The notes beneath the pieces are model-generated. The model made no database searches, was not told where the DNA came from, and was given only the letters and a program-made list of their open reading frames with translations. A stretch of DNA of 64,000 nt, from the NCBI GenBank assembly GCA_029251085.1, contig JAQXDZ010000030.1, forward strand, positions 62,001 to 126,000, written 5' to 3'. Positions 1-64,000 of this stretch are shown here, piece by piece. Source of the DNA: Mariniblastus sp. Its GTDB lineage: Bacteria; Planctomycetota; Planctomycetia; Pirellulales; Pirellulaceae. Position numbers and translations under genes: made by a program. Numbering within the stretch: position 1 is the first letter of the stretch; the number at the start of each line of letters is the position of its first letter.

Positions 1-1
1 T

Positions 2-499
2 GGCGAGGACCTCGAGGCTGCCAAGAAGTACTACGGAGTCTATTTAATGCTCCTCAAGACGGTATCGCGTCTTCAAGAGCAGTTCGTTGAAAGCGTCGAT
101 AATGAGTACTATCCAAAGCTAGATGAGTTCGCTGCCAAAGCACGAAAAAACATCAAAGAAGCGAAACGGGCAATCGCCGTTGGTGGAGATGAAACCGTTC
201 TTCGCAACAATATCGCAAGCAACCAACTGACTTACGACGCTGCGATGTTTTACAAGGAAGGACTTGCTCATCAAAAGCATCAAATGATGATGGCTAACCT
301 CGAATGTAAAAAGAACATCTTGACCGCAGCCAACACCTACAAGACGGTCGCATTGAGCAAGGATGTCGCGGCACTAATGGCCGTCAGCCGGAGAGCATTT
401 GACGCAATTTCTGGGCTTTCGGTACCCGATCTTCGCCCGTTTGAGAACGAGCGAATGAAAGATGCCTTTAGTCAATTGACTCGGGAACTGCGGAAGTAA
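2..499 (+). CDS. Uncharacterised helical protein, C-terminal part
   Basis: The frame is open from base 2 of the window, so this is the C-terminal 165 residues of a longer protein; the ATG at base 47 is probably internal. The sequence is rich in Lys, Glu, Ala and Met and reads as long amphipathic helices without a membrane segment or recognisable catalytic motif. I do not recognise the family. It converges on the kynurenine operon, with about 37 bases between the two stop codons and no clear terminator hairpin there. Confidence 0.7.
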   Translation, partial: GEDLEAAKKYYGVYLMLLKTVSRLQEQFVESVDNEYYPKLDEFAAKARKNIKEAKRAIAVGGDETVLRNNIASNQLTYDAAMFYKEGLAHQKHQMMMANLECKKNILTAANTYKTVALSKDVAALMAVSRRAFDAISGLSVPDLRPFENERMKDAFSQLTRELRK

Positions 500-536
500 G
501 ATCCACGGTCGTTTTAAGAATCCCAGATTGACGCTG

Positions 537-1931
537 CTAGTACGGCCGAGTGAGATCCACAACGGCCAGTTGGTCCAGGACCAGCTGGCCGGCCCTCTCG
601 AAGTCAACGTCGGATATCTCATTGACGCCCTGCACCAGCTCAGAAAGAATTGCCTGCTGGATCGCCCCCCGCGTCATGGCTGATGCGTAGGGTAAAAGAT
701 GGAACATGACCATCGAATATCGCGGCACAAACCGATCCGGAAAACGCTGTTCGAGCTCAAAGCCCAAATCTTTTTTAAGTTGAAACTTAGGATCGGTAAC
801 ACTCTCTCGCATCGTCACATAATTTTCGAGTGCCATGTCGGCAATCGCATTTGCGTTGGGACGCCGAATTCGATCAAACTCGGGCAGTACCTTGTTCCAG
901 TCATCATTATGTTTATCCAGCAATCTGATTAACTCAGAACAATCTTCAAATCCTGAATTCATTCCCTGACCATGAAAGGGTACGATCGCATGAGACGCAT
1001 CTCCTAGGATCAAAGCCTTGTTTTCGTGGTACCATTTTGAGCACCGAACGGTGCCCAAACGCCCCTGTGCGTTGGCGAAAAAATCAGCTTGGAGATCTGG
1101 AATAAGTCGCTTTGCAGAGGGAAATTCTGCTTCAAAAAAGGCGTTAAGCTGATCAGCATTCTCTAATTTTTCGAAACTGATCTCACCCTGTTTTGGCATA
1201 AAGAGAGTGACCGTAAAACTGCCGTCCTGATTCGGAAGTGCGATCAGCATATACCCACCACGCGGCCAGATATGTAGAGCTTCGGGTTCAACTTGATAGC
1301 CTCCCGCTTCAGAAGCGAGTGGGGGAATTTCAAGTTCTTTGTAATCGTGGTCCAGAAAATCAATCGAACACTCACCACCGTTAGCCGCTAACAATGCATC
1401 GCGAGTAGGTGACCCAGCTCCATCCGCCCCGATCAATAAATCAAACGACTGCCGGTAAGAACGGTTATTTTGCAAATCAACAACCCCCAACTCTCCCTTT
1501 TCGAAATCGACCTTCTCAACAGCTTGATTAAACATAATCTCAACGGGTTCGGCTTCCTCCGCCGCCGACATCATCAAACAATTAAGATCGCGTCGTGAAA
1601 CCGAATAGATCAATTCTTCTTCCCGCTGCCCATAGGAAGAGAACTCCTCGGCTCCCCCGCTAAAATGCAACGCTCGACCGCGCATTGGAATCAGCAGCTT
1701 ACGAACATCATCGATCAATCCAGCCTGCTCAAGTGCGTGGACCCCGCGTGAAGAAAGAGCGAGATTTATTGAACGACCACCGTCGACCTCAACTCCCCGC
1801 ATATCAGGCCTACGTTCAAAAATCGCAACTTCATAGCCACGCCGTCCAAGCAAAACTGAGAGCAGAGAACCGACTAAACCTGCACCGGAGATTAGGATCT
1901 TTTTTGGCTTACTCACAATTTTCAAATCCAT
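537..1931 (-). CDS. kmo: Kynurenine 3-monooxygenase
   Basis: FAD-dependent hydroxylase converting L-kynurenine to 3-hydroxykynurenine with NADPH and O2. An N-terminal Rossmann dinucleotide motif (SGAGLVGSLL, about residues 15-24) is followed by the family signatures GRSINLALSSRG, a DHDYKELEIP stretch and LHIWPRGGYMLIALPN. The second FAD motif is LGDASHAIVPFHGQGMNSG near residue 310. The length of 464 residues is typical. The C-terminal part is hydrophobic in places, as in other KMOs. It is the last gene of a three-gene minus-strand operon, 58 bases after kynureninase. Assignment is from recognised family motifs. Confidence 0.95.
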   Translation of the reverse strand: MDLKIVSKPKKILISGAGLVGSLLSVLLGRRGYEVAIFERRPDMRGVEVDGGRSINLALSSRGVHALEQAGLIDDVRKLLIPMRGRALHFSGGAEEFSSYGQREEELIYSVSRRDLNCLMMSAAEEAEPVEIMFNQAVEKVDFEKGELGVVDLQNNRSYRQSFDLLIGADGAGSPTRDALLAANGGECSIDFLDHDYKELEIPPLASEAGGYQVEPEALHIWPRGGYMLIALPNQDGSFTVTLFMPKQGEISFEKLENADQLNAFFEAEFPSAKRLIPDLQADFFANAQGRLGTVRCSKWYHENKALILGDASHAIVPFHGQGMNSGFEDCSELIRLLDKHNDDWNKVLPEFDRIRRPNANAIADMALENYVTMRESVTDPKFQLKKDLGFELEQRFPDRFVPRYSMVMFHLLPYASAMTRGAIQQAILSELVQGVNEISDVDFERAGQLVLDQLAVVDLTRPY

Positions 1932-1989
1932 TAATACGTAAACATGAAATCAACAAATCAAAATCTACTAATCTCTTCAATTTTCGAAG

Positions 1990-3273
1990 CTAACTTCGCA
2001 GGCAGCTAACCAGCAAATCGACAAATTTCCAAATCTCTTCGTACCGATTATAAAGCGGCGTTGGTGCGGCTCGAATAACGTTCGGCTCGCGCCAATCCGT
2101 CCGAACTCCTTTTTCCTCCAGTGCCTCGTAGACACTCCGTCCCTCGATCCCTTCCAACTTGACTTCTAGCGACAACTGACACCCTGACACCGTCGAGGGG
2201 GCGATCGCCTGTACTTGGTTGCCCAATCTAGCCTCAAGACATCTACGGAAATAAGCGCCCTGAGTTTTCGACTTCTCTACCAACACTCCCATCCCGCCAG
2301 CTTCACTAAAAACGTCCAGCGAGGCTCGAATGGCAGCCAACGAAAGAATTGGCGGATTGCTTAATTGCCAACCTTCGGCAGTGGGAATCGGATTAAAATC
2401 TCCAGTCATTTGAAAACGGGTGGCTTTTTCGTGCCCCCACCAACCGGCCAAGCGGGGCAGGGAAGTATTGCGGGCATGCCGCTCGTGAACGAAGCAACCA
2501 GCAAGAGAACCTGGCCCGGAATTAAGGTACTTATAAGTACACCAACAGGCAAAATCGACCTCCCAATCATGGAGTTCCATCGCAACATTCCCGACCGCAT
2601 GCGCCAAATCAAACCCGATCACGACCTGATTCCGTCTCGCACACTGAGCGATCGCCTTCATATCGAGTACCTGCCCCGTATAGTATTGCACGCCCGGAAG
2701 CAGGATTAACGCGAGAGAATCAGCTTGCTCATCAATCAACTCGCAAATCGTCTCGGTCTCGAGCAACCCCCGATCATTCGGCTGAACTTCAAGCAAAGCT
2801 TCACTTGCTGAAAATCCATGTAATTGAATCTGAGATTCCACCGCATTTTTATCTGAGGGAAATGCGTGGGCCTCAATTAATATCTTAGACCTCGCTTCTG
2901 TCGGGCGATAAAAAGTAGCCATCATCAAATGAAGGTTTACAGTCAGCGTATTCATCGCAATGACTTCCGCCGCCGTTGCCCCCACCAATTCCGACATCGG
3001 TTTGGCAAGACATTCGTGATAAGACGCCCAATTAGGTGAGCCCGTGAAATGCCCCCTCACCCCCAGGTTTGCCCATCGACTTAGCTCCTCTTGAACGTAG
3101 TCCGCCGTCCGTTTTGGTACCAGTCCAAGCGAATTTCCAACAAGATACAGATCCTCGACGGCGTCGACATGCGGAATATGAAACTGACTCCTAAATTCAG
3201 CAAGCGCATCCGTTCGATCAAGCTCTCGAGCTTCTTCCAGCAATGTGTTTGAATCAACCATAGCAGTCATCAT
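1990..3273 (-). CDS. kynU: Kynureninase
   Basis: PLP-dependent hydrolase that cleaves 3-hydroxykynurenine to 3-hydroxyanthranilate and alanine (or kynurenine to anthranilate). The 427-residue protein has the fold-type I layout: an N-terminal LVGNSLGLVPK motif, an aspartate region GFDLAHAVGN, and the PLP lysine in WCTYKYLNSGPG. The C-terminal VRTDWREPNVIRAAPTPLYN stretch is characteristic of kynureninases. It lies between the cyclase and kmo on the same strand (41 and 58 bases), so the three are probably co-transcribed. The start could also be the in-frame ATG four codons in. Confidence 0.95.
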   Translation of the reverse strand: MMTAMVDSNTLLEEARELDRTDALAEFRSQFHIPHVDAVEDLYLVGNSLGLVPKRTADYVQEELSRWANLGVRGHFTGSPNWASYHECLAKPMSELVGATAAEVIAMNTLTVNLHLMMATFYRPTEARSKILIEAHAFPSDKNAVESQIQLHGFSASEALLEVQPNDRGLLETETICELIDEQADSLALILLPGVQYYTGQVLDMKAIAQCARRNQVVIGFDLAHAVGNVAMELHDWEVDFACWCTYKYLNSGPGSLAGCFVHERHARNTSLPRLAGWWGHEKATRFQMTGDFNPIPTAEGWQLSNPPILSLAAIRASLDVFSEAGGMGVLVEKSKTQGAYFRRCLEARLGNQVQAIAPSTVSGCQLSLEVKLEGIEGRSVYEALEEKGVRTDWREPNVIRAAPTPLYNRYEEIWKFVDLLVSCLRS

Positions 3274-3314
3274 TATCCCGAATCACAATTAGCAAACAGC
3301 TCAACCAACGGACC

Positions 3315-4148
3315 TCAACTGACCGCTCTCGCGGGAAATACTACAGGCCGAGAGGGAGCGGCATCGCTCCCAAAAGCCGGCACCTGAAGATTTAAACCGC
3401 AGATCCCATTATTTATTTCATCAGCGACAAAAATCATCTCAGTAATCGTCTTCTCTTGCCACGTACCTGCCGACAATTCATGAGTTCTTTCCTCCACATT
3501 CCAGAAAATATGATGATTCGTCAACAATCCATCATCATTCATCCGGTCAACCGAGGGGAAGTCCACCAATAAATGCCGAACGCCAGTTTCATTGATTAAT
3601 TGGCAAGCCTCAACTGTGAAAAATGGCGGTTGACTTTCTGTCGAGTACGCCCTGGCACACTTGTCATTCGAATTGGGCAGCGTGCGAACAATTAACGCGG
3701 CTGGTTTCACGTCCTGAATCATCCCAACTTTGCCGATGGCTTTTTCAAGCATCTCTCGTGTGATTACCCAATTCTCAGGTTCGAGTTTCGGACGATAGGT
3801 GTCGGCAGTATCTTTCGCCAACACCGGTTCGACCGTAACTAAAAACGCCAATGACAACACATCGAGCGCTGCGTGGCCAACCCAGATGTCTTCATTGACG
3901 ATATGCCCCACAGTTTCTGTATGAGTGCCGTTGCAATGCGGTATCATTTCCAGACTGTCAACATTACAACTTCCACCGACTCGTGTATCGCCAGTAAAAC
4001 CACCCAGCTTCAACACTTCGTTAGAAGCTTTCTCGGTGCCAAAATGGTTCGGCTGAAGCCCTTCAAAATCTAGTACGATCGCAAGGGATTTTGCTTCAGC
4101 AACAGAGCAACGGTACTCGACGTTTTGATGTTTAAAACTGATCTGCAT
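3315..4148 (-). CDS. Cyclase-family metal-dependent hydrolase, probable arylformamidase
   Basis: Member of the cyclase/KynB superfamily (277 residues). The metal-binding signature is present as HCNGTHTETVGH, a variant of the usual HxGTHxDxPxH, near residues 71-82. The family includes bacterial kynurenine formamidase, which hydrolyses N-formylkynurenine. As first gene of an operon with kynU and kmo, formamidase activity is the natural inference: the operon would then hold three consecutive steps of tryptophan breakdown to 3-hydroxyanthranilate. The protein is longer than typical KynB (about 210 residues), and no tryptophan dioxygenase lies nearby, so the exact substrate is not proven. Confidence 0.75.
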   Translation of the reverse strand: MQISFKHQNVEYRCSVAEAKSLAIVLDFEGLQPNHFGTEKASNEVLKLGGFTGDTRVGGSCNVDSLEMIPHCNGTHTETVGHIVNEDIWVGHAALDVLSLAFLVTVEPVLAKDTADTYRPKLEPENWVITREMLEKAIGKVGMIQDVKPAALIVRTLPNSNDKCARAYSTESQPPFFTVEACQLINETGVRHLLVDFPSVDRMNDDGLLTNHHIFWNVEERTHELSAGTWQEKTITEMIFVADEINNGICGLNLQVPAFGSDAAPSRPVVFPARAVS

Positions 4149-4286
4149 GATTCACCTTTTGTAGAAGTTAACCCAATTAGAAGGGGTTCTGCGGTAGACT
4201 CAAAGGGGGTCCAGATGCAAACTCGGTTCCATTCAATTAAATTAACATCTCACGCCTCCAAGTTCAATTTTTCACGAAGGAAAACC

Positions 4287-4601
4287 ATGATCACCGTTGT
4301 CGCCTCCATCGAGCTAAAGCCAAATGCCAAATCGCAGTTCCTTGAGCACTTTCTCGAGATCGTGCCTGCGGTTCACCAAGAAACGGGTTGCCGGGAATAC
4401 TACCCAGCAATTGATGTCGATTCGGGAATTCCCAGTCAATCAAAAAATGAAAACTCAGTAACGATCTTGGAAAAATGGGATTCGCTCGAAGCACTTCGCG
4501 ATCATTTAGTGGCACCACACATGACCGCATATCGCGATAAAATCCAAGATCTAGTAACCTCGGTATCCCTCAAAATACTCCACCCCGTTACCGATTCTTA
4601 G
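4287..4601 (+). CDS. Antibiotic biosynthesis monooxygenase (ABM) domain protein
   Basis: Small 104-residue protein with the dimeric alpha/beta ferredoxin-like ABM fold: it begins MITVVASIELKPNAK, has the TGCREYYPAIDVD strand and ends with the SLEALRDHLVAPHM helix, all typical. Members are often quinol monooxygenases (YgiN-like) or accessory proteins. The ATG at 4287 follows an AAGG sequence at 4277-4280; a longer frame from 4125 has no family similarity in its first 54 residues. It is divergent from the kynurenine operon. The substrate cannot be named. Confidence 0.85.
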   Translation: MITVVASIELKPNAKSQFLEHFLEIVPAVHQETGCREYYPAIDVDSGIPSQSKNENSVTILEKWDSLEALRDHLVAPHMTAYRDKIQDLVTSVSLKILHPVTDS

Positions 4602-4684
4602 TCACGTTTTAATCTCCGTTTCTTTATTCATTCCAATATAGCTGCTAGGATAGGCAGCCTACTTCACCAACTCGGGGATATTCG

Positions 4685-6058
4685 ATGCTTAAAACAGACG
4701 TGCTGTCCATCACACTTTCTTTCTTGAAACCGCGAGTGAGGCGATGCCTTCTCTTGCTTGTGGCTCTCAACTGGCTAACGCTTCACGGCGAGTGCCAAGC
4801 ACAAAAAACATCGAAGCCAATTTTCAAGATCAAAGTTGACGCTGGCGAGATCGCTCGCTCCAACGATATCGTCAGAACTCTCCTGTGGCTCGAAAACAAC
4901 GAACCGCGCGCCGTGGCTTTAACGGACAAATCCGACAACGAACTCACTGGTCAACTTTCGTCCCCCAGTTACTCCGACGTTCTAGCCTACGCCGATCAAT
5001 CCAAGGCAGCAGGTAATAAAAAACTGGTCGAATTGACTTTCGTCCTCCCCAGCCTTGCTGCGGGAAAGTCAGTCACTTTGACAGGCAAAGAAACCAAACG
5101 AACTACCCCGCCTAAGTTCCAGTGGCACGACGACGGATCAACCCGCGCCGAACTACAACACGATGGCAAGCCAGTCATGGCTTATATGTACGAAGAAGTT
5201 GACAACGGTTCACCGGAAAGACGGAAGGCTACTTATAAGGTCTTCCACCATGTCTATTCCCCCAACGGAGATCGCCTGCTGACGAAAGGGCCTGGCGGGC
5301 TATTCCCGCATCACCGCGGAATCTTTTTCGGATTCAATCGAATTTCTTACGGTAATAATCAGCAGGCCGATGTCTGGCATTGCAGCAAAGGCGAATCTCA
5401 AATCAATCGAAAGCTCGTGACCACGACCAATCCGGTCTTCGGCCAATCCCGCAGCCTCATTGATTGGAATGGAAGAGATGGCCAGCCCTTTGCAAAAGAG
5501 AGTCGCGAACTAACAGCCATTAAATTGGACAAAGCAACCGTCATCGACTTTCGCACAAGCCTCGTTTCACTTGTCGAACAACTGAAACTCGACGGTGATC
5601 CACAACACGCGGGCGTTCAATTTCGTGCCTCGCAGTTGGTGCCTGACAAAACAAAGCAATTGACCTATTACAATCGCCCCGATGGACAGGGTGCGCCCGG
5701 AAAATTCCGCAACTGGTCAAATAAGAAAAACGAAAGTGACATCAACAAATCTCACATCAACCTCCCTTTTCTGGCAATGACCATCGCCATCCCCGATGCA
5801 ACGACCAAGGGGAAAGAAACAGAAAACTCTGTCTACACGATTGCTTACCTCAGCGATGATGCAAACCCCAAACCCAGTCGATTTAGCGAGCGTGACTACG
5901 GAAGGTTTGGATCATATTTCCCAACCACCGTCGCCCCCGAGGCTCCACTCAGCGTTCGTTATCGCTACTGGATCGTCGACGGCGCAGCCGACACCAAAAC
6001 CATCAAGCATTTAAGCGACCAATTTGCCCAACCTGTGAAAGTTGAGGTCTTAAAATAG
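4685..6058 (+). CDS. Exported PmoA-like (DUF6807) protein
   Basis: 457-residue protein with an N-terminal signal sequence: basic residues, then a hydrophobic run LLLLVALNW, with likely cleavage near a Gln/Ala-rich stretch around residue 38. The middle carries FPHHRGIFFGFN, the hallmark of the family called PmoA-like or DUF6807. The database name is historical; these are not shown to be methane monooxygenase subunits, and in planctomycetes they occur with carbohydrate or sulfatase genes. The amidohydrolase gene starts only 5 bases after its stop, so the pair is probably one transcript. Function unknown. Confidence 0.8.
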   Translation: MLKTDVLSITLSFLKPRVRRCLLLLVALNWLTLHGECQAQKTSKPIFKIKVDAGEIARSNDIVRTLLWLENNEPRAVALTDKSDNELTGQLSSPSYSDVLAYADQSKAAGNKKLVELTFVLPSLAAGKSVTLTGKETKRTTPPKFQWHDDGSTRAELQHDGKPVMAYMYEEVDNGSPERRKATYKVFHHVYSPNGDRLLTKGPGGLFPHHRGIFFGFNRISYGNNQQADVWHCSKGESQINRKLVTTTNPVFGQSRSLIDWNGRDGQPFAKESRELTAIKLDKATVIDFRTSLVSLVEQLKLDGDPQHAGVQFRASQLVPDKTKQLTYYNRPDGQGAPGKFRNWSNKKNESDINKSHINLPFLAMTIAIPDATTKGKETENSVYTIAYLSDDANPKPSRFSERDYGRFGSYFPTTVAPEAPLSVRYRYWIVDGAADTKTIKHLSDQFAQPVKVEVLK

Positions 6059-6063
6059 TTTCC

Positions 6064-7311
6064 ATGGAATCCACGGTCACTATTCCGCTTCTGAAAGACC
6101 ACCACTCCCATCCACTATTTTATTCTGCCTTTAACCATGCAGTCTCTCTGAACGAGGTTCAACACAAACAGTTGGCCGAAGATGTCCTCCGCCAATCGTT
6201 TGAACACCGCAATGGTGAACTTACGGTCGCTCATGGCTGGCGAAGCAATCACTACCAATGGTCCCAAGCGGAACTCGAATTGATGCCCCCGCTGGCGGTT
6301 TTCAATGTCTCTCTTCATTCCTTGATCATCAATCGCGGCGGAATGAATTGCTTGAGACTAAAATATGGTGACATTGTCAAACAGATAGCGGACCCGGTTT
6401 GGTACGAAAACAACCTGCGCGTTGTCCTGAACTGGTTTGCCAATCTCTATGCGTCTCGAGAAAACCTCTCTTATTTTTTTGCAAAACTGAGAGACCTTGG
6501 CATTCACTATCTTGAAGAAATGCTACTCGTGGACGAGAACGAGATACAGATTTTCGAAGACTGCAACCTCCTCGATCGAACTCGTTTCTGGTCTGCACCG
6601 GATACGTTTCAATCTTTATCACCTCAAGCAAAAACGCAGGTGCACGGTCTCAAGTTATTTACCGACGGAGCCTTTGGTTCGGAATCAGCAGCGCTTCATC
6701 GCCCCTTTCTTAACGGCGAGGGTACGAATCGCGGCATGTTGATTTACAAAGACTCTGAACTCACCAACACCATCGACCAATGCCTGGAGACGAAAAAATC
6801 CCTCGCAATTCACGCCATCGGCGATCGCGCCATCGAACAAACTATCTCCGCCTTAAAACAACTAGAGCCGCGATTGAAACGGGCTCCTGAAATTAGGATT
6901 GAACACGCTCAATTAATTTCCGAAGAGCAAGCAAACATGGCTATCGATCTCGGTATCAAACTTTGCATGCAGCCCAATTTCAGCAGTGACTCGAGTGACT
7001 ACGCCGACCGACTCGATCAAGCCTATTGCATCGGGAACAATCCATTCCGGATGTTAATCGACAAAGTCGGATACACTCCCGGAGAAGACCTGTTACTGGG
7101 AAGCGATGGAATGCCGCATGGCATTGAATCGGCAGCCAGGAACTCATTTTTTCCAGAAATCCCTTCCCAGAAAATCTCAATCCCAGAGTTCACCGCCGCC
7201 TATTGCCTTGATGATTTTTCAAAGGGCGGCATCAACTTAAAAATTGATGAATCAACGAGAACCATTAGTTACGACATCCTACCGCCTGAGCATGACCAAT
7301 CCAGCCGGTAA
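6064..7311 (+). CDS. YtcJ-like amidohydrolase, short form
   Basis: 415-residue amidohydrolase-superfamily enzyme. The metal-binding HxH occurs almost at the N-terminus (DHHSH, residues 12-16). Further on are GLKLFTDGAFGSESAAL, IHAIGDRAIEQT, RIEHAQL and LGSDGMPHG, the ordered YtcJ signatures. Typical YtcJ proteins are over 500 residues because a beta-sandwich precedes the HxH; that part and some of the C-terminal end are missing here. The gene start is well placed after the PmoA-like gene (5-base gap), so truncation by the start choice is unlikely. Likely a cytosolic hydrolase of unknown substrate. Confidence 0.8.
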   Translation: MESTVTIPLLKDHHSHPLFYSAFNHAVSLNEVQHKQLAEDVLRQSFEHRNGELTVAHGWRSNHYQWSQAELELMPPLAVFNVSLHSLIINRGGMNCLRLKYGDIVKQIADPVWYENNLRVVLNWFANLYASRENLSYFFAKLRDLGIHYLEEMLLVDENEIQIFEDCNLLDRTRFWSAPDTFQSLSPQAKTQVHGLKLFTDGAFGSESAALHRPFLNGEGTNRGMLIYKDSELTNTIDQCLETKKSLAIHAIGDRAIEQTISALKQLEPRLKRAPEIRIEHAQLISEEQANMAIDLGIKLCMQPNFSSDSSDYADRLDQAYCIGNNPFRMLIDKVGYTPGEDLLLGSDGMPHGIESAARNSFFPEIPSQKISIPEFTAAYCLDDFSKGGINLKIDESTRTISYDILPPEHDQSSR

Positions 7312-7365
7312 GGGCACCAACGATAATAACAGCTAAAAGAGAACGGTGCTGGCGAGAATCGAAGC

Positions 7366-7875
7366 CTACGCCGACACGTCGTCGATCAATGCCTGAATCA
7401 AGCCGTTGGTTTCTTCACGCTTTTTTAATCGCATCTGTTTACGCATATCTCGATCTCGAAAAACAGCCACCTCTTCGGGGGACTGTGGCTCTACGGCAGG
7501 CACAGGAGTAGGCTTGCCATTTTCATCGAGTGCCACAAATGTCAAAAAAGAAATGGCGGCAACGTTTCGATCCGAATCTCGACTCGCGTTTTCCGTCATT
7601 ATTTTGACAAAAATCTCCATTGAACTTCGCCCGACCGAGCACACGTAGGACTCTAAGACAACGATATCATCTCGCTGAATCGGACGATGAAAATGGACAC
7701 CGTCATTCGAAGCCGTAACCACAGATCCACGACAGTGTCGACGGGCAGAGATGGCTGCCGTCTCATCAATCCGCTTCATCAAAAGGCCACCAAACATCGT
7801 ATCGTGCGCGTTAGTATCGCCTGGGAGAACGATATTTTCCTGAACAGCTAACGACTGGTTCATCGGTACCGTCAT
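7366..7875 (-). CDS. Acyl-CoA thioesterase, hotdog fold (YciA-like)
   Basis: 169 residues with one hotdog domain: LPGDTNAHDTMFGGLLMKRIDE is the family signature with the catalytic Asn-x-x-x-x-x-Gly-Gly region, followed by GVHFHRPIQRDD and a central helix. Such enzymes hydrolyse short to medium acyl-CoA and form hexamers in the cytosol. The C-terminal 40 residues are charged and helical. It is convergent with the amidohydrolase gene and upstream of cysS in the opposite sense of the map, about 140 bases from the end of cysS, with no strong terminator seen between. Confidence 0.88.
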   Translation of the reverse strand: MTVPMNQSLAVQENIVLPGDTNAHDTMFGGLLMKRIDETAAISARRHCRGSVVTASNDGVHFHRPIQRDDIVVLESYVCSVGRSSMEIFVKIMTENASRDSDRNVAAISFLTFVALDENGKPTPVPAVEPQSPEEVAVFRDRDMRKQMRLKKREETNGLIQALIDDVSA

Positions 7876-8016
7876 GCGATTTCCCTTCCTCTAAATTCTC
7901 GTATCAATGAATGTCTTCTGGGTGCCAAATTGCGACCAACCCCTTAGAAACAGATTCGATCAGCATTTTGCGTAATTATTTTTTGTCAAGTCTCACGCCC
8001 GCCAACCGCCGTCCAA

Positions 8017-9585
8017 TTAAACGCTTAGCTTTCTTTTGATTTTCGAACCTTCCGGGGTCTGTTGCACCTCAAAACCCGCCGCATGTATTTTGTCACGAAA
8101 CGCATCAGACGTCGGCCAATCTTTGTCTTTTCGAGCCGTATCCATTTCATTTGCCCACTGTTGAGCTTGCTCGAATTCAGCCGCATCGGACTCAGATTCG
8201 ACCTCCTTCGCAGCGTTCGCAATCCCCTCATTAATTGGGGCCACTGACAAAACCGAGTTCATTTTTTTCAACACAGCCAGAGACAACCTTGGATCTGGAT
8301 GGTCGCTCTTAATCCATGGAAGCATAGCCCCCAAAGCACCTGACACGTTTAGGTCATCCGCCAACATTGCGGCGAACTCACTAAGCACAGGATGCGACAA
8401 ATCAACCTCAACCTCACCGCTGTCACCCTCAATCTTATCCTCTAGCGTTTTACGGAACTCAACCATCCGGTCGATCGTTTGCGCAGAATCAATCAACCCT
8501 TTCGCGGTAAAATTCATATTGGTTCGATAATGTGATTTAATCAATTCAAACCGGAGAACCGCCGGATGCACGCTACGCCCCATCTCTGTCAACTCGCCGG
8601 TCCTTTCGTCAGTGACTTTCACTTTCCCATCGAACACATCCCGTGCCGTATAGAAATTACCTAACGACTTTGACATCTTTTCATTTTCAACAAAAAGAAA
8701 TCTTGCATGAATGAAAAAATTGGCAAACCGATCTTTTCCCGTCGCACCACAAGATTGCGCAATCTCACATTCGTGATGAGGGAAAATCAAATCCTCGCCT
8801 CCAGTATGGATGTCGATCACATCCCGACCAATGATTGACCGCGCCATCACACTACACTCAATATGCCACCCTGGATAACCAACTCCCCAGGGTGAATCCC
8901 ATTTCATAATGTGATTCTGATCCGGCTTCCACAGCATGAAATCTCCGGGGTGCTTCTTTCGAGATTGATTCTCCGCTGAAACACGACCACCAGCATTGCT
9001 CTGAATTTTTTCCAGTGAGTTACCACTCAACTGTCCATACCCAGGAAAACTCTCAACGCTGTAATAGACAACACCATCATCGGCAACGTAGGCATGCCCT
9101 CGCTCGAGTAACTTTTGGATCATGCCAATCATGCCGTTGGCACCCTCAACATGATGCGTCGCTCTAGGAACATTATGGGGATACTCGTAGGCCACCTTGT
9201 AACCCAATCGCCGGGCATCTTCCAAGAACGCCTGAGTATAGAACTCGGCGATTTGGTAAGGGTCTTCAGGATTTTCAATCGCTCCTTCGGGAACCCTTCC
9301 GGACTTTTTATTGACTTTGACGCGATTAGCTGCCTCCATCATTTTATCCGCTTCGCCCTCGACCATATGCCCGACATCCGTAATGTTCATTACGTGATGC
9401 ACCTCGTGGCCTGTCAATTCAAAAAATCGTCGGAGCAAATCGCCAAACAAAAATGAACGGAAATTTCCAATGTGTGCGAAGTCGTAAACCGTCGGTCCAC
9501 AACTGTACATCGATACTTTACCGGGCTCTAACGGAGTGAACTCTTCATGCTGGTTCGTCAAAGAATTGTAAAACTGAATTTTCAT
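8017..9585 (-). CDS. cysS: Cysteinyl-tRNA synthetase
   Basis: Class I aminoacyl-tRNA synthetase charging tRNA-Cys. It has the [18 protein letters not shown] motif with HIGN near residue 35, the zinc-site region WHIECSVMA and [18 protein letters not shown], and [12 protein letters not shown] as the KMSKS loop. The 522-residue length is normal, with a C-terminal DALR-type helical part. The ATG at 9585 is chosen because the protein then begins [12 protein letters not shown] as in the family; the frame upstream to 9639 adds 18 residues without similarity. Monocistronic as far as seen. Confidence 0.97.
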
Positions 9586-9791
9586 TGCGTTTGTTCGCTG
9601 CGAGATTAAGAGCAAATTTAGAAAGCTTGAGGCCTGCACAAATTTACACTCTAACCATGATTTAGCTCAAGCCAGATGCTGGGGAACCTGTGCTTTTCAA
9701 CGGAACAAACGCCGTGAAATTACACCTGACGACAAAAGAAACAACCGAATCAGGCAAGCCGGTGCCATTTCAACCGGCTGAATGTAGTTAC

Positions 9792-11456
9792 CTAGCGTGG
9801 CAAACCCGTCATTCCCCAAATTTCATAAAGCCACGGATGAACCCAGGGATTCGCCACCGAATAGCACGCTGATACCGCGCTCACGGCAAACAAAAGGTAA
9901 CAAATCGCTTTACCAGTTCTAGTTCTTGCCAATCCGTCCACCACCGGCAACATGCAAACCAACCACAACGGCGCTAACCAAAACAACCACCTCAAGGCAC
10001 TTGTTACGCCACCGTAATTTCGATCCATTTCAGGTCGATTGAGATAGAATCCAATCACAACCATCGACAGCACAACTGTCATCAAACCAAGCCAGCGCAT
10101 TTGAAATTGTCCTGCTATTTTGGCCCCAATCAATAGCGAAAACATTCCAGCAAAACTCATCACCCACATTGGGGTCAATGAAAAAATACCATGGTGGCCG
10201 AACAGCACGTGAAATGCATACAAGATTCCAGAAGGCTGCCCACGGTCAACGAGCGATTTGGATTCCGCATTCACATCCAGCCAGTAACTCCCCGGATAGT
10301 CGTACCAATTATCCCATTGGCGAATTTCATATTCGAAACTAGCCCCCCCGGCATCGCCCACTTTGACAATCGAAAACTGTTTCGCCGAAAGGAGATCCCG
10401 CACAACCCACCGGGTTTCGTTACTGGGCGAACTAGGCCAAGTCCCGACGCTAACTTCGGGGGATCCAAGTTCATAGTAGTTTAATTCCGTTGGCAGCTGA
10501 CCTTTGACCAACGCCCCCTCAAAGTCACCCGCTAGCGTCTTGACTACATCACCGTCACCTCGATGGGCATAGGCCGGTCGGTATTCTCCATGGGCAAGGA
10601 AATTGGTTCCAAAAAAACCAACCGCGACCAGCACAAAACCGGGAACAAACCCCAACGCCGTTCTGCGTGGCGAACGAACCAAACAATACAACGCAACCAA
10701 ACTAAAAAACGAGAGAGCAGGTAATTCATTCGCAGCGGCAAATGCCGAAAACAGCCCCGCCGCAAAGAAATAACGCCAGCCAGCATTCTCCTTGCGCCAA
10801 ATCACCGACAGGCAATACAAAGAAATCATCACGCTGATCGCTGCGGGCAAGTGGTTATTGAGCGTGTTAACGTACGTCGAAAGATAAGTTCCAAAACCGG
10901 CGCAAGCCAAAACGTAATATCGAGACCAATCACGAACGGGAATGGAGTTAATGGTAAGTGCCATGAAATACAGGTAGACCGCCCATCCACCAACGTTCAC
11001 AAGCAACAACATCAGCCTCGCCACAAAAATTGGATCGTTCTCAAGATCTCTTCCAGTTAAAAATTTGACACCACGATAAACCCCCGCCAAAAGCGTGGGT
11101 AACAGCGTCGGCTTACTAGAATAAAAATGGAGACGCCCATCCTCACCGACATGCTGAACTTTGTCGATCGAATCCCAATCGATCGGTTGTCCTCGACGAA
11201 TCACCTCGTCAATTCGATAGGTACCATCATCACCGAGTGACCTAATGGTGCACCATCGACTTCGATCGTTCGCGCTAAAAAACGGTGAATCGCCTCGGGC
11301 TTGATGATTTTGGACCGTCAAGACACGTCCGGCGACAACCGACAACGAGCATAAGATCAAAATCCAAAAAATAGCCCAGTGTCTTTGCGCGCAGAAATTT
11401 GGCAACTCGGCAGGGCAAGTCTCATTCTGATTTTTAGAATTTGAAGACGCATTCAT
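9792..11456 (-). CDS. Polytopic membrane protein, possible GT-C glycosyltransferase
   Basis: 554 residues with about ten hydrophobic segments, a first transmembrane helix near residues 28-46, and a large extracytoplasmic loop containing acidic residues (LGDDGTYRIDEV) right after it, the arrangement of lipid-phosphate-sugar dependent GT-C transferases such as ArnT/PMT. I cannot see a diagnostic motif, so this is inference. It is last in a same-strand group with a polyprenyl-phosphate type GT2 and a flippase-like protein, 86 bases after the GT2, which supports a role in transferring a lipid-linked sugar outside the membrane. Confidence 0.6.
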   Translation of the reverse strand: MNASSNSKNQNETCPAELPNFCAQRHWAIFWILILCSLSVVAGRVLTVQNHQARGDSPFFSANDRSRWCTIRSLGDDGTYRIDEVIRRGQPIDWDSIDKVQHVGEDGRLHFYSSKPTLLPTLLAGVYRGVKFLTGRDLENDPIFVARLMLLLVNVGGWAVYLYFMALTINSIPVRDWSRYYVLACAGFGTYLSTYVNTLNNHLPAAISVMISLYCLSVIWRKENAGWRYFFAAGLFSAFAAANELPALSFFSLVALYCLVRSPRRTALGFVPGFVLVAVGFFGTNFLAHGEYRPAYAHRGDGDVVKTLAGDFEGALVKGQLPTELNYYELGSPEVSVGTWPSSPSNETRWVVRDLLSAKQFSIVKVGDAGGASFEYEIRQWDNWYDYPGSYWLDVNAESKSLVDRGQPSGILYAFHVLFGHHGIFSLTPMWVMSFAGMFSLLIGAKIAGQFQMRWLGLMTVVLSMVVIGFYLNRPEMDRNYGGVTSALRWLFWLAPLWLVCMLPVVDGLARTRTGKAICYLLFAVSAVSACYSVANPWVHPWLYEIWGMTGLPR

Positions 11457-11542
11457 ACTGACTTAACTATCGCCTAAAACCGCAAAAAGAAAATTCAACG
11501 ATGAAAACTGAATCTCTTTTAAATGTTGAAAATATTCTCTGA

Positions 11543-12514
11543 TTATGTTTTCCGCGATTCACCAAGTTGGCTTCGAATGGAATAGGGCTCTCGATTTTCT
11601 TGACCCCGGGCAACGATCAACTCTGCCAGAAACCCCATACACAGCAATTGGGTGCCAAGCAAAAAACCGCCTAGAGAATAAAGGAGCAGTGGCCGCTGAT
11701 GAACAGGGGCCCATTCACTGAAAGCTTCAAAGGAGACTCGAAGAATCCAATAGGCCGTCATGTATGCAATTCCAGCAGAACCAAGAACCAGTGAAAACAA
11801 ACCCAACGCGCCAATCACATGCTGTGGACGCTGATTGAACCCAGTTAAAAAACTGACCGTCAGCAAATCTAAAAAACCTTTGGGTAAACGAGACCATCCA
11901 TACTTCGAGACTCCATGTTCGCGGGCCCGGTGATTGACGGGTATTTCGCCAACCCGGAAACCTTTTGCGTGAGCCAAAACGGGAACGAATCGGTGCATCT
12001 CTCCATAGAGCTTGACCTCGTCAAAGATTTCCCGGCGATACAACTTAAATCCGCAATTGTGATCGTGGAGCTTAACACCGGTTAGAAAACCGACCAGCCA
12101 ATTAAAGACCTTGGACGGCACCGTTTTCCCAATGGGGTCGTGCCGTACCTGTTTCCAACCACTGATCAAATCATAATCGTCACCCAGTTTTTCCAGCATG
12201 CTCGGCAATTCAGCCGGATCATCCTGCAGGTCTGCATCCATCGTCACCAATAGTGAGCCCGTGGCTGTCTCCGCTCCAGCTCGCAATGCAGCTGCCTTGC
12301 CAAAATTCCGGCGAAACCGGATACACTGCACGCGGGCATCAGTATCCGCCAACTCAGATAATACGCTCCAACTGCGGTCGGTTGATCCGTCATCAACGAA
12401 AACATACTCAACCTGATACTGATTTGCCTCAGCAACTGCACTTATCTCGCGATGAAGTTCTTTGAGCGAATCTTCTTCGTTAAAAACAGGGATAATGATT
12501 GAGATTGTTGGCAT
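11543..12514 (-). CDS. GT2 glycosyltransferase with C-terminal membrane helices (DPM1/ArnC-like)
   Basis: Family 2 glycosyltransferase of the polyprenyl-phosphate sugar synthase type. Residues 1-110 carry the nucleotide-sugar fold: ISIIIPVFNEEDSL, VFVDDGSTDRSW, RFRRNFGKAAALRAG and the metal motif MDADLQDDP. NCGFKLYRREIF and REHGVSKYGWSRL are the usual later signatures. Two hydrophobic segments near the C-terminus anchor it. Likely product is a polyprenyl-phosphate-linked hexose at the inner membrane. I use the ATG at 12514 (protein MPTISIIIPVF) rather than 12559, which would overlap the flippase gene and add a non-conserved tail. It is 28 bases after that gene. Confidence 0.9.
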   Translation of the reverse strand: MPTISIIIPVFNEEDSLKELHREISAVAEANQYQVEYVFVDDGSTDRSWSVLSELADTDARVQCIRFRRNFGKAAALRAGAETATGSLLVTMDADLQDDPAELPSMLEKLGDDYDLISGWKQVRHDPIGKTVPSKVFNWLVGFLTGVKLHDHNCGFKLYRREIFDEVKLYGEMHRFVPVLAHAKGFRVGEIPVNHRAREHGVSKYGWSRLPKGFLDLLTVSFLTGFNQRPQHVIGALGLFSLVLGSAGIAYMTAYWILRVSFEAFSEWAPVHQRPLLLYSLGGFLLGTQLLCMGFLAELIVARGQENREPYSIRSQLGESRKT

Positions 12515-12542
12515 GCTTCTTTCGCTCCAGAGAACAACTTCT

Positions 12543-13607
12543 CTACGGTACTTTACCAATTGCCTGGCGGTAACCGTAAATTATACCAGACGTGGCGAGT
12601 TCTGCTGTTAACCAGATAACCCGAATCACAATCGCCGCTACAATCGCCGTGACCGCACCAAACTGAGAACCAAGCAGCGGAATCATGACTAACTCCCGAA
12701 CGCCCAAACCACCGGGAAGCAATGAAACGAAACCGGCCACGGTCGCCAAAGAGACACAAACCATCGCCAACGAAAAATCAGAAATCGCCACGGCGGTTCC
12801 GGGCAAGCCCTTTAGTACCATCCACAAACTTAAGCCGTTCAAGCACCAACCCATCGTCATCAATAGCCAACCGAAACTCATTGTCTGAAGATTCAGGCCG
12901 TTCAATAGTTTTTTTGCCTTCCGCCCCTTCACAACCCCCAATTTTAAAGCAATCCAGCGAAAGATCGGTGGCCAAGTCAATATTCCAGCAATGACGGACA
13001 GCAAAACGCCAATTGTTTTCAGAAGCATTTGCCCTTCAAACTGCAAGACTAACAGTAGGCTACCAATCACTGACCCAACGAAGATCCAAGTTAATGTTTC
13101 GACAAAAACGCTCGCCGCTGCCGGTGCTGTACTGACCTCGTCTCCGCGAATCATATCGGTGCGGATTACAACCACCATCGCTTTCCCCGGCACGTATTTG
13201 CCAAGCTGACTTGCAAAAAATGCCAACAAGGCCGCTCCGAATTTCGGCTTTTGCCCCAACGCAATCAACACGCGAAACCAAAAACAACAAGATAAAAACA
13301 TGGTTCCAATGTAAGCCCCGACTGCGCCGACCCACCAACCGTATTTAACAGCTGAAAAATCAAAACCTTCTTGGCGCAACTGCTGAAAAGAAGTGATAGC
13401 AGTGTAGACAACTGCGATCACAACAGAGATCATCATCACAATGCGGAAACAGCGGATTAGCTTGGCTTTGCTCCACCGACCGTCCCCACGTCCGTCAGAA
13501 TTTTGACCAGATGGGGAAACATCCGACGTTTTAGCCAAAAGATCGTCAGTTTGATTAGGCACTTTGATAATTTCTGTTTTAGGTAGGTCAACCAACAACA
13601 ACTTCAT
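12543..13607 (-). CDS. Flippase-like membrane protein (lysylphosphatidylglycerol synthase TM / UPF0104 family)
   Basis: 354-residue integral membrane protein with about eight hydrophobic segments after a hydrophilic N-terminal stretch of roughly 45 residues. FFASQLGKYVPGKAMVVVIR and SLLPGGLGVRELVM are the two characteristic motifs of this family, which includes the membrane part of MprF and putative lipid or polyprenol-sugar flippases. It heads a minus-strand trio with a GT2 and a GT-C-like protein. Together they could make, flip and use a lipid-linked sugar; no substrate can be read from the sequence. Confidence 0.85.
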   Translation of the reverse strand: MKLLLVDLPKTEIIKVPNQTDDLLAKTSDVSPSGQNSDGRGDGRWSKAKLIRCFRIVMMISVVIAVVYTAITSFQQLRQEGFDFSAVKYGWWVGAVGAYIGTMFLSCCFWFRVLIALGQKPKFGAALLAFFASQLGKYVPGKAMVVVIRTDMIRGDEVSTAPAAASVFVETLTWIFVGSVIGSLLLVLQFEGQMLLKTIGVLLSVIAGILTWPPIFRWIALKLGVVKGRKAKKLLNGLNLQTMSFGWLLMTMGWCLNGLSLWMVLKGLPGTAVAISDFSLAMVCVSLATVAGFVSLLPGGLGVRELVMIPLLGSQFGAVTAIVAAIVIRVIWLTAELATSGIIYGYRQAIGKVP

Positions 13608-13745
13608 CGACGCGGTTTAAGGCTCACAAGTCAACTCGCTCCAGGACATTCCCTGCTTCCCCGAAGATTTCGCTATTTACCCGCATGTTACCGAATCATT
13701 ATTATAGAGTGCTACCCAGAAATTAATTGAATGTTGGAGTTGTCC

Positions 13746-14759
13746 ATGAAGGGTTTCACCGCCTTAGTTTTCGCCATTGCCATTGCAGGCATTCTCAGCC
13801 CAACCGTGTACAGCGCACCCGGTGAGCAAATTCCAACGTCAGAACCTGCAATCACGCAGAGCCTTAGCAAGCCTGTGATCTTTACTTTGGACGAAGCCAC
13901 CATTAACGAATTCCGAGTGCAGGGCGAACTAGAGGCAGACATCGATCCGCGCGATGAAAACCTGAGACCGTTAGGTTTGGAGCGAGTCAATGGTTTTGTC
14001 CTCACAAAATACGGCAATTCAACCCCAGATTTATCACTCAAAGAACTGAATCGCCAGGTATCTGGGCAAAAAGATGGAATCATTAGATTTGAATTGCGAG
14101 AATCCGACATTCAATCTCTAACAACCTGCCGTCTCGTGTATGAATTACCAGAGGAAGAACGAGGTCGTTTTACCAAAGTTCAATTTGCGTATTTCAATGA
14201 TCAACCCAACCTAGCGAGCAATACCCAGCCTGATTGGATTCCCGGTAACAAGAAACCAGCTTACATGCTCGATGGCGCGACACCTCAAAACGTGCCGCAA
14301 CGACAGGAATTCATGCCTCTTAATAAAGCACCAACTCAAAGCCTTCCCTCCCCATCCAATCTAGCCAGAATTCCAAATCCATCCTGGCCAACCGCTCCGC
14401 CGAATCGCACCAGCGATCCTGTATTTCCGAATCCGCAAACTCAACTTGCCAACCACGCCGACGACATTCCAGCTGAAAATTCACTCGGTAATGGAAACCG
14501 AACCTCCCCAACCAACACAGCTCGGAATAGAGCCGAACGCAAATTCGTCAACAACGTTTCCAGCGACGTTGCCGAACCCATAGGGATCACAGAAAATAAA
14601 TCAGACAATTCTTCGAGCAACTCTACCTTTTTCATTTACGTAATGCTGCTGATCTCACTGGGACTCAATGTCTATTTAGTCATGATTTCACGTGGTTTCT
14701 ACGTCCGGTACGGAGAATTAGCAGCCGAACTGCGTGAGACATTTACAGCGAATTTTTAA
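13746..14759 (+). CDS. Exported/membrane-anchored protein of unknown function
   Basis: 337 residues. The start at 13746 has a GGAG at 13736-13739, six bases upstream, and gives a signal peptide MKGFTALVFAIAIAGIL; the ATG at 13731 is less well placed. Residues 50-150 look like a beta-rich folded domain. A long Pro/Asn/Thr-rich linker (about residues 170-280) follows, then one transmembrane helix (FFIYVMLLISLGLNVYLVM) near residue 300 and a short tail. This layout suggests an extracytoplasmic domain tethered to the inner membrane. No family recognised. It precedes the OmpH-lpxC-lpxA genes by about 180 bases. Confidence 0.75.
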   Translation: MKGFTALVFAIAIAGILSPTVYSAPGEQIPTSEPAITQSLSKPVIFTLDEATINEFRVQGELEADIDPRDENLRPLGLERVNGFVLTKYGNSTPDLSLKELNRQVSGQKDGIIRFELRESDIQSLTTCRLVYELPEEERGRFTKVQFAYFNDQPNLASNTQPDWIPGNKKPAYMLDGATPQNVPQRQEFMPLNKAPTQSLPSPSNLARIPNPSWPTAPPNRTSDPVFPNPQTQLANHADDIPAENSLGNGNRTSPTNTARNRAERKFVNNVSSDVAEPIGITENKSDNSSSNSTFFIYVMLLISLGLNVYLVMISRGFYVRYGELAAELRETFTANF

Positions 14760-14940
14760 AAACTCGACCGTTTATGCGGTGCTGGCAGATATTTTCCAAC
14801 TAAATCCGCCTTTACGAAAAACCCAATCGGCGACACAATGCCGAACACGAGACATTTTGACAACTCGAACCGGCTGGCTTCGGCAAATGGATTTCCGAAA
14901 CCGAATCGAGTAACTCTCACGACAGCAAGGAGTGCTGAAA

Positions 14941-15546
14941 GTGAAAACTAAGCGACGGATCGCAACCTTTCTTACCGTTCTCACGGTAACCGCCTTGATG
15001 AATCTTTCTTCGGTATCGGCTCAGCAAAAAGTCGCTATTGTTGATATTCCCCTGATTTTCAAGAGTCATGTCAGTTTTGGCGACCAACTCGGTGCGTTGA
15101 GAACTGAAGCTGAAAAATTCAAAATGGATTCCATGACGGCTCAGCAGGGCTTAATGGAAAAAGCCAGATTGCTGGAGCAAAGTTTGACGCCAGGAACCGC
15201 CGAATTCAAGCTTGAAGAGACCGCTTTGGCTCAGCAAGCCGCCAAAATGGAAGTCGATCAAAAAGACACGATGCGGGGGTTGATGCAACGCGAAGCTCAA
15301 CTGCATTACCAAACTTATCAGGCAATTAAAAATGTCATCCAGCAATATTGCGATCGAAACGACATTCAACTCGTTCTAAAATTTGATCGAGGTCAGATCG
15401 ATCCAGCCAAGCCAGGATCAGTCATGCAAAAGGTCAATCAAGCTGTGATCTACCATGTTCCGCAAAATGACATTACGGATCTGGTAATTGCCAGGGTCAA
15501 TCAGATCGCGTCCGCGCAGAGTCCCGGTAGTACTTTTCAAAAGTAA
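14941..15546 (+). CDS. OmpH/Skp-family periplasmic chaperone
   Basis: 201-residue OmpH-family protein: signal peptide (basic MKTKRR start, hydrophobic core, cleavage near VSAQQ), a first strand KVAIVDIPLIF, long helical arms between residues 45 and 125 rich in Gln, Glu and Lys, and a return strand IQLVLKFDRG. Skp holds unfolded outer-membrane proteins in the periplasm. A GTG at 14941 is chosen since AAGGAG lies at 14927-14932 with eight bases of spacing; the GTG at 14932 overlaps this site. Followed by lpxC, as in other outer-membrane biogenesis clusters. Confidence 0.88.
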   Translation: MKTKRRIATFLTVLTVTALMNLSSVSAQQKVAIVDIPLIFKSHVSFGDQLGALRTEAEKFKMDSMTAQQGLMEKARLLEQSLTPGTAEFKLEETALAQQAAKMEVDQKDTMRGLMQREAQLHYQTYQAIKNVIQQYCDRNDIQLVLKFDRGQIDPAKPGSVMQKVNQAVIYHVPQNDITDLVIARVNQIASAQSPGSTFQK

Positions 15547-15602
15547 CTCCAACACCGGAAAAATGAACTCGCTGGCTCGCTTGCTCCCCTGAAAGTAAAA
15601 AA

Positions 15603-16475
15603 TTGGCTCCTCCCAGAAAACAAACTACGATCTCCCAAAGCGTCTCAGTATCCGGTTATGGATTCTGGAGCGGAAGGGATATCGAATTGAACTTCCAACC
15701 TGCGAAAGCCAATAGCGGCATCGTCTTTGTACGAACCGACCTTCCTGGTCAACCCAGGATTCCAGCCATTATTCAGAACCGAATCAACGGTCCTCGGCGA
15801 ACAACGTTAGTTGCCGAGGGCTGCCCCGTTGAAATGGTCGAACATGTTCTTGCAGCACTGGCTGGACTGAACATCGACAACTGTGAAATCCACGCTACTC
15901 GGGCTGAAATGCCGGGTGACGACGGATCAAGCAAAGCGTTTTCGGATGCTTTGATCCAAGCGGGACGGGTGGAACTGGACGCTGATCGAGAAACGCTCCG
16001 CGTCGCTTCTACCATTCGCGTTGGTGACGAAAATGCTTGGATTCAAGCAGAACCGGTTGAGCAGGATCAATTCGAGCTCGCCTACCAGCTGAATTACGCG
16101 TGCCCTTCCATTGGAACGCAAACCTACCAAACTCAGGTCACCCCCGAGGTTTTTGCCTCGGACATTGCTCCGGCAAGAACTTTTGTGCTTCTTGAGGAAG
16201 CACAGGAACTACAGAAAAAAGGGCTAGGCCAACGAGTCAGCTATCAAGACATCCTCGTTTTTGGGCCACAAGGGCCGATCGACAACCAGCTTCGATTCGA
16301 AAACGAATGTGCTCGACACAAACTACTAGACATGATTGGTGACTTCTCACTATCGGGTACTGACCTGATTGGAAAGTTCACTGCATCAAAAAGCGGCCAC
16401 CGTTTGAACTCACAATTGGTATTCGCGCTACTGCAGCAAATAGGCCATACTAACACCATTCGCAAATCAGCTTGA
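15603..16475 (+). CDS. lpxC: UDP-3-O-acyl-N-acetylglucosamine deacetylase
   Basis: Committed zinc-dependent step of lipid A synthesis. The protein (290 residues) starts with QTTISQSVSVSGYGFWSG, the family N-terminus (usually Q-x-T-L...G-x-G-x-H-S-G; the His of the GxGxHSG motif is Phe here). The zinc site is seen in VEMVEHVLAALAGL (His81) and ARHKLLDMIGDFSLSG, with the GDDGSSKAFSDAL region between. The likely start is TTG at 15603, with no good Shine-Dalgarno. It overlaps lpxA by four bases, so the two are translationally coupled. Confidence 0.95.
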   Translation: MAPPRKQTTISQSVSVSGYGFWSGRDIELNFQPAKANSGIVFVRTDLPGQPRIPAIIQNRINGPRRTTLVAEGCPVEMVEHVLAALAGLNIDNCEIHATRAEMPGDDGSSKAFSDALIQAGRVELDADRETLRVASTIRVGDENAWIQAEPVEQDQFELAYQLNYACPSIGTQTYQTQVTPEVFASDIAPARTFVLLEEAQELQKKGLGQRVSYQDILVFGPQGPIDNQLRFENECARHKLLDMIGDFSLSGTDLIGKFTASKSGHRLNSQLVFALLQQIGHTNTIRKSA

Positions 16476-17347
16476 AACGAAATTCTGTGGATATATATTC
16501 CCCCAACCAAGGCACGCAGCAAGTGGACACACAAGAACCAGCACCCAAGGTGTCGAACTTGGCCTGCGTCGACCCGGCGGCTTACCTCGCACCGGGCGTC
16601 GAAATAGGGCCATTTTGCGTTATCGGACCGAAAGCAAAGATTGGCAGAAATACTAAATTAATTAATAACGTGACGATTCTGGGCGACGTCACGTTAGGCG
16701 AAGACAACCTCGTCTCACCCGGTGCTGTTCTCGGTGGAGAGCCTCAAGATCTTAGTTACCGGGGTACGGACACTAAGGTCGTCATTGGCGACCGAAATGT
16801 GATTCGGGAATGTGTCACCATCAATCGGGCAAGTGAAAAAGAAGATTATTACACTCGCGTTGGCAGCGATTGCTATTTCATGGGCAATGTGCATATCGCC
16901 CACGATTGCGTGATTGGCGACCGCGTAATCATTGGACACGGATCGATGCTCGGCGGGCACGTCCACGTTGACCACCACGCGACACTCTCTGGCTCTGTCG
17001 CCGTTACCCACTACGGCGCGATTGGCTGTTACACGTTTATTGGTGCGGCAAGCCGTGTGCTTCAGGACATCGCCCCCTACATGCTGGCTGACGGAAGCCC
17101 AGCTCGTCCTCGGTGCATCAACATCGTCGCCCTGAGAAGAAATGATTTCGAACAACCTGTGGTCGACGCAATCGACGAAGCGTATCGATTGATGTATCGA
17201 GCCCGTGTTGGGCTGACCAATTGCGAAGAAATTCTAAAATCAAAAGGCCATTTAATTCCTGAGATCAGCCATTTCCTAGAAACGGTTGCCCAGTCGCAAG
17301 CGGGCCGCCATGGTCGCGGACGCGAGCTAAGGAGAAAAGCAGCGTGA
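16472..17347 (+). CDS. lpxA: UDP-N-acetylglucosamine (or 3-amino analogue) acyltransferase
   Basis: First acyltransferase of lipid A synthesis. The protein is a left-handed beta-helix made of hexapeptide repeats (PGVEIGPFCVIGPKAKIG and onward), with the LpxA signature GGEPQDLSYRG, IRECVTINRAS and the catalytic His in HIAHDCVIG, then a helical C-terminal part. The frame begins with TTG at 16472 (overlapping the lpxC stop as TTGA) or GTG at 16487; similarity to LpxA starts only near residue 28, so the N-terminus is longer than usual. It also overlaps the following oxidoreductase by four bases. Confidence 0.95.
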   Translation: MKRNSVDIYSPNQGTQQVDTQEPAPKVSNLACVDPAAYLAPGVEIGPFCVIGPKAKIGRNTKLINNVTILGDVTLGEDNLVSPGAVLGGEPQDLSYRGTDTKVVIGDRNVIRECVTINRASEKEDYYTRVGSDCYFMGNVHIAHDCVIGDRVIIGHGSMLGGHVHVDHHATLSGSVAVTHYGAIGCYTFIGAASRVLQDIAPYMLADGSPARPRCINIVALRRNDFEQPVVDAIDEAYRLMYRARVGLTNCEEILKSKGHLIPEISHFLETVAQSQAGRHGRGRELRRKAA

Positions 17348-18453
17348 CAAAATTACGAGTTGCCGTCATTGGAGCAGGACATCTGGGAAGGATTCACACA
17401 CGTCTCCTTAAAACTCAATCGGAAATTGATTTGGTCGCTGTGGCCGACCCAAGCCCGGCGGCTCAACAACAAATCATTGATGAATTTGGAGTCAATGTTG
17501 TTAGCGACTATCGCAAACTGATCGATCAAATCGATGCGGCTGTCATTGCCACGCCAACACGTATGCATTTTGAGATCGCGCAAGAACTTCTCAATGCAAA
17601 AGTTCACACGCTCATCGAAAAACCACTCACCGATTCGGTAACCGATGCAAATGACCTGGTCAAAGCGGCTGAGAATAATGGGTGTGTGGTTCAGGTAGGC
17701 CACGTCGAGCAGTTTAATCCAGCGATCAAGTCTGCACTGGGATTAGTTGGCCAACCTAAATTCATTCAGGCATCCCGCATGAGCGGGTACACTTTTCGGT
17801 CGACTGATATTGGAGTCGTTCACGACTTGATGATTCACGACATCGACCTCATCAATTCAATGTTTGAAGGGGAGTTGGTAGAAACCCGCGCCACAGGCGT
17901 TTCCATGTTCGGGCACAACGAAGATATCGCTCACGCCCGTCTACAATTCAGCTGCGGTGGCGTGGCAAACTTGACCGCTTCACGCTGCAGCTTTGAAGCA
18001 CAAAGAAGTTTTCAAATCTTTGGTACTGACGGTTTTGCTAACGCCGACCTCGCCACCAACAAAGTCACTTTTGTAAAAGTTCCCACCTGGATTCAAAACA
18101 AAAAGTACGATCTTCTCGATACCACTCCCGAACAACAAGCGTTCATTCGCGAAAACCTCTTTTCAAAAATACTTCCTAAGTCCGAGATCGAGGTTCCTCA
18201 AACAAACGCGATTCTGGCAGAACAACAGGATTGGCTCGATGCCATCCGGACGTCCCAACCGACGCGTGTGAGTGTGCAACAAGGTGCAGAAGCAGTTAAA
18301 ATCGCAGACTCTGTGATTAACTCAATTAATGCCCATAGCTGGAGCGAGAGTTCCGCGGGACAGCCATCATCAGAAACGATGCCTCAGGCACCTCCAACGC
18401 TGCTGCCGTTCCCGCTCAATGCTGACGAAGAACAACGTCGCAGGGTCGCCTAA
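17344..18453 (+). CDS. Gfo/Idh/MocA-family oxidoreductase, possibly GnnA-like
   Basis: 369-residue NAD(P)-dependent oxidoreductase: Rossmann motif VAVIGAGHLGRIHTRLL, the EKPLTDS motif with the conserved Lys near residue 94, and a catalytic-region HDLMIHDIDLI. The GTG start overlaps the lpxA stop (GTGA), so it is the third gene of a coupled lpxC-lpxA unit. GnnA, which with the aminotransferase GnnB makes the UDP-GlcNAc3N substrate used by LpxA in Leptospira and Acidithiobacillus, belongs to this family and is found next to lpxA there. No GnnB-like gene is in the window, so the role is inference. Confidence 0.85.
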   Translation: MTKLRVAVIGAGHLGRIHTRLLKTQSEIDLVAVADPSPAAQQQIIDEFGVNVVSDYRKLIDQIDAAVIATPTRMHFEIAQELLNAKVHTLIEKPLTDSVTDANDLVKAAENNGCVVQVGHVEQFNPAIKSALGLVGQPKFIQASRMSGYTFRSTDIGVVHDLMIHDIDLINSMFEGELVETRATGVSMFGHNEDIAHARLQFSCGGVANLTASRCSFEAQRSFQIFGTDGFANADLATNKVTFVKVPTWIQNKKYDLLDTTPEQQAFIRENLFSKILPKSEIEVPQTNAILAEQQDWLDAIRTSQPTRVSVQQGAEAVKIADSVINSINAHSWSESSAGQPSSETMPQAPPTLLPFPLNADEEQRRRVA

Positions 18454-18653
18454 ATACGGGTCACTCGCCATTAATTAGGTGACACGCCACCCCTGAACAG
18501 GGGCCAAGCAATGTTTCCTGAGGGACCCATAACGTTAGCCAGCGTTGCATTTATTCCGTGCACAGGGGCAATCCCAAGACCGCCCGCGGCAAGGGTTATC
18601 TCATCGCGGCATCGCTCTTACCACGAATGAGCCTCGGCCGCAGACCTCAAGGA

Positions 18654-20414
18654 CTAGGCGAGATCTCGATCCTCAAACAGCACCAACGCCAACAGCATGG
18701 CCATCGCACCGTATAGGAAGGTGTAAATGATTGACCAGCCCATATAAGAGTAGGGCACCACGGAATTCGTGTTGATTGCAGCTTGAATGTCAAAATGGTT
18801 GAGAACGGGAAATACAATCGCAATCAAGTTTCCAAACACAACAACGGGTTCAAATTCAGCGAGCGACGACTGAACTAACAGCGGTGTCAGATGTCCAAGC
18901 ACATAAACTGAAAAACAGATTAAGAAATTTGCAAGAATTCCGAATCGAGTTGAAATCGCAACGCTGATCGCAACAAAAATCAACACTTCGAGGAAACAAA
19001 GGATTATCCCCGGGATGACCGTAACCGATTCAATGAAGCACTGAGGCCATTCACAAAGCCCCTTCGAAGCTTCTTGGTAATCGTAGATGGGTTTGTAGGC
19101 AGTCCAAATCACAAACCACAATCCAAGAACGATAAACATCACTGCGATCGCCATGGATATTCCGGTAAACTTTCCAAAAATGAATTGTCTCCTCCCCACA
19201 GGTTTCGAAAGTACCGTCAACGCGGTCCGCCCTTCGATCTCTTCGGCAACCGACTTACTGGCCGCCCATATCGCAAGGAAAATCGCAAGGACACGAATTA
19301 GGGTTAATCCAGAATCCTTGTACATTTTGATGTCTTCACCAAACGTATTGTACGGAACATAAATCGAGCCAACCGTAAACAACGCTCCAATCACGAGGAC
19401 GAGCAGAAACAACGGTTGATTAACTTCCGTTTTAAAGGTTGAGTGGGCGATGGCGAACACCTTTGGACACGTTGTCGCAAAGGTAAGGTAGAACAGATAA
19501 ATCGCGAATACAAACACGGCCACAACCGGCACGACTCCCACTTCCTGGTAAATCGGCGTTACCAACCATGAGATGTTAACCGTTGCCTCTGTTCCTGCTT
19601 TTCCCATGTATCGAAAATAGAGTTGGTCAATCCGGTCAAGAGGGATGGGGCCCCGCCCATCAACTCGCTGCCTCAAAATCATCTCGTCGGAACCTGGCTG
19701 GATATCGACAATCCCCGTAGTCGCAGCTTCATCGATTGGAAACACTGCCATATCCAATCGTTCATTCGATTGAATTCCAAAGACCCTTAATTCGGCACCA
19801 TTAAAACCAACATCAATTCCACGTCCACCGTCCTGAGTCGTCGACGCGGGTACAGTGAACGATTTTTCAAATTTCCCAGTAAACGGCAAACGCACCAATG
19901 ATTGAACCAATTCGTTTGGCTGATCAACGAATTTGATAAAACCAAATCCATTGTAAGACGCAAGAACAAATCCAAGGATGGTAAACGCGACCATCGCAAT
20001 ACAGACTTTGTTAACCCAACTGAGGAACCCTTCTCGGAAGAGATCTACGGTCTCGCCAATCATTCGTCTCGCAATTAATCGCCACGCACCAAAGCCAACA
20101 AACATCGATATTGGAAACGCGAAACAGAGGGGCATGACTGCTTCAGATGAAAATATATTGCCCGTTCTCCAACTCAGAAACCACGTGAAAAGACCAAAAT
20201 AGATTACACCGGTCAGCAAACCGAAAATCGTATACTTTCGCGAATCTTCGCTGACCGTATTGAAAAACTTGATCCGCTGAAAAACGAGGATCTTGGCCAT
20301 CATCAACAGTACAAAGATGAAGCCAATCGTGATGCCCAAAGAAACTAGCCAGACCGGAGTCAACCAATTCGTTACTTTTATGTTCTGAGCAATAAGAAAG
20401 GGGACGCTAGTCAT
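18654..20414 (-). CDS. ABC-2 type transporter permease
   Basis: 586-residue membrane protein. Four or five hydrophobic segments lie in the first 170 residues, then a 130-residue hydrophilic beta-rich region (about 185-300), then about eight more segments. The stretch AASKSVAEEIEGRTALTVL followed by KPVGRRQFIFGKF is typical of ABC-2 permeases of the NosY/GldF kind (the EEIE-x-R-T sequence lies on the cytosolic coupling region). No ATP-binding subunit is adjacent in the window. Exported substrate unknown. Confidence 0.85.
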   Translation of the reverse strand: MTSVPFLIAQNIKVTNWLTPVWLVSLGITIGFIFVLLMMAKILVFQRIKFFNTVSEDSRKYTIFGLLTGVIYFGLFTWFLSWRTGNIFSSEAVMPLCFAFPISMFVGFGAWRLIARRMIGETVDLFREGFLSWVNKVCIAMVAFTILGFVLASYNGFGFIKFVDQPNELVQSLVRLPFTGKFEKSFTVPASTTQDGGRGIDVGFNGAELRVFGIQSNERLDMAVFPIDEAATTGIVDIQPGSDEMILRQRVDGRGPIPLDRIDQLYFRYMGKAGTEATVNISWLVTPIYQEVGVVPVVAVFVFAIYLFYLTFATTCPKVFAIAHSTFKTEVNQPLFLLVLVIGALFTVGSIYVPYNTFGEDIKMYKDSGLTLIRVLAIFLAIWAASKSVAEEIEGRTALTVLSKPVGRRQFIFGKFTGISMAIAVMFIVLGLWFVIWTAYKPIYDYQEASKGLCEWPQCFIESVTVIPGIILCFLEVLIFVAISVAISTRFGILANFLICFSVYVLGHLTPLLVQSSLAEFEPVVVFGNLIAIVFPVLNHFDIQAAINTNSVVPYSYMGWSIIYTFLYGAMAMLLALVLFEDRDLA

Positions 20415-20590
20415 GCTGATGTCGTCTTATTAGTGAAGCCAAGTGGAAATTACGGCATTTTACACGGGAGAGAGATATATCCTTGTGTTTACGGATATTA
20501 TGTTCACATTGTTCAGATTCTTCAAAGGGAGAGTGGCTGCAAATGTCAGAGTAGAGCAAAGGGAGGTTGAATGGTTCCGAATACGCTGAT

Positions 20591-20863
20591 TCAACCGATG
20601 ATTTCGAAGCCCGTAAACTCACCCCGATAGGGTTTTCCGATTCTTTCGGTATCCGCGACGGTACCACGGTTTTCCTCTAGTAAAGCCTCTATAAATCCAT
20701 CGATTTGCGACAACTCACCTTCAATGAACAGCTTTACCCGACCATCAGATAAGTTCTCGATTGTTCCAGCAACGCTAAATCGACGAGATAATTGCTTGGC
20801 CGTGTACCTGAAACCGACCCCCTGAACTCGGCCTGAAAACAGAATTTCCCTTCCTCGCAACAT
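20591..20863 (-). CDS. acyP: Acylphosphatase
   Basis: 90-residue acylphosphatase hydrolysing acyl phosphates such as carbamoyl or acetyl phosphate. The active-site loop is GRVQGVGFRYTAKQL, with the catalytic Arg in VGFR and the Asn in GTIENLSDGRV. The length is exactly that of the family. It lies between the ABC-2 permease (176 bases) and a divergent inositol-phosphatase family gene. Confidence 0.95.
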   Translation of the reverse strand: MLRGREILFSGRVQGVGFRYTAKQLSRRFSVAGTIENLSDGRVKLFIEGELSQIDGFIEALLEENRGTVADTERIGKPYRGEFTGFEIIG

Positions 20864-21092
20864 CCGCTCGCTCCACTATCAACCCCATGGATTCAACGCT
20901 CCCCTCCCAATCTACTTTCCCTGCCCCAAGATTCAAGCTACAACCGCAAGGGGAGAGCCAGACTCGCCGACGTGATTATGTCCAAACCGGACTTACGCAA
21001 AGGCAGCTCCACCGGCATGCGAACTCAGCGTTGCCAACAAAAATTAGGCAATACCCTCCACCTCAATCTCAGCCGAACCACTGAAACCATTT

Positions 21093-21890
21093 ATGAAAAT
21101 CAGCCCCGAAGAATTGGAAATCTACTCAGCAGCCAGTCGAGAAGCGGCCAAACGAGGCGGTCAAGTTCTTTTGAAGTGGATGGGAAAAACGACCACCCGG
21201 GAAAAAGGATTCCGTGACCTAGTGACACAGGCGGATGTCGAATCCCAACAAGTCATTCAAGAATTTTTGAATTCTGAATTTCCCGAGCATCGATTCATTG
21301 GCGAGGAGTCAACCGGGGATTCCGACGAAACCTCCGATTCGGATTTTTGCTGGATAGTCGATCCTCTCGACGGAACAACCAACTACGTTCACGGCCTTCG
21401 ATCTTTCGCCGTTTCAATTGCCTTATATCGTCGCAAGACTCCACTCGTCGGCACGGTTTTGGATCCGGTGCTCGACGAATGTTACTGGGCATCCCAAGGA
21501 TTGGGAGCCAAATTAAATGGCGAGCCTATTCAAGCGAGCGGCTGCAAGGAAATCGGAAAATCACTGTTTGTATTCAGTTTCCCTCGCGGCATGACCAGAA
21601 CCAACCCAGAGGTCGTAAGATTCCTGAACATGTTGGAGAACGTAGGCAGCATTCGTCGACTCGGTTCTGCCGCGCTCAACTTGTGTTACGTTGCCTGCGG
21701 CCGCGCCGATGGCTACTGGGCAACCAGTCTTTCTAAATGGGATGTTGCTGCCGGTTGGCTAATCGCCCGCGAAGCAGGCGCCTCTGTCGCTGATTTCCGA
21801 GGGCATGAAATCGATATAGAACAACCATTTTTCTGTGCTGCGGCGACTGCAGATTTACTTAAACAAGCAAACCCACTTCTCAATGTTTAA
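21093..21890 (+). CDS. Inositol monophosphatase family protein
   Basis: 265-residue Mg-dependent sugar or inositol phosphatase. Motifs in order: DLVTQADVESQ, FIGEESTGD, the metal site WIVDPLDGTTNYVHG, GSAALNLCYVACGRADGYW and WDVAAGWLIAREAGA. These are the classical IMPase A and B motifs. Family members dephosphorylate inositol-1-phosphate, histidinol phosphate, NADP or PAP; the subfamily cannot be told from the motifs alone. Convergent with the selenoprotein-like thioredoxin gene. Confidence 0.93.
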   Translation: MKISPEELEIYSAASREAAKRGGQVLLKWMGKTTTREKGFRDLVTQADVESQQVIQEFLNSEFPEHRFIGEESTGDSDETSDSDFCWIVDPLDGTTNYVHGLRSFAVSIALYRRKTPLVGTVLDPVLDECYWASQGLGAKLNGEPIQASGCKEIGKSLFVFSFPRGMTRTNPEVVRFLNMLENVGSIRRLGSAALNLCYVACGRADGYWATSLSKWDVAAGWLIAREAGASVADFRGHEIDIEQPFFCAAATADLLKQANPLLNV

Positions 21891-21953
21891 TTCCGCTGCA
21901 CCTAATTGAAATGACTCGACGACAACTGACTCGACGATAAAACGCTGAAGTCA

Positions 21954-22601
21954 TTAATCCTTCTTACGCTTAGCAAAGGCTTGGCGAATTTCCTCAAGAC
22001 GCTGCTCGTCTGAAGTTGATGATGATTCAATCATCGTCACAAAGTGATCAACTTCAGCGGGCTGAACCGGACAGCCAATATTGCCCTCCGGACCAACGGA
22101 TGTAATCAGTTCTTTTCCGTCACCATCAAGAATCACCATCCAAGGCATACCGCCGGACCGATCCTTTTTCATCTCATCGAACATGACTTGTCCACCCTCC
22201 ATCTTGTCAGTCGCGATTGCAACGACCAAATAATTATCTTCGAACAAAGGACTGTTCTTCACGAGGAACTCCTCGAGTTTGTGACACCACCCTCACCAAT
22301 CCGCAGTAAAATGAACAAGAACCGCCTTGTTTTCGGCTTTTGCTGACTTCAACGCTGCACCCAAAACCTCGGCGGCCACCAAGGGCGTTTCTGCACTGTC
22401 TGTTTCTGTCAACTCTGCAGCGTTCTTCTCCAATTCGGGTGGCTTACTTAAGGGCTGCCGTTCCTGCTTTTCGAGTGCCACCTTCACTTTTTCATTTTGG
22501 GCCGTTTGCGCTTCTTTTTCTTTATTCGACAACTGCTCTCCATCGCACCCAAGAGCAACAGCAATCGTGAAAAGCAGGGCCGCACAGATTAACCTTCTCA
22601 T
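21954..22601 (-). CDS. Thioredoxin-like lipoprotein with in-frame TGA (probable selenoprotein, U-G-W-C)
   Basis: Two adjacent open frames in the same phase are joined by one TGA at 22293-22295. Read through, they give a single 215-residue protein. Residues 1-19 are a lipoprotein signal (MRRLICAALLF...ALGC lipobox). An acidic, helical linker follows, then a thioredoxin fold: VLVHFTADW-TGA-GWCHKLEEF, where family members have CGWC, and a cis-Pro loop GGMPWMVILDGDG. TGA therefore sits at residue 103, the catalytic N-terminal Cys of CxxC. A hairpin (CGAGG-AGTT-CCTCG) lies 20 bases after the TGA. Selenocysteine is the best explanation; a nonsense mutation is the alternative. It follows lptF/G by 109 bases on the same strand. 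Confidence 0.85.
22262..22275 (-). promoter_or_regulatory. Candidate bSECIS hairpin of the thioredoxin-like gene
   Basis: On the minus strand, nucleotides 21-34 counted from the T of the in-frame TGA form a perfect 5-bp stem (CGAGG/CCTCG) with an AGTT loop holding a G. Bacterial SECIS elements are stem-loops inside the coding region with the loop roughly 16-37 nucleotides past the UGA, which fits. Folding is by eye. Confidence 0.5.
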
Positions 22602-22710
22602 CGCAAACTCCTCTATCTGTAAATTCAATCCCGAAGCCAAAAGTCCTGGCAGTTGCCAATCCATCTTAAGCTAAATATTTGTTCGCTCAAAACTTTAACT
22701 GAATGAAAAT

Positions 22711-23859
22711 TTAGCGTGAGAGATCCCGCATAAAAATCAATGACACAGGAAATAAAATCATTAAGGGTAACCAGGCGGAGAGCGCCGGAGACCCGATAAG
22801 ACCATTACCACCAAGAGAGTGACAGACCATTTCCACCAACAGAAATAAAACGATAACTCCCAATCCACCCAAAACGCCAGACACGACGTTTTTTTCAAGC
22901 TTTCGAATCACCAAAGGCAACCCAAGCAAAAGTAAAGTGAAGTCCATCACCGGCTTCAAGAATCTTGAGTGCAGCTCAACAGCCAATTCATTTACTTTCC
23001 GTTTTTTTGTCGCTTTCAGCTCACCAATCAGCTCGGGCGTTGACTTGTATTTAGCATCAGTACTGACAAGTAATTTTTTAGTATTTAGATCAGTGGCAAC
23101 AAAACATTGATTATTGTGCAACCACTCGAAATCACGTGGTGTATAAACCACGGTTTCACCGCCTTCGCTTTCCACTGACTCCAGTTGATGCATTTCCTTT
23201 GGGAAATTTACCTTGTGGAAACGAAATCCCGAAGGTTTGCCTGACTCCGCAACTTCAAAAAAAGCACTCTCTGCCTTTATCTTTTGGAACCCCGCCTCTA
23301 AGCCACTTGGAATTCTTACTTCGGGCGATGTGATCCCGTCTTTCGAAAGTAAAAGAAGATCCCCGGAAAAGGCAACTCCCGTTTTGTAATCAATCCTCTC
23401 ATCGAATGCTTTCGAAACTGCGGAGGATGTTTTCCATTCAGTCCATTCCTGCCAATCCATGGTCAAGCGATCACCCACTTTGGGGATTAGAACTTCACGG
23501 CTCAAAACCGTCATCGCAATAATTATGGAGGCCGCAACGAAAACGACTTTAAAAATACGCAGCTTACTGATTCCAGCCGCCTCGATTGCCGTGACTTCTC
23601 GATTCCGTTGTAACAAGCTAATTGAGAAAATCGCCGCCACTAAAATAAACACGCCTGCGAGTTCATTGAAACGGGCAGCACACTGCGGGTAGTATCGATC
23701 GAAGATCGCCGAAGACAAACCATCGGCCTCAGCAATCGCAGCGATCTCATCTGCATTCCCCGTGCCGTCGATAACGAGAAACAGGCCAAAGAAACTGGCA
23801 AAGCAAATCAAAAACGTCTTTAAAAAGACAGAGAGTAAATAGCGATCGACAATTGTCAT
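22711..23859 (-). CDS. LptF/LptG-family LPS export permease
   Basis: 382-residue YjgP/YjgQ-family protein. It has hydrophobic segments at about residues 12-32, 65-85 and 105-122, then a periplasmic beta-jellyroll-like domain (about 130-290), then three more membrane segments at the C-terminus (VMDFTLLLLGLPLVIRK region). LptF and LptG form the inner-membrane part of the Lpt machine moving lipopolysaccharide to the outer membrane. Which of the two this is cannot be decided. It starts MTIVDRYLLSVFLKTF, typical of the family, and is followed by the thioredoxin-like lipoprotein gene. Confidence 0.88.
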   Translation of the reverse strand: MTIVDRYLLSVFLKTFLICFASFFGLFLVIDGTGNADEIAAIAEADGLSSAIFDRYYPQCAARFNELAGVFILVAAIFSISLLQRNREVTAIEAAGISKLRIFKVVFVAASIIIAMTVLSREVLIPKVGDRLTMDWQEWTEWKTSSAVSKAFDERIDYKTGVAFSGDLLLLSKDGITSPEVRIPSGLEAGFQKIKAESAFFEVAESGKPSGFRFHKVNFPKEMHQLESVESEGGETVVYTPRDFEWLHNNQCFVATDLNTKKLLVSTDAKYKSTPELIGELKATKKRKVNELAVELHSRFLKPVMDFTLLLLGLPLVIRKLEKNVVSGVLGGLGVIVLFLLVEMVCHSLGGNGLIGSPALSAWLPLMILFPVSLIFMRDLSR

Positions 23860-24224
23860 TTTTCTGCTTTTTACCCGTCAATTCTATCGTTCTTGTTCGG
23901 AGAGGCCTCCCAAAGATTGTAGATTGCCCACCGTTTTCAATCGACTGCAACTTTCTTTCAAAACAACTGACCCAGCCTATTTTTGCTAGCGTAAAACCAG
24001 CCGTGTTTATTCGCAACCTTCGTGATTCCACCATGCCTTTGGGAGTATCTGAGCCGATTCCCAACCTGAATAAGCCACTTGAACTCGACAGCGGTTGCCA
24101 CACCTCGCTCAGAATTCTGTGAGCGAATGATTGACATCCCCCCCAACAGCTCTAACAATCCAACAGCACGTGAGGTAGCGGCAGTTTCGCAAGACGAACC
24201 ACCAACGCAAACACGGACAAAAGC
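23860..24224. other. Intergenic region between lptF/G and comF
   Basis: 365 bases between divergent genes. Overlapping short frames here look like chance. I see no convincing -35/-10 pair, hairpin with T-run, or RNA gene. The region should hold promoters for both neighbours. Confidence 0.4.
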
Positions 24225-25028
24225 ATGCTGGAAATTGCATCTAAAATGCGAACCCTCTGTTTCCCGCCTCGATGCGTCAATTGCCGAACTGAAATTGGCC
24301 AATCCAAGATCCGGCAAAATCAATATCGAGGTGACCATGCGACCTCATTGCATCAATACGATCGACTCACATCTTTACTGGAAAGCCATTGGTGCGACCG
24401 TTGCTTTCCAAATTTGGTTCATCAAGACCTTGCCACCTGCTGGACTTGCGGAGCTCAACTGAACCAGCAATCGCCTTTGGGCAGGAGATGCGCACTTTGT
24501 TTTAAGAAAAACTTTCGATTCACTCGGGCGATTTCACTTGGCAACTACCAGGGTCAGCTCCAGCAGTTGGTTATTCGAATGAAAAACCAGCATGACGAAC
24601 CATTGACGATTCAGTTAGGTAACTTACTAGCGAATCAATTAATTGATTCTGAATTATTTGATAACGTTGATCTAATTACCGCAGTCCCAACGCATTGGTG
24701 GCGAAGGTTGAAGCGAGGCTTTCAGGCTGCCGAGATGATTGCCGAGACCATCGCACACGGGATCGATCGACAGTTCAGACCAGAAATTCTGAAATGCCAA
24801 CGAAGCACAAAAAAGCAAGGAACGCTCGCCAGTACAGCCCGTCAAAAAAACGTTCAAAATGCTTTTAGCGTGAATCGCTCGACCTCACTTCAAGGGGTAA
24901 ACGTACTCCTAATTGATGATGTCATGACCTCAGGGGCAACGGTCAATGAAATTTCCCGCATATTACTTCGCTCCGGAGTTGAGAAAGTTTATGTAGGTGT
25001 CATCGCGAGGGGCGCCCGTGTCAGCTAA
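24225..25028 (+). CDS. ComF-family phosphoribosyltransferase-like protein
   Basis: 267-residue ComF family protein. The N-terminal half has paired cysteines of a zinc site (CVNC, CDRC, CWTCG, CALCFKK), then AISLGNYQGQLQQLVIRMKN, and the C-terminal half a PRTase fold with the PRPP loop VLLIDDVMTSGATVNE. ComF proteins are linked to DNA uptake or repair, but in non-competent bacteria the role is unknown. The N-terminal 40 residues are longer than usual; an internal ATG at 24249 would also fit. It is first of a plus-strand series with DUF502 and hemC. Confidence 0.88.
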   Translation: MLEIASKMRTLCFPPRCVNCRTEIGQSKIRQNQYRGDHATSLHQYDRLTSLLESHWCDRCFPNLVHQDLATCWTCGAQLNQQSPLGRRCALCFKKNFRFTRAISLGNYQGQLQQLVIRMKNQHDEPLTIQLGNLLANQLIDSELFDNVDLITAVPTHWWRRLKRGFQAAEMIAETIAHGIDRQFRPEILKCQRSTKKQGTLASTARQKNVQNAFSVNRSTSLQGVNVLLIDDVMTSGATVNEISRILLRSGVEKVYVGVIARGARVS

Positions 25029-25131
25029 ACTACTGCTCCCAGCGTCCACTACTTAGGTGTGCATCGCCTGATAATTAACCCCTTGCTTAATCCCCGTATG
25101 CTTACACCCGTTTGCTGATTGCCGATTTTTA

Positions 25132-26169
25132 ATGAACTCAGAAGACAAATCGACTCGGAAAAAATCCGCTGTCAAACAAAGTAATAAAAAGAACCCTCCT
25201 CCCAAGGCTGGCTGGTTTCGCCGGTCCTTTAACCCGTTCCGAATCGCAACGCTCAGAGGGCTGGGAATCCTACTCCCACCGTTGCTGACAATTATGCTCT
25301 TCGCCTGGGCTTGGAACACGATCGAAAGAGCTATTTTACTTCCTGTTGAGTCACTTTCCGAAACGGCCCTTGCCTACGCAATCGAAGATATCCGCACCGA
25401 TTCGATGATCGAAGTCGAAACGAACGAACTAGAAAACGTTCAGGATCGATTCAAGTCTGGCCCTCAAGGAAAGCTTTACACTTCGCTCGACGGAACTTTA
25501 TTAGTCCAATTTAATAGTCAGTGGCTCCCATTGGACGTGTTCGAGATGGTCAGCGCAAATCCCGGCACTGCGAATCTCTCTACTGCGCACGACTACTATA
25601 AGCGTTACGTACAACTGCGATACTTAAAACGACACCTTGTGATACCGGCCTTTTTGGCCATCTTTCTCGGGGTCATGTACATTGTCGGAAAATTACTCGC
25701 CGCGGGAATTGGTCGATTTTTTTGGCATCAATTTGAATCGCTCATCAATCGCCTACCGATCATTCGAAACGTTTACTCGTCCGTCAAACAGGTCACCGAT
25801 TTCGCATTCAGTGAAACTGATGTTCAATTTACGCGAGTCGTCGCAGTTGAATATCCTCGACGAGGGATTTGGTCAATCGGATTTGTAACCGGAGAGAGCA
25901 TGCTGGATATCCGCCGCGCTGCCGGTGAACCCGTACTGTCAGTTTTAATGCCCACCAGTCCTATGCCGGCAACGGGATTCACAATTTCAATTCCCAAAAG
26001 CGAAACCGTCGATCTCGACATTACAATTGACCAAGCTATCCAATATTGCGTTAGCTGCGGTGTAGTCGTACCGGATCACCAATCCGCAAAATCCGCGATT
26101 GAAGGCGAGTTTCAAAAGAAGAATCAAAACAAAGCGCAACTGGAAAACGATGCCTCAGGCGACGACTAA
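25132..26169 (+). CDS. DUF502 membrane protein
   Basis: 345-residue DUF502 protein. Two transmembrane helices (LGILLPPLLTIMLFAWAW near residue 50 and LVIPAFLAIFLGVMYIVG near residue 175) flank a hydrophilic segment. The signature region after the second helix, IRNVYSSVKQVTDFAF, leads to VVAVEYPRRGIWSIGFVTG and VLMPTSPMPATGF. The family is common in bacteria and plants (LCV-like proteins) without assigned function. The N-terminus is basic and Lys/Ser-rich, the C-terminus charged. hemC follows 50 bases later. Confidence 0.88.
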   Translation: MNSEDKSTRKKSAVKQSNKKNPPPKAGWFRRSFNPFRIATLRGLGILLPPLLTIMLFAWAWNTIERAILLPVESLSETALAYAIEDIRTDSMIEVETNELENVQDRFKSGPQGKLYTSLDGTLLVQFNSQWLPLDVFEMVSANPGTANLSTAHDYYKRYVQLRYLKRHLVIPAFLAIFLGVMYIVGKLLAAGIGRFFWHQFESLINRLPIIRNVYSSVKQVTDFAFSETDVQFTRVVAVEYPRRGIWSIGFVTGESMLDIRRAAGEPVLSVLMPTSPMPATGFTISIPKSETVDLDITIDQAIQYCVSCGVVVPDHQSAKSAIEGEFQKKNQNKAQLENDASGDD

Positions 26170-26219
26170 GTCTGGCAACGTCGGACGTTCGCTCAAGTTT
26201 CAGCACAACCTAGCACAAC

Positions 26220-27152
26220 ATGACACAAAATCACGCTAACAAAAAATCAGACATCCGGCTTGGTACCCGCGGCAGCCAATTAGCTTTGTGGCAAAGCAAT
26301 TGGGTTAAGTGCGAACTTGAAAAACTTGGCGTTAGCGTTGAGCTTATAACAATAAAAACTGAGGGTGATATCCAAACGGGCTCGCTCGCTCAAATTGGTG
26401 GGCAAGGTCTTTTCACAAAACGCCTTCAGGTGGCTCTCTTGAATGAAGAGATTGATCTCGCAGTCCACAGTCTCAAAGACCTACCTACTGAAGATCATCC
26501 ACAACTTACGATTGCGGCAGTGCCACCGCGTGAAACTGTCGCCGATGCATTAGTCAGCAACCGTTTCACTAGTTTACAAGACCTGCCTCCGCAGGCTGTC
26601 ATCGGTACTGGGAGTGTCCGCCGAGCTGCCCAACTACTGCATTTGCGACCGGATCTTGAAATTCGAGACATTCGCGGTAACGTCGATACGCGATTGAAGA
26701 AACTTGATGCTGGTGAATTCGACGCGATCATCTTAGCCTCAGCGGGCCTGCTTCGGCTCGGGTTCGAAAAGAGAATCTCGTACAAGTTCCCGCCGAACGA
26801 ATTGGTACCGGCTGTCGGCCAAGGAGCCCTCGGCCTGGAAACCCGCCGAACAGACGAGGAGACAATTTCGCGAATCGCAAGTCTTAATGACCCAGTAAGT
26901 TTTCATCGCGCAATGGCAGAACGAGCGATGCTTCGAACGCTGTATGCTGGCTGCCTCTCACCCGTCGGTGCCTTAACGCATGTTCAGAATGGCCTGCTGC
27001 AACTCAAAGGCGCAGTTCTCAGCCATGACGGGGAACACAAAATTGAGTGCGAAGAAACAAGTGATCTGGAGCAATCGAACTCACTTGGTCAGAGAGTTGC
27101 CGAAAAATTAATCGAGGCAGGTGCAGCCAAATACCTTCAAGACCGCGATTGA
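26220..27152 (+). CDS. hemC: Porphobilinogen deaminase (hydroxymethylbilane synthase)
   Basis: Assembles four porphobilinogen units into hydroxymethylbilane in haem synthesis. The 310-residue protein has IRLGTRGSQLALWQSNWV at the N-terminus, KDLPTE, the IGTGSVRRAAQLLHLRPDL arginine-rich substrate site, IRGNVDTRLKKLDAG, and YAGCLSPVGAL with the Cys that binds the dipyrromethane cofactor. All are family hallmarks. Cytosolic. Fifty bases after DUF502, so possibly co-transcribed. Confidence 0.97.
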   Translation: MTQNHANKKSDIRLGTRGSQLALWQSNWVKCELEKLGVSVELITIKTEGDIQTGSLAQIGGQGLFTKRLQVALLNEEIDLAVHSLKDLPTEDHPQLTIAAVPPRETVADALVSNRFTSLQDLPPQAVIGTGSVRRAAQLLHLRPDLEIRDIRGNVDTRLKKLDAGEFDAIILASAGLLRLGFEKRISYKFPPNELVPAVGQGALGLETRRTDEETISRIASLNDPVSFHRAMAERAMLRTLYAGCLSPVGALTHVQNGLLQLKGAVLSHDGEHKIECEETSDLEQSNSLGQRVAEKLIEAGAAKYLQDRD

Positions 27153-27282
27153 ATCGACGTTAGCCAACTTCCTTACGCCGCTCATTCGGTACTGCCTCTT
27201 GAGGATGACAGGCAAGGCGAGTCTTCACTCAGGGATTAGAAACAATCGCCTGGCGTCCACAGCTTGGACGGCATTTCGTTAT

Positions 27283-27330
27283 CGCTATGATTAGCCTCAA
27301 TCAACGCTATGATTTTGAGCATCATACAAT
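27283..27330 (+). promoter_or_regulatory. Direct repeat and -10-like box before phhA
   Basis: CGCTATGATT occurs twice (27283-27292 and 27305-27314), 22 bases apart from start to start, i.e. two helical turns. A TACAAT box lies at 27325-27330 with no good -35, and the second repeat covers the place where a -35 would be. This looks like an activator-dependent promoter, by inference. Confidence 0.4.
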
Positions 27331-27390
27331 CAATACCCAGGCCTTTTAATAAGCCGGCTTGGTTTCATCACATGGATAAGCGAGTGAGCT

Positions 27391-28713
27391 ATGCCCAATC
27401 ATACGCAAGCCGATTACGAACTGTTTGCCCAAAAAAACGGGCTCCAGCTAAGTGATGTGACACCGCTTTCGCTCGAAGAGCGAATTCAGCGTTTGGAAAC
27501 GGAATTGTCCCGGACAGATGTTCCGTATCCGATCGACTCCCACAAACGAGCCGCCTACATTGCGGCTGCCAAATCAGGGCTTCCCTTTCGAACAGGCAAC
27601 CTTGGCTCCGAGTCGGTCGCACTGGGTGATTACGAATGCCAACAGCATTACGAAAACTACTCTTTTGAAGAACATCTCAGCTGGGCTTGTCTGGTCGCCC
27701 AGCAGAAAAAAACCAAGGAAAAATTTGCCTGCCAGGAATATCAGAATGGTGAAAAATTATTCGAAATTTCTGGAGGCGTCATTCCAGACTTTTACTTACT
27801 CAACGCACGAATCTATCAACAGACGGCATGGCAACTCGCAACCGTCAATGAGATCATTCCTGCCGAACTCTTTTTTACGTGTCACAGTAAACGTTTCTTT
27901 CCGGTGACGACATTCATGCGTCCGCTCGGCACAGATTACCTCGAAGAACCTGACATTGGGCACGACGTTGCCGGACACGTCGCGACGTTTACTATTTCTG
28001 CGGTTGCAAATGTGATGAAGTATCACGGTGAAGCTCGAAATATAATTTACGCCGATCGAGATCAACAAATCGAAGCAGTGCAGGGGGATGCAAAGGCAAT
28101 TCAGCTCATCAAAGAAACTGCCGATGAGTTACTGAAATATGCGGGACGAATCTATTGGTTCACCGTTGAATTTGGATTGGTAATGGAGAACGGTCAAGTC
28201 CGGGACTTTGGTGCAGGAATCCTCTCCTCACCGGGTGAGACGATTTATAGCATCGGCGGAGGCGAATCGAATCGGATCTTAATCGACCCCTCGTGTGACC
28301 AGGATCTACTTCGGTTGGCCAACACCGATTACCTAATCAGCGAATTCCAAAAAACCTACTTCGTTTTGGAAGACTTTGATTTGCTCGAATCGTTGACGCC
28401 AGACAGGATTTTGGAAGCTAGTAAAAAAGCAATGGACCTACCCGACTTCACTTGGCGAGAAATTCTCCCTGGTGATCGAGTGATCGATGTTGGAACTGCC
28501 ATGATGAGCGTCAACGAAAAATACCACCGACTAATGGCAGGTCAGGAGATGGATGAATGCCTGACTCGGACTGCCATCAAAAACCTCAACCTTTACCGCG
28601 ATGGGCTCAGCAGCGACCTCCTTGCGCAGTTTCAGCAAATGCCAAACGAGGTTCCGCAGGAAGTAGCACGTTGGTTTGATGAAAACCGGGACAGCGTTAA
28701 TTCACTCAACTAA
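27391..28713 (+). CDS. phhA: Aromatic amino acid hydroxylase (phenylalanine 4-monooxygenase)
   Basis: Pterin- and iron-dependent hydroxylase converting phenylalanine to tyrosine. The non-haem iron ligands are in DIGHDVAGHVATF (two His) and YWFTVEFGLV (Glu), followed by GAGILSSPGETIYSI, typical of the family. At 440 residues it is much longer than the classic bacterial enzyme (about 260-300); the added part precedes and follows the catalytic core. It is preceded by a 238-base gap carrying a direct repeat and a -10-like box. Substrate preference between Phe, Tyr and Trp is not certain. Confidence 0.88.
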   Translation: MPNHTQADYELFAQKNGLQLSDVTPLSLEERIQRLETELSRTDVPYPIDSHKRAAYIAAAKSGLPFRTGNLGSESVALGDYECQQHYENYSFEEHLSWACLVAQQKKTKEKFACQEYQNGEKLFEISGGVIPDFYLLNARIYQQTAWQLATVNEIIPAELFFTCHSKRFFPVTTFMRPLGTDYLEEPDIGHDVAGHVATFTISAVANVMKYHGEARNIIYADRDQQIEAVQGDAKAIQLIKETADELLKYAGRIYWFTVEFGLVMENGQVRDFGAGILSSPGETIYSIGGGESNRILIDPSCDQDLLRLANTDYLISEFQKTYFVLEDFDLLESLTPDRILEASKKAMDLPDFTWREILPGDRVIDVGTAMMSVNEKYHRLMAGQEMDECLTRTAIKNLNLYRDGLSSDLLAQFQQMPNEVPQEVARWFDENRDSVNSLN

Positions 28714-28828
28714 ATCAAGTCGCTTGAGCCGCGTCTAAACCAATTTCGCCGACTGCTCACTACACCGAGACCAACACAGAATTTCACCGATTTAAGGTCC
28801 GTCGTTGAGTCAACCAAAATCAATAGCA

Positions 28829-31609
28829 TTACCCGACGCTTTGCAGCCCCGCAGCGATTCCATTGACCGATTGAAGAATCTCATGACGAATCGCATCCGA
28901 ATCCAACATCTCGGGGTCGGACCGCAATTTCTTAAGTAACTCAACTTGGATGTAGTTAAGCGGATCGACGTAGGGGTTTCTAACTTTGATACTGTGCTGC
29001 AACCACGGCTCGCAATGCAACAGTTCGTCGACCTCCGCGACTTCAAGAACCAACTTTTTACTTAGGTCAAATTCTGCTTTGATATCCTCGTAAACGGCTC
29101 CGCCATGCTCTTCTGAGAGCGACGCATACAACGCTGAAATCGCCATGTCGGCGCGTCCCATTCCCAACTGGACATTGCTCATCAGGGTACGAAAGAACGG
29201 CCACCGCTGATTCATCTCTCTCAATTCCGCCAACTTCGAATCATAGTCTCCCTCGGCAAGCCAATCCTGAAACCCAGTTCCAACACCGAACCAACTGGGG
29301 ATATCCGTTCTAGTTTGCGTCCAGGCAAAAACCCAGGGAATCGCCCTCAAGTCATCCAGTGTCTCCGTTGCCGCTCGACGGCTTGGCCGCGAACCGATAT
29401 TTAATTGTCCAATCTGATCGATTGGCGAAGCGGCATGAAAGTACTCGAGAAAATCCTCTCGTTCCACAAGGCTTCGATATTTTCGATAGGCGATCGAACT
29501 TAACTCATCCATGATTTCAGACCAACGCTCAATCTTATCAAATACCGGACGAGTTCCTGTCGAACAAAGAACGGCATGCACCAACTGCTGTAGATGTCGA
29601 TGAGCAATCTCCGGCTCACTGTACCGCGAACTAACGACTTCTCCCTGTTCTGTAATTCGAATCCGTCCCCGAACCGATTCGGGGGGCTGTGCCAGAATCG
29701 CTCGATTCGCAGGCCCACCTCCACGTCCTATCGAACCGCCACGCCCGTGGAACAGAGTCAGCACGATCCCATTGCGCTGGCACACTTCAGCCAATTGACG
29801 CTGAGCAGTAAACAACATCCAGTTCGCCCGAAGATATCCGCCATCCTTATTGCTGTCACTGTATCCAATCATGATCTGCTGCTGATTGCCACGTTCAACA
29901 AGATGTTTTGCGTAAACGGGATTATCGAATAACGCCTGCATGATCGCGGGCGCTGCTTTTAAATCCTCAACTGTTTCAAACAGTGGCACAATATCAAGGC
30001 AACCAAACAAATCTGCATCATGTGCCAACAGAAGAACTTCGAGAATATGACTGACACCCTGAGTCATACTGATAATGTAAGCCTCAATGGCTTGGTCGCC
30101 CATCTTAGCCTGGGCAAATCCAATCAAGCGAAACAGGGTGAGAAGATCATCCGTTTGATTAGTGAATCCAAATTGACCGTCCGATTTACGTCCGCCGGAC
30201 CAAGACCTCGGGCTCTCTATCTCGCGACTAAGTACTGCAATCTTCTCTGCTTCAGGGATCGACTGATAATTTTCCACCGTCTGGTTCTTTGCAAAAATCT
30301 CCCCGGCAGCCTCTTGATGACGCTTCGAATGTTGTCGCAAATCGAGAGATGCCATGTGAAAGCCAAACACTTGGGCAGATCGAATCAACCTTGCAAATCG
30401 ACCGCGCACCAATCGCTCACCTTGATTGGCCAACAAACTATCGCGAATCAGATATAGATCATCTAGAAATTGGTCAACCGAATCGTAGGCTCGCCGATCT
30501 TTTTTCTCGGCTGGGACCCGACTCCACGTAATTTCATTTTGCTTTTTCGTCGCGACTAATCGCCGATAAATCATAATCAGCTTTTGCCGGTAAGGTTCCT
30601 GTGAAAATCGCTCCAAAACTTCATACTCATCCTCGGGAACCAACTCTCGATCTTTTTCCAAACTAGCCAAAAACCAATGGCTGAAATTTACCCGCGTTGT
30701 CGATGGGCTCAACAGAGAGTACATCGAGCGAACCTCTTTTAGATAGTGAGACAAAACAGTCGCTTCATGCTCTTGCAGCGTCTCCTCCGTCACGTCCGTT
30801 GTCACGTACGGATTACCGTCTCGATCACCACCGATCCACGAACCGTATGAAAGAAACGAAGGAATATCGAAACGTTGCTCCGGAAAATGCTTCACCAACG
30901 CGGCGTCGAGTTCTTCATAAATTCGCGGCACTAAATCAAAAAGTGTATTTTCGAAAAAGTACAAACCACTATTTCTCACTTCGTCCATCACTGTCGGTCG
31001 GCGATTTCGAGTCTCGTCACTTTGCCACAGCAGGACGATATAATCCCGCAGTAATTCCTCAGCCTCATTTCGCTCCTGAACGAATAGGTCGGCAGAATCA
31101 AGTCGCTTAAGCAATGTCGAAACTTTGTTGAGTATTTGACGAATTGTCCGTCGTTTCGATTCTGTTGGGTGTGCCGTAAAAACTGGGGTTACCACCATGC
31201 GAGTCAGAATCTCTTGGATTTCTGAAGCCTCAACTCCCTCTCGCTTGAGTGTACCCAATGCTTCATCCATGGTTTCGTCCATGGGGACATTCGATTCGAA
31301 CGCAACCTCTGCGCGTTCGCGCAAAATCCGAACTCGCTCGCGCTCCTCCGCCAAATTCACTAACTGAAAATAAGTTGAGAATGCTTTTAAATTTGCCGCC
31401 GCCAGAGGAAGATCATTCAACAAACTTGGAATCACCTCATCCAATCGCTGCTTGGCGTCAGCATCCCCCGCTCGCCAGGCTTTCGCCAATTTGCGTATCT
31501 CTTCCTCCATCTCAAACACTTCACGCCCCTCTTGGGCGATAATCGTCTCCCCTAACAATCCGCCCAACAATCGAATCGTTCCGCTCAGCTCATTTTGTTT
31601 TTTGTTCAT
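28829..31609 (-). CDS. ppc: Phosphoenolpyruvate carboxylase
   Basis: Anaplerotic enzyme adding bicarbonate to phosphoenolpyruvate to make oxaloacetate. The 926-residue protein has all main motifs: VFTAHPTESKRRTI (catalytic His), GSWIGGDRDGNPYVT, FHGRGGSIGRGGGP, TRTDIPSWFGVGTG, QLGMGRADMAISALYA and the C-terminal NPYVDPLNYIQVELL. It ends in Gly like other PEPCs. It is monocistronic, transcribed away from ilvC. No aspartate inhibitor residue can be judged by eye. Confidence 0.97.
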   Translation of the reverse strand: MNKKQNELSGTIRLLGGLLGETIIAQEGREVFEMEEEIRKLAKAWRAGDADAKQRLDEVIPSLLNDLPLAAANLKAFSTYFQLVNLAEERERVRILRERAEVAFESNVPMDETMDEALGTLKREGVEASEIQEILTRMVVTPVFTAHPTESKRRTIRQILNKVSTLLKRLDSADLFVQERNEAEELLRDYIVLLWQSDETRNRRPTVMDEVRNSGLYFFENTLFDLVPRIYEELDAALVKHFPEQRFDIPSFLSYGSWIGGDRDGNPYVTTDVTEETLQEHEATVLSHYLKEVRSMYSLLSPSTTRVNFSHWFLASLEKDRELVPEDEYEVLERFSQEPYRQKLIMIYRRLVATKKQNEITWSRVPAEKKDRRAYDSVDQFLDDLYLIRDSLLANQGERLVRGRFARLIRSAQVFGFHMASLDLRQHSKRHQEAAGEIFAKNQTVENYQSIPEAEKIAVLSREIESPRSWSGGRKSDGQFGFTNQTDDLLTLFRLIGFAQAKMGDQAIEAYIISMTQGVSHILEVLLLAHDADLFGCLDIVPLFETVEDLKAAPAIMQALFDNPVYAKHLVERGNQQQIMIGYSDSNKDGGYLRANWMLFTAQRQLAEVCQRNGIVLTLFHGRGGSIGRGGGPANRAILAQPPESVRGRIRITEQGEVVSSRYSEPEIAHRHLQQLVHAVLCSTGTRPVFDKIERWSEIMDELSSIAYRKYRSLVEREDFLEYFHAASPIDQIGQLNIGSRPSRRAATETLDDLRAIPWVFAWTQTRTDIPSWFGVGTGFQDWLAEGDYDSKLAELREMNQRWPFFRTLMSNVQLGMGRADMAISALYASLSEEHGGAVYEDIKAEFDLSKKLVLEVAEVDELLHCEPWLQHSIKVRNPYVDPLNYIQVELLKKLRSDPEMLDSDAIRHEILQSVNGIAAGLQSVG

Positions 31610-31964
31610 TAGTTCTGTGGATCACTTACAACGGAGACCCGACATGATTCACTGACGGGCAAATTTAGGAAAACGCCAACCCGATCGCAATCGAGCAAGC
31701 CACATTTTAGCCCTGTTCTGAGGACAAAATCGAATATATCGCAGGAAAAATTAAAACTATGGCCTCAAAATAATCGCCGGAAAAAATTTAGAATCCAAAT
31801 CACTGCTCCTCGCTCACTGCACTACGATCGCAATTTAACAACGACCGCCGCAAATCACCTTCAAAGGAACAGAATCAACCACAATCAGCTCAACCCACAT
31901 CCATCCATTTTAAACTCGCACCAAAGTTACACATTGGGCAATTTCATTTGGCAAAACCTTGGAA
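31610..31964. other. Upstream part of the ppc-ilvC intergenic region
   Basis: A-rich sequence between divergent genes with no open frame of note. It presumably holds the ppc promoter, which I cannot place. The ilvC promoter and leader follow. Confidence 0.4.
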
Positions 31965-31992
31965 TTGACTTTCATCGCTCCCTCTTTAGAAT
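31965..31992 (+). promoter_or_regulatory. Sigma-70 type promoter of ilvC
   Basis: TTGACT at 31965-31970 and TAGAAT at 31987-31992, spaced by 16 bases, each five of six to consensus. A start near 32000 would give a leader of about 227 bases before the ilvC ATG. Confidence 0.6.
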
Positions 31993-32102
31993 CGGCTTCG
32001 CGTGCTGAATCAGCGAGGGGCGAAGAGGAAACGATCACGTTTGTTTGATTGCAGCATCAAATTATACGAAAGTCCATTCCTGCGATAGCGAACTTTACCC
32101 CG

Positions 32103-32141
32103 ATGATCAGCGTGCTGCAAATTTCACGCAAGACAACTTGA
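32103..32141 (+). CDS. Candidate ilvC leader peptide (12 residues)
   Basis: ATG at 32103 opens a 12-codon frame, MISVLQISRKTT, ending in TGA one base before the terminator stem. It has two Ile, one Val and one Leu among the first seven residues, the amino acids whose pathway ilvC serves, plus two Thr. There is no strong Shine-Dalgarno. Bases 32110-32115 (GCGTGC, in the Ser-Val-Leu codons) can pair with 32149-32154 in the 5' arm and loop of the terminator, giving a simple antiterminator. The role is inferred from position and composition. Confidence 0.5.
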   Translation: MISVLQISRKTT

Positions 32142-32171
32142 ACGGCTCGCACGTATTGCGAGTCGTTTTTT
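32142..32171 (+). terminator. Intrinsic terminator/attenuator before ilvC
   Basis: A 10-bp stem (32142-32151 with 32157-32166, one G-T pair), loop CGTAT, then a run of six T including the last stem base. It lies 55 bases before the ilvC ATG and no plus-strand gene ends upstream, since ppc runs the other way. It can only act on the ilvC leader transcript. Confidence 0.75.
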
Positions 32172-32226
32172 GATTTAACCAACCACCCATCCCTTCCGGA
32201 ATCTTTGGAAATAGCTGGAGCCCATA

Positions 32227-33228
32227 ATGACCACCATGTTTTTTGAGTCAGATATTAATAGCCAAGCCCTTGAAAACCTCTGTGTTGCCATGATTGGTTA
32301 CGGCAGCCAAGGTCGTGGACAGGCGATGAACCTTAGAGATAGCGGAATTAACGTCGTTGTCGGGCTTCGCGAAGGCGGTAAAAGCTGGAACCAAGCTGTT
32401 TCCGAAGGCTGGGCACCTCTGAGTATGGAAGAAGCGGCAAAGCAAGCGGATGTCGTTTGCATGATGTGCCCCGACATGGCACAGCCGCAGGTTTACCGCG
32501 ATATCGTGGCTCCCAACCTCAAACCCGGATCCACCGTTTTATTCTCACATGGATTTTGTATTCATTACGGAGCGATTACGGTCGCACCGGAAAACAATGT
32601 CGTTATGCTTGCCCCGAAAGGACCTGGTGGCATGGTTCGACGCCAATATGAAGAAGGCAGCGGTGTTCCCGGACTAGTCGCAGTTCACCAGGACGCGACC
32701 GGTAATGCACTCGACATCGCACTCTCCTACGGATGGGCAATCGGTGCTGCGAGAGCTGGAATCATCCAGACGACCTTCCCGGAAGAAACCGAAACGGATC
32801 TGTTTGGCGAGCAAGCAGTCCTCTGCGGTGGCTTAACGGAATTGATAACCGCCGGTTGGGAGACGCTTGTCGAGGCCGGCTATCAACCGGATGTCGCCTA
32901 TTTTGAATGCCTGCACGAAGTCAAATTAATCGTCGATTTAATCTACGAAGGTGGAATCGCGCGGATGCACGAGTTTATCAGCGATACGGCAGCCTACGGA
33001 GACCTCGTTAGTGGAAAACGAATCATCACCGATGAGACTCGAGCCAACATGAAAGCAGTGCTTAAAGACATTCAAGATGGAACTTTTGCTAAACAATGGC
33101 AAGAAGAAGCGGCCTCGGGATCGGCAAACTTTAAGCGAATGATGGAAGAAGACATCGCCCACCCCATTGAAGCGACCGGTCAGGCCTTGAGAAAGCAATT
33201 TTCATGGCTGAAACAAAACCAGGCTTAG
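32227..33228 (+). CDS. ilvC: Ketol-acid reductoisomerase (class I)
   Basis: Catalyses the Mg- and NAD(P)H-dependent isomeroreduction of acetolactate and acetohydroxybutyrate in valine, leucine and isoleucine synthesis. The 333-residue protein has the nucleotide motif IGYGSQGRGQAMNLRDSG, cofactor loop GLREGGKSW (where many class I enzymes have a Ser that binds the NADPH phosphate, here Gly), LAPKGPGGMVRRQY, and the metal-site regions TETDLFGEQAVLCGG and ECLHEVKLIVDLIYEGG. ilvBN are not adjacent; it is preceded by an attenuator-like leader and followed after 180 bases by ilvA. Confidence 0.96.
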   Translation: MTTMFFESDINSQALENLCVAMIGYGSQGRGQAMNLRDSGINVVVGLREGGKSWNQAVSEGWAPLSMEEAAKQADVVCMMCPDMAQPQVYRDIVAPNLKPGSTVLFSHGFCIHYGAITVAPENNVVMLAPKGPGGMVRRQYEEGSGVPGLVAVHQDATGNALDIALSYGWAIGAARAGIIQTTFPEETETDLFGEQAVLCGGLTELITAGWETLVEAGYQPDVAYFECLHEVKLIVDLIYEGGIARMHEFISDTAAYGDLVSGKRIITDETRANMKAVLKDIQDGTFAKQWQEEAASGSANFKRMMEEDIAHPIEATGQALRKQFSWLKQNQA

Positions 33229-33408
33229 GATTGACGTCACGGGGTATCCGTCGGGCGTTCGTTAAAATAGTTGAACATCCTTTTGATCTAAGTTTGGATC
33301 TCTTTGATTTTGGCTAACTTGACTACGCTTCAAAATGGCCACTCAACCGGCCATTGACACTACCAACAGTCGACTCCTTGCTGTAATTCATCCGCTAGAG
33401 GTTGTGCA

Positions 33409-35004
33409 ATGACTGACTCAGCGCCATCGAATTTCAATAGCGATATACCGGTGGAAGATCTGCTGCGCTCATTGGAACTCGAAACGGAAGCGGCGCTCGA
33501 CCGGATTTACCAACTCGACCACCCCACTCCTTTAGATTCGGTGGACTTGGAAAATGGTGCCAAACTAACGCTCAAACGGGAAGACCTCTCGGTTGTCCAC
33601 AGTTATAAATGGCGAGGATCTTTCAATAAGATTCTGGCAATGCACCAGTCAGGATTTACGGGTAAATTAGTAGCTGCATCAGCGGGAAATCACGCTCAAG
33701 GCGTCGCTGTCACGGCGAAGCGTTTGAATTTGCCGGCTACCATTTTCATGCCTCGCTCCACGCCCGTACTTAAACAAGAGTCTGTCAAAAGCTTTGGAGG
33801 CGAATTCATCGAAATCCGCCTTCATGGTGACTCATTTGACGAGGCAGCCAAGGAAGCCCATCGTTTCGCTGAATCCACTGGCGGTGTCGTGATTCCACCC
33901 TACGACGACCTACAAGTCATTGCCGGCCAGGCAACCATTGGGGTTGAAGTCGCCAACGACATTGAATTACCGCCGACTCACGTATTTCTCGAGGTCGGCG
34001 GCGGGGGAATGGCCTCGGGCGTCGCGTCAGTGGTAAAAAAGAAATTCCCCTCGGCAAAATTAATTGTGGTGGAAGCGGTCGATCAAAACAGCATGGGGGT
34101 TTCTTTAGCCCAAGGTCAAAGAACCACCATCGATACGCTTGATCGATTCTGCGACGGAACAGCCGTTGCCTGCCCAGGAGAAATCCCGTTTCAACTGTGT
34201 CAACATTTGATTGACGAATGTATCACTGTCACCAACGATCAGGTCTGCGAAGCAATCCAGTACCTTTGGCAAAAAAAGAGAACCATCGTTGAACCTTCTG
34301 CGGCCCTCGGAGTTGCCGGAGCTATTCAATATCCGCTGACGGAGGACGATCGCCCCTTGACCGTCCTCTCAGGATCCAACGTCGACTTTATGATGCTGCC
34401 CAAAATTGCCAGGCGAGGCCAAGTCAAACGCCCCGAAACGCGTTACTACGCCTTTGAAATTAATGAGCAACATGGTGCGATGGCAGAGCTTCTCGATCGG
34501 TTCTTTGCCAACATGAACATCATCGATTTCCAGTACGGGAAAGTCTCTGAGACCCACGCCTACCCGGTTATTGGAATCGAAGTCCCCCATGCTGAAATCG
34601 AATTGCTCGATCAATTCCTTGTCGACCCGAGCGCTCCGCCACACCATGACATTACGGGGTCGCCGGGCTCAGAGTTCCGGGTCATCCCGTTCAATATCGA
34701 CGTCATCGCATTCCCATTTTTCGCGGTAATTGAATTTGCAAACCGCCCCGGAGCACTTCGTGACTTCATGCGGTTCGCCAGCACCTTATCGAGCGTGTGC
34801 TACATGAACTATACCGATACTGGACAAACCGAAGGCCAGGCGCTGATGGGATTTGAATTTGAGAATATCGGTCGACAATCCGAATTTATGGAATGGTTGG
34901 AAGCAACCACGAAATTCCAAGTTGTTCCCACTGAAATCGTGAGACACTTTAGCCCCTCAAGCGATGCAGAACTCCGCTGGAAATCTCTCGGCGATTCAAA
35001 CTGA
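33409..35004 (+). CDS. ilvA: Threonine dehydratase, biosynthetic type
   Basis: PLP enzyme deaminating threonine to 2-oxobutanoate, the first committed step to isoleucine. The PLP lysine lies in VVHSYKWRGSFNKI (usual form HSFKLRGA), the phosphate loop is EVGGGGMASGVA, and SAGNHAQGVA is conserved. At 531 residues it has the long C-terminal regulatory half with two ACT-like segments (RYYAFEINEQHGAMAELLD and FAVIEFANRPGALRDFM), as in isoleucine-inhibited enzymes. It lies 180 bases after ilvC with no clear terminator between. Confidence 0.93.
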   Translation: MTDSAPSNFNSDIPVEDLLRSLELETEAALDRIYQLDHPTPLDSVDLENGAKLTLKREDLSVVHSYKWRGSFNKILAMHQSGFTGKLVAASAGNHAQGVAVTAKRLNLPATIFMPRSTPVLKQESVKSFGGEFIEIRLHGDSFDEAAKEAHRFAESTGGVVIPPYDDLQVIAGQATIGVEVANDIELPPTHVFLEVGGGGMASGVASVVKKKFPSAKLIVVEAVDQNSMGVSLAQGQRTTIDTLDRFCDGTAVACPGEIPFQLCQHLIDECITVTNDQVCEAIQYLWQKKRTIVEPSAALGVAGAIQYPLTEDDRPLTVLSGSNVDFMMLPKIARRGQVKRPETRYYAFEINEQHGAMAELLDRFFANMNIIDFQYGKVSETHAYPVIGIEVPHAEIELLDQFLVDPSAPPHHDITGSPGSEFRVIPFNIDVIAFPFFAVIEFANRPGALRDFMRFASTLSSVCYMNYTDTGQTEGQALMGFEFENIGRQSEFMEWLEATTKFQVVPTEIVRHFSPSSDAELRWKSLGDSN

Positions 35005-35021
35005 GCCTAACAGCGCACAAA

Positions 35022-35050
35022 AAAACTGGCAGCTTCTCACTGCCAGTTTT
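35022..35050. terminator. Bidirectional terminator after ilvA
   Basis: An 11-bp perfect stem, AAAACTGGCAG/CTGCCAGTTTT, with a 7-base loop. A-run on one side and T-run on the other let it work for ilvA and for the convergent small gene. Confidence 0.8.
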
Positions 35051-35078
35051 AAATTTTATAGTCAGGTTAGGCAACTAT

Positions 35079-35396
35079 CTAACGGACCTTCGAAAACACA
35101 TCCGCCGTAACCGCATGGGCTTCAATCGACACTCGCTCGCCACGGTCAGGTCGTGTCAACTCCAACGACAACCGCGTTCCGTCGATCAAATAATCCGCAA
35201 GATAGGTTTCCCCATTCGAACTCAGGGTTACCTTTTTGGGCGTCACCTGAATCACATCAAACTTTTGGCCCAGCGGCTGGAGGACCCATTCGTTTTCAGC
35301 AACCAAAAGCGATCGAATCCCGTCATTGTTCATCACCGTCGTGGCGTTAATGAGAACCGAATCGATTTCCCATCCGCCCAAAGGTACACTAGTCAT
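35079..35396 (-). CDS. Small protein of unknown function
   Basis: 105 residues without signal peptide, membrane segment or cysteines. The pattern of alternating hydrophobic residues (WVLQPLGQKFDVIQV, KKVTLSSNGETYLADYLIDG, RLSLELTRPDRG) suggests an all-beta fold, perhaps lipocalin-like. No family recognised. Convergent with ilvA through a shared terminator and divergent from a sulfatase gene. Coding status is supported by clean codon structure and by the terminator placed right after its stop. Confidence 0.6.
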   Translation of the reverse strand: MTSVPLGGWEIDSVLINATTVMNNDGIRSLLVAENEWVLQPLGQKFDVIQVTPKKVTLSSNGETYLADYLIDGTRLSLELTRPDRGERVSIEAHAVTADVFSKVR

Positions 35397-35708
35397 AAGT
35401 CATACTCCGCAAATCAAAAGATAAAAATAAATGGTATAAAAGCAGTGCAATTCCCAAGCCAAATAATAAAAAGCTGGTTTTTTGCACTTTCCTTACGCAA
35501 AAGCATCTCAATATGAGAACCATTTCGAAAAAATGAGAAACTGAAATTGGTTTCCCCGTCGCTAAACTAGGAACCCAGTGTGCGGCTGCAAAAAACAAAC
35601 GCGAACAACTTATAAATAATACGACGGGCGTTGAACGGCCGATTCCCTCTCAACTCAAACACAAAAAACTCAAACCCAAAATTCCTCATTTCGATAAAGA
35701 GAAAATTA
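35397..35708. other. Intergenic region between the small gene and sulfatase
   Basis: 312 A+T-rich bases between divergent genes. A TATAAATAATACG stretch near 35610 could hold a -10 box for the sulfatase, but I see no matching -35. No RNA gene or repeat seen. Confidence 0.35.
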
Positions 35709-37202
35709 ATGAGCCAAACCATTTTCCAAAATGCCTACATTTGTTTCGCATTGTTGGGCTTTTTAATGACAAGTCAATGCACCGCCTACTCACAAGAGAG
35801 TGCCCCTAATCCTGTCCCCCCCAACATTGTGCTAGTAATGGCGGACGATCAAGGATGGGGACAGACTGGGTACAATGGACACCCCATTTTAAAAACACCC
35901 CACTTGGACGAAATGGCAGCCAATGGACTTCGCTTCGAACGCTTTTATGCCGCTGCCCCCGTTTGCTCCCCCACGCGGGCCAGTGTCCTTACTGGACGAA
36001 CCAACCAAAGAACGGGCGTTGAAAGTCACGGTTACGCACTGAGGCTGCAAGAAAAGACTTTAGCTACCGCATTGTCAAATGCCGGCTACCAAACGGGACA
36101 CTTTGGAAAATGGCATCTCAATGGATTGCGAGGTCCAGGTGTCCCTATTTCAGCCAAAGACAGTCACCATCCCGGCGTTTTCGGTTTCGACACCTGGCTC
36201 TCAGTCACTAATTTTTTTGATCGCAATCCTATTCTCAGTCGCAATGGAAATTTTGAAGAATTTAAAGGCGACTCCTCGGAAATCATCGTCGATGAAGCCC
36301 TGAAATTCATTAGCCAACAAGCGTTATTAAAACGTCCCTCTTTTACCGTCATCTGGTTTGGCACCCCTCATAGTCCGTTCATGGCAGCGCCCGAGGACGC
36401 TCGTCCGTTTGCGCACCTCGACCGAAATTCCCAAGACCAACACGGCGAACTTGTCGCGATGGACCGAAGCATTGGCACGCTCCGCAAATCAATCAAACAG
36501 CTTGGAATTGCTGAACAAACCATCATTTGGTTTACGAGTGACAATGGCGGGTTACCTAAAATTACTCCTGAAACCGTCGGTGGATTGCGAGGTTTTAAGG
36601 GCAGTCTTTACGAGGGTGGATTGAGGGTCCCCGCCGTCATCGAGTGGCCGTCTCATATCTCGCCGCGAGTGACGTCCTATCCGACCGTTTCGATGGACAT
36701 CTTCCCCACTTTGGCAGAAATCGTCAAACTGCCCGCGTCCTCAATGCTTAACACGAATGATGGATTGAGTCTTAAAAAACTATTCGACACGGAAATTACG
36801 ACGCGGGAAAAACCAATCCCATTCGACTGCCTCGGGAATCAGGCGGTTATCGACAACGACTGGAAACTGATTCGCCTTGGCAGGAACGAAAACAAAAAAC
36901 CTAAATTCGAACTTTATAATCTCAAACAAGATCCCCACGAGAAACTGAATTTATTCGATGCGAACGAGGCGGAGGCGAATCGAATGCTCGGACTGTTAAC
37001 TGGTTTTGATTCATCAATCCAACGGAGCATCGATGGAGAAGACTATCCCGAAGGCAAGGTAAACGACGGCAACCCCCAACCTAGATTTTGGAACACCGTC
37101 GATCTTTACCAACCTTTCATCGAGCAATGGAAAAGTCGTCCCGAATACTCAACCTGGCTAAAGAAAAGACAGAACACCAAACGAAAAAAACAAACACCCT
37201 AG
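35709..37202 (+). CDS. Exported sulfatase (arylsulfatase family)
   Basis: 497-residue sulfatase. A signal peptide (MSQTIFQNAYICFALLGF, cleavage near AYS) directs export. The metal-site strand NIVLVMADDQGWG, then CSPTRASVLTGR, with Cys in CxPxR as the formylglycine site, and GKWHLNG and TSDNGG follow in the usual order. Target is likely a sulfated polysaccharide or ester, in keeping with marine planctomycetes. The ATG at 35709 is chosen since it starts the signal peptide; the frame is open to 35631. No formylglycine-generating enzyme lies in the window. Confidence 0.93.
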   Translation: MSQTIFQNAYICFALLGFLMTSQCTAYSQESAPNPVPPNIVLVMADDQGWGQTGYNGHPILKTPHLDEMAANGLRFERFYAAAPVCSPTRASVLTGRTNQRTGVESHGYALRLQEKTLATALSNAGYQTGHFGKWHLNGLRGPGVPISAKDSHHPGVFGFDTWLSVTNFFDRNPILSRNGNFEEFKGDSSEIIVDEALKFISQQALLKRPSFTVIWFGTPHSPFMAAPEDARPFAHLDRNSQDQHGELVAMDRSIGTLRKSIKQLGIAEQTIIWFTSDNGGLPKITPETVGGLRGFKGSLYEGGLRVPAVIEWPSHISPRVTSYPTVSMDIFPTLAEIVKLPASSMLNTNDGLSLKKLFDTEITTREKPIPFDCLGNQAVIDNDWKLIRLGRNENKKPKFELYNLKQDPHEKLNLFDANEAEANRMLGLLTGFDSSIQRSIDGEDYPEGKVNDGNPQPRFWNTVDLYQPFIEQWKSRPEYSTWLKKRQNTKRKKQTP

Positions 37203-37203
37203 C

Positions 37204-37235
37204 ACCAACGATCTCTAAAATAGAAGAGCGTTGGT
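37204..37235. terminator. Hairpin between convergent sulfatase and DUF4139 genes
   Basis: ACCAACG at 37204-37210 pairs with CGTTGGT at 37229-37235, with a possible inner CTCT/AGAG extension. There is no T-run, so a terminator role is only suggested by its place between two stop codons. Confidence 0.35.
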
Positions 37236-37248
37236 CCTCTGTAAGGGA

Positions 37249-39084
37249 CTAATTCCGCAAATAAAACTCATACTCGACGGTGGGCTTAAAACATTCACCG
37301 GGTTTAATGGACGCCTTCCAATTCACAACGCTACTGTTGTTGATTGGATCGCCACCGTGGTTGGACCAATCATTGGGATTGAATCCCTCCAGTTTGGTCT
37401 TTCCTTCATCGGATACCTCGTTTGCCTTTCCACCAAATCGAAGGCTAACTTCAACCGGAACCTCATACTCTTTGTTGTTAGCAATTTCAGCGACGACCTT
37501 TCCTTTCACAAGTGAGTAGCTCGAATTCCGCCATTGAACCGCGTTCCGCTCTCGACCAGTTTCTTGATCGTCGACACCCGCCTTTAAATCCACGGAGACA
37601 GTCATGGGGAGGCGGCAAATTCCCCCTGGAGAAGTGTAGGTAAGTAACTCCTGAGCCAAAGGTTGAAAACCATCGACTAACATTGCAGCACCAGTAGTCC
37701 AAGGGACCTTTGTATCGTTAATTAATTCAATTTGATGCCAAACTTCGCTCTCTGAAACCACTAACGGCGACCTTCCATTACGGCCAGAAGCGAATTCATG
37801 GGCAGAATGTTGGACCGTCACATCCCAGGTATAGATATCTCGGTAGGCGACCTCAGCCTTAAGAATCCGAACACTTGCTCGCTCGCCTTTTTTGAGTGAC
37901 ATCGGCTTGAGCTTGTAAACAAACAGATCGTTGCCACCGCTGGTCGTTAGATCGCCAGCCAATCCATCAATCAAGCCTTCGGAATTGCCAGTCGACCGAG
38001 CGCTGCGAAAATCACTTGTCCTCTGCGAATATATCGTATTACTGAATTGATCGATCGCTTGATTACTCATGATTTGAGGCGCCGCTTCAGCAAGTACATT
38101 TTTCAAACTTGCCTCCAAAACCATTGGACTAGGCGACGCCTTAAATCGAAAATTGGGAACACCGACGACAACGTGCAAAGGGACATCTACCAAATCTTCC
38201 GAATCATTGATTATCTCTCCTTGCATTAGGATCTCTGCGGTTTTCGCAGACGCAAGCTTGGCCTCAACACCTCCTTCGTCCCCCCTAAATTCAAACGGCT
38301 TGTCTGTCAAATTTAATCGATAGGTAGGAAGCCAGCGGATGCCCGGACAGAAGTACATTAGGCTCAATTCAATCTCGGTGTTTGGCGTTCCAAAATCGAA
38401 CGTTAATTTCTTCTCACGCGTCAGCTTTTTTACGTTTTGTTGGACGGTTGTTTTCATTCCTTCCACTGTCAAATTTGAAACGGAATTAGCCGCGATCATC
38501 ATGTCGCCAACTTCCGTACGCAATAAGAAATGAGTCCCCAAAACGGTATCCACTAGAATCTCAGAATCAATCGCTCCACTGTCGCTGTTGTGACGATTTC
38601 TAGCGTGGGGGTCAGTTTTCTCAGGGACCAACTCTCGATTGGCAAGAACCTTGAGTAGCACACCTTTGACCGATTCTGATTTCTCACCTCGAATTCGCAA
38701 TGAACACGATGCACCGAGATTGGCGGTTACAATATCCATTACCGTCGTGCAATTTATCTCCCGCTTATCTTCCGTTTCCGAGGCTTCCCAACCTGCGACC
38801 ATTGAGCTGATTTTCCCCTGTTGGGCGATCGCCCAGAAAGACCCGAGAATTGCAGAATCTGGCACCTCATTCGTAAACACTTTCCCTTCCGCATCCGTTT
38901 TTGCCGTCCCTTTTTTTACAATTAAAAAATATCCGTCTTTAAAAATAACAACGTTTTCAGTTGTTAGATTCAGTTCAGATTTTTCCATCAAGTTGCTGAA
39001 TTCATTGTCAGCGAAAATCAGGCTCGAACCTGAACAAAGGGTTACCAACCCAACAGTCAACAATGTCAAACGATCAATCATCAT
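37249..39084 (-). CDS. Exported DUF4139-type protein of unknown function
   Basis: 611 residues with an N-terminal signal peptide (LTLLTVGLVTLCSGSS, cleavage near FADN). The C-terminal half, with WLPTYRLNL, EILMQGEIINDSEDL, DLFVYKLKPMSLKKGERAS and IYTWDVTV, matches the pattern of DUF4139 proteins, which are beta-rich and of unknown role. The protein is probably periplasmic or outer-membrane associated. It follows the histidine kinase gene on the same strand by 236 bases, and that gap holds a copy of the GTTAC repeat also found before the response regulator, so it may be a target of that system. Confidence 0.7.
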   Translation of the reverse strand: MMIDRLTLLTVGLVTLCSGSSLIFADNEFSNLMEKSELNLTTENVVIFKDGYFLIVKKGTAKTDAEGKVFTNEVPDSAILGSFWAIAQQGKISSMVAGWEASETEDKREINCTTVMDIVTANLGASCSLRIRGEKSESVKGVLLKVLANRELVPEKTDPHARNRHNSDSGAIDSEILVDTVLGTHFLLRTEVGDMMIAANSVSNLTVEGMKTTVQQNVKKLTREKKLTFDFGTPNTEIELSLMYFCPGIRWLPTYRLNLTDKPFEFRGDEGGVEAKLASAKTAEILMQGEIINDSEDLVDVPLHVVVGVPNFRFKASPSPMVLEASLKNVLAEAAPQIMSNQAIDQFSNTIYSQRTSDFRSARSTGNSEGLIDGLAGDLTTSGGNDLFVYKLKPMSLKKGERASVRILKAEVAYRDIYTWDVTVQHSAHEFASGRNGRSPLVVSESEVWHQIELINDTKVPWTTGAAMLVDGFQPLAQELLTYTSPGGICRLPMTVSVDLKAGVDDQETGRERNAVQWRNSSYSLVKGKVVAEIANNKEYEVPVEVSLRFGGKANEVSDEGKTKLEGFNPNDWSNHGGDPINNSSVVNWKASIKPGECFKPTVEYEFYLRN

Positions 39085-39193
39085 GATATCCCTACGAATT
39101 AATAATTAAGTTACTATCGACTTTAAGAGCCTTAACGACTCCGTCAATTCCCCTTAAACTCTTACTATTATACGTAGTTTTCAAAGGATGAGA

Positions 39194-39211
39194 CGTAACG
39201 AGAATGTAACG
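39194..39211 (-). promoter_or_regulatory. Direct-repeat operator candidate, copy 1
   Basis: On the minus strand the site reads CGTTAC-ATTCTC-GTTACG: two GTTAC half-sites 11 bases apart, the period expected for tandem binding of an OmpR/PhoB-family regulator. It lies 110 bases upstream of the DUF4139 gene start. An almost identical site is upstream of the response regulator gene. Confidence 0.6.
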
Positions 39212-39320
39212 TTCGAACTCGTTAAAACAGCAGCGACTCTAGTTATCTAACGAGATACTGGCGCAGCAAAACAGCAAGGAACCTGAGCGGTTCTAACAGA
39301 AAACCTTCAATCGAAAGGTC

Positions 39321-41405
39321 TCAATTTTGAATTGGCAACTCAAGGACGAAACAAGCCCCCGCTGAGTGGCGGTCAAGTTTATTTTTTCGATCCGCTATTT
39401 TGAGTTTCCCCCCCAATGAGGATGCCATTCGCCGACACAACGCTAACCCCAACCCAACTCCCGGGGCCGTATTCGCTGCATCCTGATCCGATTTACAAAA
39501 AGGCTGAAACATCCGCTTCCGGTATTTAATTGGAACACCAGGGCCGAAGTCTTGCACATAGATCGCCAGCGTTTTCCCGTGGCGCAAAATTTTCAGATCA
39601 ATTCTTGGTTGGGAACTTGGCCGGGCGTACTTACACGCATTATCGACTAAATTAAATATGATCTGCTCCACTGTCGCGGGTTGAGTTGCAAACCTGAAAT
39701 TGGCCACGGATTCGTCAATCTCTAATGCAATCTCCCAGTCGACTTCAGCCGCCCTCTCTTTTATTCTGGACTCGAATCGCCCCAGCATCTCAGCGGCGGT
39801 GAGTGTTTCGACACTTCCAGAATCAGCCCCGCGTTCTAGACGCGCGAACTGGAGAACATTTTCGACCAAGTGAGATAATCGATCTGCCTGCAAACAAAGT
39901 GTATTGGCATAATCCTGTTGTTTTTCCGGCGGGACCATTTTTTCCGCCAACATTTCAGCGTACATCCGAAACGTCGTCAATGGTGTTCGCAATTCATGCG
40001 TCACCGCCGACACAAATGTCGCCCTTCGTTCACTAAGGCGAATAACCCCAAACAAAAGCGTCGCAGAAGCAACCGCAGCAAGTGCCAACCCTAGCCACGC
40101 CACCCATAAAGCGAGCTTTAATCCTGCAAATGAGTTCTGATCCGCGGTCGAACCGATCGCCAAAGTCGATAGCAAACTTGAACTGTCGACGACCAATTGG
40201 ACGGGAAGCGTCGTCAAAGCCGTCATGACGTTTAAGTCTGTATCCTTTTCTAATTCTTCGAACTCAACGTTGGGAAGCAAATCCTCAACTTCGGCACGGA
40301 GCGCATTTTGGATGGCAGCCCAATCGAGCCAGCACACTTGAATGATCGGCGAGTCGCCACCGGGACCGTCCGGAATGACTTCGCGAACCAGAACCAGATT
40401 CTCCCCCACCCACACGGGCTGCATCACGCCTGCCGAGCCCAGTGCGTTAACATTTTTGCCAGCGAAACCAATGTCATCATCGATTTGACTTAAGCTGTTG
40501 TTCTCAAAAACGTTGGCAGAACCATTCTCTTGCCATCGCTGTGACGTGAGGTTGAGCGTGTTTTGCAATCGACGACTAAACTCCTCATTCCCACGAGATG
40601 CACCCCGTGACTGCTGGACTGCTCGCTTACTATTCTGAGCGATTTGAGGTATTTCCGAACCTTTCGCTTTCTTAATCACCAGGTCACTTGGAGTCGATTT
40701 CGCTCCCCCATACTTCTCAAAAGCAGGCACTTTGTAATAGGACTGGTCAGCCACTTTGTTTGAGAGCGTGTCTCTGTTTTGCTCGGCCGATGCAATATCA
40801 ATCGAAACGTCGGCAAGCGACTCATTACTAAGATCTGCCAACAATATTTCATAGGTAAACAGATTTTCAGCTTCTAACAATAATTGCTCGCTCAAGCCAA
40901 TTGTTTGGGCACTGAGACCAAATTGACGTTCAGCAAGCAATCTTGCGGATCCTCTCGGTATCTGCGGAGAGCGGAGATCCTGCTCGCAACCAATCTGAAA
41001 ATAAAACTTTACGAACTGAGGAGGAGGAAACATCAACGGCGAAGGAACCTCTTGGTAACTCCCTCCCGACGAGTCTGAACTACTACCGGTTTGACTTGGT
41101 ACACGTCCTCCTCGATTGTTAGTAACCTCGGTTGGTACAAATGACCGGTAAAACGAGTCATAAGAGTAACTTGGTCGAGCGGCTTCCCTCGCAATCAAAG
41201 GAAGTATTTTTAAATCCATCCGATATAACGCGCTGCTGATCCGTTCCTGTAGTTCCGCTTCCTGCCTCGCAAGTTCGGTCTCGCGTCTGTCATCTTCGCG
41301 ACTTTCCTCCAGCCGGACAGTCATAATCGTCAACCAGCCCATTCCCGGGATCACGATTGCGAGCCCAAAGAAAAATAGGATCCAGATCTGCCAGGGACGT
41401 CGCAT
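39321..41405 (-). CDS. Membrane sensor histidine kinase with large extracytoplasmic domain
   Basis: 694 residues. A first membrane helix lies near residues 5-25 (WILFFFGLAIVIPGMGWL), then about 390 extracytoplasmic residues with Ser/Gly-rich and Arg-rich stretches and no domain I recognise, then a second helix (LWVAWLGLALAAVASATLLF). The kinase core has the H box VSAVTHELRTPLTTFRMYAE, N box NLVDNACKYA, and G boxes DFGPGVP and GVGLGLALC. The start at 41405 shares its A with the TGA of the response regulator (TGATG), indicating translational coupling. The signal sensed is unknown. Confidence 0.92.
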   Translation of the reverse strand: MRRPWQIWILFFFGLAIVIPGMGWLTIMTVRLEESREDDRRETELARQEAELQERISSALYRMDLKILPLIAREAARPSYSYDSFYRSFVPTEVTNNRGGRVPSQTGSSSDSSGGSYQEVPSPLMFPPPQFVKFYFQIGCEQDLRSPQIPRGSARLLAERQFGLSAQTIGLSEQLLLEAENLFTYEILLADLSNESLADVSIDIASAEQNRDTLSNKVADQSYYKVPAFEKYGGAKSTPSDLVIKKAKGSEIPQIAQNSKRAVQQSRGASRGNEEFSRRLQNTLNLTSQRWQENGSANVFENNSLSQIDDDIGFAGKNVNALGSAGVMQPVWVGENLVLVREVIPDGPGGDSPIIQVCWLDWAAIQNALRAEVEDLLPNVEFEELEKDTDLNVMTALTTLPVQLVVDSSSLLSTLAIGSTADQNSFAGLKLALWVAWLGLALAAVASATLLFGVIRLSERRATFVSAVTHELRTPLTTFRMYAEMLAEKMVPPEKQQDYANTLCLQADRLSHLVENVLQFARLERGADSGSVETLTAAEMLGRFESRIKERAAEVDWEIALEIDESVANFRFATQPATVEQIIFNLVDNACKYARPSSQPRIDLKILRHGKTLAIYVQDFGPGVPIKYRKRMFQPFCKSDQDAANTAPGVGLGLALCRRMASSLGGKLKIADRKNKLDRHSAGACFVLELPIQN

Positions 41406-42142
41406 CAGTTCGCTCCATTTCCGCAAACAGACCACATGTAACCTTTTCCGCGCACGGTCAATATAGTTGCGGCCGCCGCTTTGTTCTCTCTCATTTTTTC
41501 ACGCAACCGGGCAATGTGCATATCAATCGTACGCGTCGTAATCCCTTTCGGACTAAGCCTCCATACGCTTGATAATAACTCCTCACGAGAGATCGCGCGT
41601 CCGGAATTCGCGACGAGATACTGAATCAACTCAGTCTCTTTTTCGGAAAGCTCCGCACGGGTGGCAGCCGTTTCGCCTTCAGTAGATTTCTGGGAACGAA
41701 AACGAACTTCCCTTCTTTCGAAATCAACTACTCCCCCTAAAAAACTAACAGACCGCACGTCTCGAGGTCGTTCCGGTGACCGACGCAACACGGCTTCCAC
41801 TCGCGCCAACAATTCTTTGATGCTGAATGGTTTGACAACGTAGTCGTCGGCGCCATCCCGTAGCCCTTGTACCCGGTCCTGCTCATCCCCCTTGGCCGTT
41901 AAAATAATTACCGGTTGGGTCGGTCGGACTTTTTTTAATTTTTTCAAAATCTCTAACCCGGAAACCCCAGGCAACGCGAGATCCAACAAGAGCAAATCGT
42001 ATTCTGACTTGAGCGCCATTTCCAAACCCGAAATGCCGTCACCTGCCTGCAGCACTTGATGACCGGTATACTCCAGCGAATCAACGATTCCACGACGAAT
42101 TGCCGCGTCGTCCTCTACCGTCAATATTACCGTTTTGGCCAT
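41405..42142 (-). CDS. OmpR/PhoB-family response regulator
   Basis: 245 residues. The receiver domain has the acidic pair EDD (residues 10-12), phospho-acceptor Asp54 in LLLLDLALPG, Thr in ILTAKG and Lys in YVVKPF. The C-terminal winged helix has ISREELLSSVWR and TIDMHIARLREKM, ending in the VRGKGYMW hairpin. The start ATG at 42142 gives the family N-terminus MAKTVILTVEDD; the frame extends seven residues further. A direct repeat 93 bases upstream is a likely autoregulatory site. Gene order is regulator then kinase. Confidence 0.94.
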   Translation of the reverse strand: MAKTVILTVEDDAAIRRGIVDSLEYTGHQVLQAGDGISGLEMALKSEYDLLLLDLALPGVSGLEILKKLKKVRPTQPVIILTAKGDEQDRVQGLRDGADDYVVKPFSIKELLARVEAVLRRSPERPRDVRSVSFLGGVVDFERREVRFRSQKSTEGETAATRAELSEKETELIQYLVANSGRAISREELLSSVWRLSPKGITTRTIDMHIARLREKMRENKAAAATILTVRGKGYMWSVCGNGAN

Positions 42143-42234
42143 TTTTGAATTCCATGGGAACACGAGCAGACTCGACGGCGGCCACTCTGTGTCTACCGCC
42201 GTCCCTTATTCTACGATGAAATCGGAGATCATTA

Positions 42235-42252
42235 CGTAACAAAGATGTAACG
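42235..42252 (-). promoter_or_regulatory. Direct-repeat operator candidate, copy 2
   Basis: On the minus strand the site reads CGTTAC-ATCTTT-GTTACG, the same 11-base-period repeat as at 39194-39211, with the bases just 3' also shared (CGT). It precedes the response regulator gene, which would fit autoregulation. Both copies have the same orientation relative to the downstream gene. Confidence 0.6.
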
Positions 42253-42347
42253 AACCTGCGAATTCGAGCTGCGGACCCCAATTTTCCCGGCAATTCACGC
42301 AAGAAACGTAGATTCTTCGACCAACGGAACCCGACCTTAAAGCCGAA

Positions 42348-44147
42348 CTAACGATCTTGCCGCTCGGACAAACGATTCAGCAGGTCCTGCTCGGACAGCA
42401 CCATATCAAAGTAACCAATCATCATTTCTTCATGGGTTTGATCGCCCCATCTAACTATTTCCTTTGGATTGGGATTGGAAAAATTCTTGGCTGAGTTATC
42501 AAAAATCGCTTCGCAAAGAATTTCCGTACCACGAGGCAGCAACTTGGGTTGCTCAAACTCGTACCCGTTTTGCCAGTTGAAATCATAGTTAGGCACATCC
42601 AGCAAGACTTCGCTCCGTCCGTCGGGATAGTTTGCCGTGTATTTAAACGACTTGCCCCTCAAGTGCATGTGCGGAAACATTGCAAGCAACAATGCGTCCT
42701 GACGCATCGTTCGCTTAGCCGTGACATCTTGATTTGCTTCGCCTGCTGGGATTACAAACCTTGTATTTCGAACACTTTTTGTGCCAACGACTTTACGGAC
42801 TTGTTTTTTATCGGCGAACTTAAATCCAACCGAACTAAGATCCGTTTGGGGCGTTCCGATTGGCGTATAGTGAACCTGAAACACCAACGTCGCGCCGGCA
42901 GGAATAACTTTAGCGAGGCCGTCGGTCAACATGAGAGGAGCTGAACCAGGTGCGGCAGCGGTAAGCCAATCCGAATCGAGCTCTCCGTGAACAGGCTTCC
43001 TTCCCCGCTTTGAAACAGCCACAATGATATGATGGACAACGGCACGATTGCCAATTCTGATCTCCGCTGCCTGAACCCACTTGTCTTCCGTAAAATTTGT
43101 TTTGACTTGGAAGTATTGATAGGGCAGAATTCCGCCAGCGGGGATTGGATAAGGTTTTTTTGTTACCTGAAATACGACATCAGGCTCTCCTATCCGCCAG
43201 CCTTCGGTAAACTTGGGGGGAGCTGGTAGATCATTCGTATTTCCCAAGGGAGCACCAGCCTTTACCCAATCGGCAATCAGTTGTTTCTGCTCGGTTGATA
43301 AAGTTGGATCATTCTTAAATTTCCCGTGCTTGGGATTCGCGTGCCAGGGTGGCATTCGCTGATCCTTAACCACTTCATCAATCATTCCTGCCCAACCAAC
43401 GACCTCGTCATAATCAGTCAAGCTAAACGGTGCGGCTTCCCCATCGCGGTGACATTTAACGCACCGCTCGTTTAAAATTCGAGAAATCTGATTTGCGTAG
43501 GTAACCGTTGATTTGTTCTCTGCATCCTGAGTTAAGACTCGCCCGATAATACAACCATCGGTGTCAGTTTTTTGTACCTTAGGAGCTTTCCGGTTTTTGA
43601 TTGCCTCCACTGCATCCGCTAGATAGTTATTCGACGCCTTAAACTTTTGTTTCCCATAAGTGAATTGATCATCAATTGCACCTTGGTACACCAACTCTTG
43701 ATTTGAATCAAACAGGAAAACTTCCGGAGTTCTACTCGCCCCGAAAGCATCGGCAACGCGGTTTGCAGGATCTTTGAGTAAAGGGCAGTTGACCTTCAAA
43801 TCGCTGGCGAATTTAGTGATCTCTGTTATCGAATCCTGACGATTCGAATTTAGGCCAATAATCTGTAAATGATCACGATTGTTTTTGACCAATTCCCCCA
43901 ACTTGGGAACATAAAATTTTACCAGCGGGCACTCAACTCCGAAAAACACTACGACGGTCGACTTTTTACCATCCAGATTTGCCGAATCAAAAGAGTTGCC
44001 TTGATAATCTTTCAAGTTAAAACTTGGCATTCGGTCCCCAACCTTCAACTGCTCTCGTTCAGCGTCTTCACCGCTCAACCTGCCCGTTGTTAAGCAAGCC
44101 GCGGCAAGAGAGAGGAGAACCGTTACGACTCTAAGGTGGTACTTCAT
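42348..44147 (-). CDS. Redoxin / c-type haem / copper monooxygenase-like chimeric protein
   Basis: 599 residues from the ATG at 44147, which begins a signal peptide (MKYHLRVVTVLLSLAAACL). Residues about 35-190 are a thioredoxin-like redoxin domain (VGDRMPSFNLKDYQG, VVFFGVECPLVKFYVPKL with one Cys). A c-type haem site ERCVKCHRDGEAAPF follows near residue 240, with MPPWHA as a likely distal element. The C-terminal third has VVHHIIVAVS and HMHLRGKSFKY, like the copper type II ascorbate-dependent monooxygenase domains. This three-part layout recurs in planctomycetes. It is an exported protein; the substrate is unknown. Confidence 0.82.
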   Translation of the reverse strand: MKYHLRVVTVLLSLAAACLTTGRLSGEDAEREQLKVGDRMPSFNLKDYQGNSFDSANLDGKKSTVVVFFGVECPLVKFYVPKLGELVKNNRDHLQIIGLNSNRQDSITEITKFASDLKVNCPLLKDPANRVADAFGASRTPEVFLFDSNQELVYQGAIDDQFTYGKQKFKASNNYLADAVEAIKNRKAPKVQKTDTDGCIIGRVLTQDAENKSTVTYANQISRILNERCVKCHRDGEAAPFSLTDYDEVVGWAGMIDEVVKDQRMPPWHANPKHGKFKNDPTLSTEQKQLIADWVKAGAPLGNTNDLPAPPKFTEGWRIGEPDVVFQVTKKPYPIPAGGILPYQYFQVKTNFTEDKWVQAAEIRIGNRAVVHHIIVAVSKRGRKPVHGELDSDWLTAAAPGSAPLMLTDGLAKVIPAGATLVFQVHYTPIGTPQTDLSSVGFKFADKKQVRKVVGTKSVRNTRFVIPAGEANQDVTAKRTMRQDALLLAMFPHMHLRGKSFKYTANYPDGRSEVLLDVPNYDFNWQNGYEFEQPKLLPRGTEILCEAIFDNSAKNFSNPNPKEIVRWGDQTHEEMMIGYFDMVLSEQDLLNRLSERQDR

Positions 44148-44338
44148 GAAATTATTGGACCATATGAAGACTTTTAAACGAAAACGACTGTTTAAGGATA
44201 ACTTTTCTAGTGAATTAACGAAATGCCGTTCTAAAAAACCATTCAACGTCAAGCTTTGCTAAAATCAAGACGGATGTTGAAAAAGTCCCCCTTAGTTGAG
44301 TTAATGGAAGCTGAAGATGCACGGTTCGACAAACGGTA

Positions 44339-45121
44339 ATGTTTAAGGAGAAGCCGATTACAACTGTATTAGAAAAGCAGACGGCGGGCGACCGGACTTG
44401 GGCGCTCCCAAACCGCAGTTGGGCCATGCGGATGCAGTGGCATGATTTACTTTTCATGCACTGGAGAATCGAGGAGGATGCCCTCCGGAGATTGATCCCG
44501 GATGGGCTTGAGATCGACACCTTTGATGGATCCGCGTGGATTGGTGTCGTTCCCTTTAAGATGTCAGGCGTGGCACCTCGATACGTCCCAAACGTTCCGT
44601 TTATGTCTTGCTTCCCCGAACTGAACGTTCGAACTTACGTGACGATCAACGGTAAACCAGGAGTTTGGTTTTTTTGCCTTGAAGCTACAAATCCGATCGC
44701 GGTTCGCATCGCCCGGAAATTCTTCCACCTACCGTACATGGATGCTAGAATCGAAGTCGGTGATTCTCACAAAAAAAACAAGGGGCAATGGATTGGGTAT
44801 CGCTCGGTTCGCTCTCATCCCGGTGAACTCCCAGCTACATTCAAAATTGATTATCGACCAATCGGTAAATCGTTTCAGGCGAAACGCGGCTCACTGGAAG
44901 AGTTTTTGACCTCTCGGTATTGTCTTTACTCCGCAGACGGTCAAGGGAAGATTTTCCGAGGCGAAATTGACCACGCCCCGTGGCAACTGCATGAGGCTCA
45001 AGCCATTGTTCGCGAGAATACGATGACCGATTGGATGGGCGTCCAACTCCCAAGCGAAACTCCATTGCTCCATTTTGCCAAACACGCCAAAGTTGTCGCT
45101 TGGACGCTGGATCAGGTTTGA
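44339..45121 (+). CDS. DUF2071 (YqjF-like) protein
   Basis: 260 residues of the DUF2071/YqjF family: WAMRMQWHDLLFMHWRI, then LIPDGLEIDTFDGSAWIGVVPF, ELNVRTYVT and GVWFFCLEATNPIAV are the conserved segments. The family resembles acetoacetate decarboxylase-type folds but has no established function; it is often seen beside stress or metal genes. No signal peptide. A related protein is encoded at 59484-60242. It is divergent from the redoxin chimera gene. Confidence 0.85.
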   Translation: MFKEKPITTVLEKQTAGDRTWALPNRSWAMRMQWHDLLFMHWRIEEDALRRLIPDGLEIDTFDGSAWIGVVPFKMSGVAPRYVPNVPFMSCFPELNVRTYVTINGKPGVWFFCLEATNPIAVRIARKFFHLPYMDARIEVGDSHKKNKGQWIGYRSVRSHPGELPATFKIDYRPIGKSFQAKRGSLEEFLTSRYCLYSADGQGKIFRGEIDHAPWQLHEAQAIVRENTMTDWMGVQLPSETPLLHFAKHAKVVAWTLDQV

Positions 45122-45227
45122 TCGCCGCACGTTTCAACACCTTTAAAACATTCATTACCGGACGTTGTTGGTTTTACTCACAAAAGTCGTTAGACTGGCG
45201 AAGTCTTCTACCCCCCGAGCCGATAAT

Positions 45228-46364
45228 ATGAAATTGCATTTTGCGAATCCAAGTCGACAGCAATCATTGCTTTCTCGTTGTCTCCTTCTTTCCGCAGTCA
45301 TCCTTGCTGCCGCAAGCGTGTGCGGCTGGGCACTGCCGACGGTTGACAGCGATGACGACAAACCTCTGGGAAAAGTTCCGAAACTTCCCGTGGACAGTCT
45401 ACCGGCAAAAATCAGTGCGACAAAAATCCCCGGGGGGTTTAATGGAATTCCAGCGGCACCCGCTGACAACGCGACGACAGCCGAAAAAGTTAGTCTAGGG
45501 CGAAAGCTCTTCTTTGATCCGATTTTGTCAACCGACGGAACTGTTTCGTGTGCCAGCTGCCACCAGCCCGAGCATGGCTTTGCAAGTCCAGACCCCATCG
45601 CTGTGGGAGTCGGAGGAAAAATCGGTAAGCGAAATGCTCCGACGGTGATCAATCGCGTCTTTGGAAAGAAATTTTCTTGGGATGGACGTGACGATAGTTT
45701 AGAGCAACAAGCACTCGGCCCCCTCAAAAGCGAAACTGAGTTGGGCGGAAACGTCGAACTCGTGCTCGAGAACATCAAAAAGAATTCCGAATACGTCCAG
45801 CAGTTCCATGTTGTTTTTGGAGGCGACGCGAAATCACCGACTCCCGAAACGGTCACTGCGGAAAACCTGGCCAAAGCCATCGCGAGCTTTGAACGCACAC
45901 TGACTTCTGGCAATTCGAAAGTCGATCGTTTCCGTGCTGCCGAATACGAGGCCTTGTCAAAAGAAGCCCGTCAGGGGTTGTGGATCTTTGAAAGCCGGGG
46001 CGGATGCTGGAAGTGCCACTCGGGCTCCAATTTAACGGACGAAGCCTTCCACAACACGGGAGTCGGCTTTGGTAAGTCGAGCCGAGATCAAGGACGCTTC
46101 GAAGCTACAAAAAATCCTGCTCACGAGTTTCAATACAAAACTCCTACTTTACGTGATGTTGAATTCACGGCCCCCTATATGCACGATGGCAGTGTCAAAA
46201 CACTCCGAGAAGTAGTTGAGTTTTACAATCGCGGCGGCGATCCAAACGACCCTTCTCTTGATAAGAAAATGGCTCCCCTAAATCTTTCGGAGCAAGAGAT
46301 CGGTTTCCTGGTTGAATTTTTGAAAGCGTTATCGGGGGAGAGCGTACTCAATCCTGCGAATTAA
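45228..46364 (+). CDS. Di-haem cytochrome c peroxidase (MauG/CcpA family)
   Basis: 378 residues starting at the ATG at 45228 with a signal peptide (SLLSRCLLLSAVILAAASVCGWA). Two c-type haem sites are present, CASCHQPEHGF near residue 110 and CWKCHSGSNL near 260. FFDPILSTDGTVSC, NAPTVINRVFGKKFSWDGR and YMHDGSVKTLREVVEFYNRGG are the usual flanking motifs. Such enzymes reduce hydrogen peroxide or oxidise a protein partner in the periplasm. Preceded by DUF2071 with a 106-base gap. Confidence 0.93.
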   Translation: MKLHFANPSRQQSLLSRCLLLSAVILAAASVCGWALPTVDSDDDKPLGKVPKLPVDSLPAKISATKIPGGFNGIPAAPADNATTAEKVSLGRKLFFDPILSTDGTVSCASCHQPEHGFASPDPIAVGVGGKIGKRNAPTVINRVFGKKFSWDGRDDSLEQQALGPLKSETELGGNVELVLENIKKNSEYVQQFHVVFGGDAKSPTPETVTAENLAKAIASFERTLTSGNSKVDRFRAAEYEALSKEARQGLWIFESRGGCWKCHSGSNLTDEAFHNTGVGFGKSSRDQGRFEATKNPAHEFQYKTPTLRDVEFTAPYMHDGSVKTLREVVEFYNRGGDPNDPSLDKKMAPLNLSEQEIGFLVEFLKALSGESVLNPAN

Positions 46365-46710
46365 TTTTGTCGTTAAGCTTTTAAAAGCATTTTATGAGGC
46401 CAGAATCTTCAGGCCATAATCATTGACGAAGACAAGGCTTTACGATTCTGCGCTGTTGGCTCACTTCGTCCTTTAAGATGTTGTACATTTGACAAAACAG
46501 TCAAAGGTCCACCGCACCTTCGGCTCAATTGTTACATCCGAAAAGATTGCTGCTCGACAAAGCAAAAAAATATCTCGGGTGTCTATGTCGATCACAGATA
46601 ATTCGTGATACTCTGATCTCGGGTCGGATCGGCATGCGATTTCCAGATCCGGCTGACCAATTTCACTCAATCAACGAACGAGTCACTGCTGACTCCAAGG
46701 GCAATTCCAA
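46365..46710. other. Intergenic region before the AAA+ gene
   Basis: 346 bases with no credible gene. A short inverted repeat ATCAC-N9-GTGAT lies near 46594-46612 and could be an operator, but it is one isolated example. No good -35/-10 pair or terminator seen. Confidence 0.35.
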
Positions 46711-47697
46711 ATGGGTCAAACCCAATCCGTCCACAACGTAAATTTAACGCTGTCTGATCCTCACGATTCCTCTGGCGAATGGATTGGGCAACACGAAATA
46801 TTGAAACAGGTTCTTGCCTGCTGGCTTACGATTAATGACGCCGATTCGCCACTAACCCCCCGCATCATTGGGCCCCCCGGGATCGGCAAGACCGCCTTGG
46901 TAACGGCCGCCACCAAAGTTCGGGGTCAAGAACTTTATATTTATCAATGCACCGCAGACACCCGCCCAGAAGACTTGCTGGTCACGCCTGTACTCGCAGA
47001 AAATGGCACCATCGCCTATCACGCCTCGCCATTAGTCACAGCCATGATCCGTGGAGGAGTCTGCATCCTCGATGAAGGCAACCGCATGAACGAAAAGTCG
47101 TGGGCTTCCCTCGCACCATTGCTCGACCACCGACGATATATCGAATCCATTGTCGCAGGGGTCACGATCCAGGCCGACCCTAATTTCCGATGCGCTGTAA
47201 CGATGAATCAGGATGAATCGACTTTTGAAATTCCTGATTACATCCTCAGCCGCCTTCAACCTACACTTACGCTCAAGTTTCCATCTCGCGAAGATGAAAA
47301 ACATATCCTCAGTTATCATCTGCCTTTTTGTGCCGATGACATGCTGGCGATGACAGTTGATTTTTTACAAAAGTCTCACGAACTCAAATTAGACTTTTCG
47401 ACGCGAGACGGAATTAATCTTCTAAGATTTGCAATGAAGAGAATTGCTCAGGAGACCGAACATCCGCTCACCACGGACGTTGCCTGGCGAGAAGCACTGG
47501 AAAAATGCCTGGGCGAAGAGGCACTTGATCTCAATCGACTTTCACAACAGCGAACGCAAACACTCGGCGGACAAACATTACCAATGGGATTTGGAGATTT
47601 CTTTTTCTCACCGGAAGATCCCCTCCGTCCAGACCTGGAAGAATACAACATCGATGAACTCGATGACTTAGATGATGAAGACGAAGACGAGGCATAA
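46711..47697 (+). CDS. MoxR/AAA_5-type AAA+ ATPase
   Basis: 328-residue single-domain AAA+ protein. Walker A is [12 protein letters not shown] (about residue 50), Walker B is [16 protein letters not shown], and sensor 1 lies in [24 protein letters not shown] contains the arginine finger region. This is the MoxR/dynein-related (AAA_5) group, which usually works with von Willebrand factor A proteins as chaperones; none is in the window. The C-terminal tail is very acidic ([14 protein letters not shown]). It sits four bases before an unknown 639-residue protein and upstream of a TerB-like gene. Confidence 0.88.
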
Positions 47698-47700
47698 AAC

Positions 47701-49620
47701 TTGATTCACGAAATGCTCAAAATCGGCTCCCGCGTCACCTGCCTACCCATTGTTCATGGCAGTGGTGATTTTGCATGGGAAGTCAGACGCTTGATGTTGA
47801 AACACTCCTTCGACTGCGTCGCAATCCCACTTCCTCCCTCGTTTCAAACGCCTGTCGAAAAGGCAATTCTGAATTTACCAACGCCAAGCGTCGTCTTTCA
47901 AAAAGACATGCCTGAATACCAGACGCAGTGGACGCCCGAGAGCCAACCAGTAGGCGAGGAGGGAAAAAGTCCAGAACCATCATCCGAGTCCGACACCCAA
48001 GCACGAGACTCCGGAGCAAGCTATGTCCCCATCGATCCCTGCCAGGGAGTGATCGCTGCCATCCGCACAGCAATGGGAGATCATATTCCGAGGAAATTCA
48101 TTGATCTCGAAACGAGTTGCTACCACCCCCACACCCGCTCACTACCCGATGCGTATGCATTAAAAAAGCTTCCAATCGAAAGATTCACTGCCGCGATCGT
48201 CCCCCACATCACTGCCTCGACTGACGCCCAATGGAAGTCTCGAATCGCTTGCCAAGCCTGGAAAGTTCGAGAACTGTGCATCGATTACAAAAACATCCTG
48301 TTGGTCACAAGTGTGCTGGATTTCCCATGGATTCGCCAGGCCTTTCACGACAAAAACTTAACCCCGCCGCAAGAAGAGAATTCACTCACCCCCGAAGCCT
48401 ACCAACTGCCACTGGACTCGCTCTATTTCCTTTTGGGAGAGTTGCCGTTCATTACTGGCCTATACGAACATGCGCGGAACGAACTGAGCGACGATGAACA
48501 CCTTTCCATCGATGGTTTAAAAGAACTACTGATTGCCGCACGAGAAGACTATCAGGCGGAATATAAAAACCGAGCAAGAAAGATCACTCCCAAGATCCTC
48601 TCCCAATGCCTGAAGTACATTCGCAACCTAACACTGATTGACAATCGCTTTACACCACAATTGACAACCATCGTGACCGCCGCACAGCAAGTCGCCGGCG
48701 ATGGCTATGCCCTCCATGTGCTGGAAAAATCAAAACAGTTTTGCTTTGCCAAAAACCTTGGCCTGCCGACAGCACGGTTGTCAATCGATCGAGCAGAGTT
48801 GCCTGGCGAAGAAATCGTCGATGTCGTCAGTCGCCTGCCTGGCCCGCCCGTGTCGCTTAGTCAAATCGAATTGATTCCCCGCCCCGACGACAATCAAATC
48901 GTCGATTGGCAACAAAGCTGGGATCCTTATTCCCAATGCAGTTGGCCACCAGAAGACGATCTAATTGAAAACTTTCGGCAAACTGTTTTTGATCGCGCGA
49001 AGGAGGCGATGGGCGTCGATCTCGTTCAAACCGAGAAATTTACAACCAGCATTAAAGACGGGATCGACATTCGAGACACCGTCCGTCATTGGTACAATGG
49101 TGAAATTTATGTCAAAGTTCTACCACCCTCCGTTGGGAAACTCGACTGTTCGGTGATGCTGTTCGATTCACCCGCTGATCCCCGCGAATACCCTTGGCGA
49201 ACCACCTGGTTTGCGGAACACAAAAATGAATCCACACTCGCTTTTTTCGCCAGTGATTTTGCTGACCAACCGGTCGGCCCAGGCATCTGTTTAGCTAATT
49301 ACGGGGGGGCTCTATTCCTTTACCCGCCCGTCGCAATTCACGACATTTGGCAGGACCCACGTCTCGATTTTGCCACAACGCTTGAAGAACGCCTATTGGC
49401 CGCAGCTTGCCTCCACAGCCGCTGCCCCAATATTGCGTTAGTAAGCCCCTCGCCTCCCGGAATGGCCTGGCGGCAACTGGCCAAAAAATTTAAGAAAAAA
49501 CTAGTTCATATCCCATTGTCTCGATTTAGCGATTCGACCGTTCAACAACTCAGAATGGTGCATGTACTTAACGGCAAGGACGTGCGCAGCTATGCTGCAG
49601 ACTTCATCCGCAAGGTTTAG
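47701..49620 (+). CDS. 639-residue protein of unknown function, TraB-like N-terminus possible
   Basis: Long soluble protein starting at TTG 47701 (an ATG at 47713 is the alternative). The N-terminus, VTCLPIVHGSGDFAWEVRRL then HSFDCVAIPLPPSF, follows the pattern of TraB/ChaN/DUF5682 proteins (strand, His-x-Gly, helix, 'this-is-its-owner' strand), and FIDLETSCYHPH echoes the FIDLP step of DUF5682, a family linked to MoxR ATPases. That link is my inference. Residues 75-105 are a polar low-complexity linker. The C-terminal half (IDIRDTVRHWYNGEIYVK onward) is not recognised. Probably a partner of the AAA+ ATPase, four bases upstream. Confidence 0.65.
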   Translation: MIHEMLKIGSRVTCLPIVHGSGDFAWEVRRLMLKHSFDCVAIPLPPSFQTPVEKAILNLPTPSVVFQKDMPEYQTQWTPESQPVGEEGKSPEPSSESDTQARDSGASYVPIDPCQGVIAAIRTAMGDHIPRKFIDLETSCYHPHTRSLPDAYALKKLPIERFTAAIVPHITASTDAQWKSRIACQAWKVRELCIDYKNILLVTSVLDFPWIRQAFHDKNLTPPQEENSLTPEAYQLPLDSLYFLLGELPFITGLYEHARNELSDDEHLSIDGLKELLIAAREDYQAEYKNRARKITPKILSQCLKYIRNLTLIDNRFTPQLTTIVTAAQQVAGDGYALHVLEKSKQFCFAKNLGLPTARLSIDRAELPGEEIVDVVSRLPGPPVSLSQIELIPRPDDNQIVDWQQSWDPYSQCSWPPEDDLIENFRQTVFDRAKEAMGVDLVQTEKFTTSIKDGIDIRDTVRHWYNGEIYVKVLPPSVGKLDCSVMLFDSPADPREYPWRTTWFAEHKNESTLAFFASDFADQPVGPGICLANYGGALFLYPPVAIHDIWQDPRLDFATTLEERLLAAACLHSRCPNIALVSPSPPGMAWRQLAKKFKKKLVHIPLSRFSDSTVQQLRMVHVLNGKDVRSYAADFIRKV

Positions 49621-49646
49621 TACCCAAATTTGAGTCTTTTGATCTA

Positions 49647-49994
49647 ATGAATAACATTGAACTCTTCCATAGCCTCGTTCACCTCGCCGCTATTGATAAC
49701 AAGTTTACGGATGAAGAAATTCGGTTTCTCATTCAGCGTGCGGAACGCTGGAACATTCCAAGCGAAGAGTTCGAAGCCGCGCTTGCCGGCATCTCAACAG
49801 AAGGATTCTCTGTTAAGATCCCTGAGAAAATGGAAGATCGCGTCATCATGCTCAAAGAAATGATTCGTTTGATGGCGATTGACGGTGTCATGGCCGAGCC
49901 TGAAAAACGACTGTGTGCCGTTGCTTCCGGGCGAATGGAATTCACGAGCAAACAATTTTCTCAAATCCTCGACGAAGTGATCGCGGAAGCCTAA
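49647..49994 (+). CDS. TerB-like (tellurite resistance protein B family) helical protein
   Basis: 115-residue all-helical protein with the TerB-type pattern twice: LVHLAAIDNKFTDEEIRFL at the N-terminus and MIRLMAIDGVMAEPEKRL further on, where the acidic residues bind metal in TerB relatives. Membership in the wider TerB-like superfamily is clear; tellurite resistance is not implied. It starts 26 bases after the unknown 639-residue protein, so the AAA+ ATPase, that protein and this one probably form one operon. Confidence 0.75.
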   Translation: MNNIELFHSLVHLAAIDNKFTDEEIRFLIQRAERWNIPSEEFEAALAGISTEGFSVKIPEKMEDRVIMLKEMIRLMAIDGVMAEPEKRLCAVASGRMEFTSKQFSQILDEVIAEA

Positions 49995-50048
49995 CCACTC
50001 TCGTGAAGCTCTGCCTACTCAGGGAACGCACAAGCTACCGTCGCATGC

Positions 50049-52154
50049 CTAGTCGTTCGCCTCGGTGGCACTAACACTCACTCCCCAGAGCTCAATCAAA
50101 AGTTCATGCATCTTTGGATCGTGGTCTTTGAGTTCTTTTTTGTTGAATGGAAAGAAATCATTCTTTCCAAAGAACGCCTCCGTTGACTCAGCAAAGTATT
50201 CTTTGCCATTATTCATTCCATACGCTTTGTCATCGATGATCTTTCGCCCGGTAAATCGCTTCACCAAGTCATAACTACCCGAGTCGCGAGCAGCCTCATA
50301 CTGCTTCCGGATTTTAGCATTACCAAATCCCAACACTTGATCATGATACGCGTGAGCCAGCTCATGCAGCATCAGATAGGGCATCCGAATATTTTCAAAC
50401 TCGAAATTAGCCACATTGGTGATTTCTACCGACTTCCCCATCCGCACGTCTCGCCCATTATTTTTTAACCAGCCACGATTCCCGTGGTATTCAGCTCCGG
50501 GCCGCACACCGGGGTAAGGCGGATTGACCCAAATTTGCACCGCTTGCATTTGTTTCACCGCTTTGCCTGGCACAACGGCCATCAGCCTGGCCAGTTGCTG
50601 TGAAAGCAATTTCAACATCCGCTTGGTCTTACCGGGAGACTCTTGCCAAAGTCGATCGTGAAGATTCACTTTCCATCCACGAACATCAAAACTTGTATGA
50701 CTTTCCAATTTAAAATGAGGGTCATGCGTTCCCCGCAACTGTTCGGTTAGCTGCGCGGACATCCGATCACGCACCTCTCGATACATGGGGGAGTTCGCCA
50801 AATTAACCAATTGATTCGGATCAGATGATAACTCGTAAAGCTCTTCATCATCACGCTCACCAAATGCCAAAAGATTCAATTTCTTGACACCGGGTTCCTG
50901 CTCATTTTCCAACATCCACTGCTTAGTTGGCGATGGATCAACATCGAACGAGAATGCAGGCGGTTCGATCGGCCAGGGGGTTTTCAAAAAATCATAATGA
51001 GGTTGCTTTCCGGCCTGTTCCCCTTGGTCCCAACTGGCTGGAGAAAAATTTCGAATGTACAAGTACTCAGCATCCCGCAACGAGCGAGCAGGTAAATAGT
51101 AAACGTGCTTCTCCCGGCCAGTTAGCACAGAATCTCGCTTCCCATCGATCCAGCCGACTTGATCTGACTCGAGCTGACGACGCAAGGAACTGCCACTGAC
51201 AACCGACGGAATATTGATTCCGCAAGCATCGAGAATCGTAGGAGCCATGTCGACGAAAGAAACAAAATCTGAAACCCGTCGATTGGGACTAAGATTACCT
51301 CCCCAGCGAATAGCCATTGGAACGCGAGTACCAGCGTCGTAAAGCGTTGCCTTAGCTCTTGGGAAAGGCATGCCGTTGTCGCCCGTCATAATCAACAAGG
51401 TGTTTTCCAGCTCTCCTATCTCAGTCAATCGATCGACAATCTCACCCGCAAACTGATCGAGCTTTTGAATACGCAGAAAGTAGTCACCGATATCCGTTCT
51501 CACGTCGGGTGAATCAGGAAGCCACGCCGGGACATCTTCCTTTGCGATCTTCATGCCGTTCAATTCACTTGACCGCCAAGGGTAGGGCCGATGCGGTTCC
51601 CCGGCTCCGTACCAATAACAAAATGGCTGATTTGATTTTCGCGCTGCGAGAAATTGATCAAAATTCCGATAACGCTTGCCGAAAGGGTCATTCCCTCGAA
51701 ACAAGTGCTTACTCGGCTCAGCGCCCTTTCTCGAGAACCCAACCAGGTACCCTGCTTGAGCGAGCAAATCCGGATAGACCGGCACATCTGCCTGCAAAGA
51801 ACCACCTAGTCGATCTGCTCCTTGCAACCGCCAATGATACTGCCCCGTTAAAAACGCGAAACGAGCCGGCGTACAGGACGGTGCATTTGAAAATGCATTC
51901 TCAAACAACACTCCCTCGCGCGCGATGCGGTCGAACACGGGTGTCTTCACAACCGAGTTACCAAGAATGGAAGCGTGTGGCCACGACCAATCGTCTCCCA
52001 TGATCACGACAACGTTGGTTTTTTGCTGCGACCGCTGAAGCCGTTGAGACTCGACATTGGCGACGCCATCTCGAGCAAGAACCGGAAAACAGGCGAGGCA
52101 AACCAGCAAGATGGAAAGGCTGCACCGAAACGCCAAAATCGCTTTGACTCTCAT
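50049..52154 (-). CDS. Exported sulfatase fused to a zinc metallopeptidase-like domain
   Basis: 701 residues, preceded by a signal peptide (LAFRCSLSILLVCLACFPVL). Residues about 45-470 are a sulfatase: TNVVVIMGDDWSW, the formylglycine site SCTPARFAFLTG, and MTGDNGMPFPR. From about residue 493 a different domain follows. It has HELAHAYHDQVLG (HExxH, residues 597-601), then EYFAESTEAFFGKNDFFPF near residue 652, whose Glu is a likely third zinc ligand, like anthrax-lethal-factor type peptidases. The two catalytic domains are in one uninterrupted frame. Substrates unknown; a sulfated glycoprotein is one guess. Confidence 0.85.
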   Translation of the reverse strand: MRVKAILAFRCSLSILLVCLACFPVLARDGVANVESQRLQRSQQKTNVVVIMGDDWSWPHASILGNSVVKTPVFDRIAREGVLFENAFSNAPSCTPARFAFLTGQYHWRLQGADRLGGSLQADVPVYPDLLAQAGYLVGFSRKGAEPSKHLFRGNDPFGKRYRNFDQFLAARKSNQPFCYWYGAGEPHRPYPWRSSELNGMKIAKEDVPAWLPDSPDVRTDIGDYFLRIQKLDQFAGEIVDRLTEIGELENTLLIMTGDNGMPFPRAKATLYDAGTRVPMAIRWGGNLSPNRRVSDFVSFVDMAPTILDACGINIPSVVSGSSLRRQLESDQVGWIDGKRDSVLTGREKHVYYLPARSLRDAEYLYIRNFSPASWDQGEQAGKQPHYDFLKTPWPIEPPAFSFDVDPSPTKQWMLENEQEPGVKKLNLLAFGERDDEELYELSSDPNQLVNLANSPMYREVRDRMSAQLTEQLRGTHDPHFKLESHTSFDVRGWKVNLHDRLWQESPGKTKRMLKLLSQQLARLMAVVPGKAVKQMQAVQIWVNPPYPGVRPGAEYHGNRGWLKNNGRDVRMGKSVEITNVANFEFENIRMPYLMLHELAHAYHDQVLGFGNAKIRKQYEAARDSGSYDLVKRFTGRKIIDDKAYGMNNGKEYFAESTEAFFGKNDFFPFNKKELKDHDPKMHELLIELWGVSVSATEAND

Positions 52155-52241
52155 CTCAAATACTCCTCAACCTACATCAGCCAATGCTCACAAGCGATCA
52201 TCAGACCGATTGAACTAGTCTACCAACTAAAAAAATCGACT

Positions 52242-53498
52242 TTAATCTTCTGACTTTTCAGGGGCAGGGTGGTGCAGTAGCGCATCCGCTTCATCGAGCC
52301 GAGGGTGCAGATCCCGCAAATCGTCACCGCTAATCCCTCGCCCATCGTTCATTTCACTCATGGCCACCAGCGTTTGATAGATCGCATGAATGGCGGCCTC
52401 GACGTCACCGGTGTGACCGGATTCAGAAATCGTATGCATATTGCGAATCGGAAAACCAATGGATGCACTCGCCGAATCAACTGCCGCAAAAACGGCAGCC
52501 ATCGCATCGGTTCCGGTATCCCGCCCAGCCAACTCATGCTGCACCGGAATACCGTGCTCCAAAGAGACCTTCGTCAACAACGAATTAAGTGCAGCGCTGG
52601 TGATCGCACCGTGAGTGAGCGTGTATCCGTCGCCCATTGCGACTGGCTCATACCGTCGGTCTCCGATCCCTGGTGCTGCCGTAAAATCATGGGCTACGTC
52701 GACCGCAATCGTAACATCGGGACTGAATTCTTTCGCCAAAACACGACTGCCGAAACGGCCAATTTCCTCATGCGAAGCCATCGCAGCTAGATAGCGAATA
52801 TTTTTCATTGGCGCTGCCTCCGCCAGCAGTCTGGCAATTTCTGCGGTAACAAAGCAACCCAATCCGTTATCAAGATAAGCTCCGGTGAACGTGTCCGGCG
52901 CAAACCCTCGCTCGATTGGGCGGTCGTAGAGAATGGGATCGCCCGGTCGAATTCCGAGGGCTTCAATCTGAGCTTTTTTATCCTCGCCATGAATGTGAAG
53001 TTCCAGATACATCATTTTCGTTTTGATTCCATCATCCCCGCTTCGAAGTTTCGGGTCGGCGAAATGGATTGCCCCAATCGCTTCAATGGTGCCTCCACGA
53101 ATCACTCGCCATTCACCAGGAGTTTCCGGATGCTCACTGAATAACTTTACTTTATGCCCGATCAGTGTAGTGGGTAACATGGAATCAGAATTGACCCAGA
53201 TCTTCCCATCGTCTCCGATACTTCTCACCTGCATCCGAATTTTGTCGGCATGGCCGATCACCATCACTGAAAAAGCATCTTCGTCATCCGGTTTTGTATC
53301 GAGAACAATCCCGGCATTTCCCTTGAACGTATGAATTTTCCAATCTGCAGGCATGAAACTCTTCATATAAGGCTCGAGCACGCCCCGTGTCATCGCCGCC
53401 TCTAACCCAATCGGACTGGGAGCGTCAAGAATCTTCCGCATCAACTCAAAACGTTCTGCCGACATTTCGACTTCCCACGGTTTTAATTCGTTATTCAC
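52242..53498 (-). CDS. M42-family aminopeptidase/endoglucanase-type metallopeptidase
   Basis: 418 residues of the M42 family (FrvX/glutamyl aminopeptidase-like), which has a di-metal site. Ligands are visible: His in VIGHADKI, Asp in AYLDNGLGC, the Glu pair in ASHEEIGRFGS, Asp in IAVDVAHD and His in SESGHTGD. The fold is a zinc peptidase core with a PDZ-like insertion. The GTG at 53498 is preferred over TTG at 53525 because GAGG lies a few bases upstream. It ends the minus-strand cluster that begins with the LON-domain gene. Confidence 0.9.
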   Translation of the reverse strand: MNNELKPWEVEMSAERFELMRKILDAPSPIGLEAAMTRGVLEPYMKSFMPADWKIHTFKGNAGIVLDTKPDDEDAFSVMVIGHADKIRMQVRSIGDDGKIWVNSDSMLPTTLIGHKVKLFSEHPETPGEWRVIRGGTIEAIGAIHFADPKLRSGDDGIKTKMMYLELHIHGEDKKAQIEALGIRPGDPILYDRPIERGFAPDTFTGAYLDNGLGCFVTAEIARLLAEAAPMKNIRYLAAMASHEEIGRFGSRVLAKEFSPDVTIAVDVAHDFTAAPGIGDRRYEPVAMGDGYTLTHGAITSAALNSLLTKVSLEHGIPVQHELAGRDTGTDAMAAVFAAVDSASASIGFPIRNMHTISESGHTGDVEAAIHAIYQTLVAMSEMNDGRGISGDDLRDLHPRLDEADALLHHPAPEKSED

Positions 53499-53535
53499 TT
53501 CACCCTCGCCTATGTAAAATTTCAAAAAGTTCTCT

Positions 53536-54105
53536 TCACTCGCCTCTCATCGCTGACCACTCGTCGAGCGTGATTTTAAACAAGTCGACGGTCTGACCAT
53601 AGTACTTGTCCGTCCGACCCTGAAGCTTCATTCCCAAACGACAGGCGACCGATTGGGATTTCTGGTTTTCCAGACCGGTCACCGCGTAAATTTGTTGTAG
53701 ATTTTGAATGGCAAATCCCAATTCAAGCATCTTTTGACCACCCTCGGTGGCATATCCGTTCCCCCAGTGCGCCTGAGCTAGGTGCCAGCCAACTTCAATT
53801 TCTTCCGTGAAATCTCCCTCTCCATCAGGCAAAGGCTTCATCAGCATCGCACCAACCAACTGGTTGGTCTGTTTTAAAAAAGCCGGCCAGCTCCCCCAAA
53901 ATTGCGGCAGCCTCTGATTCCTTTGCACCAAACCTGCAATACGCTTCTCCATCCCGGCCACACAGGTTTCCGTTTGACCGCCAATCCACTGAGTAACCTC
54001 AGGATCTCCGTAAATTCTCAAAGCAGGACGAGCCAGTTTCGAATGCCAATGCCCAACCCAAAGACGCTGTGTCTCAAAAACGACGGAGGGATTCGAGTTA
54101 TCCAT
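53536..54105 (-). CDS. GNAT-family N-acetyltransferase
   Basis: 189-residue acetyltransferase of the RimJ/RimL type: VFETQRLWVGHW at the start, then IGGQTETCVAG, GEGDFTEEIEVGWHLAQAHWGNGYATEGGQ with the acetyl-CoA pyrophosphate loop, and IYAVTGLENQKSQSVACRLGM. Acceptor (protein N-terminus or small amine) cannot be told. It lies between the SelW-like gene and the M42 peptidase on the same strand. Confidence 0.9.
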   Translation of the reverse strand: MDNSNPSVVFETQRLWVGHWHSKLARPALRIYGDPEVTQWIGGQTETCVAGMEKRIAGLVQRNQRLPQFWGSWPAFLKQTNQLVGAMLMKPLPDGEGDFTEEIEVGWHLAQAHWGNGYATEGGQKMLELGFAIQNLQQIYAVTGLENQKSQSVACRLGMKLQGRTDKYYGQTVDLFKITLDEWSAMRGE

Positions 54106-54202
54106 AATTCTTTTTCATTGGGGTGACTCTCAAGACACCCTGGCACCAGTAAAAAATTTGCACGCTGGAAACGCAGGGCTATTCCCATGTATCGCACAAG
54201 CA

Positions 54203-54421
54203 CTACTGACCAAGCGCCCGCAAGACTTCCTCATCAGTGGGAAATCGTCCCATGCGGTTTTTAGAAAACACTAGTTCGCCGTCTGCAACCACCTCGAAGC
54301 ATCCACCGTCCGAGGGCAACAATTGCACGTTGGCATCGAACGCTGTTTTCATGACGGCCGCCAAACTGACAGCCTGCGGACGATAATTTCAGGACGCGCA
54401 ATATTCAATTGAGACAACCAC
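54203..54421 (-). CDS. SelW/Rdx-family protein with in-frame TGA (probable selenoprotein, C-A-S-U)
   Basis: 72-residue protein in the short Rdx family (SelW/SelT/SelH). Read from the GTG at 54421, it begins MVVSIEYCASUNYRPQAVSL, where U is the in-frame TGA at 54389-54391 (codon 11). SelW proteins have CxxC or CxxU at exactly this point, followed by a Y-x-P/R-x-x helix. The rest reads SDGGCFEVVADGELVFSK, then NRMGRFPTDEEVLRALG, the family C-terminal pattern, ending at TAG. Start could also be TTG 54436. A hairpin 9-36 bases after the TGA fits a bSECIS. It sits 67 bases after the LON-domain gene. Confidence 0.85.
54355..54382 (-). promoter_or_regulatory. Candidate bSECIS hairpin of the SelW-like gene
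   Basis: On the minus strand, nucleotides 10-37 from the T of the TGA pair as CGTCCGC with GCGGCCG (six pairs, one mismatch) around a 14-base loop rich in G and T. The loop falls 16-30 nucleotides past the UGA, within the range of bacterial SECIS elements. Confidence 0.45.
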
Positions 54422-54488
54422 ATTTGTACCCGTCAAAAACAACTAACACCCATATCCGTGTGACCCTCAGGCGAGTGATTCGCTTACG

Positions 54489-55196
54489 TCAATTCAGGCT
54501 GAAACTGGGAGGAAAGTCCTGAGCCGAACCCTGCTCGCTTTCCGACGCTTTTATTTGACTGTTCAAAATTTCGAGCACAACGTTACCACGATCAGCCAAA
54601 TCCACAGTCTCAAGTACCTGCTGCTGCTCGGTGATCCCGGCACCGCAAGAATAACAAACCATGTCGACAAGTTGCCCCAATGGCAAATCCTCTCCGAGAA
54701 ATTGGTCGAGCGCATCCTGATGCCACCCAGACCGATAACTGGCGAGCTTTCGAAACTTAGCGCAAATTTCGGTTCGTAAAATTGTCAGTTCGTGATCCTC
54801 AGCCAACTGCTCCTCTATCAGGTTGACTTCCGCCATTCGATAGGGGGTTTCAACAGTTAGCTCGGAAACGATTTCAGCTCTACTTACTCCGACCAAAAAC
54901 AGATTGTATCGGCCATCTTCAAGCTTAGTATGCGAGAGAATTTTACCGATGCACACTGTTTTCGCGATCGATGGAACGTCGCTTTGTAGTGTTTTCCATT
55001 GGGAATCAATCAACGCCATTGTGACCAACTGATCGGATGCCAGCGCTTCCTCAGCAAGTGCCTTGTAGCGAGGCTCAAAAAGCTGCAGTGCCTGAACGAT
55101 GCCGGGAAACAACACGACGTTGGGCAGCGGAAACAGGCGAACGACGTTATTAAAATCTTCTGGTAGAGAATGTTCGGACTTGATTGGAGAACCCAT
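54489..55196 (-). CDS. LON peptidase substrate-binding domain protein
   Basis: 235-residue protein with a stand-alone Lon N-terminal (LON substrate-binding) domain: VVRLFPLPNVVLFPGIVQAL, LFEPRYKALAEEAL and GKILSHTKLEDGRYNLFLVG are the family signatures. No AAA or protease part, so it is not Lon itself. Such proteins are widespread and of uncertain role. It heads a minus-strand group ending with the M42 peptidase; the Bax-inhibitor-like gene is 43 bases upstream. Confidence 0.9.
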   Translation of the reverse strand: MGSPIKSEHSLPEDFNNVVRLFPLPNVVLFPGIVQALQLFEPRYKALAEEALASDQLVTMALIDSQWKTLQSDVPSIAKTVCIGKILSHTKLEDGRYNLFLVGVSRAEIVSELTVETPYRMAEVNLIEEQLAEDHELTILRTEICAKFRKLASYRSGWHQDALDQFLGEDLPLGQLVDMVCYSCGAGITEQQQVLETVDLADRGNVVLEILNSQIKASESEQGSAQDFPPSFSLN

Positions 55197-55239
55197 AAAC
55201 TAAAGCAAACAGTTTTCCTGCGCGACATCCAAATTCGAA

Positions 55240-55965
55240 TTAATCGCGTAACGAGATGAAAATCTGAAGGACGTACCAAAAGAGTAACGCGACAGATGCA
55301 AACAAAGTCAACGACGCAGCAACATACTGGTCGGTACGATAATACTTAAGGACGTTGGAGGTGCTGTAGAGAATCGATGCACAGGCAAGCAAAACCATTG
55401 CTCCAGAGAACCAAAGCCCGAGGCTGAGTCCCCCCATAAAGACTGATGCAACAATTAATCCCATCGCAATGATACCGCCAGCAGCGATTCCCCAGCGGAG
55501 AAACGAAAAATCAGCTTTCGTGATAAGAACGGTTGCGGTCAAACCACCAAAGACAAACGTGGTGACAATCCCTGCTGCCTGAATTGCCCCGGGCGCGATT
55601 GACTGAGCAATAAACAACAACGGCACAAGAATCACAGCTTCAGCGACTACGTAAATCCCCAGCCCGGCATATTGCATTCCCCTGGAGGTATCACTGCGAG
55701 CCCAGCGGTCAGCGACAACGCTAACCAACATGAATCCACCGAGAACGACAAGCCACGTCATCTGCCCCAAACCCTGCAGCATGCCACCAATTTGATTGGA
55801 AAACAGGGTTAAAATGACCGTGTCGATTGCGATGCAGGCCAGAATCGCCCCCAGCAGGTGAATGTAAGTCCGGCGAATAAACGTCGCTCTCTCATCTGCC
55901 GCTGCCATCTGGGCCGATGTCGTTGGAAAACTGTAATCGGGAGATCGAGAGGGATGTTGGCTCAT
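55240..55965 (-). CDS. Bax inhibitor-1/YccA-family membrane protein
   Basis: 241-residue protein with seven hydrophobic segments after a 30-residue polar N-terminus. Features of the family are RTYIHLLGAILACIAI, a TFVFGGLTATVLITKADFSFL stretch and the C-terminal pattern ILYSTSNVLKYY. YccA homologues modulate membrane protease FtsH; this function is only inferred by family. Separated by 43 bases from the LON-domain gene. Confidence 0.9.
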   Translation of the reverse strand: MSQHPSRSPDYSFPTTSAQMAAADERATFIRRTYIHLLGAILACIAIDTVILTLFSNQIGGMLQGLGQMTWLVVLGGFMLVSVVADRWARSDTSRGMQYAGLGIYVVAEAVILVPLLFIAQSIAPGAIQAAGIVTTFVFGGLTATVLITKADFSFLRWGIAAGGIIAMGLIVASVFMGGLSLGLWFSGAMVLLACASILYSTSNVLKYYRTDQYVAASLTLFASVALLFWYVLQIFISLRD

Positions 55966-56239
55966 GTTGAATCCTGAAATCTTAATTTTGACCGCTAAAA
56001 AACGCCTGTAGTATTCCCGCTAATCGGCAATCCTAGTAACCAAGAGTAAGCCCTAAGACCGAAAATTGCAATCTTGTGTGGAAACCGATTCCCTCTTATC
56101 AAGATTCGTCCAATTTTTTCGGTTTTAACTAGTGGCTTCGAAAACTTCCTTAGGGCAACTTGGCCTCATAAATTACTACGCCAATGAAACTTTGCCGGTT
56201 CGATTAACGAAATCAAAGTAATGTTTCCGATGCGGATAC
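55966..56239. other. Intergenic region between the Bax-inhibitor-like gene and dcd promoter
   Basis: A+T-rich region between divergent genes with no frame worth calling. It must hold the promoter of the minus-strand gene, which I cannot place. Confidence 0.35.
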
Positions 56240-56268
56240 TTGACATTAATTGTATAGGCAAACACAAT
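56240..56268 (+). promoter_or_regulatory. Sigma-70 type promoter of dcd
   Basis: TTGACA (consensus -35) at 56240-56245 and CACAAT (four of six to the -10 consensus) at 56263-56268, spaced by 17 bases, about 100 bases before the dcd ATG. Confidence 0.55.
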
Positions 56269-56366
56269 CCAAAACGTTCGGCCATGACGGCTAACCTCTC
56301 CGAAACGCACTCCACAGCAAATGCTTCGGAAAGCAATGGATATCTCCTGCCACGAAAGCGAAAACC

Positions 56367-56936
56367 ATGATTCTTTCCGGCGAAGAAATTAGACGAAACC
56401 TTGGCACGAACATCGAGCTTGATCCATACAATCCCGACAACATTAACCCAAATAGCTACAACCTTACGCTCCACCACGACGTGGTGACCTACGAAGAAGT
56501 CGTATTGGACATGCGAAAAAGTAATCGCGTCCGGAGAATGGTGATCCCGGAATCGGGTTTAGTGCTCGAACCTAACCGGCTCTACCTTGGGCGAACGGTC
56601 GAGCGAACGGAAACTCACAACCTCGTTCCCATGATAGAAGGGCGTTCATCAATCGGACGCTTAGGTCTGTTTGTCCACGTTACCGCCGGTTTTGGCGACG
56701 TCGGCTTCAAGGGATTCTGGACCCTCGAAATGTTCGCGGTCCAACCGGTCAAGATCTATCCCGGCGTTGCGATTTGTCAAATCTTCTATCATCAAATTGA
56801 CGGGGCAATCAAAGAGTATCAAAGCAACAAATACCAGAACAATACGGACATCCAGCCCAGCTTGCTTTACAAAGAACTCAACCCGTCGGCTGAAGAGGAA
56901 GACCCCCAACTAACCCTTGGCTTTCCCAAAACTTAG
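56367..56936 (+). CDS. dcd: dCTP deaminase
   Basis: 189-residue trimeric enzyme converting dCTP to dUTP, supplying thymidylate synthesis. It begins MILSGEEIRRNL, with NPNSYNLTLHHDV, the catalytic stretch MIEGRSSIGRLGLFVHVTAG (Glu in EGRSS), GDVGFKGFWTLEMF and the C-terminal YKEL region, all family features. Whether it also hydrolyses dUTP cannot be judged. It has its own promoter and a terminator-like hairpin downstream. Confidence 0.96.
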   Translation: MILSGEEIRRNLGTNIELDPYNPDNINPNSYNLTLHHDVVTYEEVVLDMRKSNRVRRMVIPESGLVLEPNRLYLGRTVERTETHNLVPMIEGRSSIGRLGLFVHVTAGFGDVGFKGFWTLEMFAVQPVKIYPGVAICQIFYHQIDGAIKEYQSNKYQNNTDIQPSLLYKELNPSAEEEDPQLTLGFPKT

Positions 56937-56969
56937 GCCTTTCGGACAGACTGATCCTGAAACAGGCCG

Positions 56970-56994
56970 AGGCAGGCATTCTGGCCTGCCTTTT
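56970..56994 (+). terminator. Terminator-like hairpin after dcd
   Basis: A 7-bp stem AGGCAGG/CCTGCCT around an 8-base loop, followed by four T. Moderately convincing; it lies 34 bases after the dcd stop codon. Confidence 0.5.
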
Positions 56995-57182
56995 CATGAA
57001 ACCGGTTTCCGAGCAGACTACTCGCGTTGCACAGACTGGGAAGTGAAAGTGGCAACCGTTCAAAAGTGTGATGGCATGCTGTCATTTCTGGAACTACCAG
57101 CACGGTTTGAGGGGTCATAATTGTTAAACAATGCGGTCAATGCGGATCATGCATTTTTGAAATAAAATCTCCCGCAATTTTT

Positions 57183-57211
57183 TTGACATTCGGTTAAGTT
57201 GATGATTGAAT
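57183..57211 (+). promoter_or_regulatory. Sigma-70 type promoter before the 182-residue protein
   Basis: TTGACA at 57183-57188 and TTGAAT at 57206-57211 with 17 bases between. The -10 matches four of six. About 145 bases lie between it and the gene start. Confidence 0.4.
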
Positions 57212-57355
57212 CGATAGCCTCGATTGCTAGATTATCCCCATCTACCTGAAGGTGAGACCGTGTTACAAACGCTCGCACTTGGTGGACGATACCGCGACGA
57301 CCATCGATGCGGATTGCTGACCACAACGCAACCGGCCTAGTTTTAAAAAGCAACT

Positions 57356-57904
57356 ATGACAATGTCCGAAATTGATCTCTTGATGCAGAACGCGCGTTTG
57401 CGTGACGAGATGGAACCATTTCTCGATGAATCAGTTTACCTGGTTGATCTCGACAAAATGTCTGTCAGCAACGAGAACGAATTCCTGACATCGCTCCTTG
57501 CGTGGGAGAAGGCTCCAGTTCTTCCAATCGCACAATGGTTTGAGCCAGCACTTGCAATGGCAGACCATCACTCGTTTTCCGACATTGAGATCAATCAGCA
57601 ATTGCACCAAGTCATTGGGCGTCTGTTTGAAAAGAACATCGTTTTGGTTCACACTGACCACCTATCGGATCGACAACTTTATTGCCTTATCGCCCGTGAT
57701 ATTTTACCGGCCCAAGAAAAGAAAGTTGTCCTCTCAGGAAAAGTCCTGAAATGGCAGTGCCTCGACATCGTTGAGGATGAAGAGTCGTGGCTTCGTTTCT
57801 ACGCTTCCAAAGAAGAACGTTTCGTATGGGTTGAGGACACCGGGCGAAAACTTCCGCCTCGGGAGCGAATCCCGTTTCCGCGAAAACTCCCGCAGCACGC
57901 ATAG
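57356..57904 (+). CDS. Uncharacterised 182-residue protein
   Basis: Soluble protein with no signal peptide or membrane segment. It is rich in acidic residues and aromatic residues (Trp at several positions such as LAWEKAPVLPIAQWFEPAL). There is a strand/helix pattern LFEKNIVLVHTDHLSDRQLYCLIARDI and a Trp-rich C-terminus. No family I recognise; a promoter-like pair lies 145 bases upstream. Start is the ATG at 57356 or the next ATG at 57362. Convergent with the HAD hydrolase gene. Confidence 0.65.
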   Translation: MTMSEIDLLMQNARLRDEMEPFLDESVYLVDLDKMSVSNENEFLTSLLAWEKAPVLPIAQWFEPALAMADHHSFSDIEINQQLHQVIGRLFEKNIVLVHTDHLSDRQLYCLIARDILPAQEKKVVLSGKVLKWQCLDIVEDEESWLRFYASKEERFVWVEDTGRKLPPRERIPFPRKLPQHA

Positions 57905-57974
57905 CCTGCAAGGCGGTGCGAGTCCGACAATGTCTCCCAGATCATTCCATCTCGACAGTCGCTTGAATCAAACA

Positions 57975-58009
57975 AGCCCAAGCGTTTTATCCTAGCCCAA
58001 GCGTTTTAT
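57975..58009. repeat. Tandem 16-base duplication at the end of the HAD gene
   Basis: AGCCCAAGCGTTTTAT occurs at 57975-57990 and 57994-58009, 19 bases apart from start to start. The minus-strand HAD gene reads through the second copy (last residues K-T-L-G-L-G) and its stop codon lies in the first. A recent duplication, possibly with effect on the C-terminus. Confidence 0.85.
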
Positions 58010-58670
58010 AAAACTCGGAACGATCATCCAGAGACGCCAACACCGAGTCTGGAACGGCAGCTTCCAACTCCGATCTTGAAGCACCGCCGGTTTCCACAGC
58101 GACGACCTTAGCGTCGATCGCGCGGGCACAGACAATGTCGTTTACGGTATCGCCAACAACCCACAATCTCGACGCGTCAAATTGCTCACCAAGAAAACTA
58201 CGAGCCGATTCCAATGCTAATTTTGCAACATCGTTCCGATCCGAATGAAGATCGCCGAACCCGCCAAAATGAAAAAAGTGATCCAGGTTAAAATGACGAA
58301 GCTTAACCTCGGCTGCCCGCTCTGAATTCCCAGTCAATACTCCCAATGCCACATCTTCCCGCGCAGCCAATTGCTCAAGTAGAGCAGGGACGCCGGGCAA
58401 CAGATGGCTCGGACTCTCACCTAAAGTCTGCGTTAATTTCGTCCAATACTTTTGGTTGAACTCATCGCGGTGGTCATCAAAGACAAGCGAAGACTGGTCG
58501 AATAGGTCATTCAGTATCCCTTGATCCGTCCGGCCGTGAACGGTCACCTTCCCCAATTGCTTAACCCCAAAGAGTTGCTCCATCGCGTGACCAATCGCCG
58601 CCAGCCCAGCACCGCCACATCTCAACAGTGTTCCGTCTATATCGAAAAGAATCGTGTGCATCGAACTCAC
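57987..58670 (-). CDS. HAD-superfamily hydrolase (phosphoglycolate phosphatase-like)
   Basis: 227-residue HAD phosphatase. Motif I is ILFDIDGTLLRCGGAG (DxDGTL), motif II lies in LGVLTGNSERAAE, motif III is in VAKLALES, and motif IV in WVVGDTVNDIVCARAI. The arrangement and helical cap between motifs I and II match Gph/PGP-like enzymes. Substrate likely a small phosphate such as 2-phosphoglycolate, inferred. The start may be the second ATG three codons later. The 3' end carries a tandem duplication. Confidence 0.9.
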   Translation of the reverse strand: MSSMHTILFDIDGTLLRCGGAGLAAIGHAMEQLFGVKQLGKVTVHGRTDQGILNDLFDQSSLVFDDHRDEFNQKYWTKLTQTLGESPSHLLPGVPALLEQLAAREDVALGVLTGNSERAAEVKLRHFNLDHFFHFGGFGDLHSDRNDVAKLALESARSFLGEQFDASRLWVVGDTVNDIVCARAIDAKVVAVETGGASRSELEAAVPDSVLASLDDRSEFYKTLGLG

Positions 58671-59483
58671 ATTCCCAAACTTGATTACGAAAATTTGAAC
58701 TTAACCCCATGGCTTCTGCGGTGTAGCCCGCAGTTTTCCACATTCGATCACCAACCATCTTTTTTTAAAAGATCCCAACCTGACTCCCAACATACCCCGC
58801 CGCAAAAATACTTGGCAGATTCAGACAATTCTCTTTGCCAAATCTAATGACGGTTGTTCTTGATTCTGTCGCAAAAAACTACGGCTGGGACTCCCAGTAA
58901 ACGATCACTTGCCAATCACGCGAAACAAAAACGAGAGAGTTTCCGATTCGTTTTTTCGCAAACTGCTTCTTTCGAGTGGGAAAAGAAGATCTAAGGGCAA
59001 CAATCTTGAGCGGGGCCCCAACACTACCATTTAGATTTTGCGGTGGAATTTCTCACTCTAAGCGCTCCTCTCTTTTTAAATCCCTCAAGGAAACCAGTGA
59101 AAATGGTCAGAAAGCTGTTTTCCCAGCGTGCAATTCTTCCCTAAAAATTTTGGGGTTGGAGAATCTTATGAAAATTGGTCGCATGGTGGAAACAATAGCG
59201 GGCGAAACCGATCGGTTTTATTTTATTTCTGGATCAGTTTCGCTTAAACTGGGGGAGACAATGACATCGCCGAACGACGGCATGTTTTGATTAAAAATTA
59301 AACTCGCCTGCCTGGATTTTAAATTGGCCAGCAGTACTTGTTTTTGGCCGGCGACAATTTCGCTTGGTAAAGAGCAAGAATAAGTGCCAATCCTGCCACG
59401 CGATGATAGATATAAAACGGAGAGCTATTTCGGATCACTTGAAAAGTAAACGATAATAAATTTAACGCGGCGGAAATTCGCCT
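58671..59483. other. Long gene-free stretch between HAD and DUF2071 genes
   Basis: 813 bases between divergent genes. The longest frame (58976-59290, plus) has no family features and biased composition, so I do not call it. The stretch is A+T-rich with poly-T and poly-A runs. I see no tRNA, CRISPR or strong hairpin. Possibly non-coding RNA or decayed sequence. Confidence 0.4.
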
Positions 59484-60242
59484 ATGTCTACCACTTCCCA
59501 CCCTGTCGCTCCTACTCCAGCAGTAGAGCCAAAGTTACTGACAACAGCAGCCTACAACGAACTGGTTGCGGTTAACTTTCAAATTAATCCAACGCTTTTG
59601 GATCCCTACCTTCCCAAAGGCCTGGAATTAGATTTCTACAGCGGCGAAACCTATGTAAGTTTGACTTGCATGGTAATGAGGAAAATTGGAATTCTGGGGC
59701 TACCCATTTCCCGAGGGTTTGTAGAACTGAGCCTTCGGTTTTACGTCAGACACCCCGATGATCCGCTCAACCGCAAGGGGATCTGCTTCATTAAGAACTA
59801 TGTCTCTAGCCCAACGGCGACTTGGTTTCTCAACTCCCGCTTCGACCGCGATTACATCAAGATGAAAATGAAGCACAAGAACAAAGGCTTCGGAAGCCGC
59901 GCCACCATCCCCGAAGTTAATTACCAATGGAAAGTTGACGACCATTGGAATAATTTGAGAATCAAAGCGCGAAGTCAAATCAAAAATACAGGACCTGATA
60001 CGAAAGTTGGCTTCATCCTTGATCACGCTTCGCAGTATCTAGCATCTGGAAAGAAGACGTTAGAGTACAAGGTTACTCGACCGCCGTGGCAAATCTGGAA
60101 TGCCGCTCAAGCCAATTTCACTTGCGACGTCGAACGCCTGTTCGGAAAGGCTTTTGTTAAACCACTGGCCAAACGCCCTGCATCCGTTTTCGTTACCGAG
60201 GGTAGTGATATTAACATTTTCCGACCGGTCGAAATTACCTAA
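59484..60242 (+). CDS. DUF2071 (YqjF-like) protein
   Basis: 252 residues of the same family as the gene at 44339: LLTTAAYNELVAVNFQI, DPYLPKGLELDFYSGETYV and FVELSLRFYVRHPDDPLN correspond to the conserved segments. Function unknown. No signal peptide. Divergence from the first copy is large, so these are old paralogues. It precedes a TraB-like protein gene by 197 bases. Confidence 0.83.
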   Translation: MSTTSHPVAPTPAVEPKLLTTAAYNELVAVNFQINPTLLDPYLPKGLELDFYSGETYVSLTCMVMRKIGILGLPISRGFVELSLRFYVRHPDDPLNRKGICFIKNYVSSPTATWFLNSRFDRDYIKMKMKHKNKGFGSRATIPEVNYQWKVDDHWNNLRIKARSQIKNTGPDTKVGFILDHASQYLASGKKTLEYKVTRPPWQIWNAAQANFTCDVERLFGKAFVKPLAKRPASVFVTEGSDINIFRPVEIT

Positions 60243-60439
60243 CGATTGGCCGTGGACGTTTTGTCAAATAGAGCACGTTGAGCGTTTGCGAATAAACCTT
60301 TTTCAACAGCGAACGGCGAACGCGTTTGAAAAAATCTTGGTTCAGACCTATAATTCATCCAGTCCAACTCCCGCACGTAAAAAACGGGGCGCCGACTCCT
60401 TCTTCTCGCACTCGTTTAACGTAACGCAAAGGTTTTTTG

Positions 60440-61390
60440 ATGTTGAACCCAAGATTTCTATTTGGCATTCTTTCATTGGCGTTGCTGGCAAGCCTCAGTG
60501 GTGAAACACAAGTCGTTGCCCAATCGCCAAAAGCCGAGGAGGCGAAACCCGCAACTCAAAATCCCTCCGAACACTTCATGCGGATTCGCAAGGACTCACG
60601 CGGAAGAGACGTTGCCCTTGAAACCTCGGTCACTCGTTACGAACTAACGGACAAAGAGGGGAATCGGATCACCGTCGACTTGATCGGTGCGGTTCACATC
60701 GGTGAAAAAGAATACTTTGAAAAACTTAACCAACGATTTGAACAATACGAATCGCTCCTGTATGAGTTAGTGGCACCCGAAGGAACCGTCATTCCCAAAG
60801 GCGGGGGACAGGAAGAGGGCATTCCCACCAACCCAATCGCGGCAATGCAGGTCGGGATGAAAACAGCACTTGGTCTCGAATTTCAACTCGAGCACATCGA
60901 CTACACCAAAGACAACTTCGTCCATGCTGACATGTCACCGTCCGAATTTTCGGAAAGCATGGCTGCCAACGACGAAAGCGTTCTAAAATACGGACTCAGA
61001 GCAATCGGTCAAAGCATGGCGATGCAGTCGTCAGGGCAGGGCGGTAGCAATCTTGGTTTGCTAATGGGGATGTTCTCAAACAACAAAGAACTCCGGATGC
61101 GTCGTTCTTTCGCCAAACAGATTAAGGACATGGAGTCGGGAATGGTGATGTTCCAGGGAAAAGATGGATCAACCATCATCGACCACCGGAATGCCAAATG
61201 CATGGAAGTGCTAAAAGGGGAAATTGCGAAGGGCAAACGCAACATTGCCATTTTCTACGGTGCTGGCCATTTGCCAGACATGCAAAACCGACTAACTAGT
61301 GACTTCAAAATGAAGCGTGCTGGGCAAGACTGGTACGAGGCTTGGTCGCTTTCAGACCGTGGCAAAAACAAGCCATCCTCGAAAAAGTAG
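60440..61390 (+). CDS. Exported TraB/GumN-like protein
   Basis: 316 residues with a signal peptide (FLFGILSLALLASLSGE, cleavage near VVAQS). DLIGAVHIGEKEYFEKLNQR and YESLLYELVAPEG, then a late IAIFYGAGHLPDM, are the ordered TraB/GumN signatures (Gly-x-x-His, Tyr-Glu and Gly-x-Gly-His). The family resembles metal-dependent proteases of the Tiki type, but is functionally unproven in bacteria. The ATG at 60440 directly follows an in-frame TTG and is preferred. Its transcript ends at a strong terminator. Confidence 0.75.
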   Translation: MLNPRFLFGILSLALLASLSGETQVVAQSPKAEEAKPATQNPSEHFMRIRKDSRGRDVALETSVTRYELTDKEGNRITVDLIGAVHIGEKEYFEKLNQRFEQYESLLYELVAPEGTVIPKGGGQEEGIPTNPIAAMQVGMKTALGLEFQLEHIDYTKDNFVHADMSPSEFSESMAANDESVLKYGLRAIGQSMAMQSSGQGGSNLGLLMGMFSNNKELRMRRSFAKQIKDMESGMVMFQGKDGSTIIDHRNAKCMEVLKGEIAKGKRNIAIFYGAGHLPDMQNRLTSDFKMKRAGQDWYEAWSLSDRGKNKPSSKK

Positions 61391-61418
61391 GAAAACTGGA
61401 CTTTTAAAGCGTCTTCCA

Positions 61419-61458
61419 AAGCAGCTGAGGCATTTATTGCCTCAAGCTGCTTTTTTTT
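61419..61458 (+). terminator. Strong intrinsic terminator after the TraB-like gene
   Basis: AAGCAGCT-GAGGCA pairs with TGCCTC-AAGCTGCTT (14 pairs with one bulged base) around a 5-base loop, followed by eight T. Confidence 0.85.
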
Positions 61459-61827
61459 GTCTCCTTTTGAGACGGGATTAACAACACGGGATCAACGGAA
61501 GTCAAAAACTGAAAAGTTAGGGGCTAAATGCGGATATCGCGAGGAAGTCTCGTAAAAACCGCTCTTTTCTGGCAGCGAACCAATTCCCGACGAGCCGTGT
61601 GCCACTTTGTCACTTCGCCCCTCCACGAATCGCCCTCTTTTGGCAACGGTGGATTGTCAAAATGGCGGTCGGCTTCATTGGCTTCGCTTGGGTAAGGACG
61701 CGTGAAAAACCACTCGTTACCTGCAACGTAAAAAAGACCGCGTTTTCGACGCCGTTCAAGCCATTTCGAGTGGGTTCTGGGAGGTTTTCCTTATTTGTTC
61801 GGCTGTTTCCGCGCTGGCGGACCGCTT
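61459..61827. other. Upstream region of groEL, first part
   Basis: About 370 bases with no gene I trust. The 79-residue frame at 61599-61838 is basic and aromatic-rich without family features and overlaps the promoter. No CIRCE inverted repeat (TTAGCACTC/GAGTGCTAA) is found here or up to the groEL start. Confidence 0.4.
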
Positions 61828-61842
61828 TGGCACAGTGATTGC
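61828..61842 (+). promoter_or_regulatory. Sigma-54 type -24/-12 promoter match before groEL
   Basis: TGGCAC-AGTGA-TTGC matches the sigma-54 consensus TGGCAC-N5-TTGC with all fixed bases and the GG and GC pairs correctly ten bases apart. It lies 135 bases upstream of the groEL GTG. A sigma-54 site is unusual for groEL; it may be real or a chance match. Confidence 0.45.
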
Positions 61843-61976
61843 GTTATGGGTGGAAATCTCGATGTGCGCCTGCCATTTGTGCTGGCTTATTGCTTCGAGA
61901 ACTACCAAACAATCAATTTCGAAGCCTTTTCGCTTCGCAAAATCAACATTACTTAATTTTATTTTGGAGGAATCCG

Positions 61977-63695
61977 GTGGCAAAACAAATGGTTTTTGAT
62001 GACGCCGCCCGTAAGCCGCTTTTGGAAGGTGTTTCCAAATTGGCTCGCGCGGTTCGCAGCACTTTAGGCCCAAGAGGCCGAAACGCCATTCTGGATAAGG
62101 GTTGGGGAAGTCCCAAGATCACCAAAGACGGTGTTACTGTCGCCGAGGACATTGAACTCGACGATCCGTTTGAGAACCTCGGTGTTCAGCTAGTCAAGGA
62201 AGCCGCCAGCAAGACGAACGACGTCGCTGGAGATGGTACGACGACTGCGACCATTTTGGCCGAAGCGATTTTCCGCGAAGGTCTCAAAATGATTGCCTCG
62301 GGTTATGATCCAATGGCTCTCTCGCGTGGTATCTCGAAAGCAACCGATGCCGTTTGTAAAGAAATCCAAAAGCTTTCTCAGCCAATCGATGAGAAGAGCA
62401 AAAAGGAAATCAAACAAGTGGCAACCATTGCCGGCAACAATGACCCAACAATCGGCGATGTTCTCGCCGAGGCGTTTTTGAAAGTTGGTAAAGACGGTGT
62501 GATCACTGTCGAAGAAGGTCGCGGAGCGGAGACCTATGTCGACGTTGTCGAAGGTATGCAATTCGATCGCGGTTATCTTTCACCTCACTTCGTCACCAAC
62601 CAGGACGATGTCACTGTTGAATTAGAAAACCCATACGTCTTGATCTTCGAAGAGAAAATCTCTTCGAACAAATCACTGATTCCTCTTCTCGAAGAAGTTA
62701 GCAAAGCCAAAAAGCCCCTGCTAATTATTGCGGAAGACGTCGAAGGCGAAGCATTGGCCACTTTGGTCGTCAACAAGATGCGTGGCATCCTTCAAGTATG
62801 TGCCGTAAAGGCTCCGGGCTACGGCGATCGCCGCAAGGCAATCATGGGTGATCTCGGCGTTCTCACCGGTGGACAAGTGATCTTCAAGGATCTCGGAATT
62901 GACCTAGAAGGTATCCAGCTCAAAGATCTCGGCCGTGTCAAGAAAGTCAAAATCACTTCCGAAGAAACTGTCTTCGTTGGAGGCGGTGGCAAGAAAGCGG
63001 CGATTAGCGATCGAGTCGATCAGATTCGCCGCGAAATCGAAAACACCGATAGCGATTACGATCGAGAAAAACTCCAGGAGAGACTGGCAAAACTTGCTGG
63101 TGGTGTCGCTCAAATCAACGTCGGTGCTGTTACCGAAACTGAAATGAAAGAGCGAAAAGACCTGCTCGAGGATGCAAAGTCAGCCACGGCTGCTGCCCTC
63201 GCTGACGGCATCGTCCCCGGCGGTGGAATTGCTCTTCTTCGTGCAGAGAAAGGCCTGAAGAAACTTAAGGACCTTAGCACTGACGAAGCGGCGGGTGTCA
63301 AAATCATCCAAAATGTTCTTGAATATCCCCTACGTTGCATCTCAGACAATGCTGGATTCGATGGCGGTGTTGTCGTCAATCGAGTTCGCGGCATGAAAGG
63401 CAAAACCGAGGGCTTCAACGCAGACAAGGGTGACTACTGTGATTTGGTAGCCGCCGGTGTGATCGACCCAGCCAAGGTCGTTACGACTGCTTTGAAAAAT
63501 GCAGCAAGCGTTGCTTCTCTGTTGCTAACTACCGAATCTTTGATTGCTGAAATTCCAGTCGAAGAAGAAGAAGGTGGCGACCATCACCACGATCACGGCA
63601 TGGGCGGTGATATGGGCATGGGCGGCATGGGTGGCATGCCAGGCATGGGCGGAATGGGTGGCATGGGCGGCATGGGAATGCCGGGCATGATGTAG
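61977..63695 (+). CDS. groEL: Chaperonin GroEL (60 kDa)
   Basis: 572-residue type I chaperonin that folds client proteins in the cytosol with GroES. It has [43 protein letters not shown], the [20 protein letters not shown] apical segment and [12 protein letters not shown]. Start: GTG at 61977 with GGAGG six bases upstream, giving [14 protein letters not shown]. The C-terminus is unusual: a His/Asp segment (DHHHDHG) followed by GGM repeats as in E. coli but longer. groES follows downstream, reversing the usual order. Confidence 0.97.
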
Positions 63696-63713
63696 TCCAT
63701 TGCTGATCCAATT

Positions 63714-63756
63714 GCGGCAACTCAAACGCGAGTAGGCGTTTGAGCTGCGGTTTTTA
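63714..63756 (+). terminator. Terminator between groEL and groES
   Basis: CTCAAACGC pairs with GCGTTTGAG (nine bases) plus an outer GC pair after one mismatch, then five T. It may limit read-through so that groES is made partly from its own signals. Confidence 0.65.
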
Positions 63757-63832
63757 TTCCCTCAATCATCCAGTTTTAAAAATTACCAAACAATCAGTTT
63801 CATACTGAAACCAAAATATAAAGGACACTACC

Positions 63833-64000
63833 ATGGCAAAAATCTCTATTCGACCTCTTGATGACCGTGTCGTCGTTGAACCAATGGCAGCTGAGGAAAC
63901 CACTGCCGGAGGAATCGTGCTCCCCGACGCCGCTCAAGAAAAACCGCAACGTGGCACAGTCGTCGCTGTTGGTCCTGGCAAGCTGCTGGAAACAGGCGAG
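63833..64000 (+). CDS. groES: Co-chaperonin GroES, N-terminal part
   Basis: The first 56 residues of the 10 kDa co-chaperonin are in the window. They carry [15 protein letters not shown], then the mobile loop [19 protein letters not shown] and [10 protein letters not shown], typical of GroES. AAGGA at 63821-63825 is seven bases before the ATG. It lies 137 bases after groEL, behind a terminator-like hairpin. The gene runs past the window end. Confidence 0.96.

Follow-up and report, generated by a model that had tools for sequence, protein, structure and literature searches.

The window, that is, the whole stretch of 64,000 nucleotides from Mariniblastus sp. that was analyzed, carries on its minus strand, at 22601-21954, what is very probably a single gene for an exported thioredoxin-fold lipoprotein, in which SelB and Sec-tRNA(UCA), acting through an AGUU hairpin, would insert selenocysteine at residue 103 and thereby form the U-G-W-C redox site of a DsbH/DsbD-gamma-like reductase. 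Comparison with relatives points to one conserved gene with a TGA at the position of the catalytic Cys and a SECIS-type hairpin, in a genome with the full selenocysteine machinery, and the fold predicted for the product is that of a thioredoxin.

The open reading frame starts with an ATG at 22601, ends with a TAA at 21956-21954 and codes for 215 amino acids, its sole interruption being an in-frame TGA at 22295-22293 which, when read as a residue, places U at position 103 in TADW-U-GWCHK. The original prediction, made from the letters of the sequence, was of two same-phase frames split by exactly one TGA at the first Cys of a CGWC motif, with the second Cys (C106) intact, that normal ORF calling would report as two fragments. 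This is what the sequence holds: under translation table 11 there are two ORFs in the same phase, at 22664-22293 and at 22262-21954. Across the window, a single TGA flanked on both sides by 60 codons or more was seen in 17 stretches, of which only the one in this gene has a U-x-x-C. Its features are the following.

21954-22601, minus strand: proposed selenoprotein gene, 215 aa, Sec at residue 103, TAA stop (sequence, orthologues and dN/dS)
22545-22601, minus strand: lipoprotein-type signal, residues 1-19 with Cys19 (read by eye)
22293-22295, minus strand: TGA, proposed selenocysteine codon, residue 103 (sequence and orthologues)
22284-22286, minus strand: codon of Cys106, the putative resolving Cys of the U-G-W-C site (sequence and alignment)
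22262-22275, minus strand: SECIS-type hairpin CGAGG-AGTT-CCTCG (folding and comparison)
22071-22073, minus strand: codon of Cys177 in the GNIGCP loop, the third Cys found with Sec (sequence and alignment)
22107-22358, minus strand: Thioredoxin_7 and Thioredoxin_2 match, residues 82-165 (Pfam profiles)

The N-terminus, as read by eye, has a charged start followed by a hydrophobic stretch and then Cys19, and the same arrangement is seen in those orthologues that keep their N-terminus. The usual lipoprotein motif has Leu, Val or Ile three residues before the lipidated Cys, and in the window protein this residue is Ala by the same reading. The signal suggests that the protein is exported and lipidated. 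The protein scored 38.4 bits with Pfam Thioredoxin_7 (PF13899) and 32.4 bits with Thioredoxin_2 (PF13098), the curated cut-off being 27 for both, and it was also above the cut-off of the Pfam Thioredoxin model. By Pfam, the gene has as its upstream neighbor an LptF/LptG-type permease encoded on the same strand. Beyond the gene there is an inositol monophosphatase, encoded on the opposite strand, as well as an acylphosphatase and a membrane protein of ABC-2 type, the last of which scored at its cut-off. The order of permease, monophosphatase and ABC-2 protein was the same in L071, L073 and L074, where the frames were recognized by their beginnings only.

Of 59 other relatives searched, 12 have an orthologue in which this codon, too, is TGA, the only internal one; these are 11 of the 27 in the genus and G031 of the same family. 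The identity of these orthologues to the window protein ranged from 94 to 46%, and it was 38% over the N-terminal part of the orthologue in G016, which is split across two contigs as L185 (N-terminal part) and L018 (C-terminal part). One relative in the genus, G025, has Cys at the Sec site of its orthologue L014, in the motif CTWC. A 34-base pattern made of the TGA and the hairpin occurred once per genome in 10 of 28 genomes of the genus, always inside the orthologue, and the reversed pattern used as a control had zero occurrences in the same 28 genomes. In 10 pairs of sequences the dN/dS was 0.04-0.21 on the 3' side of the TGA and 0.09-0.37 on the 5' side, which is much alike, though these ratios are rough because most dS values were near or above 1; in three distant pairs the downstream dS was saturated and gave no ratio. 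As judged by these ratios, purifying selection is acting on the part after the TGA.

When a profile of window-type proteins was run against 392 Planctomycetota genomes, 77 were matched at E 1e-10, and a match above 75 bits with one TGA inside it was present in 25 of the 392, the window genome included; the place of the TGA was read in all but six of these. We compared 138 loci (L003-L032 and L071-L178), from which 21 duplicates, 10 loci under 60 bits and the partial L018 and L020 were removed, leaving 105 distinct members; L185, the N-terminal part of the Sec form to which L018 belongs, stood outside these counts. The 105 domains were 36 of Sec type and 69 of Cys type. In 69 of the 105 (58/69 Cys forms and 11/36 Sec forms) the matched domain follows another, weaker thioredoxin domain. 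The short single-domain type comprises 12 Sec forms, the window protein among them, and in 10 further Sec forms the domain is preceded by 159 or more open residues to which the profile found no match. The best 80 of 169 confirmed matches gave 79 named loci, of which 75 were planctomycete, three were 'uncultured bacterium' and one, the Cys form L131, was from Hydrogenedentota; at E 0.001, 79 of 80 members matched Thioredoxin_7 and 79 of 80 matched the DsbH-type PF03190. On sequence grounds, the window protein is thus a member of a Planctomycetota-wide family that often has tandem domains. The original prediction had proposed looking for homologues with Cys or TGA at this position, and both kinds exist, TGA in the 12 relatives given above and Cys in L014 and in the 69 Cys-type domains.

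The hairpin, at 22275-22262, has a 5-bp stem and a 4-nt loop, AGUU, with G at the second loop place. Counted from the T of the TGA, the stem begins at a distance of 20 bases, which leaves 17 bases between the TGA and the stem; a hairpin of 5 bp that starts 20 bases after the TGA and has a G in its loop had been noted from the start. Of the 36 Sec forms, 35 have a 5-bp stem at +20 to +33, counted from the T of the TGA, and in every one of these a G lies within the first two places of the loop; all 36 have G at the loop column. In shuffles of synonymous codons that keep the protein, the stem was expected in 4.5 of the 36 Sec forms and in 3.2 when a loop G was also required. The stem was found in only 3 of 69 Cys forms (0.8 expected by shuffles), which are L014, L129 and L140; the loops of L129 and L140 have no G, and the hairpin of L014 is possibly a leftover. 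Covariation in the 36 Sec forms is thin because the stem hardly varies: 98.2% of cells are paired, and a double change is seen at two pairs, once at each. The compensated changes are in L015 and L173, and L185 repeats the double change of L015. Sliding the pairing partner lowered the paired cells from 98.2% to 31-62%. The hairpin sits in the codons for LEEFL, and exact LEEFL was present in 29 of 36 Sec forms compared to 0 of 69 Cys forms, so that the need for the RNA seems to have fixed a motif in the protein.

In the account of the bSECIS model in a 2026 review (PMC13188914), an apical loop of 3-9 nt is set on an upper stem of 4-16 bp, a G lies within the first two positions of the loop, with G or U usually following it, the distance from the UGA to the apical loop is 16-37 nt, and the MFE is at most -7.5 kcal/mol. 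By that account the window hairpin is within the limits for loop size, stem length, loop G and spacing, the distance from UGA to apical loop being 22 nt. The bSECIS check that had been suggested came out favorably for these four properties. The MFE was -6.1 and -6.8 kcal/mol for the hairpin alone and -10.8 kcal/mol over 44 bases from the UGA, and the limit given in the review is reached only with the flanking bases. Rfam, run over 21900-22700 of the window, gave only three weak snoRNA matches, all far under the gathering score.

The original prediction also called for a search of the genome for selA, selB, selD and a tRNA-Sec, the lack of sel genes being named as a refutation, and all four were found. 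In the window genome selA scored 592.8 bits, selB 367.1 bits in a frame of 644 aa and selD 255.5 bits in a frame of 738 aa, each above the curated cut-off, and the tRNA-Sec gene scored 67.4 bits across the full length of the model. ARAGORN assigned the anticodon UCA to this tRNA-Sec and to 16 of the 16 loci submitted. The tRNA-Sec and selB models also matched in 14 of 14 control genomes, mostly below cut-off (above it in 5 for tRNA-Sec and in 2 for selB), and for this reason the weight rests on the cut-offs and on the anticodon given by ARAGORN. We conclude that the window genome is equipped to decode selenocysteine. TGA is an ordinary stop codon as well, since it ends 10 of the 47 long, little-overlapping ORFs of the window. 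The selD frame of the window genome, which is longer than the 311-position family model, has no TGA, and one in-frame TGA lies within selD of many relatives, for example L067 (G057) and L070 (G021).

The test for SelA covered 55 of the 77 profile-matched Planctomycetota genomes. SelA was above cut-off in 21 of the 24 that have Sec-type domains compared to 16 of the 27 that have the Cys type only (p 0.031, descent ignored), and the three Sec-type genomes without it are drafts with completeness of 77, 82 and 91%. G130, G207, G339 and G401 were left out of this count because they had only weaker TGA-bearing matches; SelA was above cut-off in all four. Full machinery does not entail the Sec form: G025, with selB and tRNA-Sec, has Cys, and others, G001 and G005 for example, are without an orthologue.

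The Sec forms also differ from the Cys forms at a third cysteine. Cys is present at the C177 column of GNIGCP in 33 of 36 Sec forms and in 8 of 69 Cys forms (Fisher p 2e-16, descent ignored), and in the remaining Cys forms this residue is mostly Phe (38) or Tyr (19). On the tree there are only 4 Sec/Cys changes and 6 third-Cys changes, with one pair on starred branches, so that the association rests on few events. In thioredoxins the loop equivalent to the GNIGCP loop sits close to the active site, and Cys177 may be a further resolving or relay thiol. A wider reading, which we put forward tentatively and would not be surprised to see fail, is that the family has a three-residue redox centre made of UxxC and the GNIGCP Cys, the third thiol being tied to selenium; that its members often are tandem, the first domain being of Cys type and the second of Sec type; that the insertion signal fixed LEEFL; and that the Cys lineages tend to lack both.

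In the AlphaFold model the mean pLDDT is 94-98 in ten-residue blocks from 71 to 210. The predicted fold is that of a thioredoxin, with U103 just ahead of a helix at 104-115 and C177 between the last strand (164-167) and a helix at 181-194. Profile and fold searches matched a Xylella disulphide isomerase, DsbH, DsbD, PDI and thioredoxins. In the mechanism that we infer, SelB carrying Sec-tRNA(UCA) would bind the AGUU-loop hairpin just past the UGA and selenocysteine would be inserted at residue 103 to give the U-G-W-C redox site. Sec103 would then attack an oxidized substrate, perhaps a disulfide, a sulfenic acid or the like, and Cys106 would resolve Sec103, Cys177 possibly serving as the additional thiol. 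The likely role of the putatively lipidated protein, if it works in the reducing direction, would be that of a DsbH/DsbD-gamma-like reductase of extracytoplasmic proteins.

Could a nonsense mutation or a sequencing error have split an ordinary CGWC thioredoxin whose gene is now decaying? Standard ORF calling does return two fragments and Cys homologues do exist, but the same TGA is kept in the 12 other relatives, orthologues that are 76-94% identical keep both the TGA and an intact 3' part, dN/dS is low after the TGA and the hairpin is retained, which makes this explanation hardly credible. The view that a random nonsense change at this residue is improbable is borne out by the recurrence of the TGA at the same codon and by the excess of stems over the shuffles. 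Decay of the downstream part or another frame disruption in close relatives had been named as evidence to the contrary, and neither was found in the 11 TGA-bearing orthologues that were read nor in L185. Comparison by itself cannot name the residue that is inserted, and an ordinary tRNA or a changed code might read the UGA as, for example, Trp or Cys. We regard this as very improbable, because TGA ends ordinary ORFs of the window, tRNA-Sec(UCA), selA, selB and selD are all in the genome, the hairpin is nearly confined to TGA forms, and Cys is the alternative residue at the Sec site.

That selenocysteine is inserted and the main role is of peroxidase type, with Cys177 resolving, rather than that of a disulfide reductase, is unlikely, though to a much smaller degree. 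Many selenoproteins act on peroxides, and Cys177 accompanies Sec. Against a peroxidase stand the UxxC site with its CxxC homologues and the matches to disulphide isomerase, DsbH, DsbD and PDI, all of which indicate disulfide chemistry, and the association of Cys177 with Sec becomes powerless once descent is allowed for, there being so few Sec/Cys changes on the tree. The selenoprotein with a U-x-x-C thioredoxin site that was originally predicted is, in contrast to these alternatives, strongly supported by comparison, that is, by the sel genes, the conserved TGA, the hairpin and the purifying selection.

Other TGA-bearing thioredoxin-like proteins were observed in these genomes. The paralogue L180 (G024:C85:118300-119200) is a lipoprotein-like thioredoxin in which the TGA falls within a UGWC site (KWUGWCPRLDEF). 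It has a hairpin, GGACG-AGTT-CGTCC, the stem of which (GGACG/CGUCC in RNA) is wholly different from that of the window gene while the AGUU loop and the distance from the TGA are the same. L179 (G025:C1:2030300-2031200) is a thioredoxin with a lipoprotein-like signal and TGA in a WUGPC site, and its host is the genome whose window-family copy has Cys. L183 (G207:C61:2800-4400) and L184 (G339:C182:1700-3000) also have the TGA within a UGWC site (YTDWUGWCKVL), here in a thioredoxin-like domain after which come repeats that by eye look to be of TPR type. In L182 (G130:C74:90500-91500), a thioredoxin-like protein of the tandem type, both domains contain one in-frame TGA (QWULSC and PWUGAC), so that the protein may have two selenocysteines; neither TGA has a stem at the fixed position. 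At L177 and L186 (G168:C34) there is a second domain of Sec type that has neither the third Cys nor the usual hairpin, L177 being without one at the fixed place; in the predicted fold a stem-loop lies closer to the TGA, so that this domain may represent a separate gain of Sec.

These results add a well-supported and widespread selenoprotein family to a phylum whose selenoproteins are little described in the literature searched, and they concern genes that ordinary ORF calling cuts in two. With Sec and Cys versions of a single domain, the family also forms a natural series that would allow experiments to separate the RNA signal, the motif imposed by it and the possible third thiol. In NCBIfam, all 16 families listed for the window protein at E up to 1, selenoprotein families included, were below their curated cut-offs. 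DsbH/DUF255 (PF03190, NF043050, 2ju5) shares a thioredoxin-like domain with the window protein, and 2ju5 is its third fold match, but the window protein scored 34.8 bits against a cut-off of 190 for NF043050 and 25.5 against 27 for PF03190. The Rhodanese/DsbD fusion-like selenoprotein TsoB (NF045694) is likewise a family of selenoproteins and resembles the window protein over a thioredoxin stretch (E 5.1e-8), whereas the window protein reached 31.5 bits compared to 805 and the Sec motif listed for TsoB in the 2026 review (PMC13188914) is UxxxxU. The Trx7/PDZ domain (seleno)protein (NF041199) has by its name a Thioredoxin_7-type domain and matched weakly (E 0.0079), but its motif as listed in that review is CxxU and the window protein scored 15.1 bits against 300. 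The best solved match both by profile (9.9e-18) and by fold (3.3e-6) was the Xylella fastidiosa disulphide isomerase 3fk8, which differs in being a Cys form (GANWCTDC) with 22% identity, the alignment stopping before the GNIGCP loop.

No published description recognized as the window family was met with in the literature searched, which covered PMC4807772, a report of selenoproteins from planctomycetes of Porphyra, apart from its supplementary selenoprotein table; that table could already include a member. Nor was an entry recognizable as this family seen among the prokaryotic selenoprotein families in the parts of the 2026 review that were compared (PMC13188914). The nearest classes are the Sec-containing thiol:disulfide interchange protein (PF13098, UxxC) in a table of that review and the 'Trx-like 2' (cd02953) selenoproteins tabulated in the GOS survey (PMC2398784). 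Like both, as these sources describe them, the window protein has UxxC in a thioredoxin fold, and it passes PF13098; it is set apart from the class descriptions in being of a single-domain lipoprotein type, with 69 of 105 relatives tandem. As broad classes, these two could include the window family. With these nearest survey classes compared by description only, the window protein and its relatives appear to be a new family of a known kind, the UxxC thioredoxin-fold selenoproteins.
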